From positions 1-44,371 of the forward strand of contig CALMBU010000099.1 of the NCBI GenBank assembly GCA_937863045.1: a stretch of 44,371 nt of DNA. Direction: 5' to 3'. The notes below the pieces were generated by a model, which saw only the letters and a program-made list of their open reading frames with translations, was not told the origin of the DNA and searched no databases. Of this stretch, positions 1 through 44,371 are shown piece by piece. Source of the stretch: an uncultured Polynucleobacter sp. Lineage in GTDB: Bacteria > Pseudomonadota > Gammaproteobacteria > Burkholderiales > Burkholderiaceae. Within the stretch, counting starts at the first letter, position 1. Every line of letters begins with the position of its first letter. The translations under genes and the position numbers were made by a program.

Positions 1-55
1 CCGTGAAGGTGGCCGTACTGTAGGCGCCGGTGTTGTTGCTAAAGTTTTAGAATAA
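1..55 (+). CDS. tuf: Elongation factor Tu, C-terminal end (partial)
   Basis: Only the last 17 codons are present, ending in a TAA stop. The tail reads REGGRTVGAGVVAKVLE, the highly conserved C-terminus of EF-Tu, the GTPase that brings aminoacyl-tRNA to the ribosome. The position directly before rpsJ is the classical str-S10 junction of proteobacteria. The 93 nt to rpsJ contain a perfect 10-bp hairpin but no T-run, so readthrough into the S10 operon is likely. Confidence 0.95.
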   Translation, partial: REGGRTVGAGVVAKVLE

Positions 56-71
56 ATAGTTTTGCAGAAAA

Positions 72-98
72 CGGTGACGTGAATGTTGCACGTCACCG
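72..98 (+). other. Hairpin between tuf and rpsJ
   Basis: A perfect 10-bp inverted repeat (72-81 CGGTGACGTG with 89-98 CACGTCACCG) encloses a 7-nt loop. No U-rich tail follows, so it is not a canonical intrinsic terminator. It may stabilise the 3' end of tuf mRNA or mark a processing site; that role is inferred. A 9-nt direct repeat GCTCTTTAG (100-108 and 132-140) lies just downstream, the second copy next to the rpsJ start. Confidence 0.6.
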
Positions 99-148
99 CG
101 CTCTTTAGTTATATCGCGACAACATCGCACTGCTCTTTAGGATAAAAA

Positions 149-460
149 ATGCAAAATCAAAAAATTCGTATCAGATTAAAAGCTTTTGACTATCGTTTGA
201 TCGATCAGTCAGCTGCTGAAATCGTAGACACAGCCAAGCGCACTGGTGCTGTTGTTAAGGGTCCAGTACCTTTGCCAACACGTATTGAGCGTTTTGACAT
301 CCTACGTTCACCACACGTTAACAAGACTTCACGTGACCAATTAGAGATTCGCACGCATTTGCGCTTGATGGATATCGTTGATCCTACTGAAAAAACTGTT
401 GATGCGTTGATGAAGTTGGATCTTCCGGCTGGTGTAGACGTAGAAATTAAGCTTCAGTAA
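149..460 (+). CDS. rpsJ: 30S ribosomal protein S10
   Basis: The 103-residue product has the standard length and sequence of S10 ([20 protein letters not shown] at the start, [18 protein letters not shown] in the middle). S10 sits in the head of the 30S subunit and, as NusE, also takes part in Nus-dependent antitermination. The ATG is preceded by a weak AGGA-type Shine-Dalgarno. It follows tuf and is separated from rplC by 137 nt that hold a separate strong promoter. rpsJ may therefore be expressed mainly by readthrough from the str operon. Confidence 0.97.
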
Positions 461-473
461 GCAAAAAAGGCTA

Positions 474-502
474 TTGCAGGGCCCAAAAAAAGGCGCTACA
501 AT
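474..502 (+). promoter_or_regulatory. Sigma70-type promoter for rplC and downstream S10-operon genes
   Basis: A -35 box TTGCAG (474-479) and a -10 box TACAAT (497-502) are separated by exactly 17 bp. Transcription should start near 508-510, just before an 8-bp hairpin at 510-529. The sequence after the -10 closely matches that after the rplN promoter at 5396-5424. The boxes are read directly; activity is inferred. Confidence 0.75.
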
Positions 503-509
503 AGTCGGC

Positions 510-529
510 TTTCCAGAAATATCTGGAAA
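510..529 (+). promoter_or_regulatory. Leader hairpin upstream of rplC
   Basis: TTTCCAGA (510-517) pairs with TCTGGAAA (522-529) around a 4-nt loop, at or next to the predicted 5' end of the rplC transcript. A similar, less perfect stem occurs at the same place in the rplN leader. The rest of the leader to the ATG at 598 is A/T-rich, and I see no further strong structure in it. Confidence 0.5.
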
Positions 530-597
530 AAGTAGTAAAAAAGCACTATTTATATAAATTTCCGCTGACCAATCGTAGTCGGCATTGGAGTAATGAT

Positions 598-1248
598 ATG
601 AGCCTAGGCTTAATCGGCCGTAAGGTCGGCATGACCCGCCTCTTCACAGAAGAGGGTGATGCTGTGCCGGTCACAGTTATCGACGTAAGCGATAACCGCA
701 TTGCGCAAGTTAAAACCGAGGAAACTGATGGCTACACAGCTGTTCAGTTGGCATTTGGAACTCGCCGTGCTTCACGCGTTGTAAAACCTCAAGCTGGTCA
801 CTATGCAAAAGCTGGTGTTTTGGCAGGTAGCGCACTAAATGAATTCCGTATTGACGCAGCCAAAGCAGGTGAGCTTAAGGTTGGCGACATTATTGGTCTT
901 GATACATTTGCCGTTGGTCAAAAAGTTGACGTGCAAGGTACCACGATTGGTAAGGGTTACGCCGGTACCATCAAGCGCTACCACTTCGCTTCAGGTCGTG
1001 CATCTCACGGTAACTCACGTTCACACAATGTTCCTGGCTCAATCGGTATGGCCCAGGACCCAGGTCGTGTTTTCCCAGGTAAGCGCATGACAGGTCACTT
1101 GGGTGACGTGACACGCACAGTTCAAAATCTTGAAGTTGCTCGTATCGATGCAGAACGCAAATTGCTCTTGATCAAAGGCGCAGTTCCAGGTTCTCGCGGC
1201 GGCAAAGTCATCATCACACCAGCAGTGAAAACTGCTGCTGCTAAATAA
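598..1248 (+). CDS. rplC: 50S ribosomal protein L3
   Basis: The 216-residue product matches L3 over its length, including [13 protein letters not shown] at the start and the loop around [14 protein letters not shown] that reaches towards the peptidyl-transferase centre. L3 is an early 23S rRNA assembly protein. GGAG lies 10-12 nt before the ATG. It is the first gene behind the promoter at 474-502, and rplD follows after 11 nt, so it heads a tightly packed operon. An 83-residue reading frame nested in another frame is a shadow of this gene. Confidence 0.98.
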
Positions 1249-1259
1249 GGGGCCCGCAC

Positions 1260-1880
1260 ATGGAATTAAAGCTCCTACAAGCTGACGGAAAACTGGGCGC
1301 AGGCGTTAATGCTTCACCAGAAGTTTTCGAGCGTGAATATAACGAAGCATTGGTTCACCAGATCGTTGTTGCTTATCAAGCCAACGCTCGCAGCGGTAAC
1401 CGTGCTCAAAAAGACCGTGAACAAGTTAAACATACAACGAAGAAGCCATGGCGCCAAAAAGGCACAGGCCGCGCTCGTGCTGGTATGTCATCTTCACCAT
1501 TGTGGCGCGGGGGTGGTCGTATATTCCCTAACTCACCAGAAGAAAACTTCTCACAAAAAGTTAACAGAAAGATGTATCGCGCAGGTATGCGTTCAATCTT
1601 GTCTCAGTTGGCACGCGAAGGTCGTTTGAATATCGTTGAGAGTTTCTCAGTTGATGCTCCTAAGACTAAGTTGTTGGCTGAAAAAGTTAAAGCAATGGGC
1701 TTGGAGTCAGTATTGATCATCGCTGATAAGGTTGATGAGAACTTGTACTTGGCTTCTCGTAACTTGCATAAAGTTGGCGTAGTTGAAGTGCAGCACGCAG
1801 ATCCACTTTCATTGATTCACTTCCAAAAAGTGTTGATCTTGAAGTCAGCTGTTGCTCAAATTGAGGAGATGCTCAAATGA
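1260..1880 (+). CDS. rplD: 50S ribosomal protein L4
   Basis: The 206-residue product shows the L4 signature loop ([12 protein letters not shown], then [13 protein letters not shown]), the long extension that lines the nascent-peptide exit tunnel. In E. coli, L4 also represses its own operon by acting on the S10 leader RNA. The leader here precedes rplC rather than rpsJ and is short, so that mechanism cannot be assumed. The stop codon overlaps the rplW start by 4 nt (ATGA), indicating translational coupling. Confidence 0.98.
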
Positions 1881-2191
1881 TCACAACACGTAAAAACGAT
1901 CATCGCTTGATGCAAGTATTGGTTGGCCCAGTGATTTCTGAGAAAGCAACCATGGTTGCAGATAAGAATGAGCAAGTGGTTTTCCAAGTGATGCGCGATG
2001 CAAACAAATTAGAAATCAAAGCTGCTGTTGAATTGTTATTCAAAGTAGAGGTGGAGTCTGTTCAGGTGGTTAATCAAAAGGGTAAAGCAAAGCGCTTTGG
2101 CCGTTTTGAAGGTCGCCGCAATCACACCAAGAAGGCTTATGTTTGTTTGAAGCCTGGTCAAGAAATCAATTTTGAAGCGGAGGCAAATTAA
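1877..2191 (+). CDS. rplW: 50S ribosomal protein L23
   Basis: The 104-residue product fits L23, with [20 protein letters not shown] near the start and [18 protein letters not shown] near the end. L23 sits at the tunnel exit and docks trigger factor and SRP. Its start overlaps the rplD stop and rplB begins 2 nt after its end, so the three are almost certainly translated from one message. The length is normal. Confidence 0.98.
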
Positions 2192-2193
2192 TC

Positions 2194-3024
2194 ATGCCTT
2201 TAATGAAGACTAAACCGACTTCACCTGGACGTCGTTCCATGGTGAAAGTGGTGAATCCAGATTTGCACAAGGGTAAACCTTTTGCAGGTTTGTTAGAGCC
2301 ACAACATCAAAAATCAGGTCGTAACAACAACGGTCATATCACTACACGCCATAAGGGCGGTGGTCATAAGCATCACTATCGTGTTGTTGACTTTAAGCGT
2401 AATGACAAAGATGGTATTCCAGCAAAGATTGAACGCTTGGAATACGATCCAAACCGCACTGCAAACTTAGCTTTGTTGCTATTTGCAGATGGTGAGCGCC
2501 GTTACATCATTGCTCCTAAAGGTGCAGTGGTTGGTCAGGCAATCATGAGCGGTTCAGAGGCTCCAATTAAAGTTGGTAACAACTTGCCATTGAGAAATAT
2601 TCCTGTTGGTAGCACGATCCACTGCGTGGAAATGTTGCCAGGTAAAGGCGCTCAAATGGTTCGTACTGCTGGTGGTTCAGCAGTGCTTTTGGCTCGTGAA
2701 GGCGTTTACGGTCAAGTGCGTTTGCGCTCTGGCGAAGTACGTCGTGTACACATTGAATGTCGTGCAACGATTGGTGAAGTAGGCAATGAAGAACACAGCC
2801 TACGTCAAATCGGTAAAGCTGGTGCAAATCGCTGGCGCGGTATTCGTCCAACAGTTCGCGGTGTTGCAATGAACCCAGTCGATCACCCACATGGTGGTGG
2901 TGAAGGTCGTACAGGCGAAGGTCGTGTTCCAGTATCTCCATGGGGCACACCAACGAAGGGTTACAGAACACGTCGCAATAAGCGTACGACAAGCATGATT
3001 GCTCAACGTCGTCAAAAGCGCTAA
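2194..3024 (+). CDS. rplB: 50S ribosomal protein L2
   Basis: The 276-residue product is L2, with the invariant stretch [20 protein letters not shown] near residues 224-243 that holds the histidine linked to peptidyl-transferase centre organisation. [19 protein letters not shown] near the N-terminus is also typical. L2 is needed for subunit association. Two long open frames on the opposite strand (2567-2992, 2800-3015) are codon-bias shadows. rpsS follows after 18 nt. Confidence 0.98.
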
Positions 3025-3042
3025 TAGAATAAGGAAATAGAC

Positions 3043-3318
3043 ATGACGCGCTCAGCTAAAAAAGGCCCATTCTGCGAAGTAACCCTTGTTAAAAAGGTTG
3101 AAACTGCAGTAGCCAACAAAGATAAGAAGCCCATCAAGACATGGTCACGCCGTTCGACCATTCTTCCAGACTTCATTGGTCTCACAATTGCCGTCCACAA
3201 TGGTCGTCAGCATGTACCTGTGTACATCACTGAAAACATGGTTGGACATAAATTAGGTGAGTTTGCCCTAACGCGCACCTTCAAAGGTCACGCGGCAGAT
3301 AAGAAAGCGAAGAAGTAA
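3043..3318 (+). CDS. rpsS: 30S ribosomal protein S19
   Basis: The 91-residue product matches S19 (RSAKKGPF near the start, [19 protein letters not shown] centrally, [13 protein letters not shown] near the end). S19 forms a head complex with S13 that contacts the A-site finger of the large subunit. A purine-rich AAGGAA lies about 9 nt before the ATG. rplV starts 7 nt downstream. Confidence 0.98.
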
Positions 3319-3325
3319 GAGGACG

Positions 3326-3658
3326 ATGATGGAATCTAAAGCTATTCACCGCAGCGCCCGCATTTCAGCGCAAAAAACACGTTTGGTCGCAGACCAAATT
3401 CGTGGATTGCCAATTGCTCGCGCGCTAAATATTCTCACATTCAGCCCTAAAAAAGCTGCATTCATCATGAAGAAAGTAGTTGAATCTGCTATCGCTAACG
3501 CGGAGCACAATTCAGGCGCTGACATTGATGAGTTGAAAGTGAAGACAGTCACTGTTGACAAGGCCACATCGCTCAAGCGTTTTACTGCTCGTGCTAAGGG
3601 TCGCGGCAACAAGATTGAAAAACAAACTTGTCACATCACTGTGACTTTGAGCAACTAA
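3326..3658 (+). CDS. rplV: 50S ribosomal protein L22
   Basis: The 110-residue product is L22 ([20 protein letters not shown] at the start; the tunnel beta-hairpin around [14 protein letters not shown] near residues 82-95). L22 lines the exit tunnel and is a known site of macrolide-resistance mutations. Two ATG codons occur in tandem at 3326 and 3329; GAGGA a few nt upstream fits either, so the first residue is uncertain by one. rpsC follows after 9 nt. Confidence 0.97.
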
Positions 3659-3667
3659 GGAAGAGAC

Positions 3668-4480
3668 ATGGGTCAGAAAATACATCCAACCGGATTTCGT
3701 CTCTCGGTAAGCCGTAACTGGACTTCACGCTGGTACGCTAACAGCACCGACTTTGCAAAAATGTTGCAAGAAGACGTTGAAGTTCGCAGCTACCTTAAGA
3801 AGAAGTTGAAAAATGCATCAGTGAGCAAAGTGATCATCGAGCGTCCTGCAAAGAACGCAAAAATCACGATCTATAGCTCACGTCCAGGTGTTGTTATTGG
3901 CAAAAAAGGCGAAGACATCGAAGTGCTACGCAAAGAGTTGCAAAAGCGCATGGGTGTGCCGGTTCACGTCAATATCGAAGAAATTCGCAAGCCTGAAGTT
4001 GATGCTCAGTTAATCGCTGATTCAATCACACAACAGCTTGAAAAACGTATCATGTTCCGTCGCGCTATGAAGCGCGCAATGCAAAGCGCCATGCGCCTAG
4101 GCGCTCAAGGTATCAAGATCATGAGTGCTGGCCGTTTGAACGGTGCTGAAATTGCTCGAACAGAATGGTACCGCGAAGGTCGTGTACCTCTTCATACATT
4201 GAAGGCTGATATTGATTACGCAACTTCAGAAGCAGAAACCACATACGGCATCATTGGTGTGAAGGTTTGGGTTTACAAAGGTGACACATTGGGTCGCGTT
4301 GATGTAAACGCAGTTGCTCCTGCAGCACCTGAAGTAGATCAAGAGAAAAAGACTCGTCGTCCTAGCACACGTGCTCCACGTAAAGCTAAAGAAGACGGTG
4401 ATAAGCCAGCAGCTGATGCTAAGCCAGCAGTAAAACGCGTGCGCAAAGTGACTAAGCCTGCTGAGAAGGCTGGAGAATAA
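3668..4480 (+). CDS. rpsC: 30S ribosomal protein S3, with long basic C-terminal tail
   Basis: The 270-residue product begins [17 protein letters not shown] and carries the KH domain around [20 protein letters not shown] (residues about 76-95), typical of S3. S3 forms part of the mRNA entry channel and its helicase activity. Compared with the 233-residue E. coli protein, it has an extra tail of about 50 residues rich in Lys, Arg, Ala and Pro. Tails like this are known in Burkholderiales and are probably disordered. It ends 2 nt before rplP. Confidence 0.97.
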
Positions 4481-4482
4481 TT

Positions 4483-4899
4483 ATGTTGCAACCAAAACGT
4501 CGTAAGTACCGTAAGGAACAAAAAGGCCGTAATACTGGTGTTGCCACACGTGGCAGCAGCGTAGCTTTCGGTGACTTTGGTTTGAAAGCAGTTGGTCGTG
4601 GTCGATTAACAGCTCGTCAAATTGAATCAGCGCGTCGCGCTATGACTCGTCACATTAAACGTGGCGGTCGTATTTGGATCCGCATTTTCCCAGACAAGCC
4701 AATTTCTCAGAAGCCTGCAGAAGTTCGTATGGGTAACGGTAAGGGTAACCCAGAGTACTACGTAGCTGAAATCCAACCAGGTAAAGTTTTATATGAGATG
4801 GATGGTGTTGACGAAGTATTGGCGCGCGAGGCTTTTAGACTTGCTGCTGCTAAGTTGCCAATTCAAACTACATTTGTTGTGCGCCAGCTTGGCGCCTAA
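4483..4899 (+). CDS. rplP: 50S ribosomal protein L16
   Basis: The 138-residue product is L16: [19 protein letters not shown] at the start, then [18 protein letters not shown], then the conserved basic loop [15 protein letters not shown]16 binds near the A-site tRNA elbow and is a late assembly protein. It lies between rpsC (2-nt gap) and rpmC (15-nt gap), the usual order. Length is normal. Confidence 0.98.
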
Positions 4900-4914
4900 T
4901 TTGGACGGGACAAA

Positions 4915-5106
4915 ATGAAAGCTTCCGATTTGAACGCCAAAGACGTTAAATCTTTAAACCAAGAGCTGTCTGAATTGCTCAAGGCCCAATTTAAATTGCG
5001 CATGCAAAAGGGTACTCAGCAACTTTCAGATACTAGCCAACTCGGCAAAGTAAAGCGCGATATCGCTCGTGTAAAAACTGTTATTGCCCAGAAAGCGAGC
5101 AAATAA
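4915..5106 (+). CDS. rpmC: 50S ribosomal protein L29
   Basis: The 63-residue product matches L29, a two-helix protein near the tunnel exit next to L23 ([20 protein letters not shown], then [19 protein letters not shown]). The TAA stop shares its last A with the rpsQ ATG (1-nt overlap), so the two are probably translationally coupled. Nothing unusual is seen. Confidence 0.97.
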
Positions 5107-5378
5107 TGACTGAAACTACAAAAAAATCATTGCGCCGCACCTTGATCGGTCGCGTAGTGAGCGACAAAATGCAAAAAACTGTGACTGTATTGGTTGAGCG
5201 TCGTGTAAAGCACCCTTTGTATGGCAAATATGTTGCTAAATCAAAGAAATACCATGCTCACGATGAAACAAACCAGTACAAAGACGGTGATACGGTTGAG
5301 ATTTCAGAATCAAAGCCAATTTCACGCAGCAAGTCATGGGTTGTAACAAGATTGGTTGAGGCAGCGAAAGCTGTTTAA
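5106..5378 (+). CDS. rpsQ: 30S ribosomal protein S17
   Basis: The 90-residue product is S17, an OB-fold 16S rRNA-binding protein of early assembly ([20 protein letters not shown], then [19 protein letters not shown]). It is the last gene of the S10 section. A 180-nt gap follows that holds an inverted repeat, a strong promoter and a structured leader for rplN, so this is a genuine transcription-unit junction even though the gene order continues. Confidence 0.98.
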
Positions 5379-5388
5379 AAACTAACAA

Positions 5389-5419
5389 AACAGGCTTGCA
5401 ACGACTGTTCAAGCCTGTT
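5389..5419. promoter_or_regulatory. Inverted repeat spanning the spacer of the rplN promoter
   Basis: AACAGGCTTG (5389-5398) and CAAGCCTGTT (5410-5419) are perfect 10-bp inverted arms around an 11-nt centre. The left arm contains the first three bases of the -35 box, and the right arm ends on the first base of the -10 box. It could be an operator, or a hairpin at the 3' end of the upstream message. No T-run follows on the plus strand, so it is not a standard terminator for rpsQ. Confidence 0.6.
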
Positions 5420-5424
5420 ATAGT
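5396..5424 (+). promoter_or_regulatory. Sigma70-type promoter for rplN (spc operon)
   Basis: TTGCAA (5396-5401) and TATAGT (5419-5424) are separated by exactly 17 bp. The G-rich discriminator AGAGGG follows, which would fit stringent control. The expected start near 5431 gives a leader of about 128 nt before the rplN ATG. The downstream sequence resembles the initial transcribed region of the rplC promoter. Confidence 0.75.
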
Positions 5425-5430
5425 AGAGGG

Positions 5431-5558
5431 CTTTCCGGCGAAGTATGCTGGGAAGTAATTGATTCAGAAGTATTAATCCGGGATTTTGGTCGAAAGATTG
5501 AGGTCCCTCAACGGAACCAAGACTGATTGCCTATGGCGCTCAAGTTGGGGATAAAAAG
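5431..5558 (+). promoter_or_regulatory. Structured 5' leader of rplN
   Basis: This untranslated stretch begins with a stem formed by TTCCGGC and GCTGGGAA (one bulge). It later holds a two-stage hairpin: outer arms TTGGT (5486-5490) and ACCAA (5516-5520), inner arms TTGAG (5498-5502) and CTCAA (5507-5511) around a GTCC loop. A G-rich Shine-Dalgarno (GGGG) lies about 10 nt before the ATG. It may be a ribosomal-protein binding leader. That is inference; I do not recognise a described family. Confidence 0.4.
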
Positions 5559-5927
5559 ATGATTCAAACTGAAAGCAGACTAGAGGTTGCCGATAACACC
5601 GGTGCCCGCGAAGTATTGTGCATCAAGGTGCTCGGTGGTTCAAAACGCCGTTACGCCAGCATTGGTGACATTATTAAAGTGACGGTTAAAGACGCCGCTC
5701 CGCGTGGTCGTGTTAAAAAAGGCGATATTTATAACGCCGTGGTGGTTCGTACTGCCAAGGGTGTACGTCGTCCAGACGGTTCACTAATTAAATTTGATTC
5801 CAATGCGGCTGTTTTGCTTAACGCAAAACTAGAGCCTATTGGTACACGTATTTTCGGGCCAGTAACACGCGAATTGCGTACTGAACGCTTCATGAAAATC
5901 GTTTCTCTCGCGCCAGAAGTTATTTAA
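5559..5927 (+). CDS. rplN: 50S ribosomal protein L14
   Basis: The 122-residue product matches L14 along its length ([20 protein letters not shown] at the start, [12 protein letters not shown] near the end). L14 forms an intersubunit bridge and binds the silencing factor RsfS. It is the first gene behind the promoter at 5396-5424 and has the longest leader in the ribosomal cluster. rplX follows after 9 nt. Confidence 0.98.
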
Positions 5928-5936
5928 GGGGTCGAT

Positions 5937-6245
5937 ATGAACAAGATTCGTAAAGGCGATCAAGTAGTGGTTATTACTGGTCGTGACAAAGGAAAAAAAG
6001 GCACAGTGAGCGAAATCCTCGAGGGCAAACTACTCGTTGATGGCGTAAATGTGTACAAGAAAAACGTTAAACCAAATCCATCGACAGGTGCAACTGGTGG
6101 TGTAGTTGATAAAACTATGCCGATCCAAGCATCTAACGTTGCATTGGTTGACGCAAACGGCAAACCTTCACGCGTGGGCATCAAAGTTGCCGACGGCAAG
6201 AAGGTTCGCTACCTCAAGACAACTGGCGCTGTAATCGCTGCCTAA
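5937..6245 (+). CDS. rplX: 50S ribosomal protein L24
   Basis: The 102-residue product has the N-terminal KOW motif ([19 protein letters not shown], residues 6-24) that defines L24, an assembly-initiating protein on domain I of 23S rRNA. A GGGG Shine-Dalgarno lies close upstream of the ATG. The neighbours are rplN and rplE, as in most bacteria. Nothing is unusual. Confidence 0.98.
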
Positions 6246-6262
6246 GACGAGGATAGATAAAT

Positions 6263-6805
6263 ATGTCAACACGTTTACAAAGCTTCTATAAAGAAAAAGT
6301 TGCAGCCGATTTGATGAAAAAATTCGGTTACAAATCTGTTATGGAAGTGCCGCGCATCACCAAGATCACATTGAACATGGGTTTGGGCGAAGCGGTGAAT
6401 GATAAGAAAATCATTGAGCACGCAGTTGGCGATCTAACAAAGATCGCTGGACAAAAGCCTGTTGTAACCAAAGCGCGTAAAGCTATTGCGGGTTTCAAAA
6501 TCCGTCAAGGCTATCCGATTGGTGCAATGGTGACTTTGCGTGGCCAAACAATGTACGAATTCCTTGATCGTTTTATTACAGTTGCATTGCCACGTGTGCG
6601 CGATTTCCGCGGTATCTCAGGTAAGGCATTTGACGGTCGCGGTAACTACAACATTGGTGTTAAAGAGCAGATCATTTTCCCGGAAATTGAGTACGACAAA
6701 ATCGACTCACTACGCGGTTTAAATATCAGCATTACCACTACTGCTAAAACTGATGACGAAGCAAAAGCTTTGTTAGCAGCGTTTAAATTCCCATTCCGCA
6801 ATTAA
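6263..6805 (+). CDS. rplE: 50S ribosomal protein L5
   Basis: The 180-residue product is L5, which binds 5S rRNA and contacts S13 across the subunit interface. Conserved segments include [16 protein letters not shown] and [20 protein letters not shown], and the end is AFKFPFRN. In E. coli, S8 represses the spc operon at the start of this gene; I did not find an obvious copy of that target here. rpsN follows after 9 nt. Confidence 0.98.
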
Positions 6806-6814
6806 GAGGTCATC

Positions 6815-7120
6815 GTGGCTAAATTAGCATTGATTGAACGCGAAAAGAAGCGCACCAAGACTGTCGCAAAGTATGCTGCAAAGCGTGCAGAGTTAAAGGC
6901 GATTATTGATGACGTCTCTAAGAGCGAAGAAGAACGATATGAAGCTCGTTTGAAATTACAACAGCTTCCACGTAACGCAAGTCCAACTCGCCAGCGTAAT
7001 CGCTGTGCATTAACTGGCCGTCCACGCGGCACGTTCCGCAAGTTCGGCTTGGCCCGTAGCAAAATCCGTGAGATCGCCTTCCGTGGCGAGATCCCTGGTG
7101 TAACCAAGGCCAGCTGGTAA
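6815..7120 (+). CDS. rpsN: 30S ribosomal protein S14 (zinc-free form)
   Basis: Translation starts at a GTG preceded by GAGG, giving the normal N-terminus [12 protein letters not shown]. The 101-residue length and the segment [20 protein letters not shown], without paired CxxC motifs, identify the zinc-independent long form. S14 organises the 30S head. A 101-residue frame on the opposite strand mirrors it almost exactly and is a shadow. rpsH follows after 23 nt. Confidence 0.97.
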
Positions 7121-7143
7121 GCGGCGAAAGATTAGGAGAACAG

Positions 7144-7539
7144 ATGAGTATCAGCGATCCAATCGCCGACATGTTGACGAGAATCCGCAACGCGCAAGCG
7201 GTGCAGAAGCCTTTCGTCGCCATGCCTTCTTCAAAACTAAAAGTTGCAATCGCTAACGTTCTAAAAGACGAAGGCTATGTTGACAGCTTTGAAATTGCTG
7301 GAGAGACGGCTAAACCGGTATTAAAAATTAATTTGAAGTATTACGCAGGTCGTCCTGTGATTGAGCGCATCGAACGCGTTTCAACACCAGGTTTGCGTAT
7401 TTACAAAGGTCGCCATGACATTCCGCAAGTGCTGAATGGTCTAGGTGTGGCAATTATTTCAACGCCACAAGGCGTGATGACTGATCGTAAAGCTCGTGCC
7501 AATGGCGTGGGTGGCGAAGTTATCTGCTACGTAGCTTAA
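7144..7539 (+). CDS. rpsH: 30S ribosomal protein S8
   Basis: The 131-residue product matches S8 ([19 protein letters not shown] at the start; the C-terminal [20 protein letters not shown]). S8 is a primary 16S rRNA binder and the translational repressor of the spc operon in E. coli. A good AGGAG Shine-Dalgarno precedes the ATG. rplF follows 13 nt later. Confidence 0.98.
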
Positions 7540-7552
7540 TAGGGAGGCTGAT

Positions 7553-8086
7553 ATGTCAAGAGTCGGTAAAAGTCCTATTGAGTTGCCAAAAGGCGCGGAT
7601 GTGCAAATTGCTGCAAACCAAGTAACAGTTAAAGGCCCATTGGGTACGTTGTCACACACCTTGCACCCACTCGTTGGTTTGCAACAGAAGGATGGCGTTC
7701 TACAAGTCGTTTGTAACGATGAGTCAGCAGAATCAAATGCTCTATCAGGCACCACACGTGCATTGGTGAGCAACATGGTTAAAGGCGTAACAGCAGGTTT
7801 TGAGCGCAAGCTTAGCTTGGTGGGCGTTGGTTACCGTGCTTCTGTTCAGGGTAACGCATTGAAATTGCAATTAGGTTTCTCACATGATGTGATTCATGAT
7901 TTGCCACCAGGTGTTAAGGCAGAAACTCCATCACAAACTGAGATCGTTATTAAGGGTGCCAACAAGCAGCAAGTTGGCCAGGTAGCCGCAGAAGTTCGCG
8001 CATACCGTCCACCAGAGCCATACAAGGGCAAGGGTGTTCGTTATGTTGATGAAGTGGTTCGCCTCAAAGAAACCAAGAAGAAGTAA
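7553..8086 (+). CDS. rplF: 50S ribosomal protein L6
   Basis: The 177-residue product is L6, with two copies of the L6 fold and the conserved C-terminal block [16 protein letters not shown] near residues 151-166. L6 lies near the sarcin-ricin loop. The start [13 protein letters not shown] is typical. AGGGAGG upstream of the ATG is a strong ribosome-binding site. rplR begins 12 nt later. Confidence 0.98.
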
Positions 8087-8098
8087 TCGGGGTTAGAT

Positions 8099-8455
8099 AT
8101 GAACAAAAATGAAACACGAGTTCGCCGCGCACGCCAAACCCGCATCAGAATTGCGGAACAATTGGCTCATCGTTTGACGATTTATCGTTCGAACCAGCAT
8201 ATCGTTGCTCAGCTTTACAGCACAGATGGCACCACAGTTCTTGCTGCTGCTTCAACTATGGAAGCAGATATCAAAAAAGCATTGAACGGTAATGGTGGTA
8301 ACAGTGCTGCAGCTCAGCATGTTGGCAAAACTATCGCTGAACGCGCTATCAAGGCAGGCGTTACAGAAGTAGCATTTGACCGTGCTGGTTTCCGTTACCA
8401 TGGCCGCGTGAAAGCGTTGGCAGAGGCTGCGCGTGAAGCCGGCCTTAAGTTCTGA
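8099..8455 (+). CDS. rplR: 50S ribosomal protein L18
   Basis: The 118-residue product matches L18, which binds 5S rRNA together with L5 and L25 (basic N-terminus [17 protein letters not shown]-terminal [20 protein letters not shown]). Length is normal. It lies between rplF and rpsE in standard order with short spacers. Confidence 0.98.
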
Positions 8456-8478
8456 TCGCGAAGGCTCAAGGAAATAAT

Positions 8479-8997
8479 ATGGCAAAGATGCAAAATAAAG
8501 TTCAATCTGAAGAGCGTGATGATGGTCTACGCGAAAAGATGATCGCTATCAACCGAGTGACCAAAGTTGTTAAAGGTGGTCGTATTCTCGGTTTTGCTGC
8601 ACTAACAGTGGTTGGTGATGGCGATGGCGGCATCGGTATGGGTAAGGGCAAGTCAAAAGAAGTGCCTGTAGCTGTACAAAAAGCAATGGACGAAGCACGT
8701 CGCAAGATGTTCAAGGTTTCTTTACGCAGTGGCACATTGCAGCACACAGTTGTTGGACAGCATGGCGCGTCACGCGTTTTGATTTCTCCAGCTAAAGACG
8801 GTACTGGCGTTATCGCTGGTGGCCCAATGCGTGCAGTGTTTGATGTGATGGGCATTACTAACGTGGTTGCAAAATCACTTGGTTCAACCAATCCATACAA
8901 CATGGTTCGTGCAACTTTGGATGGCTTACGCAAAATGAGCACTCCTTCAGAGATCGCTGCTAAGCGTGGTAAGTCTGTAGAGGAGATCCTAGGTTAA
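8479..8997 (+). CDS. rpsE: 30S ribosomal protein S5
   Basis: The 172-residue product is S5: the dsRNA-binding-like N-terminal domain ([20 protein letters not shown]) and the motif [15 protein letters not shown], involved in translational fidelity and mRNA helicase activity. AAGGAA precedes the ATG. A long antisense open frame (8502-8942) exists only because of codon bias. rpmD follows after 17 nt. Confidence 0.98.
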
Positions 8998-9014
8998 TCG
9001 CCTGGAAGATAAAT

Positions 9015-9191
9015 ATGAGCACAGTAAAAATTCAATTGGTACGTAGCTTGATTGCTACACGTGAAGATCATCGCGCAACAGTACGTGGCTTAGGCTTGCG
9101 TCGCGTGAATTCTGTTTCTGAATTGCAAGACACGCCATCAGTTCGCGGCATGATTAACAAAGTGTCTTACTTGGTCAAAGTCATCAAGTAA
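9015..9191 (+). CDS. rpmD: 50S ribosomal protein L30
   Basis: This 58-residue gene was found by reading the gap between rpsE and rplO. The product starts [20 protein letters not shown] and contains [16 protein letters not shown], the L30 core; it ends [11 protein letters not shown]30 is a small 50S protein encoded between S5 and L15 in most bacteria, so context and sequence agree. GGAAG lies upstream of the ATG. Confidence 0.96.
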
Positions 9192-9207
9192 TACTTAGGG
9201 ATAGATT

Positions 9208-9648
9208 ATGGAACTCAATAAAATTAAACCAGCAGAAGGTTCTAAGCACGCTAAGCGTCGCGTTGGTCGCGGCATTGGTTCAGGTTTAGGAAAAACTGCA
9301 GGTCGTGGTCACAAGGGACAAAAGTCTCGTTCAGGTGGCTTCCACAAAGTTGGATTTGAAGGCGGTCAAATGCCTTTGTATCGTCGCTTACCAAAGCGTG
9401 GCTTTGTGTCATTAAGCAAACAATTTGATGGTCAAGTAACTTTGACTGATCTTCAAAAGCTTGGTTTGGCTGAGATTGACCTAGTGACTCTTAAAAAGAG
9501 TGGCTTGGTATCTGGCTTAACAAAGAGCGTAAAAATCATTAAAACTGGTGAGTTATCAATGGCAATCACAGTGCGTGGCATTTTAGCTACTGCAGGTGCT
9601 AAAGCTGCTGTTGAAGCTGCTGGTGGCAAATTTGTTGAAGCTGCTTAA
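9208..9648 (+). CDS. rplO: 50S ribosomal protein L15
   Basis: The 146-residue product is L15: a basic, glycine-rich N-terminal extension ([20 protein letters not shown]) that threads into 23S rRNA, and a C-terminal globular domain. The Gly-rich [20 protein letters not shown] is diagnostic. secY follows after 13 nt, the invariant bacterial arrangement. Confidence 0.98.
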
Positions 9649-9661
9649 GAGTTAATACTTC

Positions 9662-10999
9662 ATGGCCATTGCATCTCCAACCCTCTCAAACTTGAAATCA
9701 GGAAGCAAGTTCGCCGACTTACGTCGTCGCTTGATTTTCTTGGTTTTGGCTTTGGTGGTTTTCCGCATTGGCGCGCATATTCCAGTTCCGGGTATTGACC
9801 CAGACCAGTTGGCTCAGTTATTTGATAGCCAAAGTGGTGGAATTCTTGGTATGTTCAACTTGTTCTCAGGTGGAGCGCTATCAAGATTCACAGTGTTCGC
9901 ACTTGGAATCATGCCTTACATTTCTGCATCGATCATCATGCAGTTATTGACCATCGTTATTCCAACATTGGAAGCAATGAAAAAAGATGGTCAAGCAGGA
10001 CAAAGAAAAATCACGCAGTACACACGCTATGCAACATTGGTCTTGGCAACTTTCCAAGCGCTTGGTATTGCGATTGCATTAGAAGCACAAGCAGGATTGG
10101 TGATTGACCCAGGCTTTACATTCCGCATGAACACAGTGATCACGCTTGTGACTGGCACGATGTTCTTGATGTGGTTGGGCGAACAAATCACTGAGCGTGG
10201 CTTGGGTAACGGTATTTCAATCATCATTTTTGGCGGTATTGCAGCTGGCTTGCCTGGTGCATTGGGTGGTTTATTTGAGTTGGTGAGAACTGGTTCAATG
10301 AGCGCGCTATCAGCCATTTTGATTGTTGTAATCGTTACTGCAGTAACCTATTTTGTGGTGTTTGTAGAGCGTGGCCAGCGACGTGTGTTGGTTAACTATG
10401 CCAAACGTCAAGTTGGTAACAAGGTTTATGGTGGTCAAGCCTCTCACTTGCCATTGAAGTTAAACATGGCGGGTGTTATTCCACCAATTTTTGCTTCATC
10501 CATTATTTTGTTCCCAGCAACAATTGCAGGTTGGTTCACTGCAGGTGAGACAACCAGTTCTGTGACTTTATTCATTAAAGATTTGGCGGCAACTTTGTCA
10601 CCAGGACAGCCTGTATATATTTTGATGTACGCATTAGCCATTATTTTCTTCTGCTTCTTTTACACAGCAATGGTATTTAACAGCAGAGATACGGCAGACA
10701 ACCTTAAGAAGAGTGGTGCTTTTGTTCCAGGAATTCGTCCAGGCGATCAAACAGCTCGTTACGTTGATAAGATTTTGACGCGCTTGACATTGATCGGTGC
10801 TGCTTACATGGTTTTAGTTTGTTTGTTGCCAGAGTTTTTGGTGTTGCGTTGGAATGTGCCGTTTTACTTCGGTGGAACATCACTTCTAATCATCGTTGTA
10901 GTAACAATGGACTTCATGGCCCAAGTTCAGTCATACATGATGCAGCAACAATATGATTCACTATTGAAGAAGGCTAACTTCAAAATGGGTAACTCGTAA
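9662..10999 (+). CDS. secY: Preprotein translocase channel subunit SecY
   Basis: The 445-residue polytopic protein has about ten hydrophobic segments and matches SecY ([20 protein letters not shown] after TM1, [12 protein letters not shown] in the middle). SecY forms the protein-conducting channel with SecE and SecG, in the inner membrane. The plug region near residues 60-75 is glycine-rich as expected. It starts 13 nt after rplO, and infA follows after 5 nt, so it is co-transcribed with the ribosomal genes. Confidence 0.98.
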
Positions 11000-11004
11000 G
11001 CTGT

Positions 11005-11223
11005 ATGGCAAAAGATGATGTCATACAAATGGCTGGCGAGATTGTTGAAAACTTGCCTAATGCCATGTTTCGTGTGAAGTTAGAAAACGGACATGTGGTG
11101 TTGGGACATATCTCAGGAAAAATGCGTATGCACTATATCCGCATTCTTCCTGGCGACAAAGTGACGGTGGAGCTTACTCCATACGACTTGTCAAAAGCGC
11201 GAATTGTGTTCCGCGCGAAGTAG
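11005..11223 (+). CDS. infA: Translation initiation factor IF-1
   Basis: The 72-residue product is IF-1, an OB-fold protein that occupies the A site during initiation ([39 protein letters not shown]). Length is exactly that of the family. Its location between secY and rpmJ is common outside the enterobacteria. The 5-nt spacer from secY and lack of a strong Shine-Dalgarno suggest coupling to secY translation. Confidence 0.97.
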
Positions 11224-11250
11224 TAACTAATTGTATAGAAGAGGTTAATT

Positions 11251-11367
11251 ATGAAAGTTTTGGCATCTGTTAAGTGTATCTGCCGCAACTGTAAGATCAT
11301 TAAGCGCAAGCGCGTGGTTAGAGTTATCTGTTCATCAGATGCTCGTCACAAGCAGCGTCAAGGTTAA
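11251..11367 (+). CDS. rpmJ: 50S ribosomal protein L36 (zinc-binding form)
   Basis: This 38-residue gene starts at the ATG at 11251, preceded by AGAGG. The product begins [20 protein letters not shown] and ends with ARHKQRQG. C11, C14, C27 and H33 form the zinc-ribbon set of the C+ type. S14 in the same cluster is the zinc-free type, so the operon mixes both kinds. rpsM follows after 33 nt. Confidence 0.96.
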
Positions 11368-11400
11368 TAAAGAAGCCGTCTCAAAAAAGAGGAACGTTAC

Positions 11401-11766
11401 ATGGCACGTATCGCAGGGGTAAACATCCCAAATCATCAACACACCGTTATTGGTCTAACGGCTATTTTTGGTATTGGCAATTCATTGGCTCGCAAGATTT
11501 GCGAAGCTTCTGGTGTTGCAATCGATAAAAAAGTTAAAGATCTAAACGATGCTGATTTAGAAAAACTTCGTGAAGAGGTAGGCAGGTTCACTGTTGAAGG
11601 TGACTTGCGTCGTGAAGTGACAATGAACATCAAGCGCCTAATGGACTTAGGTTGCTACCGTGGTCTGCGTCATCGCAAAGGCTTGCCAATGCGCGGTCAA
11701 CGCACACGCACTAATGCTCGTACACGCAAAGGCCCTCGTAAGGCCGGTATTGCACTTAAGAAATAA
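11401..11766 (+). CDS. rpsM: 30S ribosomal protein S13
   Basis: The 121-residue product is S13 ([20 protein letters not shown] at the start; [20 protein letters not shown] near the end). S13 contacts P-site tRNA and L5 across the subunit interface. AGAGGAAC precedes the ATG. It heads the alpha-operon section (rpsM, rpsK, rpsD, rpoA, rplQ). A separate promoter is not evident here. Confidence 0.98.
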
Positions 11767-11782
11767 TTAGGAAGAGCTGACA

Positions 11783-12184
11783 ATGGCAAAACCACAACAA
11801 AACAACGCGGCTCGCGCCCGTAAAAAAGTTAAAAAGAATATTGCTGACGGCATTGCGCACGTTCACGCATCATTCAATAACACTATCGTGACTATCACTG
11901 ATCGCCAAGGCAATGCTTTGTCATGGGCAACATCAGGCGGTCAAGGTTTTAAAGGTTCTCGTAAATCTACACCGTTTGCCGCACAGGTAGCAGCTGAAGT
12001 TGCTGGCCGCGCAGCGATTGAGTGTGGTATCAAGAATTTAGCAGTTGAGATCAAGGGCCCAGGCCCAGGTCGCGAATCTGCTGTTCGTGCTTTGAATGCC
12101 CTTGGCATCAAAATCACGGAAATCCAGGACGTTACGCCAGTTCCACACAATGGCTGCCGTCCTCCAAAGCGTCGTCGTATCTAA
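11783..12184 (+). CDS. rpsK: 30S ribosomal protein S11
   Basis: The 133-residue product is S11, a platform protein ([20 protein letters not shown]; then [19 protein letters not shown]-terminal [18 protein letters not shown]). The asparagine-glycine in the HNGCR loop is the site that forms isoaspartate in E. coli S11. The 85 nt to rpsD hold two hairpins. Confidence 0.98.
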
Positions 12185-12204
12185 ATTTTTTAATCAAGCC
12201 CACC

Positions 12205-12253
12205 GTCCATTGCTTATAAAGAATGGACTCACCCTCAGTTTTTAACTGAAGGC
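12205..12253 (+). promoter_or_regulatory. Paired hairpins in the rpsD leader
   Basis: GTCCATT (12205-12211) and AATGGAC (12222-12228) form a perfect 7-bp stem. TCAGTT (12236-12241) and AACTGA (12245-12250) form a second 6-bp stem with a TTT loop. Both lie between the rpsK stop and the GTG start of rpsD. S4 represses the alpha operon in E. coli, so an S4-responsive element is possible, but the sequence does not prove it. No convincing -35/-10 pair is present. Confidence 0.45.
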
Positions 12254-12269
12254 AAAGAAAGGATGAATC

Positions 12270-12893
12270 GTGGCACGTTACATAGGCCCTAAAGCCAAAC
12301 TATCACGTCGGGAAGGTACCGACTTATTCCTAAAGAGCACACGTCGCTCTTTATCAGACAAATGCAAGCTTGACACTAAGCCAGGTCAACATGGCCGCAC
12401 ATCTGGTGCGCGCACATCTGACTACGGTAATCAATTACGTGAAAAGCAAAAAGTTAAGCGTATTTACGGTGTATTGGAGCGTCAGTTCCGCCGTTATTTC
12501 GCTGAAGCTGAGCGTCGCAAAGGCAACACAGGTGAAAACTTGTTGATGTTGTTGGAGTCACGTTTAGACAACGTTGTATACCGTATGGGTTTTGGTTCAA
12601 CACGCGCCGAAGCACGTCAATTGGTTTCTCACAAAGCAATTTTGTTGAATGGTAATGTTGCAAACATTCCTTCAATGCAAGTTCGTCCAGGTGACGTGAT
12701 TGCCATTCGTGAAAAAGCAAAAAAACAAACTCGTATTCAAGAGTCTTTAGGTCTTGTTGCTCAGTCAGCTGATGTTAGCTGGGTTAACGTAGACGCTACT
12801 AAATTAGAAGGCACATTCAAGCAAGCCCCTGATCGTGAAGACATCGGTGGCGATATCAATGAAAGCTTGATCGTCGAACTTTACTCACGTTAA
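12270..12893 (+). CDS. rpsD: 30S ribosomal protein S4
   Basis: Translation starts at GTG after AAAGGA, giving [20 protein letters not shown], the normal S4 start. The 207-residue product has the S4 RNA-binding domain near residues 97-160 ([20 protein letters not shown]). S4 starts 30S assembly, and in E. coli it also represses the alpha operon and assists antitermination. An antisense frame at 12454-12720 is a shadow. Confidence 0.98.
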
Positions 12894-12920
12894 TGTGTCG
12901 CCCTCTTAAGGAATAAAAAT

Positions 12921-13901
12921 ATGCAAAACACACTGCTGAAGCCGAAAATTATTTCCGTAGAAGCGCTTGCAGAAAACCAAGCGAAAGTAGTTATGGAACC
13001 GTTTGAACGCGGTTATGGCCATACCTTGGGTAATGCCTTGCGTCGTGTGCTTTTGTCGTCTATGGTAGGTTGTGCTCCAACAGAAGTCAGCATTGCTGGC
13101 GTTGTTCATGAGTATTCAACAATTGATGGCGTGCAAGAAGACGTTGTTAACCTATTATTGAACCTCAAAGGCATTGTTTTCAAACTAGAACAACGTGATG
13201 AAGTAACAATTCACTTGCGCAAAGAAGGTGCTGGCGTTGTTTTGGCAAAAGACATTGAGTTGCCTCACGATGTTGAAATCATCAACCCTGATCACGTGAT
13301 TGCTCACTTATCTGCAAATGGTAAGTTAGATATGCAGATCAAGATTGAAAAAGGACGTGGCTATGTTCCAGGCAACGTTCGTAAATATCAAGATGAATCT
13401 TCAAAGACTATTGGTAGCATCGTTTTGGATGCGTCATTCAGTCCAGTTCGTCGTGTTAGCTATGCCGTTGAATCAGCTCGTGTTGAGCAACGCACAGACT
13501 TAGACCGCTTGGTAATGACAATTGAAACAAATGGTGTGTTAACGCCAGAAGAAGCAATTCGTCAATCAGCAAGCATCTTGGTTGATCAGTTAGTGGTATT
13601 TGCACAACTAGAGGGTACACAAGCTGCTGGCGACTTGGCTCCAAGCCGTTCACCTGCTGTTGATCCAATGTTGATGAGACCTGTTGATGATCTTGAGTTG
13701 ACAGTGCGCTCTGCAAATTGCTTAAAAGCTGAAAACATTTACTACATCGGTGACCTCATTCAACGCACTGAGAACGAGTTGTTAAAGACTCCAAATCTTG
13801 GCCGCAAATCATTGAATGAAATTAAAGATGTCTTGGCCGCTCGCGGTCTGACCTTGGGCATGAAGCTAGATAACTGGCCTCCTGCAGGTCTTGAGAAATA
13901 A
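12921..13901 (+). CDS. rpoA: RNA polymerase alpha subunit
   Basis: The 326-residue product has the alpha N-terminal dimerisation domain ([20 protein letters not shown] near residues 29-48) and the C-terminal DNA-binding domain, with the helix-hairpin-helix region [20 protein letters not shown] near 271-290. Alpha nucleates polymerase assembly and its CTD contacts UP elements and activators. AAGGAA precedes the ATG. It lies between rpsD and rplQ in the standard order. Confidence 0.98.
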
Positions 13902-13919
13902 TAGAAAGGAAGAGCCACC

Positions 13920-14309
13920 ATGCGTCACGGAAACGGACTTCGTAAATTAAATCGTACATCCTCACATCGTTTAGCGATGTTGCGCAACATGTCTAATTCA
14001 TTGTTGCAGCACGAGGTCATTAAAACAACTTTGCCAAAAGCTAAAGAATTGCGTCGTGTAGTTGAGCCGCTCATTACTTTAGGCAAAAAAGACAATTTGG
14101 CTAACCGCCGTTTAGCATTTGATCGTTTGCGCGATCGTGAAATGGTCACCAAACTCTTCACAGAGTTAGGCCCACGCTTTGCTACACGTCCAGGCGGCTA
14201 TTTGCGTATTTTGAAGTTCGGCTTCCGCGTGGGTGACAATGCACCTATGGCTTTGGTTGAGCTTTTGGATCGCCCAGAAGTCACAGAAGCACCAGTAGCA
14301 GCAGAATAA
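13920..14309 (+). CDS. rplQ: 50S ribosomal protein L17
   Basis: The 129-residue product matches L17 ([40 protein letters not shown]). It carries a short Ala/Val/Glu-rich end after the conserved [17 protein letters not shown] precedes the ATG. As usual it closes the alpha operon; an intrinsic terminator starts 15 nt after its stop codon. Confidence 0.98.
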
Positions 14310-14324
14310 AGCCTGTTGTTCAGA

Positions 14325-14353
14325 AAAAAAGCCTGGTTTTGCCAGGCTTTTTT
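14325..14353 (+). terminator. Intrinsic terminator after rplQ
   Basis: GCCTGG (14331-14336) and CCAGGC (14342-14347) form the stem, with flanking A6 and T6 extending it to 12 bp around a TTTTG loop. The T-run is 14348-14353. It ends the S10-spc-alpha cluster. The A-run upstream would also let it act on the opposite strand. Confidence 0.9.
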
Positions 14354-14367
14354 GTTTGGAAGATAAT
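14339..14367 (+). promoter_or_regulatory. Promoter for cutA and dsbD inside the terminator
   Basis: TTGCCA (14339-14344) and GATAAT (14362-14367) are separated by 17 bp and each differs from consensus at one base. The -35 lies in the loop and descending arm of the rplQ terminator. The predicted start falls at about 14374, on the cutA ATG. This would separate cutA-dsbD from ribosomal transcription. Confidence 0.6.
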
Positions 14368-14373
14368 AGTCTT

Positions 14374-14703
14374 ATGGAATCAATGTACCTGATCATCACA
14401 ACAGCCCCTAAGCACGATGATGCCAAGAAACTGGCCGATTTAGCCATAGAGAAAAATATGGCTGCCTGTGTCCAAATACAGGCTGAATGCATTTCAACCT
14501 ATCGCTGGCAAGGTCAAATTGAAACGTCAACAGAGTACCCAGTTCATTTCAAAACAAATGAATCTAAAAGGCAAGCGCTGATGAGTCTGTTAAAGCAAAA
14601 CCACCCTTATGATGTCCCTGAAATTATTTGTATCAAGCTAGATGATGTCGATTCAGATTATGCTGATTGGCTAAACACGCAGTTAAGTGGCAAAAATGAT
14701 TAA
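14374..14703 (+). CDS. cutA: Divalent-cation tolerance protein CutA
   Basis: The 109-residue product matches the CutA1 family, small trimeric ferredoxin-like proteins linked to copper tolerance (TTAPKHDDAKKLADLAIEKN; AACVQIQ; YRWQGQIETSTEYPVHFKT; HPYDVPEIICI). The frame is open to a TTG at 14356, but the ATG at 14374 gives the family length and lies at the predicted transcription start. The ATG at 14383 is an alternative. Its end overlaps the dsbD start by 8 nt, and the CutA-DsbD pairing is common in proteobacteria. Confidence 0.93.
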   Translation: MESMYLIITTAPKHDDAKKLADLAIEKNMAACVQIQAECISTYRWQGQIETSTEYPVHFKTNESKRQALMSLLKQNHPYDVPEIICIKLDDVDSDYADWLNTQLSGKND

Positions 14704-16330
14704 AAAAATACTGATATCTTTTGCTTTAGCATTTGGTGCAATAACAGCGCAGGCGCAAAACTTTCTAGCGCCTGAGCAAGCCTTTCAGGTCAGCGCTGAG
14801 TATCAGTCTAATCAAGAAATTGTGTTGATTGCAAAACCAGCCAAGGGTTATTACATTTATCGTGAATCCATCAAGTTCAAGCTAATAAAAAATAATGATG
14901 AAGTAACGCTGGGTGTCCCACAGCTCCCACAAGGCAAGATCAAATTTGATGAAAACTTTGGCAAAGAATTAGAAACATACCCAAAAGATTTCAGCATCTT
15001 GCTACCCTTAATTAACAACAAAAATACTTCAGGGATGATTCTGAGTATGGAGTTACAGGGTTGTGCTGATAAGGGTGTTTGTTACCCGCCAATGGAGTTA
15101 AGGTTCACTCTATCAGGTCTGCAGTCAGTTGTGAATGGTGTTTTATATGAAGAAGGCGCAGATGCTGAGTTAAATGCTCCGAAAAAATTAGGTTTAGCAG
15201 ATTTATGGTCTGCCAGAGACGATGCTGGAATGTTAACCGGCATGTTGAAAAATATTTCCCCAATTATTTTGCTGGGTTCATTTTTTATCTTGGGCCTCGC
15301 CATGGCCTTAACGCCTTGCGTGTTACCGATGTTGCCAATCATGTCGAGTGTGATATTTGGCTCAAAAAATAATCAACATCGCGATATCTCAAAACTGAGG
15401 TCATCAGTGCTGGCTTTGTCTTATGTGCTGGGTATGGCAATCATGTACAGCGTTGCAGGGATGATCACAGCAGCGCTTGGTGCGAATATTCAGGTCTGGT
15501 TACAAAACCCTTGGGTATTGAGCATATTTGCATTGATGTTGTTGGCATTGGCAGCAAGCTTGTTTGGTTTTTATGAATTACGTTTACCTCAATCACTGCA
15601 CAATAAAATTGATCGCATTGCTGGTAAGCAAGAGGGTGGCAGTGTGCTTGGTGCTTTCATGTTGGGTGCGATTTCAACGCTCATAGCAAGTCCATGTGTC
15701 ACAGCACCCTTAGCTGGAGTGCTGGCATTTATCGCGCAAACTGGTTCGATTCCATTGGGCGGCATCTTATTGTTTGTGATGGCCTTGGGCATGGGCTTGC
15801 CGCTGATGCTTCTAGCGATTGGTGCCAAGGGCATCATTCCCAAAGCGGGCGCATGGATGACGGTTGTGCAAAAGATCTTTGGTGTGATGTTGGTAGCTCT
15901 TGCTGTTTGGGTTGCGTCTCCAATTTTCACAAGCTCCAAAACATCAAGTAATGAAACCATGCATCGACTTGAATCAGGCATTGTGTTTCAGAGAGTTTCT
16001 TCATTGGACCAACTTGAGCAGAAACTCAAAGATGCCCGATTAAAAGGGCAACCGGTTTTATTAGATTTCTATGCAGACTGGTGTGTGACTTGCAAGGAAA
16101 TGGAATTGCTGACTTTCAGTGATGAGAAAGTTAAAGCAGCGCTGAATCCTTATCAGCTGATTCAAGTGGATGTAACCAAAAATACTATTGAGCACCAACG
16201 CATATTGAAACACTATGCTTTGTTTGGGCCGCCAGCCATTCTGTTTTTTGATACAAATGGCGAAGAAAAATTTTCTAGAAGAGTGATTGGGTTCATGAAA
16301 GCAGAGCGCTTTTTAGAGCGCCTGCAGTAA
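14696..16330 (+). CDS. dsbD: Thiol:disulfide interchange protein DsbD
   Basis: The 544-residue product carries electrons from cytoplasmic thioredoxin across the inner membrane to periplasmic substrates, including those of cytochrome c maturation. A signal peptide (residues 1-20) precedes the N-terminal immunoglobulin-like domain with its cysteine pair C123 and C129 (GCADKGVCYPP). The membrane domain has about eight helices with cysteines in ALTPCVLPML and SPCVTAPLAG. The C-terminal thioredoxin domain has ADWCVTCKEME. I chose the ATG at 14696 over an in-frame GTG at 14687 because it starts the signal peptide directly. Convergent with hemB. Confidence 0.95.
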   Translation: MIKKILISFALAFGAITAQAQNFLAPEQAFQVSAEYQSNQEIVLIAKPAKGYYIYRESIKFKLIKNNDEVTLGVPQLPQGKIKFDENFGKELETYPKDFSILLPLINNKNTSGMILSMELQGCADKGVCYPPMELRFTLSGLQSVVNGVLYEEGADAELNAPKKLGLADLWSARDDAGMLTGMLKNISPIILLGSFFILGLAMALTPCVLPMLPIMSSVIFGSKNNQHRDISKLRSSVLALSYVLGMAIMYSVAGMITAALGANIQVWLQNPWVLSIFALMLLALAASLFGFYELRLPQSLHNKIDRIAGKQEGGSVLGAFMLGAISTLIASPCVTAPLAGVLAFIAQTGSIPLGGILLFVMALGMGLPLMLLAIGAKGIIPKAGAWMTVVQKIFGVMLVALAVWVASPIFTSSKTSSNETMHRLESGIVFQRVSSLDQLEQKLKDARLKGQPVLLDFYADWCVTCKEMELLTFSDEKVKAALNPYQLIQVDVTKNTIEHQRILKHYALFGPPAILFFDTNGEEKFSRRVIGFMKAERFLERLQ

Positions 16331-16349
16331 TTCCCGATACTGGTTTAAA

Positions 16350-18034
<1,685 letters not shown>

Positions 18035-18144
18035 AGATGTTTAAGGGTTAGACCTATTGTAAAATCTAACGCTGTTAATTGGTTGTTTAGTTAAAAATAA
18101 AGATTGAAGAATCTTCGCATCATATACATATAGGTGAGAGCACA

Positions 18145-18822
18145 ATGCGTCAAACATTTTCCGTCACATTTAAAACTTTAGTGATTGCCTTAGGCTTATC
18201 TTTGGTAAACCCTTCATTTGCTGCCGAACCCGCTGCGGCTCCTGCTGGTCCAGCAAAGGCTGACATTGCCAGAGGTGAGGCTTTATACAATGTAGGCGAT
18301 GCTAAGCGTGGTCTTGCTGCCTGTATGGGCTGTCATGGAGCTAATGGTGTTAGCGGTGGCGGTAGCTACCCTAAATTAGCTGGTCAGCATGCTGCTTACA
18401 CCGTGAAACAATTAAAAGATTACAAAGCTGGAAAAGATCGCCCTAATGCTGTCATGGCTGCTTTTGCTGGAATGATGACAGAGCAGGACATGATCGACGT
18501 TGCAGCTTACTTGGAAAAGCAAAAGCCTGGTTTGGGTACGGCTAAAAATAAAGCCAGCATTGAATTGGGTCAAAAGATTTACCGTGGCGGCATTGCTTCT
18601 AAGCAAGTGCCAGCATGCGCAGCTTGTCATGCACCTAATGGCGCCGGTATTCCATCGCAATACCCACGCCTGTCAGGTCAGTGGGCTGAGTACACAGAAG
18701 CCCAGTTAGTTGCCTACCGTCAAGGTGTGCGTAAGAACAGCGTGCAGATGACTGGAATTGCCTCTAGAATGTCAGATGCAGAAATCAAAGCTGTGTCTGA
18801 TTACATCGCCGGCTTGCGTTAA
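18145..18822 (+). CDS. Diheme cytochrome c4
   Basis: The 225-residue precursor has a signal peptide ending near residue 27 (SFAA) and two cytochrome c domains with heme sites CMGCH (60-64) and CAACH (158-162). The methionine ligands are probably in the GMM and MTGIAS segments. Cytochrome c4 is a periplasmic electron carrier to terminal oxidases. AGGTGAG precedes the ATG. The System II maturation genes ccsB and ccsA follow directly, so carrier and maturation machinery sit together. A terminator lies between them. Confidence 0.95.
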   Translation: MRQTFSVTFKTLVIALGLSLVNPSFAAEPAAAPAGPAKADIARGEALYNVGDAKRGLAACMGCHGANGVSGGGSYPKLAGQHAAYTVKQLKDYKAGKDRPNAVMAAFAGMMTEQDMIDVAAYLEKQKPGLGTAKNKASIELGQKIYRGGIASKQVPACAACHAPNGAGIPSQYPRLSGQWAEYTEAQLVAYRQGVRKNSVQMTGIASRMSDAEIKAVSDYIAGLR

Positions 18823-18852
18823 TTTATTCATTAAGTAGCTCTCATTAAGAAG

Positions 18853-18887
18853 GGCCCACGAACCTTGTTTGTGGGCTTTTTATTTTT
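18853..18887 (+). terminator. Intrinsic terminator after the cytochrome c4 gene
   Basis: GCCCAC (18854-18859) and GTGGGC (18871-18876) form a GC-rich stem, followed by TTTTT-A-TTTTT (18877-18887). It ends only 12 nt before the ccsB ATG and no promoter fits in between. ccsB and ccsA therefore probably rely on readthrough, which would give more cytochrome than maturation factor. Confidence 0.88.
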
Positions 18888-18899
18888 AAAAAGAAAGTT

Positions 18900-21053
18900 A
18901 TGACGAACACGGTTCTTGCGGCATCTGATAGTCGTTTAAAAAGATTTAATCGAGCAAGCGTTGAGTTGCTGTCTTCGATGCGCTTTGCGATTGCTTTGCT
19001 GACCATCATTTCAATTGCCAGCATCATTGGAACGGTCATCAAGCAGGGCGAACCATACGCTAACTATGTGAACCAATTCGGCCCCTTCTGGGCAGAAATT
19101 TTCAATGGTCTAGGGTTATTTGCGGTTTATACGGCCTGGTGGTTCTTGCTGATTTTGGCATTCCTTGTGGTGTCAGTGTCGTTCTGCGTGTTCCGCAATG
19201 CTCCAAAGATGTTGGCTGAAGTTCGTGCCTGGAAAGAGCATGTTCAAGAGGGTGGATTGAGAGCGCTTCATCATCATTTTGAATTTTCAACCGGTAATCT
19301 GTCTCATGATGCGGCAGCATCAAAAATTGCCAATCAATTGGCAAAAGAAGGTTACTCAGTTAAGACCTTGGTCTCTGAAGACAGTTCTAGGGTGATGGCT
19401 AAAAAAGGCGCTGCCAGCAAGTGGGGTTACATCTTCGCTCACAGTGCGATTGTTTTGATTTGTTTGGGCGGCTTGCTCGATGGTGACTTGTTCACGCGCG
19501 GGCAAATTTGGTTTGGAGGGAAAAGCATTCTTCCTGAGAGCACCCAAGGAATGTTGATCTCTGATATTCCTAAAGAACATAAGTTAAGTGAAGCCAATCC
19601 GAGTTATCGAGCAAATATTTTTGTGCCTGAGGGCGGTACGAGTGCCACCGCTTTATTGAGCTCAACAAGTGGCAGCATCATTCAAGAATTACCATTTTCA
19701 ATTTCATTGAAAAAATTCCACGTCGAGTATTACAGCACTGGAATGCCAAAGTTATTCATGAGCGAAGTGCTCATCAAAGATTTGGATACAGGTAAAGAAA
19801 CAGAAGCAAAAATCAAAGTGAATGAGCCGATGATTCATCGTGGCGTTGCCATTTATCAGTCAAGCTTTGAGGATGGTGGCTCTAAATTAAAGTTGCGCGC
19901 CTACCCAATGCAGGGTGCTGCAAATTCTGTGCAATCAAGTTTTATCGTTAACGGAGACGTTGGTCAAAGCACCAAACTAAAGTCCAGTGACGGTACAAGA
20001 TACACCCTAGAGTTCAGTGGCTTTCGACCAACCAATGTGGAAAACATATCCAATGCGTCTGGCCAAACTGATGTCAGAGGAGTTGCCACGCAGGAATCAG
20101 ATGCGGGCTTGAAAAAGGTATTCAGTGATCGTTTGGGCTCTGCTGCCAAAACCAGTAAGCCAGTTGATTTAAAAAATGTGGGCCCATCTGTTCAATATAA
20201 GTTAAGAGATGAAGCAGGTCAGGCTCGCGAATACAGCAACTACATGCAGCCGCTGTTCATCGATGAGATGCCGATGTTCATGTTGGGTGTGAGACAAAGC
20301 TCCGCAGAAGAATTTAAATACTTGCGCGTGCCAGCAGATTCAAATTTGAGTTTGAATGAATGGCTAACCTTGAGAAGTCTGTTACAAGATCCAAGTGCGC
20401 GTCAACGTGCAGTTCAGCGATTCATTGCGACCGTCGCTCAGCAACAAAGTTTTGTTGGGGCGCCACAAATGCTGACTCAATTAAGAGAAAGTGCCACTAG
20501 ATCTATTGAGTTATTTTCTGGGTCGACTGCTTTTGCTGTTGATCAAGCAAAAGAAGCTGGTATCAAGCCAGGTGGTTTTGCTGCCTTAGGCTCATTCATT
20601 GATAAAGCTGTTCCAGAAGCTGATCAACAAAAAGCCGCTGAGGTGGTGTTAAAGGTATTGAATGGTGTTATTTGGGAGCTTTGGCAAGAAGCCAGAGCTC
20701 AGCTCAAATTACCTCCTGCTAAAAATGATATGGAAAGTCAGCGCTTTATCCAGGCTGCCACATCTGCTTTATCAGACGTTAATTTTTATCCCGCTCCCTT
20801 GGTCTTCAAGCTGGACTCATTCGAAGAGGTGAAAGCCAGCGTCTTTCAGGTCACCAGATCCCCTGGCAAGAACATGGTTTATCTAGGTTGTTTACTATTG
20901 ACCTTGGGTATTTTTGCAATGTTTTATTTGCCAGAGAGAAGAATCTGGGTCAGAAGTTTGGCTAATGGTAAGCAACTATTTGCGATGTCATCTTCAAGAA
21001 AAACATTGGATTTTGAAAAAGAGTTTGAAAAATATCAGAAAGATTTTCAATAA
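18900..21053 (+). CDS. ccsB: Cytochrome c biogenesis protein ResB/CcsB
   Basis: The 717-residue System II protein has transmembrane segments near residues 26-48, 77-100, 173-190 and 665-682, with a large periplasmic region between the last two. The start of the fold (SMRFAIALLTIISIASIIGT, then KQGEPYANYVNQFGPFWAEI) is typical of ResB. With CcsA it handles heme export and thioether attachment to CxxCH apocytochromes. The long periplasmic region of about 470 residues is usual in betaproteobacteria. Its stop overlaps the ccsA start by 1 nt (TAATG). Confidence 0.93.
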   Translation: MTNTVLAASDSRLKRFNRASVELLSSMRFAIALLTIISIASIIGTVIKQGEPYANYVNQFGPFWAEIFNGLGLFAVYTAWWFLLILAFLVVSVSFCVFRNAPKMLAEVRAWKEHVQEGGLRALHHHFEFSTGNLSHDAAASKIANQLAKEGYSVKTLVSEDSSRVMAKKGAASKWGYIFAHSAIVLICLGGLLDGDLFTRGQIWFGGKSILPESTQGMLISDIPKEHKLSEANPSYRANIFVPEGGTSATALLSSTSGSIIQELPFSISLKKFHVEYYSTGMPKLFMSEVLIKDLDTGKETEAKIKVNEPMIHRGVAIYQSSFEDGGSKLKLRAYPMQGAANSVQSSFIVNGDVGQSTKLKSSDGTRYTLEFSGFRPTNVENISNASGQTDVRGVATQESDAGLKKVFSDRLGSAAKTSKPVDLKNVGPSVQYKLRDEAGQAREYSNYMQPLFIDEMPMFMLGVRQSSAEEFKYLRVPADSNLSLNEWLTLRSLLQDPSARQRAVQRFIATVAQQQSFVGAPQMLTQLRESATRSIELFSGSTAFAVDQAKEAGIKPGGFAALGSFIDKAVPEADQQKAAEVVLKVLNGVIWELWQEARAQLKLPPAKNDMESQRFIQAATSALSDVNFYPAPLVFKLDSFEEVKASVFQVTRSPGKNMVYLGCLLLTLGIFAMFYLPERRIWVRSLANGKQLFAMSSSRKTLDFEKEFEKYQKDFQ

Positions 21054-22243
21054 TGGAAACTAAATACGTTAGTACGGTTCATGGTGGCTGGCTGCAAAAC
21101 CTGAAACAAGGTTTCGTGAATATTTTTAAAAGCTTGCGCTTGATGGATTACTTATTCGCCTTGGCTTTATTAGCAGGCGCCATCTTCGCCGAAGCTCGTT
21201 TTTATAATTTCATGGATAGCTATGAACAAATAATTTTATTTTGTTCAGTTCCATCACTGGCCATTTTGGGTTGGGCATGGAAGCCGTTAAGAACCTTGAT
21301 GATCGGTTCTACGATACTGACTTTCTTGGCAATCTACTTCTACCAAACACCAGAAGGTGGATCGCTTGCAAGAGCAGAGCAAGCCTTCTTTTTGAAGTAC
21401 ATGCTGTCTAGCCAGTCCGCCATTTTGTGGATGAGCGTGTTTTTCTCTTTCAGCACACTTTTCTATACCTTGAACTTATTTTTCCGCTCGCAAAATATGG
21501 GCACAACAGGTTCCAAGTTTTGTTGGGCAGCTGTTTATATCGGTTTAACAGGCATGTTAGTGCGATGGTATGAGTCCTATTTAATGGGCGCTGATATTGG
21601 CCATATACCTATTTCTAATTTGTATGAAGTATTCATTCTCTTCTGTTTGGTAACGGCCCTATTCCATTTGTATTACGAAGCCAAGTATCAATCGTTGGTG
21701 CTTGGGTCATTTGTTTTATGGATCATTGCCGCAGCGGTTGCGTTTATTCTTTGGTACAGCGTCACGCGTGATGCACATCAAATTCAACCACTGGTTCCAG
21801 CTTTGCAAAGCTGGTGGATGAAAATACACGTGCCGGCAAACTTTATTGGTTATGGCACATTTGCCATTGCGGCGATGTTGGGTATTGCCTATTTGCTCAA
21901 GGCAAAAAATATCATGGCGGATCGCTTGCCAAGCCTAGAGTTGCTAGATGATGTGATGTACAAAGCAATTGCTGTTGGCTTTGCATTCTTTACGATTGCA
22001 ACAATTCTTGGCGCCTTGTGGGCAGCAGAAGCTTGGGGTGGCTACTGGAGTTGGGATCCGAAAGAAACCTGGGCCCTGATTGTTTGGCTTAACTATGCAG
22101 CTTGGTTGCACATGCGTTTAATGAAGGGCTTAAGGGGCGTGGTCGCTGCTTGGTGGGCGATTGTGGGCCTTTTTGTCACGACCTTTGCGTTCATCGGCGT
22201 GAACATGTTCTTGTCAGGCTTGCACAGCTACGGATCACTTTAA
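21053..22243 (+). CDS. ccsA: Cytochrome c biogenesis protein CcsA/ResC
   Basis: The 396-residue polytopic protein has the tryptophan-rich WWD heme-binding motif (WGGYWSWDPKETW, 328-340) and the flanking histidines expected to ligate periplasmic heme (H259 in WMKIHVPAN, H391 in SGLHSYG). With CcsB it forms the System II heme export and cytochrome c synthetase. About eight hydrophobic segments are seen. It is translationally coupled to ccsB and ends in two successive hairpins, the second a T-tailed terminator. Confidence 0.95.
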   Translation: METKYVSTVHGGWLQNLKQGFVNIFKSLRLMDYLFALALLAGAIFAEARFYNFMDSYEQIILFCSVPSLAILGWAWKPLRTLMIGSTILTFLAIYFYQTPEGGSLARAEQAFFLKYMLSSQSAILWMSVFFSFSTLFYTLNLFFRSQNMGTTGSKFCWAAVYIGLTGMLVRWYESYLMGADIGHIPISNLYEVFILFCLVTALFHLYYEAKYQSLVLGSFVLWIIAAAVAFILWYSVTRDAHQIQPLVPALQSWWMKIHVPANFIGYGTFAIAAMLGIAYLLKAKNIMADRLPSLELLDDVMYKAIAVGFAFFTIATILGALWAAEAWGGYWSWDPKETWALIVWLNYAAWLHMRLMKGLRGVVAAWWAIVGLFVTTFAFIGVNMFLSGLHSYGSL

Positions 22244-22252
22244 TTAGAAACC

Positions 22253-22273
22253 ATTAAAGCTGAACGCTTTAAT
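22253..22273 (+). other. Hairpin downstream of ccsA
   Basis: ATTAAAGC (22253-22260) and GCTTTAAT (22266-22273) form a perfect 8-bp stem with a 5-nt loop. It has no T-run of its own and lies just before the terminator, so it may be a 3'-end stabiliser. Confidence 0.5.
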
Positions 22274-22278
22274 AGACG

Positions 22279-22316
22279 TGCCAAGTAGACCTCAATAGGG
22301 CTGCTTGGCATTTTTT
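22279..22316 (+). terminator. Intrinsic terminator after ccsA
   Basis: TGCCAAGTAG (22279-22288) pairs with CTGCTTGGCA (22301-22310) with one G-U pair, followed by T6 (22311-22316). The T-run overlaps the last codon region of lysA on the other strand. It serves the plus strand; read leftwards there is no U-rich tail for lysA. Confidence 0.85.
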
Positions 22317-23601
22317 AATTGGGCAATACTCTTTCGTTGGCAAAGAGGCTTTCAATTGATTCTCTTTCACGTATCAAATGAATCGTTGAGCCATCCACCA
22401 TGACTTCAGCGGCCCTGCCTCGGGTATTGTAATTTGAGCTCATGGTGAAGCCATAGGCTCCGGCAGATAAAATTGCCAAATGATCACCAGGCTGAACATT
22501 CAGTTCACGATCTCTTCCAAGCCAGTCGCCTGATTCGCAAATAGGCCCTACGACATCACAAGTCATGTTTGGAGCGCTTGATTGCTTCACCGGAACGATC
22601 GAGTGATAAGCCTCATACATGGCTGGGCGCATTAAATCATTCATGGCAGCATCAACAATGCAGAAGTTCTTTGTTTCGCCAGGCTTTAAGTATTCAACGG
22701 TGGTTAACAAAAGACCTGCATTGCCAACCAAAGATCGACCTGGTTCAAATAGCACCTCAAGGTGGCCATAACCTTTCGCCTCAATATGATTGAGCAGGGT
22801 GTTGGCAAAGTCAGTGATCGCTGGAGGGGTGTCGTTGGCGTAATTGATACCCAATCCACCGCCAATATCCAAGTGATGAACATTGATACCGTTATCAGCG
22901 AGTGATTTGATCAAATCAAGCACTCGATCTAAAGCATCTAAATAAGGGCTGATTTCTGTAATTTGCGAACCAATATGGCAATCAATGCCAACAATTTTGC
23001 AATTGGCCATCGATGCCGCTTCGCGATAAGTGTTGATCACTTCATCGTAGGCAATACCAAATTTATTGCCTTTCAAGCCCGTTGAAATATAAGGATGTGT
23101 TTTAGGATCCACATCTGGATTAACGCGCAAGGAAATCGGCGCAATAACTCCCAAGCTAGCAGCAACTTCATTCAATCTTGAGAGCTCAGGGATTGATTCA
23201 AGGTTAAAGCATTTAACCCCAGCTTTTAGAGCAGCAATCATTTCGGAGCGGCTTTTGCCTACCCCAGAAAAAACAATTTTTTTAGCTTGGCCACCGGCGG
23301 CTAGAACGCGGGCTAGTTCGCCAGCGCTCACAATGTCAAATCCAGCCCCTAGGCGTGCAAAAACATTCAAAATAGCTAAATTGCTATTTGCTTTCATCGC
23401 ATAGTGAACTTGTGCTCGACGCGCACCATTTTGTTTAAAGCAAGCCTTTTCATAAGCATTAAAAGCATCTGTCAGAGCTTTTCTGCTGTAAACATAAGTG
23501 GGAGTGCCAAATTTTTCGGCAATTTGAGACAGTGGTACATTTTCAGCAAACCATTCTTGATTGCTGACTGAAAAGCCATTTAAGCTTGGGACGGAATTCA
23601 T
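22315..23601 (-). CDS. lysA: Diaminopimelate decarboxylase
   Basis: The 428-residue PLP enzyme makes L-lysine from meso-diaminopimelate. The PLP lysine is K70 in HYAMKANSN, HLDIGGGLGINY is the glycine-rich phosphate-binding region, and GPICESGDWLG carries the active-site cysteine at the dimer interface. I place the start at the ATG at 23601, which overlaps the stop of the small lipoprotein gene (ATGA). A GTG eight codons earlier is open but lies within that gene. The lipoprotein-lysA pair divergent from cyaY is a familiar proteobacterial arrangement. Confidence 0.95.
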   Translation of the reverse strand: MNSVPSLNGFSVSNQEWFAENVPLSQIAEKFGTPTYVYSRKALTDAFNAYEKACFKQNGARRAQVHYAMKANSNLAILNVFARLGAGFDIVSAGELARVLAAGGQAKKIVFSGVGKSRSEMIAALKAGVKCFNLESIPELSRLNEVAASLGVIAPISLRVNPDVDPKTHPYISTGLKGNKFGIAYDEVINTYREAASMANCKIVGIDCHIGSQITEISPYLDALDRVLDLIKSLADNGINVHHLDIGGGLGINYANDTPPAITDFANTLLNHIEAKGYGHLEVLFEPGRSLVGNAGLLLTTVEYLKPGETKNFCIVDAAMNDLMRPAMYEAYHSIVPVKQSSAPNMTCDVVGPICESGDWLGRDRELNVQPGDHLAILSAGAYGFTMSSNYNTRGRAAEVMVDGSTIHLIRERESIESLFANERVLPN

Positions 23602-23765
23602 TTGGAAACTTTCGCAGGCGGCCACTGTTTGCCGGTGGGTTCTGCTTTTTCAGGTTGGGTCGGGGCCGGAGGTATGGTTGGTAGCGTAAGAGGGCCGCGT
23701 ATCCCGCATCCTAAGAGGGATATTGCTACACAAACAAGCCAAGTCCTAGATACAATAAAACGCAT
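23598..23765 (-). CDS. Small LptM/YifL-like lipoprotein
   Basis: This 55-residue gene is easily missed. It starts MRFIVSRTWLVCVAISLLGC and has a lipobox LLGC with the lipidated cysteine at position 20. GIRGPL follows, close to the CGLKGPL start of mature LptM (YifL) of E. coli, which helps LptD fold at the outer membrane. The mature part is short and proline-rich (PTIPPAPTQP). Its TGA overlaps the lysA ATG. Sequence, size and position before lysA and opposite cyaY agree. No Shine-Dalgarno is obvious. Confidence 0.85.
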   Translation of the reverse strand: MRFIVSRTWLVCVAISLLGCGIRGPLTLPTIPPAPTQPEKAEPTGKQWPPAKVSK

Positions 23766-23781
23766 ATGATTAAGTATATAA

Positions 23782-24186
23782 ATGATCTCTGACTATAGCA
23801 TGGCCAATATAAAAATGATGAACAAAAACATAGAAACATTAACAGACGCTGGTTTTTACGCAATTGCTGAAAAAACATTGAAAGCCATTGAGATTTCTTT
23901 GGAAGAAGCTTTTCAGGAATCTGATTTAGATCTTGATATCTCACGGCAAGGTGGCAATGTCGTCAACATTCAATTTGAAGATAAGAGTGTGATTGTTGTG
24001 AACACGCAGTCCCCACTTCAAGAAATTTGGGTTGCAGCCAAAGAGGGCGGCTTTCACTATAAATGGTCGGGCACACTTTCTGAGCCTCTTTGGTTAGATA
24101 CAAAGACGGGTGCCGAACTGTTCAGCGAATTAAGTCGACTTGCTAGTCAACAAGCTAAAACTAACTTGGTAGTTAAATTTCTTTAG
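23782..24186 (+). CDS. cyaY: Frataxin-like iron protein CyaY
   Basis: The product matches CyaY, which binds iron and tunes Fe-S cluster assembly by the IscS-IscU complex. The acidic first helix (ISLEEAFQESDLDLDI), SVIVVNTQSPLQEIWVAAKE and GGFHYKWSG are characteristic. The coordinates give the longest form, 134 residues. The family core begins near NIETLTDAGF, so the ATG at 23818 (122 residues) or 23800 is more likely the true start; none has a clear Shine-Dalgarno. It is divergent from the lipoprotein-lysA pair and convergent with mrcA, the stop codons 4 nt apart. Confidence 0.9.
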   Translation: MISDYSMANIKMMNKNIETLTDAGFYAIAEKTLKAIEISLEEAFQESDLDLDISRQGGNVVNIQFEDKSVIVVNTQSPLQEIWVAAKEGGFHYKWSGTLSEPLWLDTKTGAELFSELSRLASQQAKTNLVVKFL

Positions 24187-24201
24187 AGAGTTAATCTAAA
24201 G
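24181..24201. other. Inverted repeat across the cyaY and mrcA stop codons
   Basis: CTTTAGA (24181-24187) and TCTAAAG (24195-24201) are perfect 7-bp arms around a 7-nt loop that spans both stop codons. No T-run follows on either strand, so it is at best a weak bidirectional 3'-end structure. Confidence 0.4.
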
Positions 24202-26500
24202 TAGTTGTTCTGCCAAAGAATGGAACAAACGCAGGAATGGTCCAATCACCATCTTGTTGAACAACGCCAGCAGGAACTGGTCGCGTTGATTCAGGTACAC
24301 CGTTAAGAGCTGTTTTCATATACCTGATCCACATTGGTAATGCTAAGCCGCCACCAGTCTCGCGATCGCCCAAGCTTTTGGGTTTATCAAAGCCCATCCA
24401 TGCAACTGCGACCACATCTGAGTGATAACCTGCAAACCAAGCATCCATCGAATCGTTGGTTGTACCAGTTTTACCAGCAATATCAGATCTTCCTAGGGCG
24501 GATCTGGCTGAGGCAGCTGTTCCAGTTTTAGTCACTTCTTGAAGCAAGCTATCCATCACAAACGCTGTGCGCGCATCCAATGCTCGTAAATTAGGGTCAC
24601 CAGCTTTTTGAGGTGTTGCTTCAAAAAGCACATTTCCCTTGGCATCAATCACTTTACTGATCAAGTAAGGTTCAACGCGATAGCCACCGTTGGCAAACAC
24701 ACCATAACCTGTAGCGATTTGAAGCGGGGTTACTGAGCCAGCTCCCAAGGCCATCGTCAAGTAGGGCGGATGTTTTTCTGCTTCAAAGCCGAAGCGTTGA
24801 ATAAAATCCTGCGCGTAACGTGGCCCAATTTTTCTGATGACTCTCACGGATGCCAAGTTTTTAGATTTTGCTAGAGCAACCCGAATTTTCATTTGACCTT
24901 CAAACTTGCCGTCATAGTTTTTAGGGCTCCACATTTGACTGCCTGTTTCTAGTGCGCTGATAGAAAGCGGAGCGTCATTCACGAGCGTGTTTGGCATGAT
25001 GCCTTTTTCAAGAGCAGCAGCATAGATGAACGGTTTGAATGACGAACCTGGTTGACGCTGGGCTTGAGATACTCGATTGTATTTATTTCTGTTGAAATCA
25101 AAGCCACCAACCAGAGCTCGAATGCCGCCACTGTTCGTATCCAAAGACACAAACGCGGCTTCAACTCGAGGCATTTGCGCCAGAACCCAGCGACCCTCTG
25201 ATGGCAATACCCGAATAATGGCGCCAGGTTTGATTTGTTGCTTTGGTTGAGCTTTATCCGATAGTGCAACAGTGCCAAGCTTTAGATCGTCGCCTTTAAT
25301 CGTGACGGTGTCACCAGTGGCAATCACTGCTTGAATTTCTTTTGGGTTGACTGCAATCACCACACCCGCCAACAAATCATCACTGCTTGGATGATCACTT
25401 AAGGCATTGTCAATGGCTCTTTGTCTGGCAGTTAAATCTTCGGGTAGTTTGATGTAGCCCTCGGGCCCTCTGTACTTGTTACGTAGCTCATAATCCATGA
25501 TGCCTTTTCGAACGGCAGAGTAGGCGGCATCTTGTTCAGCCTTCTTGATGGTGGTGATAACCGTCATACCTTGTGTGTAGATGCCATCACCATATTCACT
25601 GATCAGTAACTGACGAACCATTTCGGTAGCAAAGTCAGCCTTGGTTGTGAACTCTCGACCAACCCCACGAATATGAAGAGTTTCGGTCATGGCAGATTGA
25701 TATTGGCTTGGAGTGATCATTTTTAAATCACGCATTCTTTGCAAGATATACTCTTGACGAATTTTTGCGCGACGATAATTCACAACCGGGTTGTAAGCAG
25801 AAGGAGCTTTAGGTAAGCCAGCCAGCATGGCTGCTTCAGCAATTGAAATGCGTTGAATATCTTTGCCGAAATAAATCTGTGCGGCACTGCCAAATCCATA
25901 AGCCCTCTGCCCCAAATAAATTTGGTTCATATACAACTCAAGAATTTGTTCTTTTGATAGGTTGGATTCTATTTTCCAGGCTAACAAAACTTCATAAATT
26001 TTTCGGGTGAATGATTTTTCATTGGTTAAGAAAAAATTCCTGGCCACTTGCATGGTGATGGTTGATGCACCTTGCGCTAGTCTGCCTCGTAAATTGGCAA
26101 GGGTGGCTCTTAAGACGCCCCAGTAATCAACCCCACCATGTGTGTAAAAACGTTCATCTTCAATCGCAACAACTGCATTTTTAAGGTAGCTTGGAATTTC
26201 TTCGATTGCAATGATATTTCTGCGCTCTTCACCAAACTCACCAATCAATGCATTGTCAGCTGTGTAAATGCGCAGAGGAACTTTAGGGTTGTAGTCGGTG
26301 ATGGTGTCTAGATCGGGTAGGTTGGGCTTAGCAACCACCAGCGCATAAACAATCACCAGGCCTAATAGGATAAGGCCAGCGCTTCCCAAGAAAATTCCCC
26401 AACGGATCAAATACTGCTGCCAATTGCGTTGTGGTTTTCTAGATTGGGCACCCCCGCCTAAGCGTGATGGTGGTCTTACGGGCTTGCGAGATTCACTCAT
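24191..26500 (-). CDS. mrcA: Penicillin-binding protein 1A (bifunctional transglycosylase and transpeptidase)
   Basis: The 769-residue class A PBP polymerises and crosslinks peptidoglycan. After a basic cytoplasmic tail and a transmembrane helix (about 33-56) comes the GT51 domain with catalytic E114 in AIEDERFYTHGGVD. The transpeptidase domain has SxxK at S486-K489 (PGSSFKPF), SxN at S546-N548 (SKN) and KTGTT at 677-681. Length is within the family range. Its ATG lies close to an intrinsic terminator that reads towards the gene. The gene upstream is divergent and belongs to a secretin module, the usual neighbour of ponA/mrcA in proteobacteria. Confidence 0.95.
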   Translation of the reverse strand: MSESRKPVRPPSRLGGGAQSRKPQRNWQQYLIRWGIFLGSAGLILLGLVIVYALVVAKPNLPDLDTITDYNPKVPLRIYTADNALIGEFGEERRNIIAIEEIPSYLKNAVVAIEDERFYTHGGVDYWGVLRATLANLRGRLAQGASTITMQVARNFFLTNEKSFTRKIYEVLLAWKIESNLSKEQILELYMNQIYLGQRAYGFGSAAQIYFGKDIQRISIAEAAMLAGLPKAPSAYNPVVNYRRAKIRQEYILQRMRDLKMITPSQYQSAMTETLHIRGVGREFTTKADFATEMVRQLLISEYGDGIYTQGMTVITTIKKAEQDAAYSAVRKGIMDYELRNKYRGPEGYIKLPEDLTARQRAIDNALSDHPSSDDLLAGVVIAVNPKEIQAVIATGDTVTIKGDDLKLGTVALSDKAQPKQQIKPGAIIRVLPSEGRWVLAQMPRVEAAFVSLDTNSGGIRALVGGFDFNRNKYNRVSQAQRQPGSSFKPFIYAAALEKGIMPNTLVNDAPLSISALETGSQMWSPKNYDGKFEGQMKIRVALAKSKNLASVRVIRKIGPRYAQDFIQRFGFEAEKHPPYLTMALGAGSVTPLQIATGYGVFANGGYRVEPYLISKVIDAKGNVLFEATPQKAGDPNLRALDARTAFVMDSLLQEVTKTGTAASARSALGRSDIAGKTGTTNDSMDAWFAGYHSDVVAVAWMGFDKPKSLGDRETGGGLALPMWIRYMKTALNGVPESTRPVPAGVVQQDGDWTIPAFVPFFGRTTTLD

Positions 26501-26537
26501 GCCTTGATTATAGAGATAGCTTGAAAGTAGGGGTATG

Positions 26538-26561
26538 AAAAAAAGTCAGGGAAACCCTGAC
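26538..26561 (-). terminator. Leftward-facing intrinsic terminator upstream of mrcA
   Basis: On the minus strand GTCAGGG-TTT-CCCTGAC is followed by seven T residues (A7 at 26538-26544 on the plus strand). It is a textbook terminator shape, but it points at mrcA and ends 38 nt before its ATG. Either it shields mrcA from leftward transcription out of the secretin genes, or it is an attenuator in the mrcA leader. Confidence 0.7.
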
Positions 26562-26586
26562 AGAAATTTCCGATTTTCCTGACAAG

Positions 26587-26607
26587 AAATCAGCATTTTG
26601 CTGATTT
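26587..26607. other. Inverted repeat in the mrcA / secretin-module spacer
   Basis: AAATCAGC (26587-26594) and GCTGATTT (26600-26607) form a perfect 8-bp palindrome with a 5-nt centre, 33 nt before the ATG of the divergent gene. It could be an operator or an RNA hairpin in its leader. I recognise no specific regulator site. Confidence 0.5.
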
Positions 26608-26639
26608 ATGAAGATGTCTTCGATCTAGATAATCTTTGA

Positions 26640-27218
26640 ATGATCAAACGCTCCTTCACTTCAGACTCTTATGACCAAGCTTTTTCTGAACAAGCGATAA
26701 AAACACCCTCATTTTCTCCGGAATTACTTAAAAAAATGAATGGTGAGCAAGTGCGAATCCTTTTCTCAAAACACAAGGCCTTGGTGCTGAGCTTTATCAA
26801 TTTGATGGGGATGCTTGCCTTCCTAGTTTTTATGATGATCCAGCTTCAGGAGCTTCATCGGCAAATCGACGAGGGGCAAGGCAAGGTTTCCAAATTAGAA
26901 GCTTCAATCAAGGCCATTCAGGAATCCTTAGAGAGAGGCGCGGAGTCGTTATCACCCGTGCATGAATCAAAATTTGGCTCCCAGTCTCAAGCCCAGCATG
27001 AGTCTGATTTGTTGATCAATGATTGGAACATTCAATACTTGGGCTTGGTTCAAGCGGGACATTCATTCAAGGCCCTGCTGGAGGTTGACGAAGTCGCGGG
27101 CTTTTTTAGCAAAGGGCAAATGGTCGAGGGGCGTTGGCTGATCAAATCATTTGACCATTCTCAAATGATCTTGGAGTCAATCAAGGGTCAGCAAATAACC
27201 ATTCCTTTGGAGAAATGA
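26640..27218 (+). CDS. Membrane-anchored PilP/GspC-like protein
   Basis: The 192-residue protein has a cytoplasmic N-terminus of about 47 residues, one transmembrane helix (about 48-68), a probable coiled coil (69-98), a polar linker, and a C-terminal beta-rich segment (about 128-190, beginning WNIQYLGLVQAGHSFKALLE) that resembles the secretin-binding domain of PilP and GspC. It lacks the lipobox of true PilP; its topology is that of GspC or of PilN/PilO. It lies 1 nt before a secretin gene and likely couples that secretin to the inner membrane. The family assignment is by pattern only. pilM, pilN and pilO are absent. Confidence 0.55.
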   Translation: MIKRSFTSDSYDQAFSEQAIKTPSFSPELLKKMNGEQVRILFSKHKALVLSFINLMGMLAFLVFMMIQLQELHRQIDEGQGKVSKLEASIKAIQESLERGAESLSPVHESKFGSQSQAQHESDLLINDWNIQYLGLVQAGHSFKALLEVDEVAGFFSKGQMVEGRWLIKSFDHSQMILESIKGQQITIPLEK

Positions 27219-27219
27219 G

Positions 27220-28296
27220 ATGAATAAAAGAAGATTTTGGCTAAAGCTATCTCTGATGATATTGATGATTCCTACTTTCAATGCCTCTGCTCAGGAGGGT
27301 TTTTCAGAAAAAACCATCACTCTTAAATTTTCATCAGTTGATCTTCGGCAGCTGCTGCAAATGTTGGCGGATATGAGGGGTTTGAATTTGATGATGAGCG
27401 ATAAAGTATCTGGCAAAACCAGTATCAACATGAGAAATGCATCCTGGCAAACAACCTTTGATTCAGTCTTGGCCAGTAAATCTCTTGGGTCACGTTTTGA
27501 TAAGGATGTTTTATGGGTTGCTCCTTATGAAGAGTTGGCCTTGTTTCATCAAAGACAAAAAGACCGTGAGCAGCAGCATCAAATGGGGCAAATGGGAGAG
27601 TTGCGACAAATCATGATTGAGGCAAGGATTGTTGAAGCTGAGAGAAGATTTGCGCAAAACTTGGGAGCAAAGCTGGCCTATCAACAACAACCCAACTTTA
27701 AATCAGGCCACCATCTTGGGGCATCAGGCTTAAGTGGCTTTGAGCCAGGCACCGCTGCTATCACTCTCTTAGGCAAGCAGGCAACCCAAGCCTTAAATAT
27801 GGAACTTTCCGCTTTAGAGTCGAATGGCCTGGGAAATATTGTGTCTAACCCCAGGGTGCTGGCTGCTGAAAATACCCAGGCTTTGATAGAGCAGGGTACC
27901 GAGTTACCTTATCAGTCATCAGCGGGCCAAGGTGCCACCAAAGTTCAGTTCAGAAAAGCCAATCTTCGTTTGGAGGTGAAGCCTCGGATTCAGAAAAATC
28001 AGATGATTGTTTTGGATGTTGATATCAACAAAGACAGTGTTGGATTAAAAACAGAGCAAGGTTTTGCCATTGATACCAAGCATGTCAAAACACAGGTCTT
28101 GGTTGAAAGCGGCGGAACTGTGATTTTGGGAGGTATTTTTCAAGAAATGGAAAGAAAAGATGACGCCAAGGTCCCATTCTTGGGCTCAATTCCATTGATT
28201 GGCTTTCTTTTTAGGCAAGAGTCAAAGTTCAAAGATAAAACAGAATTGCTAATTTTTTTAACCCCAACCTTGGTTTCTAGTCAAAAGCCTCAGTAG
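27220..28296 (+). CDS. Short secretin (HofQ/PilQ-like), apparently lacking the N1 domain
   Basis: The 358-residue protein has a signal peptide (1-24), an N0/STN-type domain (about 33-104: [20 protein letters not shown] to LWVAPYEE) and a secretin core from about 128 ([15 protein letters not shown]) to 352. The core includes [15 protein letters not shown], the gate-region strands, and [15 protein letters not shown] (318-332) with [10 protein letters not shown]. Between N0 and the core there is only a charged Gln-rich linker of about 23 residues; the N1 (KH-like) domain usual in PilQ and HofQ is not seen. Secretins form outer-membrane channels for type IV pili, DNA uptake or type II secretion. 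Position before aroK is the classical pilQ/hofQ locus. Confidence 0.8.
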
Positions 28297-28306
28297 AATC
28301 TCATGT

Positions 28307-28831
28307 ATGAACAGTTTTCCAGAAAATATCTTTTTAGTGGGGGTGATGGGCGCCGGTAAAACCACCGTTGGCCGTCTCTTGGCTAAAAAATTAGGAAGAC
28401 GATTTGTCGACTCTGATCATGAAATTGAAGCTCGTTGCGGTGTTCGCATTCCAACCATATTTGAAATGGAGGGTGAAGAAGGATTTCGCAAACGAGAGGC
28501 CCAGGTCATTGATGAGTTAACTCAAGAAAAGAATTTGGTTTTGGCAACGGGTGGTGGCGCTGTTTTATTGCCTGAAAATCGCCAACATTTACATCAAAGA
28601 GGTGTGGTTGTTTATCTTCGTGCAACACCTCATGAGCTCTGGTTAAGAACTCGAAATGACAAGGGCAGGCCATTGTTGAATAACGATGATCCTAGGGGCA
28701 CCCTAGAAAAGCTTTTCGCGATTCGTGACCCCTTGTATAGAGAAACCGCCCATCATGTGGTTGATACTGGTAAGCCCAGCGTCACTCAGTTGGTGAACAC
28801 ACTAATGATGCAATTTGAATTATCAACATGA
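28307..28831 (+). CDS. aroK: Shikimate kinase
   Basis: The 174-residue NMP-kinase-fold enzyme phosphorylates shikimate with ATP in aromatic amino-acid synthesis. Walker A is GVMGAGKT (12-19), the shikimate- and Mg-binding aspartates are in VDSDHEI (D35, D37), the arginine is in GFRKRE, and the GGG motif is in ATGGGAVLL (82-84). The aroK stop overlaps the aroB ATG by 4 nt (ATGA). It lies 10 nt after the secretin gene, as in many proteobacteria. Confidence 0.96.
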
Positions 28832-29910
28832 ACACTCTTCAATTAGATTTAGGCGAGCGCAGTTACCCGATCCATATTGGATCTCAATTGCTTGGTCAAG
28901 CAGACTTATATAAGAAACATATCAAGGGCACTTTGACTGCAGTGGTCACGAATGAAACAGTGGCTCCTTTGTACGCCGATAAGGTCGTTAAAACTTTAGA
29001 GGGCATTGGTCAAAAAGTGAAACTCATTGTTTTGCCTGATGGCGAGGAATTTAAAACATGGGAAGTGCTGCAAAAGATTTTTGACGGCTTATTAGAAAAC
29101 TCTGCTGACCGAAAGACCACGCTGGTTGCACTGGGTGGGGGCGTGATTGGTGATATGACAGGTTTTGCGGCTGCATGCTATATGCGCGGCATTAAATTCA
29201 TTCAAGTACCCACCACCTTGTTATCTCAGGTTGATTCATCGGTGGGGGGTAAGACTGGTATCAACCATCCTTTGGGTAAAAATATGGTGGGTGCTTTTCA
29301 TCAGCCACAAGCCGTGATTGCTGATTTAGATACTTTGAAGACCTTGCCGCCTGAAGAGTTGGCAGCCGGTTTGGCTGAAGTGATCAAACATGGCGCCATT
29401 GCTGATCCTGAATTTTTATCTTGGATTGAGAAAAACCAAGATGCATTGAATGAATGTGATCCGGCAGCGATGGAGCATGCCGTGCGTCGCTCATGTGAAA
29501 TCAAATCTCAGGTCGTGGCTCAAGATGAAAAAGAAGGCGGCATTCGTGCCATCTTAAATTTTGGACACACCTTTGGTCATGCAATTGAAGCCGGTATGGG
29601 CTACGGTTCTTGGTTGCACGGTCAAGCCGTTGGCTGCGGTATGGTCATGGCGGCTGATTTATCGGTTCGAGTGGGTTTGCTAGCTGAAGCAGATGCATCT
29701 CGCTTAAAGAAAATCATTCAAGCACTTCGCTTACCAACTCAGCCACCTAAATTAGGCGTTGATCGTTTCATGGAATTGATGAGCGTCGATAAAAAAGCAG
29801 AAGGTGGTGAGGTTCGTTACATTTTGCTCAACGGCTTGGGGCAAGCAAAAATTCAAACGGTTGATGATGAGCTTGTGATTCAAACGCTGCTTGCCAATGG
29901 TGTTGCTTGA
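28828..29910 (+). CDS. aroB: 3-dehydroquinate synthase
   Basis: The 360-residue NAD- and zinc-dependent enzyme makes 3-dehydroquinate from [14 protein letters not shown] (103-112) binds [14 protein letters not shown] (136-146) lies at the active site; metal ligands are expected in [10 protein letters not shown] and [11 protein letters not shown]. Length matches the family. It is translationally coupled to aroK, and dgt follows after a short spacer. Confidence 0.96.
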
Positions 29911-29933
29911 TGACCTTGCTTGAGTGAGTTGTG

Positions 29934-31043
29934 ATGAGCTTAGCTAGTTACGCAGCAAACCCCGCATCATCTTTAGGGCGCTTGCATCCAGAGCCAGCCG
30001 AACCAACACAATCGGGTAGAAATGCATTTCAACGTGACCGAGACAGAATCATTCATTCAACCGCCTTTCGTCGTCTTGAATACAAAACACAAGTTTTTTT
30101 AAATCATGAAGGCGATCACTTCAGGAACCGCTTAACCCATAGTTTGGAAGTTGCGCAGATTGGTCGTTCGGTTGCTAGGCGCTTAAATCTCAACGAAGAC
30201 TTGGTAGAGGCAATTTCTCTCGCACATGATTTAGGTCACACACCTTTTGGGCATGCAGGGCAAGATGCGCTCAATGAGTGCATGAAAGAATACGGTGGCT
30301 TCGAGCACAATTTACAAAGTTTGTGGGTCGTTGATTTTTTAGAAGAACGTTATGCAGAGTGGGATGGCTTAAATCTTTCTTTTGAAACTCGCGAAGGTAT
30401 CTTGAAGCATTGCTCCAGAAAAAATGCTGAAAAATTAGGCCCTCTTGGAAAAAGATTTCTTGAGGGACATCAACCCAGTTTAGAGGCGCAGCTGGCTAAT
30501 TTTGCTGATGAAATCGCTTATAACAATCATGACATTGATGACGGCATTCGCTCAGGTTTATTGAACACCCATCAACTCTCGGAGGTTGCCCTGTGGCAAG
30601 AACAGCATGATCGAGTGAAGCACTCTTTCCCTGACTTGACTGGGCGCCGCTTGGTTTATGAGGTGATCAGACACATCATTCATGTGCTGGTAGATGATTT
30701 GGTCAAAGAAACTCAACGACGCCTAGCAGAGTTTGCGCCAAGCACCATTGATGATGTGCGCCATGGTTCACCCATGGTTGGCTTTTCACCTGGTATGCGT
30801 GAGCAAGCAAGTGAGATGAAAAAATTTCTTTTCAAAAACTTATATCGTCATCCTCAAGTTCAATCCGTCACAAGTGAAGCAGCAAACATGGTTAAAGTGT
30901 TATTTGCACACTATCAACAATCCCCACAACACTTGCCTGAGGGATTTAGATCCGAAGATGATTTGCAGCGGCGCATATCGCATTACATTGCTGGCATGAC
31001 AGATCGTTTTGCAAATAAAGAATTTCATAAGCTGACGACTTAA
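29934..31043 (+). CDS. dgt: Deoxyguanosinetriphosphate triphosphohydrolase-like protein
   Basis: The 369-residue HD-domain protein cleaves dNTPs to deoxynucleoside and triphosphate. The HD signature is visible at H69 (NRLTHSLEVAQIGRSV) and H98-D99 (AHDLGHTPFGHAG), with FRRLEYKTQVF before it as in dGTPases. I chose the ATG at 29934; a GTG one codon earlier is also open. The aroK-aroB-dgt order is widespread in betaproteobacteria. The next gene begins at the base after its stop codon. Confidence 0.93.
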   Translation: MSLASYAANPASSLGRLHPEPAEPTQSGRNAFQRDRDRIIHSTAFRRLEYKTQVFLNHEGDHFRNRLTHSLEVAQIGRSVARRLNLNEDLVEAISLAHDLGHTPFGHAGQDALNECMKEYGGFEHNLQSLWVVDFLEERYAEWDGLNLSFETREGILKHCSRKNAEKLGPLGKRFLEGHQPSLEAQLANFADEIAYNNHDIDDGIRSGLLNTHQLSEVALWQEQHDRVKHSFPDLTGRRLVYEVIRHIIHVLVDDLVKETQRRLAEFAPSTIDDVRHGSPMVGFSPGMREQASEMKKFLFKNLYRHPQVQSVTSEAANMVKVLFAHYQQSPQHLPEGFRSEDDLQRRISHYIAGMTDRFANKEFHKLTT

Positions 31044-31730
31044 ATGGCCAGACTTCAAAGAGTTGTTCTTCCGGGTTATCCGCTGCACATGATGGTCAGA
31101 GGACATAACTCCCAGGACATCTTCACCTCTGATGAAGAAAAAAAATCTTATCTTGAGTGGCTCAGAGATTCCGCGCGAGAATATGAGTTAGCCATTCATG
31201 CCTATGCTTTGATGCCCAATCATGTGCATATTTTGGCCACGCCCAAAACAGTTGTAAGCGCCTCCAAAGTGATGCAGTCCATTGGGCGTCGTTACGCGCA
31301 ATTGTTTAATCAGACACATGGTTCAAGTGGCACGGTGTGGGAGGGTAGGTTCAAATCATGCTTGATTGATCCTGACGCTTATTTTTTATTGGTTCAAAAA
31401 TACATCGAACAAAATCCGGTGAGAACTGGATTGGCCCAGAAACCTGAAGAATGGACTTGGTCCAGCTATCGCCATCACGCCGGTTCTGAAACAATCCCTT
31501 GGATTGCCGACCATCCATCCTATTGGGCAATCGCCAATACCCCCTTTGAGCGCCAAATGGCTTGGCAAAAATCGGTCTTAGAGCCATTAAGCCTTGCTGA
31601 GGTTGAAAAAGTAAGTAAGCACTTAAGCTATGGGTGGCCAATGGCCAGTGAAGCCTTCCTAAAGCAGTTGGCACTTAAAACATCCAGACCTTTGCAGCCA
31701 CGACTTGCTGGAAGGCCAAAAAAGTCCTAA
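31044..31730 (+). mobile_element. REP-associated tyrosine transposase (RAYT, IS200/IS605-like Y1 family)
   Basis: The 228-residue protein has the HUH metal-binding motif in MPNHVHIL (H60, H62) and the likely nucleophile Y84 in GRRYAQLFNQ, followed by TVWEGRFKS and YIEQNPVRTGL, all typical of RAYT/Y1 transposases. RAYTs are single-copy, domesticated relatives of IS200 tnpA that act on REP hairpins. Its ATG directly abuts the dgt TAA (no spacer). No terminal inverted repeats or target-site duplication are evident. Two REP-like repeats lie 46-115 nt downstream. It seems intact. Confidence 0.85.
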
Positions 31731-31776
31731 GGATATGAGTTATGCCTTTATTTGGTGCATAAATTTCCTCATTTTA

Positions 31777-31844
31777 AATTAGTCTGTCCCCAATTTATTG
31801 ATTCAAACAGTTACTTGATAAATAATTAGTGACAGACACCAATT
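31777..31844. repeat. Pair of REP-like repeats downstream of the RAYT gene
   Basis: Two related units, AATTAGTCTGTCCCCAATT (31777-31795) and a 21-nt partner at 31824-31844 (AATTAGTGACAGACACCAAT plus T), share AATTAGT and CCAATT ends, while their centres carry GTCTGTC and GACAGAC, which are inverse complements. The second can fold on itself (8-bp stem with one G-U); the two together could form a cruciform. The location next to a RAYT gene is what is expected of REP/REPIN elements. The rest of the 31731-31851 gap is A/T-rich, with a weak TTATGC/GCATAA inverted repeat at 31740-31762. Confidence 0.55.
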
Positions 31845-31851
31845 ATTTTTA

Positions 31852-31880
31852 TTGCTTGCCCACGGGTAATCCCCTATAGT
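31852..31880 (+). promoter_or_regulatory. Sigma70-type promoter for gltB-gltD
   Basis: TTGCTT (31852-31857) and TATAGT (31875-31880) are separated by 17 bp. The start should be near 31887, giving a leader of about 68 nt. That leader holds a small hairpin GTCTTT (31911-31916) with AAAGAC (31920-31925). The promoter begins 8 nt after the second REP-like unit. Confidence 0.65.
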
Positions 31881-31954
31881 TGTCAAAAACCTCGTTATGT
31901 CGGGGACAAAGTCTTTAAAAAAGACATTCATTGTTATTTATCAAGGAATCATCT

Positions 31955-34900
31955 GTGACTACTACTCCTTCATTGCGCCCTGAAGCGCAAGGTCTTTATG
32001 ACCCCGTCAATGAACATGACGCATGTGGCGTTGGTTTCGTTGCCCACATCAAAGGCCACAAGAGCCATGACATCGTTTCTCAAGGCTTAAAGATTCTTGA
32101 GAACATTGATCACCGTGGTGCGGTCGGTGCAGATCCGTTGATGGGTGACGGCGCTGGTATCTTGATTCAAATTCCAGATCAGTTCTACCGCGAAGAAATG
32201 GCCAAGCATGGTGTGAATTTACCGCCAGCAGGCGAATACGGTGTTGGTATGGTGTTCATGCCAAAAGAAAGTGCATCACGTTTGGCTTGTGAGCAAGAAT
32301 TAGAAAGAACGGTGCGCATTGAGGGTCAAGAAGTTCTCGGTTGGAGAGATGTGCCAGTTGATGCCAATATGCCAATGTCACCGACTGTTAGAAAAACAGA
32401 ACCAGTGATTCGCCAAATTTTTATTGGCCGCGGTCGCGACATCATGACAACTGACGCTTTAGAGCGCAAGTTGTATGTCATCAGAAAAACAGGCAGTCAC
32501 GCCATTCAAGCATTGCAGCTTCAACACGGCAAAGAATATTTTGTGACTTCTATGTCAGCCAGAACAGTGGTTTACAAAGGTCTTCTTTTGGCAAACCAAG
32601 TGGGCGCCTATTACGAAGATTTAAAAGATTCAAGAGTGGTGTCAGCGTTGGCCTTGGTGCATCAGCGCTTTTCAACAAACACATTCCCAGCATGGGAATT
32701 GGCTCACCCATACCGAATGATTGCTCACAACGGAGAGATCAATACAGTCAAGGGTAACGTTAACTGGATCAATGCACGAACAGGCGCGATCAGCTCGCCA
32801 GTGCTTGGCGATGATTTGCAAAAATTATGGCCATTGATTTACCCAGGTCAATCGGACACGGCCAGCTTTGATAACTGTTTAGAGTTGTTGGTGATGGCTG
32901 GTTACCCAATGGCACACGCCATGATGATGATGATTCCTGAGGCATGGGAACAACACACATTGATGGACGACAACCGTCGTGCCTTCTATGAATACCATGC
33001 GGCGATGATGGAGCCATGGGATGGTCCTGCAGCGATTGCCTTCACAGATGGTCGTCAAATTGGCGCAACTTTGGATCGTAACGGTTTACGTCCTGCACGT
33101 TATTACGTGACAGATGATGACTTGGTCATCATGGCTTCAGAGGCAGGCGTATTAACTTTCCCAGAAAATAAAATCATCAAAAAATGGCGTTTACAGCCAG
33201 GCAAGATGTTCTTGATCGACATGGAACAAGGTCGCATCATTGATGACGTAGAGTTAAAAGATGCATTGGCAAAAGCCAAGCCATACAAGAGCTGGATTGA
33301 AGCAGTTCGTATCAAGCTTGATGAAATTGACGCAAGTGCAGCAGATCTTAAAGATGACGCAGAAAAAATTCGTCCAGCGGCTAGTCTGTTAGATCGTCAA
33401 CAAGCCTTCGGTTACACACAAGAGGATTTGAAATTCTTGATGGCGCCAATGGCTTCATCAGGTGAGGAGGCGATTGGTTCAATGGGTAACGACAGCCCAT
33501 TGGCAGTTCTTTCAAATAAGAACAAGCCCTTGTACAACTACTTCAAGCAGTTGTTCGCTCAGGTAACCAACCCACCAATCGATCCTATTCGTGAAAATAT
33601 GGTGATGTCTTTGGTTTCATTCGTGGGACCTAAGCCTAATTTGTTGGATACCAACAATATCAATCCACCGATGCGTTTGGAAGTGTCACAACCAATTTTG
33701 GATTTTGATGATATTGCGAAAGTTCGTCATATTGAGCACTACACAGGTGGCAAGTTCCGCTCATACGAATTAGATATTTGTTATCCATCCGCATGGGGCA
33801 AAGATGGTGTTGAAGCGCGTCTTGCATCACTCTGCGCTGAAGCAGTGGATGCGGTTAAATCTGGATACAACATTTTGATCATCAGCGATCGTCAGGTGGC
33901 TGCCGATCACGTGGCGATTCCTGCCTTGTTGGCAACATCAGCGATTCATCAACATTTGGTTGATAAGGGTTTGCGCACAAGCACTGGTTTGGTGGTTGAA
34001 ACTGGTAGCGCGCGTGAGACTCATCACTTTGCCTTGTTAGCTGGTTACGGAGCTGAAGCAGTTCATCCGTATTTGGCCATGGAAACTTTGGTCGATATGG
34101 CCAAAGGTTTGAAGGGTGATTTATCGGCTGAGAAGGTGGTTAAGAACTTCACCAAGGCTGTGGGTAAGGGCTTACAAAAAGTGATGTCTAAGATGGGCAT
34201 CTCAACCTACATGTCTTATACCGGCGCGCAAATTTTTGAAGCCATCGGTTTGAACAAAGAGTTGATCGATAAATACTTCAAAGGTACTGCATCCAATGTG
34301 GGTGGTATTGGTATTTTTGAAGTTGCTGAAGAAGCATTGAAGATGCACAGCTTGGCATTTGGTAATGATCCAACCTTGACTAATATGTTGGATGCTGGTG
34401 GCGAGTACGCTTTCCGTATCCGTGGTGAAGACCACATGTGGACGCCAGACTCAATCGCTAAGTTGCAGCACTCAACACGTCAAGGCCCAGAAAAAGGTGG
34501 CTATCAAACGTATAAAGAGTACGCGAACATCATCAATGATCAAACCAAGCGTCATATGACATTGCGCGGTTTGTTTGAGTTCAAGATCGATCCTAATAAA
34601 GCGATTCCATTGGATGAGGTCGAGTCAGCAAAAGAAATCGTGAAACGCTTTGCAACAGGCGCGATGTCTTTGGGTTCTATTTCTACAGAGGCTCACGCAA
34701 CCCTGGCCATTGCGATGAACCGCATTGGTGGTAAATCAAACACTGGTGAAGGTGGTGAAGATAACAAACGTTATCGCAATGAACTCAAAGGCATTGCCAT
34801 CAAGAATGGTGAAACTTTGGCCAGCATCCTTGGCGATGATGTGATTGAAGCAAACATTCCATTGAGCGACGGCGACTCATTGCGCTCTAAGATCAAGCAA

Positions 34901-36703
34901 GTTGCTTCAGGACGTTTTGGCGTAACTGCTGAGTATTTAACTTCTGCTGATCAAATTCAGATCAAGATGGCTCAAGGTGCTAAGCCTGGTGAAGGCGGTC
35001 AGCTTCCTGGTAGTAAGGTATCAGATTACATTGGTAAATTGCGTTACTCAGTGCCGGGCGTTGGTTTGATTTCTCCTCCTCCACACCATGACATTTACTC
35101 AATTGAAGATTTGGCTCAATTGATTCATGATTTGAAAAACGTCAATAGCAAAGCTGACATCTCAGTGAAGTTGGTTTCTGAGGTGGGTGTTGGAACAGTT
35201 GCTGCAGGTGTTGCCAAGGCCAAAGCAGATCACGTTGTGATCGCTGGTCATGATGGCGGCACAGGTGCATCACCATTGTCATCCATCAAGCATGCTGGCA
35301 GCCCATGGGAATTAGGTCTTGCTGAAACACAACAAACCTTGGTGTTGAATGGTTTGCGCAGTCGTATTCGTGTGCAAGCAGACGGACAAATGAAAACTGG
35401 TCGTGACGTGGTGATTGGTGCTCTATTGGGCGCCGATGAATTTGGTTTTGCCACTGCACCATTGGTGGTTGAAGGTTGCATCATGATGCGCAAGTGTCAT
35501 TTGAATACTTGCCCAGTTGGTGTGGCAACCCAAGACCCTGAGTTGCGTAAGAAGTTTTCAGGTAAGCCAGAGCACGTTGTGAATTTCTTCTTCTTCATCG
35601 CTGAAGAGGCTCGTGAAATCATGGCGCAGTTAGGTATCCGTAAATTTGACGATTTAATTGGTCACACAGAACTCTTGGATACGAAGAAGAGCATTGAGCA
35701 CTGGAAAGCTCGCGGTTTGGATTTCTCAAAGATTTTCCAAGCGCCGAATGTCCCAGCAAGCGTGCCTAAGTTCCAAGTTGAAACTCAAGACCATGGTCTA
35801 ACAACAGCGATGGATCATGCCTTGATTGAAAAATCAAAAGCCGCTTTAGAAAAAGGTGAGCGAGTGTCATTCATCCAGCCAATCAAGAACGTGAACCGCA
35901 CAGCTGGCGCGATGTTGTCTGGCGAAGTGGCCAAACGTTATGGTCACGAAGGTTTGCCTGATGACACGATCCATATTCAATTGAACGGCACTGCTGGTCA
36001 AAGTTTCGCAGCCTTCTTGGCCCATGGTGTGACCATGGACTTGGTGGGTGACGGCAATGACTACGTGGGCAAAGGTTTATCAGGTGGTCGAGTGATTGTC
36101 CGTGCACCGCACGAATTCCGTGGCGACACATCACAAAATATCATCGTGGGTAACACAGTGCTTTACGGGGCAATCGCTGGTGAAGCTTTCTTCAACGGCG
36201 TGGCTGGTGAGCGTTTTGCAGTTCGTAACTCAGGCGCGATTGCAGTGGTTGAGGGTACAGGCGATCACGGTTGTGAGTACATGACCGGCGGTACTGTTGT
36301 CGCTCTTGGTTTAACTGGCCGTAACTTTGCTGCAGGTATGAGCGGTGGTATTGCTTATGTTTACGATGAAGATGGTTTATTTGCTAAACGCTGCAATACC
36401 AGCATGGCAACACTTGAGCCAGTTCTCAGTTCAGCAGACCAAGAAGCCAAGATGCCTAAACCGGAATGGCACGCCCCAGTGAATGTGAAAGAAGGTGGCG
36501 AGCGTTTAACGGATGAAGTCATTTTGAAGAATTTGATTGAACGTCATTTCAAACACACGGGTTCAGAGCGTGCAAAAGCAATTTTGGCTGACTGGGAAAA
36601 GTCACGTGCACGCTTTGTCAAAGTATTCCCAACTGAATACAAGCGCGCTTTGGGTGAACTTTGGGAGAAATCTCAAGGCAACAAACAAGCAGCTTCTGTT
36701 TAA
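31955..36703 (+). CDS. gltB: Glutamate synthase (NADPH) large subunit
   Basis: The 1582-residue subunit starts at a GTG with AAGGAA 6 nt upstream; an upstream in-frame TTG at 31931 is a poorer choice. A 23-residue propeptide precedes the nucleophile C24 ([13 protein letters not shown]) of the class II glutamine amidotransferase domain (to about 430). A central domain, the FMN-binding synthase domain (about 830-1190) and the C-terminal GXGXG beta-helix (about 1260-1500) follow. The 3Fe-4S ligands are C1175, C1181 and C1186 ([12 protein letters not shown]). It makes glutamate from glutamine and 2-oxoglutarate, with electrons from GltD, encoded 29 nt downstream. Confidence 0.97.
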
Positions 36704-36732
36704 GTGATGAATCAAGAGATAAAGGAATAAAG

Positions 36733-38196
36733 ATGGGTAAGGTCACTGGATTTATGGAGTTTGAGCGCCTCAACGAGCATTATGAGGAGCCACAAAAACG
36801 CGTGAAGCATTACAAAGAGTTTGTGATGGCTTTGTCGGATGGTGAGGCAAAAACTCAGGGCGCACGTTGTATGGATTGCGGTATTCCGTTTTGCAATAGC
36901 GGTTGCCCAGTCAATAACATCATTCCTGATTTTAATGATTTGGTGTACCAGCAAGATTGGAAGAGTGCGATTGATGTTTTGCATTCAACCAATAACTTCC
37001 CTGAGTTCACTGGTCGCATCTGTCCAGCACCTTGTGAATCTGCTTGTACGCTCGGTATTAATGAAGCGCCTGTGGGCATCAAATCGATTGAGCACGCCAT
37101 CATTGATAAAGCTTGGGCCAATGATTGGGTCAAGCCACTCATCGCCAAACAAAAAACTGGCAAGAAAATAGCCATCGTTGGATCAGGCCCTGCCGGTATG
37201 GCGGCTGCACAGCAATTGGCGCGTGTTGGTCATGACGTCACGCTCTATGAAAAGAATGATCGTGTTGGTGGCTTGTTGCGCTATGGCATTCCTGACTTCA
37301 AGATGGAAAAGATGTTGATTGATCGTCGTGTCGAGCAGATGAAAGCCGAAGGCGTGAAATTTGAAACAGGCACTTTTGTTGGTAAAGACACTTTGGGTAA
37401 AGAAGTTAAGAATTATTCAAAGAAAGTGGTTTCTCCAGAGCAACTACAAAAAGACTTTGATGCTGTGGTGATCACAGGTGGTGCAGAGCAGCCACGTGAT
37501 TTGCCAGTACCAGGTCGTGAGTTGTCAGGCATTCACTATGCATTGGAATTCTTGATTCCGCAGAACAAAGAAGTTGCTGGTGATAATAAAAATGAAATCC
37601 GTGCAGACGGTAAGCATGTGATCGTGATTGGTGGTGGTGACACAGGTTCAGATTGTGTGGGCACATCGAATCGTCATGGTGCAGCATCGATTTCTCAATT
37701 TGAATTGTTGCCTCAGCCACCTGAGCAAGAAAACAAGCCTTTGGTTTGGCCTTATTGGCCAACCAAATTGCGCACATCTTCATCACACGATGAAGGTTGT
37801 GAGCGTGATTGGTCGGTGGCTACCAAGCGTTTTGAAGGTAAAAACGGCAAGGTTGAAAAATTGATTGGTGTGCGTCTTGAATGGAAAGACGGCAAGATGC
37901 AAGAAATTGCTGGCAGTGAATTTGAAATGAAAGCAGATTTGGTGTTTTTGGCCATGGGCTTTGTGTCACCAGCTCAGCAAGTGTTGGATGCTTTTGGCGT
38001 TGAAAAAGATCCTCGCGGTAATGCCAAAGCCAGCACCGAAGGTGAAAAGGCTTATTACACCAACGTGCCTAAGATTTTTGCTGCCGGCGATATGCGTCGC
38101 GGTCAATCTTTGGTGGTTTGGGCTATTCGTGAAGGTCGTCAATGTGCAAGGGCTGTTGACGAGTTTTTGATGGGTAGCAGCGTTTTACCGCGTTAA
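36733..38196 (+). CDS. gltD: Glutamate synthase (NADPH) small subunit
   Basis: The 487-residue flavoprotein passes electrons from NADPH through FAD and 4Fe-4S clusters to GltB. Cluster cysteines are visible at 46, 49, 54, 58 ([14 protein letters not shown]) and 97, 101, 105 ([11 protein letters not shown]). The FAD Rossmann motif is GSGPAG (150-155), and [13 protein letters not shown] is the NADPH site. The ATG at 36733 is preceded by AAGGAA; the frame is open further upstream into gltB but without support. The next gene, mlaF, follows after 72 nt. Confidence 0.97.
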
Positions 38197-38224
38197 TTGA
38201 TTCATCATCATCAGCTATTGATAC

Positions 38225-38262
38225 ACTGCCATCATGATTTCAACAAAAAACATGGTGGCAGT
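38225..38262 (+). promoter_or_regulatory. Long hairpin in front of mlaF
   Basis: ACTGCCATCATG (38225-38236) pairs with CATGGTGGCAGT (38251-38262) over 12 bp with one G-U pair and a 14-nt loop. The only Shine-Dalgarno-like stretch (GGTGG, 38254-38258, 10 nt before the ATG) lies within the 3' arm and would be masked. A weak promoter, TTGATT (38197-38202) with GATACA (38220-38225) at 17 bp, overlaps its start. No T-run follows, so it is not a terminator. Confidence 0.5.
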
Positions 38263-38268
38263 CTCTAA

Positions 38269-39084
38269 ATGACAAATTCCACTGAATCAATTGTTTCTTT
38301 AAAAGGCGTCGATTTCTCATACGCGCCTGGGGAAAGAACCATCCTGTCGGGACTCAATATGGAGTTTCCGCGCGGCAAAGTGATTGCGGTGATGGGCGGC
38401 TCAGGTTGCGGTAAAACGACTGTCTTGCGTTTGATTGGTGGGCAAGTCACAGCTCAGCAGGGCGAAGTGATGTTTGAGGGCCAAAATGTTGGCTTGATGA
38501 ATACCGAGCAATTGATGGCTGCACGCCGTCGTATGGGTATGTTGTTTCAGTTCGGTGCTTTATTCACTGACATGAGTGTTTTTGAAAATGTGGCCTTCCC
38601 TTTGCGTGAACACACCAAAGTGAGCGAATCAACTTTGCGCGATTTGGTGTTAATGAAACTCAATGCGGTTGGTTTGCGTGGCGCGCGTGATTTGATGCCA
38701 TCGCAAATCTCAGGCGGTATGGCCAGACGCGTGGCTCTTGCCAGAGCTATTGCACTCGACCCTCCTTTGATCATGTACGACGAGCCATTCGCTGGCTTGG
38801 ATCCGATTTCTTTGGGCATCACTGCGCGCTTGATTAAAAATATGAATCAAGCTTTAGGTGCCACCAGTATTTTGGTGACGCACGATATTCCAGAAACTTT
38901 TGAAATTGCAGATTACGTTTATTTCATTGCGAACGGAACGATTGCCGCTGAAGGTACTCCTCATGATTTAAAACTATCCACAGATCCATTTGTGAAGCAA
39001 TTTGTTTCTGCTGATCCTGATGGTCCGGTGCCATTCCATTACCCAGGCAAAACATTGGCTGAAGATTTTGGGGCTCAGGCATGA
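38269..39084 (+). CDS. mlaF: Phospholipid transport ATP-binding protein MlaF
   Basis: The 271-residue ABC ATPase powers the MlaFEDB complex, which moves phospholipids between the inner membrane and periplasmic MlaC. Walker A is GGSGCGKTT (43-51), the signature is SGGMARRVALARA, Walker B is LIMYDEPFAGLD, and the H-loop is in VTHDIPE. The stop overlaps the mlaE ATG (ATGA). It opens a run of six mla genes. The RNA before its start can fold into a stable hairpin. Confidence 0.95.
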   Translation: MTNSTESIVSLKGVDFSYAPGERTILSGLNMEFPRGKVIAVMGGSGCGKTTVLRLIGGQVTAQQGEVMFEGQNVGLMNTEQLMAARRRMGMLFQFGALFTDMSVFENVAFPLREHTKVSESTLRDLVLMKLNAVGLRGARDLMPSQISGGMARRVALARAIALDPPLIMYDEPFAGLDPISLGITARLIKNMNQALGATSILVTHDIPETFEIADYVYFIANGTIAAEGTPHDLKLSTDPFVKQFVSADPDGPVPFHYPGKTLAEDFGAQA

Positions 39085-39869
39085 ACAGCGTTTTAAATAC
39101 ATTGGGTCATTTGGGCGCCTTTGTGCGAGAACACCTTGTGGGGCTTGGTTATGCCTCAAGGATGTTTATCACCATCATGCGACGTTCAGTATTTTTGTTC
39201 AAGCGTCCACGCTTGGTCACTGATCAAGTTCACTTTCTTGGCAATTACTCTTTTGTGATCATTGCTGTCTCGGGTTTATTTGTTGGTTTTGTTTTGGGTT
39301 TGCAAGGTTATTACACCTTGAATCGTTATGGCTCTGAGCAAGCGCTGGGTTTATTGGTGGCTTTGTCATTGGTTCGTGAATTGGGCCCGGTTGTCACTGC
39401 GCTTTTATTTGCCGGTCGCGCTGGAACATCTTTGACTGCTGAAATCGGTCTCATGAAAGCGGGTGAGCAATTAAGCGCCATGGAAATGATGGCCGTGGAT
39501 CCTTTGACAAGGGTCATTGCCCCAAGGCTTTGGGCTGGCATCATCGCCATGCCAATTTTGGCCGCTATTTTTAGTGCAGTTGGCATCATAGGTGGTTATT
39601 TAGTAGGTGTACCATTGATTGGTGTGGATGACGGCGCATTCTGGGCACAAATGCAAGCGGGCGTCGATGTGGTGAAAGACATTGGTAACGGCGTGATCAA
39701 GAGCATGGTCTTTGGTGTTGCTGTTACTTTTATTGCTTTGTATCAGGGTCATGAAGCCAAGCCAACGCCTGAGGGTGTTGCAAGAGCAACCACTCGCACA
39801 GTGGTGATTGCTTCCTTGGCAGTTTTGGCCCTGGATTTCCTTTTAACTGCAGTGATGTTCACAAGCTGA
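39081..39869 (+). CDS. mlaE: Phospholipid transport permease MlaE
   Basis: The 262-residue membrane protein is the MlaE/YrbE permease, with about five hydrophobic segments and the conserved blocks ALSLVRELGPVVTALLFAGR and TSLTAEIGLMKAGEQLSAME. It forms the membrane dimer of the MlaFEDB complex. It overlaps mlaF by 4 nt, and mlaD follows after 27 nt. Nothing is unusual in length or sequence. Confidence 0.95.
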   Translation: MNSVLNTLGHLGAFVREHLVGLGYASRMFITIMRRSVFLFKRPRLVTDQVHFLGNYSFVIIAVSGLFVGFVLGLQGYYTLNRYGSEQALGLLVALSLVRELGPVVTALLFAGRAGTSLTAEIGLMKAGEQLSAMEMMAVDPLTRVIAPRLWAGIIAMPILAAIFSAVGIIGGYLVGVPLIGVDDGAFWAQMQAGVDVVKDIGNGVIKSMVFGVAVTFIALYQGHEAKPTPEGVARATTRTVVIASLAVLALDFLLTAVMFTS

Positions 39870-39896
39870 TAAAGTCTTATAAATTTTGTAAATAAT

Positions 39897-40373
39897 ATGA
39901 AAAAACAATCATTAGATATCTGGGTCGGTTTATTTGTGGCGCTTGGCCTCTTGGCTTTGCTATTTTTGGCATTGAAAGCTGGAAATATGAGTGCTTTTAC
40001 TTTTGAGCCAACCTACCAGGTAAGTGCGAAATTCGACAACATTGGCGGATTGAAGCCACGAGCTCCTGTGAAAAGTGCGGGTGTGGTGGTTGGCCGTGTT
40101 TCAGAAATTCGTTTTGATGACCAAAGTTATCAAGCCACTGTTTTCATGAATTTAGAAGAGCGTTATAAATTCCCGAAAGACAGTTCTGCCAAGATTTTGA
40201 CCTCCGGTTTGTTGGGTGAGCAGTACATTGGTCTTGAGGCTGGTGGTGATGAAGCGATGATTGTGGGTGGCAGCAAGCTGACCCAAACACAATCAGCCAT
40301 CGTTTTAGAAAACCTGATCAGTCAGTTTTTGTATAACAAAGCCTCTGATGGCGCGCCATCAGATAAAAAATAG
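39897..40373 (+). CDS. mlaD: Phospholipid-binding MCE protein MlaD
   Basis: The 158-residue protein has one N-terminal transmembrane helix (about 9-27) and a single MCE domain (YQVSAKFDNIGGLKPRAPVK to LTSGLLGEQYIGLEAGG), the hexameric periplasmic ring of the Mla transporter. The C-terminal helix forms the hydrophobic pore in the known complex. There is no clear Shine-Dalgarno before the ATG. Length is slightly below the E. coli protein (183). Confidence 0.95.
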   Translation: MKKQSLDIWVGLFVALGLLALLFLALKAGNMSAFTFEPTYQVSAKFDNIGGLKPRAPVKSAGVVVGRVSEIRFDDQSYQATVFMNLEERYKFPKDSSAKILTSGLLGEQYIGLEAGGDEAMIVGGSKLTQTQSAIVLENLISQFLYNKASDGAPSDKK

Positions 40374-40411
40374 AGAGCCCTCTAGCAGAGAAAGAAGATT
40401 GACGATTCAAT

Positions 40412-41146
40412 ATGTTGAACATAATCAATAAAACAATCATAAAAAAACTCTTGATGTTCGGCGTGATTTTGATGACGGGATGTGCTACCACTCAGCAAAG
40501 TGAGCGTGTTGCCAAGATTGATCCCTTTGAGCCGATGAATCGAGCCATTTTTTCTTTTAACGAAAAAGCTGATGAATATGTGATCAAGCCGGTTGCCGAG
40601 GCATATAAATTTGTTTTGCCTGAATTTGTGCGCACAGGTGTAACGAACTTCTTTGGCAATATCAATGATGTATTGATTGCAGCCAATAATTTATTACAAG
40701 GTAAACCTGGTAACGCCGCCAATGATATTGGTCGATTTTTAATCAACTCAACGATTGGTGTTTTGGGCTTATTTGATGTCGCCACTGATATGGGTTTGGA
40801 TAAAAATCGAGAAGACTTTGGTCAGACTCTAGGTGTCTGGGGTGTGCCAGATGGCCCCTATGTTGTACTACCTTTCTTTGGCGCCAGCAATGTGCGCGAC
40901 ACCGCTGGTTTCGTGGTTGACATAGAAACCGACTTTATTCTGAATTCAAATAAGTTGAACAGAGACCAAAAAATCGGCTCTACAGTATTAAGGGTGATTA
41001 ATCTGCGCGCTAATTTACTAGATGCAGGGCAGTTGTTAGATGATGCTGCCTTTGATAAGTACAGTTTCTTGCGTGATGGCTATTTGCAGCGTCGTCGCAA
41101 TCAAATTTACGACGGCAACCCCCCTCCACTGAAAGAGGAAGATTGA
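40412..41146 (+). CDS. mlaA: Outer-membrane lipoprotein MlaA (VacJ)
   Basis: The 244-residue lipoprotein has a lipobox MTGC (C24) and the VacJ core (DPFEPMNRAIFSFNEKADEY; FGQTLGVWGVPDGPYVVLPF; GASNVRDTAG). MlaA sits in the outer membrane and removes misplaced phospholipids from the outer leaflet, handing them to MlaC. In E. coli it is encoded apart from the other mla genes; here it lies between mlaD and mlaC, as in other betaproteobacteria. Confidence 0.95.
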   Translation: MLNIINKTIIKKLLMFGVILMTGCATTQQSERVAKIDPFEPMNRAIFSFNEKADEYVIKPVAEAYKFVLPEFVRTGVTNFFGNINDVLIAANNLLQGKPGNAANDIGRFLINSTIGVLGLFDVATDMGLDKNREDFGQTLGVWGVPDGPYVVLPFFGASNVRDTAGFVVDIETDFILNSNKLNRDQKIGSTVLRVINLRANLLDAGQLLDDAAFDKYSFLRDGYLQRRRNQIYDGNPPPLKEED

Positions 41147-41225
41147 GCTTCTGAAATTGCCCCGCAATATCTATACAATTCAGGTATCTGTTTCACACCT
41201 GTTAATTAAGGCACTTTGACTAATC

Positions 41226-41873
41226 ATGTACCCTATTTTTAATAAAACATTGGCAGCAATCGCATTGAGTTTGATCACTGCTACCACCTCTTTTGCTCAA
41301 GCGCAGCCAGCTACAGCCAGTGCCAATATGAGCACCCCTGACGGTTTGGTTAAATTTGTGGTTGAAGATGTGATGAACACCATCAAATCTGACAAAGCTA
41401 TTCAAAGTGGTGATTTGAGAAAAGTTAATGCCTTGGTGGATCAAAAAATATTGCCTTACAGTGATTTTCAAAAAACCACCCGTTTATCGATGGGTAGAAA
41501 TTGGTCGAAAGCAACGCCTGCGCAGCAAGCCTTGATCACTCAAGAATTCAAAACATTGTTGATACGTATCTATGGCGGTGCATTGGCTCAAGTCAAAGAC
41601 CAAAAAATTCAGTACAAACCATTCAGAGCCTCAGCAGATGACACTGATGTGATTGTTAGAACAGTGGTGGTTGGTAAGGGCGAGCCAATTCAGATTGACT
41701 ATCGCCTTGAAAAAACAGGCAATGCTTGGCGTGTTTACGACATCAACATTTTAGGTGCTTGGTTAGTGGAGTCATACCGTAACCAGTTCAATGATCAGGT
41801 CAGCAAGGGTGGCATTGACGGCCTAATTCAGTTTTTACAACAAAGAAATAATTCTTTGGCCAACGCTAAATAA
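41226..41873 (+). CDS. mlaC: Periplasmic phospholipid-binding protein MlaC
   Basis: The 215-residue protein has a signal peptide (cleavage near SFAQA, about residues 23-27) and the MlaC/Ttg2D fold (YSDFQKTTRLSMGRNWSKAT; LITQEFKTLLIRIYGGALAQ; VYDINILGAWLVESYRNQF). It ferries phospholipids between MlaA and MlaFEDB. A 79-nt gap separates it from mlaA and holds a TATACAAT box without a well-placed -35. Its stop overlaps the mlaB ATG (TAATG). Confidence 0.95.
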   Translation: MYPIFNKTLAAIALSLITATTSFAQAQPATASANMSTPDGLVKFVVEDVMNTIKSDKAIQSGDLRKVNALVDQKILPYSDFQKTTRLSMGRNWSKATPAQQALITQEFKTLLIRIYGGALAQVKDQKIQYKPFRASADDTDVIVRTVVVGKGEPIQIDYRLEKTGNAWRVYDINILGAWLVESYRNQFNDQVSKGGIDGLIQFLQQRNNSLANAK

Positions 41874-42154
41874 TGACGACTGTTAGCTTCAAATTTCCTG
41901 CAAAGATTGACCATGCTAATGTTGAGAGCGTATTAGTCAGCGGACTTAACATGATGAAGACACTGGCGTCAGGAAGTTTGATGGTGATTGATTGTCAAGA
42001 CTTGCAGACCTTTGACTCGAGCGCTTTGAGCATTATTTTATCGATGAAGCGTCAGGCGCAAATTCAGTCAGTCAATGTTCAATTAGATGCCGTTCCTGAA
42101 AAACTAGCGAGCCTAGCAACGGTTTATGGTTTATCAGATGTTGTGCTGGCATGA
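41873..42154 (+). CDS. mlaB: STAS-domain protein MlaB
   Basis: The 93-residue protein is a stand-alone STAS domain (VIDCQDLQTFDSSALSIILS is the conserved loop and helix). In the Mla system MlaB binds MlaF and controls assembly and ATPase activity of the complex. It overlaps mlaC by 1 nt and the next gene by 4 nt (ATGA), so all three are coupled. Identity rests on fold pattern and location. Confidence 0.88.
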   Translation: MTTVSFKFPAKIDHANVESVLVSGLNMMKTLASGSLMVIDCQDLQTFDSSALSIILSMKRQAQIQSVNVQLDAVPEKLASLATVYGLSDVVLA

Positions 42155-42894
42155 GTGCAATTGAATTTAAAAATCTCAGTAAAAACTACGGCCCCTTACT
42201 AGCACTTAATGACATTAATTTAAGTATTGAAGAGGGTGAGTTCTTTGGATTGTTAGGCCCCAACGGGGCTGGCAAAACAACCCTCATTTCAATCTTGGCT
42301 GGCCTGTGCAAGCCAAGCCACGGTCAAGTCAAGGTCATGGGGCATGATGTTCAAACCGACTTCCGTGCAGCCAGGCGTTTGTTGGGCATAGTTCCTCAAG
42401 AATTGGTGTTTGATCCATTTTTCAATGTTCGTGAGACTCTGAAATTTCAGTCCGGTTATTTTGGTATCAACAATAACGATGCGTGGATTGATGAAATCAT
42501 GCATCACTTGGGCCTCACTGATAAAGCTGATAAAAATATGCGAGCTCTCTCGGGTGGCATGAAGCGCCGTGTGTTGGTCGCTCAAGCTCTGGTGCATCGC
42601 CCGCCCGTGATTGTTTTGGATGAGCCAACAGCCGGTGTGGATGTTGAGTTGCGCCAATCGTTATGGAAATTCATCAGCCGCCTGAATCAAGAGGGTCACA
42701 CGATTGTGTTGACCACTCATTACCTCGAGGAAGCAGAGCAATTGTGCAATCGCATCGCGATGCTGAAAAAAGGTCAAATCGTGGCTTTAGATACCACAGC
42801 AAATTTATTGGCAAGGGTTAAAAATCCAAATGCCAAAGATGGTGATTTAGAAGATGTCTTCATGCAAATCATGCAAGAGGAGAGTGCCTCTTGA
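42151..42894 (+). CDS. ABC transporter ATP-binding protein (YadG-like)
   Basis: The 247-residue ATPase has Walker A GPNGAGKTT, signature LSGGMKRRVLVAQAL, Walker B VIVLDEPTAGVD and H-loop TTHYLEEAE, as in the CcmA/YadG/DrrA group of ABC-2 exporters. It pairs with the membrane protein encoded next. The substrate is unknown; location between mla genes and ibaG-murA suggests an envelope role. It overlaps mlaB by 4 nt. Confidence 0.9.
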   Translation: MSAIEFKNLSKNYGPLLALNDINLSIEEGEFFGLLGPNGAGKTTLISILAGLCKPSHGQVKVMGHDVQTDFRAARRLLGIVPQELVFDPFFNVRETLKFQSGYFGINNNDAWIDEIMHHLGLTDKADKNMRALSGGMKRRVLVAQALVHRPPVIVLDEPTAGVDVELRQSLWKFISRLNQEGHTIVLTTHYLEEAEQLCNRIAMLKKGQIVALDTTANLLARVKNPNAKDGDLEDVFMQIMQEESAS

Positions 42895-43679
42895 ATCAAT
42901 CGAATTTGAATACCTTTGAATCAAGCAGTGGTTTTTATGCGCTTTTTTACAAGGAAGTGAAAAGATTTTGGCGGGTGAGTTTTCAGACGGTCGCTGCACC
43001 AGTGTTAACAGCCATCTTGTATTTGATGATCTTTGGCCACGTACTAGAGGATCATGTCAAAGTTTATGACGCGATTAGCTACACCGCATTTTTGATACCT
43101 GGTTTGGTGATGATGAGTTTGTTGCAAAATTCTTTTGCGAACACCTCTTCATCTTTGATTCAGTCAAAAATCACGGGTAATTTAATTTTTGTTTTGCTGG
43201 CACCGCTATCGCATTTTGAGTTCTTCTCTGCTTATGTTTTGGCTGCGATGGTCAGGGGTATTGCAGTAGGAGCCGGTGTATTTTTAGCAACCTATTGGTT
43301 CACTGATATCAGCTTTTATCAGCCCTTGTGGATTTTGGTGTTTGGCTTGCTGAGTGCAGCATTGTTAGCAGCCTTGGGTTTGATTGCAGGCATTTGGGCT
43401 GAGAAGTTTGATCAGTTGGCAGCCTTCCAGAATTTTTTCATCATGCCGGCCACCATGTTGTCCGGTGTTTTTTACTCGATTCACAGCTTGCCACCGATTT
43501 GGCAAACCATTTCTCATTTCAATCCATTCTTCTACATGATTGATGGTTTTAGATATGGATTTTTTGGTATTTCTGATGTGTCACCATGGTTCAGTTTGGT
43601 GGTCATCGGTATCTTCTTTATTGGGGTGGCTGGTTTGACCTTGAAGCTTTTATCAACTGGTTATAAATTAAGACATTGA
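42891..43679 (+). CDS. ABC-2 type permease (YadH-like)
   Basis: The 262-residue membrane protein has about six hydrophobic segments and the ABC-2 signature region near its end (FFIMPATMLSGVFYSIHSLP; ISHFNPFFYMIDGFRYGFFG), matching the YadH/NodJ group. Translation appears to start at TTG at 42891, overlapping the preceding TGA, with GAGGAG 8 nt upstream; no ATG or GTG lies near the start. It would form an exporter with the preceding ATPase. Substrate unknown. Confidence 0.9.
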   Translation: MNQSNLNTFESSSGFYALFYKEVKRFWRVSFQTVAAPVLTAILYLMIFGHVLEDHVKVYDAISYTAFLIPGLVMMSLLQNSFANTSSSLIQSKITGNLIFVLLAPLSHFEFFSAYVLAAMVRGIAVGAGVFLATYWFTDISFYQPLWILVFGLLSAALLAALGLIAGIWAEKFDQLAAFQNFFIMPATMLSGVFYSIHSLPPIWQTISHFNPFFYMIDGFRYGFFGISDVSPWFSLVVIGIFFIGVAGLTLKLLSTGYKLRH

Positions 43680-43724
43680 TTGATCTTATTTCATTGAGCG
43701 TCATTATTTAAAAGAGATATTCCT

Positions 43725-43967
43725 ATGTTGCCAAGTCCTGAACAAGTTAAAAGTTATATTGCCAATGGCATTGATTGCCTTCATCTTGAAGTTGAAGGTG
43801 ATGGTCAGCATTTCTTTGCTACGATTGTGAGTGCTGATTTTGAGGGTTTGCGTTTGGTGCAGCGCCACCAAAAAGTTTATGCGGCTTTGGGCGATCGAAT
43901 GAAATCTGAAATTCATGCCCTATCATTCAAGGCATTGACGCCAGAAGAGCATGCGGCGGGAAAATAA
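43725..43967 (+). CDS. ibaG: BolA/IbaG family protein
   Basis: The 80-residue protein is a compact BolA-fold protein (HLEVEGDGQHFFATIVSADF; RLVQRHQKVYAALGDRMKSE; IHALSFKALTPEEH). IbaG-type proteins work with monothiol glutaredoxins in Fe-S metabolism and lie just before murA in many proteobacteria, as here. The symbol rests mainly on that context; bolA-like is the cautious name. Confidence 0.88.
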   Translation: MLPSPEQVKSYIANGIDCLHLEVEGDGQHFFATIVSADFEGLRLVQRHQKVYAALGDRMKSEIHALSFKALTPEEHAAGK

Positions 43968-43985
43968 TTAAAAGGTTATATAGAC

Positions 43986-44371
43986 GTGGATAAGTTATCA
44001 ATACAAGGTGGCATTCCTTTAAAAGGTGAGATCACCATCACAGGTGCAAAAAATGCTGCACTACCGATTTTGTGTGCGGCTCTTTTGAGTGCTGAGCCAA
44101 TCACTTTAAGAAATCTGCCTGATTTACAGGATGTGCGCACGATTCTAAAAATTTTGGCGCAGATGGGTTTGAAGGTCACATTCCCCAATCCGGATGATCG
44201 TTCAGTGGTTGTTTTGGATGGTTCTGATATTCATACGCCAGAAGCTTCGTATGACTTGGTGAAAACCATGCGCGCATCTATTTTGGTATTGGGCCCATTA
44301 TTGGCACGTTTCGGCCACGCCAAAGTATCTTTACCGGGAGGTTGCGCGATTGGTGCGCGCCCAGTGGATCA
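43986..44371 (+). CDS. murA: UDP-N-acetylglucosamine 1-carboxyvinyltransferase, N-terminal part
   Basis: The gene starts at GTG (43986), preceded by AAAGG, and runs off the window after 128 codons. The product begins [20 protein letters not shown], has the substrate-binding KNAALPI and the active-site cysteine loop [13 protein letters not shown], the site of fosfomycin action. MurA makes the first committed step of peptidoglycan synthesis. It follows ibaG after 18 nt. Confidence 0.96.

Follow-up and report, generated by a model that had tools for sequence, protein, structure and literature searches.

What does a secretin gene do at the pilMNOPQ place when a single other gene accompanies it? 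In E. coli, hofMNOPQ lies between mrcA and aroK. The window analyzed here, a whole contig of 44,371 nucleotides from an uncultured Polynucleobacter sp., has the same flanks. As the original prediction claimed, only two genes, here called P1 (192 aa) and SEC (358 aa), lie between the divergent mrcA and aroK-aroB. Both ORFs are open, with 1 nt between them. The genome to which the window belongs (G000) comprises 1,447,762 bases in 176 contigs and is 95% complete. The features of the locus are as follows.

24191-26500, minus strand: mrcA/ponA (penicillin-binding protein 1a), the divergent left flank, with Transgly, Transpeptidase and PCB_OB Pfam domains.
26640-27218, plus strand: P1, a single-pass inner-membrane protein with a C-terminal PilP/GspC-HR domain (ORF; AlphaFold; PDB matches to PilP and GspC-HR).
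26640-26774, plus strand: P1 residues 1-45, predicted cytoplasmic tail (alignment; low pLDDT).
26775-26948, plus strand: P1 residues 46-103, one long helix, a membrane span followed by a coiled-coil-like stalk (AlphaFold; hydropathy).
27021-27215, plus strand: P1 residues 128-192, HR/PilP beta-domain (AlphaFold pLDDT; Z 9.1-9.6 to PilP and GspC-HR).
27220-28296, plus strand: SEC, a short PilQ-type secretin (PF00263, 2.5e-46; TIGR02515 above cut-off; PDB matches to PilQ).
27220-27294, plus strand: SEC residues 1-25, signal-peptide-like start, read by eye.
27301-27591, plus strand: SEC residues 28-124, N0 and the helix after it (best match PilQ N0 of 4ar0, Z 11.7, rmsd 3.8, 95 residues).
27598-28284, plus strand: SEC residues 127-355, secretin core (matches to the GspD, pIV, RcpA and PilQ cores; PF00263 at 198-352).
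28307-28831, plus strand: aroK (shikimate kinase), right flank (PF01202, 1.1e-54).
28828-29910, plus strand: aroB (3-dehydroquinate synthase), right flank (DHQ_synthase and DHQS_C domains).

The two-gene locus proved to be real and not particular to the window genome; it is common to the whole genus. A secretin match was found in 97 of 101 genus genomes, and the other four are 80-91% complete and split into 150-260 contigs. By hand count, SEC is open and full-length in 89 of the 101, a figure that leaves out G092 (which has only another secretin), G022, G061, G074 and G083 (contig-end or short fragments), G017 and G023 (split genes) and G095 (one stop). All 40 fetched genus loci showed the mrcA and aroK flanks; SEC was open in 36 and a single other ORF of at least 150 aa (170-270 aa) was present in 37, the exceptions being L047, L048 and L056, with L061 an exception for SEC only. 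A second set of 72 loci (L100-L171) was assigned to the genus by secretin likeness; many carry the name Polynucleobacter, and the remainder are listed as unnamed Burkholderiaceae or Betaproteobacteria. Sixty-nine of these reach mrcA, and each of the 69 has a single P1-type ORF (170-271 aa), with no other ORF reaching 100 aa between mrcA and SEC, in line with the earlier claim that no PilM, PilN or PilO is encoded between mrcA and aroK. The rows dropped from this set were L126, L145 and L163, which do not reach mrcA, and L117, which is redundant. SEC is 95% identical in the two best-matching Polynucleobacter loci, and strong matches to the P1 profile were confined to the genus in a search of 299 family genomes, in which most weak matches were to coiled coils.

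Related Burkholderiales keep the flanks and carry pilMNOPQ, or a reduced form of it, at the same place. Pfam identified the four ORFs between mrcA and the secretin of L178 as PilM, PilN, PilO and PilP, and the four of L172 resemble them by length and, by eye, in sequence. Three loci from family genomes (L192-L194) have a PilQ-like gene flanked by mrcA and aroK. There we read by eye PilO- and PilP-like ORFs in all three, a PilN-like ORF in L192 and L193, and a PilM-like ORF in L193, longer opposite-strand ORFs having masked the remaining PilM/PilN-like ones. Limnohabitans-type loci (L173, L175-L177 and L179) show an intermediate state between mrcA and aroK. They hold a shortened PilM-like ORF (24.6 and 26 bits on PilM_2 in the two scanned, cut-off 27), a PilN-like ORF called from position alone, and an ORF of 347-386 aa whose C-terminus resembles PilP (E 1.5e-4) and whose middle weakly resembles PilO (E 0.0025). 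This last ORF is, on these alignments, likely a PilO-PilP fusion. The Brachymonas locus (L174) lay outside both the Pfam scan and the fused-ORF alignment. Given these graded states (four ORFs, Limnohabitans-type, two genes), a stepwise reduction of the locus seems to have taken place in some Burkholderiales, going furthest in Polynucleobacter, as judged from present-day loci rather than from a tree. The P1 profile matched weakly, in frame, inside pilP of all three fetched outgroup loci (G181, E 0.0003; G215, 0.003; G123, 0.005), and coiled-coil matches in the same search of 299 family genomes scored equal to or above these. Loci from other family genera (L195-L197) have pilus or secretion clusters with small proteins that the P1 profile matches weakly; by eye these are PilP/GspC-like, and the three put through Pfam gave no telling match.

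P1 was predicted to be a one-TM protein with a PilP-like end, and both parts of that description held. In hydropathy analysis, 68 of 70 P1 rows reached 1.6 over a 19-residue window, and a second such segment was seen in 0 of 70. The AlphaFold model, built from 69 rows, has a mean pLDDT of 80.4 and shows helix 46-103 and a beta domain; block means are 94-96 at residues 131-190, 82 for the last two residues and 60 at 121-130. The beta domain matched GspC-HR (3oss; Z 9.6, rmsd 2.4, 62 residues) and PilP (2y4y; Z 9.3, rmsd 1.9, 63 residues; 2ivw; Z 9.1, rmsd 1.8, 65 residues). Unrelated proteins begin at Z 6.1 in this ranking, and GspB, a Dot/Icm protein and other secretion-system parts stand between them and the GspC and PilP rows. 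Foldseek's own E-values are modest, with PilP best at 0.003. Profile comparisons with the PDB gave PilP at E 0.04-0.19 amid coiled-coil noise, a weak match and the best biologically sensible one; with the C-terminal domain alone, PilP ranked first at E 0.07. The C-terminal alignment used 48 of the 69 P1 rows. Of these 48 domains, 14 matched Pfam HofP weakly (best E 0.014), and PF04351 (PilP) was absent from the 14 Pfam families found for them. For the 69 full-length proteins, 25 of 129 Pfam families are among the matches listed. Neither Pfam nor NCBIfam gave a match for the window P1 up to E 10, and alignment of P1 to two PilP sequences was not significant.

The proposal that P1 also does the work of PilN and PilO fared less well. 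Only the PilP/HR domain is recognizable in P1; comparison with PilO gave no match, and neither a PilO nor a PilN domain could be recognized. PilN carries a PilM-binding motif. The conserved tail motif of P1 (R4 invariant; M1, F11 and D12 in at least 90% of 69 rows, with Y at position 11 in the window) does not resemble that motif. The window P1 has no cysteine and is therefore no lipoprotein; 41 of 70 P1 proteins have some cysteine, with one lipobox-like pattern, in the middle of the L139 protein. PilO-PilP fusions, one of which has been reported for Pseudomonas putida (Q88CU9) in a passage of PMC3169554, similarly join a membrane anchor and a PilP domain in one protein, and P1 differs from them in having no recognizable PilO domain. 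A possible recent origin of P1 from such a fusion was considered: P1 aligned with the fused Limnohabitans-type ORFs over the HR part only (E 0.0004 and 0.00004), P1 and PilO did not match, and the fused ORFs themselves resemble PilO weakly in that half.

SEC scored 302.2 bits on TIGR02515 (PilQ), passing the cut-off of 284.35, and 201.3 bits on HofQ and 166.9 bits on GspD, each under its cut-off. Its AlphaFold model is weaker than that of P1 (mean pLDDT 68) and shows N0 at residues 32-102, a helix at 103-124 and then the core. In a secretin alignment of 26 of the 72 genus loci plus the window and five of eight outgroups, the N1 columns held 0-1 residues in 27 of 27 genus rows versus 62-70 in 5 of 5 outgroup rows, and the helix after N0 led directly into the core. 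Likewise, in a tblastn comparison with L192, two parts of SEC matched across a gap of ∼230 nt, the size of N1. With N0 present and the N1 columns empty, SEC is classed as an N1-less variant of the PilQ-type secretin. Pilus secretins are described as having a helix after N0 (PMC3441751); in SEC this helix could be a remnant of N1, since some structural rows align it with N1-range residues. A secretin without N1 contradicts a statement, in one section of a review, that N0 and N1 occur in all secretins (PMC4471445).

Are the missing partners encoded elsewhere? Profiles for PilM, PilN and PilO gave no match in G000 or in the closed genome of a close relative (G027). Intact pilMNO elsewhere, named beforehand as a refuting result, was thus not seen, and strongly diverged forms could escape such a search. 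The PilM-like ORFs of the Limnohabitans-type loci narrowly missed the Pfam cut-off, their PilN- and PilO-like ORFs had no match to those two profiles, and the PilO profile gave no match in E. coli, so diverged PilM, PilN or PilO in G000 could be missed. Across 33 genomes, the PilO profile matched in none, the PilN profile in G036, G002 and G023 only, and the PilM profile gave partial matches only (profile positions about 172-239), save for a second system in G068, G002, G036 and G023. In our reading, these partial matches are FtsA-like. PilT was not found: one T2SSE ATPase exceeded the cut-off in G000, where it scores best as PilB, and one in G027. In some genomes, additional ATPases or PilM/PilN matches suggest a second system. 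At about 868.8-870.3 kb of G036:C1, and likewise in G002 and G023, the PilM and PilN matches of that system fall in frames of equal length (564-580 aa), which suggests a GspL-like fusion.

Other pilus and uptake genes were recovered by the whole-genome search. SEC is the sole secretin found in G000, and contig C51 carries pilB-pilC-pilD. The PilB ATPase (389 aa) scored 431 bits on PilB (cut-off 676) versus 389 on GspE, under both cut-offs. The best-scoring stretch begins at position 176 of the 564 in the profile, which means that the N-terminal region of PilB is missing. PilC scored best as HofC, under the NCBIfam cut-off. PilD usually has a methyltransferase part. The 151-aa PilD of G000 (L088 5048-5503, on C51) has Peptidase_A24 alone above cut-off, and the methyltransferase part is absent here and also in G078 (166 aa). 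Contig C63 encodes a PF00114 pilin; C144 has minor-pilin-like genes, of which one matches N_methyl weakly. ComEC lies on C148 (TIGR00361, 354.8 bits; cut-off 190.05) and is also present in the closed relative G027. A ComEA-type HhH ORF lies on C172; because an HhH match turned up in every one of 37 genomes, whether ComEC was there or not, this ORF carries little information.

From pilB-pilC-pilD, the pilins, ComEC and the ComEA-like gene of the same genome, we infer that the DNA-uptake role originally proposed may be the right one. P1 and SEC are probably the components that span the envelope in a heavily reduced type IVa pilus (T4aP), with DNA uptake as its most likely job. SEC would be the outer-membrane gate. 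P1 would sit in the inner membrane by its one helix, reach into the periplasm with its stalk and clamp SEC by docking its HR domain on N0, the way PilP and GspC dock on their secretins. At the base, the short PilB motor and the PilC platform would assemble the pilus from pilins processed by a peptidase-only PilD, and the tail of P1 may couple to PilB or PilC. DNA reaching the periplasm would be passed to the ComEA-like protein and ComEC. Neisseria PilP binds N0, not N1, according to a passage in PMC3441751, and GspC-HR binds the N0 of GspD (PMC3169554). With N0 retained in SEC and the HR fold in P1, the contact between them can stand without N1.

How does this set compare with known filaments? 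The chromosomal place and flanks are those of T4aP PilMNOP and PilQ, SEC exceeds the PilQ subfamily cut-off, and P1 has the PilP/HR fold that binds N0 in known systems. PilB, PilC, PilD and pilins are also present. The differences from T4aP are that PilM, PilN and PilO were not found, the connector is single-pass and no lipoprotein, the secretin has no N1, PilB and PilD are shortened, and PilB and PilC fall under their NCBIfam cut-offs. The monoderm Com pilus, as outlined in sections of PMC10191384 and PMC6370729, consists of pilins, a peptidase, one motor and one platform, with no PilMNOP and no PilT, and its motor ComGA also lacks the N1 domain of PilB (PMC6370729, same section). The system in G000 is similar in having few parts, one motor without the N-terminal domain of PilB, one platform and no PilT found; it differs in its outer-membrane secretin and PilP-like connector, in an ATPase that scores best as PilB, and in a locus derived from T4aP. 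With PilM, PilN, PilO and PilT not found and N1 absent, the parts list comes near that of a monoderm Com pilus plus a minimal gate. Whether the whole genus has a working 'diderm Com pilus', reached by T4aP reduction, without PilM, PilN, PilO or PilT, with an N1-less secretin and with P1 alone replacing PilMNOP, we consider an even call.

A diderm without PilMNO is in itself no novelty, because T4bP and Tad (T4cP) filaments lack PilMNOP; in these diderm filaments other inner-membrane proteins, such as TcpR and TcpD, are present or may stand in, as stated in part of the 2023 review (PMC10191384). By comparison, the T4aP-derived set described here keeps a single PilP-like protein, and the tail of P1 could take a TcpR-like role. 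What looks new is that a T4aP-derived set has retained the gate and a single clamp while shedding the other parts, N1 among them. In searches of open-licence PMC papers, no title or abstract opening among those listed described a P1-SEC module. Passages of two reviews present the role of PilMNOP as debated, between building the pilus and joining or stabilizing its parts (PMC4471445, PMC10191384). The 2023 review, in the part on the monoderm Com pilus, suggests that motor and platform may be the minimal assembly complex, with PilMNOP perhaps mainly stabilizing (PMC10191384). If our reading is true, a two-membrane T4aP-derived system with motor, platform, pilins, gate and one PilP-like clamp makes this question directly testable. 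Named Polynucleobacter strains carry the locus, so DNA uptake could be tested in culture.

Across genomes, damage to SEC or P1 tends to coincide with damage to pilC. Among 33 genomes, SEC is broken or reduced in four and pilC in four, with three in common (3/4 versus 1/29; Fisher p 0.003, kinship ignored). Among 30 other genomes, P1 is broken in four and pilC in two, both shared (2/4 versus 0/26; p 0.014, kinship ignored); this count leaves out G283, where pilC is seemingly split over two contigs, and p becomes 0.037 if G283 is scored as broken. These p-values are generous, as kinship is uncorrected and some of the broken genomes may be symbionts with general decay. The clearest case of co-loss is G083, which has remnants of P1 and SEC, pilC cut to a 70-aa tail and a retained pilD, with pilB and ComEC not found. 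A VapC/PIN-like ORF fragment, identified by eye, lies between the P1 and SEC remnants of this genome (L056, about 6652-6840), suggesting that an insertion broke the module there. Stops despite an intact pilC were seen in SEC of G095 and in P1 of G352 and G325. ComEC is missing in 6 of the 33 genomes, four of which have an intact SEC, and co-loss of SEC and ComEC was not significant (p 0.14). G089 keeps SEC with no match to pilB, pilC or ComEC, and the pilB match of G006, which also has SEC, contains a stop.

A pilus for twitching, adhesion or surface sensing, with DNA uptake not its main role, would fit G032, G068 and G079, where ComEC was not found though SEC and pilC genes remain. We regard this as unlikely, because ComEC was found in 27 of the 33 genomes and because twitching normally needs PilT, whereas a single T2SSE ATPase exceeds the cut-off and no PilT was found.

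We also give a low probability to a short type II secretion-like (pseudopilus) system, in which P1 would act as GspC, SEC as GspD, and pilB-pilC-pilD would drive a protein-secretion piston. The topology of P1 (tail, one helix, HR) is nearer to GspC than to a lipoprotein PilP; the GspC-GspD pair likewise has an N0-bearing secretin; the top structural row for P1 is GspC-HR, tied with PilP; and no PilT was found, as in type II secretion. But SEC scores best as PilQ (302 bits versus 167 for GspD, the latter under its cut-off), PilB is the best-scoring model for the ATPase, the two genes occupy the pilMNOPQ locus, and a PF00114 pilin is present. G000 has no match to the PilM, PilN and PilO families, the counterparts of GspL and GspM, and, unlike the GspC-GspD pair, SEC lacks N1 and P1 ends at its HR domain. 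The reduced T4aP for DNA uptake is our preferred reading.

Both genes of the module are under selection. Among the window, G027, L100 and L101, P1 is 56-65% identical with dN/dS of 0.25-0.41, SEC is 94-96% identical with dN/dS of 0.025-0.05, and the neighboring aroK is 98-99% identical with dN/dS of 0.01-0.03. P1 is under purifying selection, yet by dN/dS its rate of change is ∼5 to 15 times that of SEC. Reading frames are kept among these four near relatives, the loss of which had been named as a second refuting result, and the earlier view that the locus does not look like decay is borne out. That it is a pilMNOPQ remnant on its way out is highly improbable: P1 does change fast and broken copies occur in some genomes, but dN/dS is well under 1 for P1 and SEC, SEC is open and full-length in most genus genomes (89/101), and all 69 loci hold one P1 ORF.

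Scans of the window for promoters, terminators and tandem repeats gave nothing clearly over chance. A Y1_Tnp transposase gene (IS200-like, possibly REP-associated) lies at 31044-31730, directly after a dgt-like HD-domain gene.
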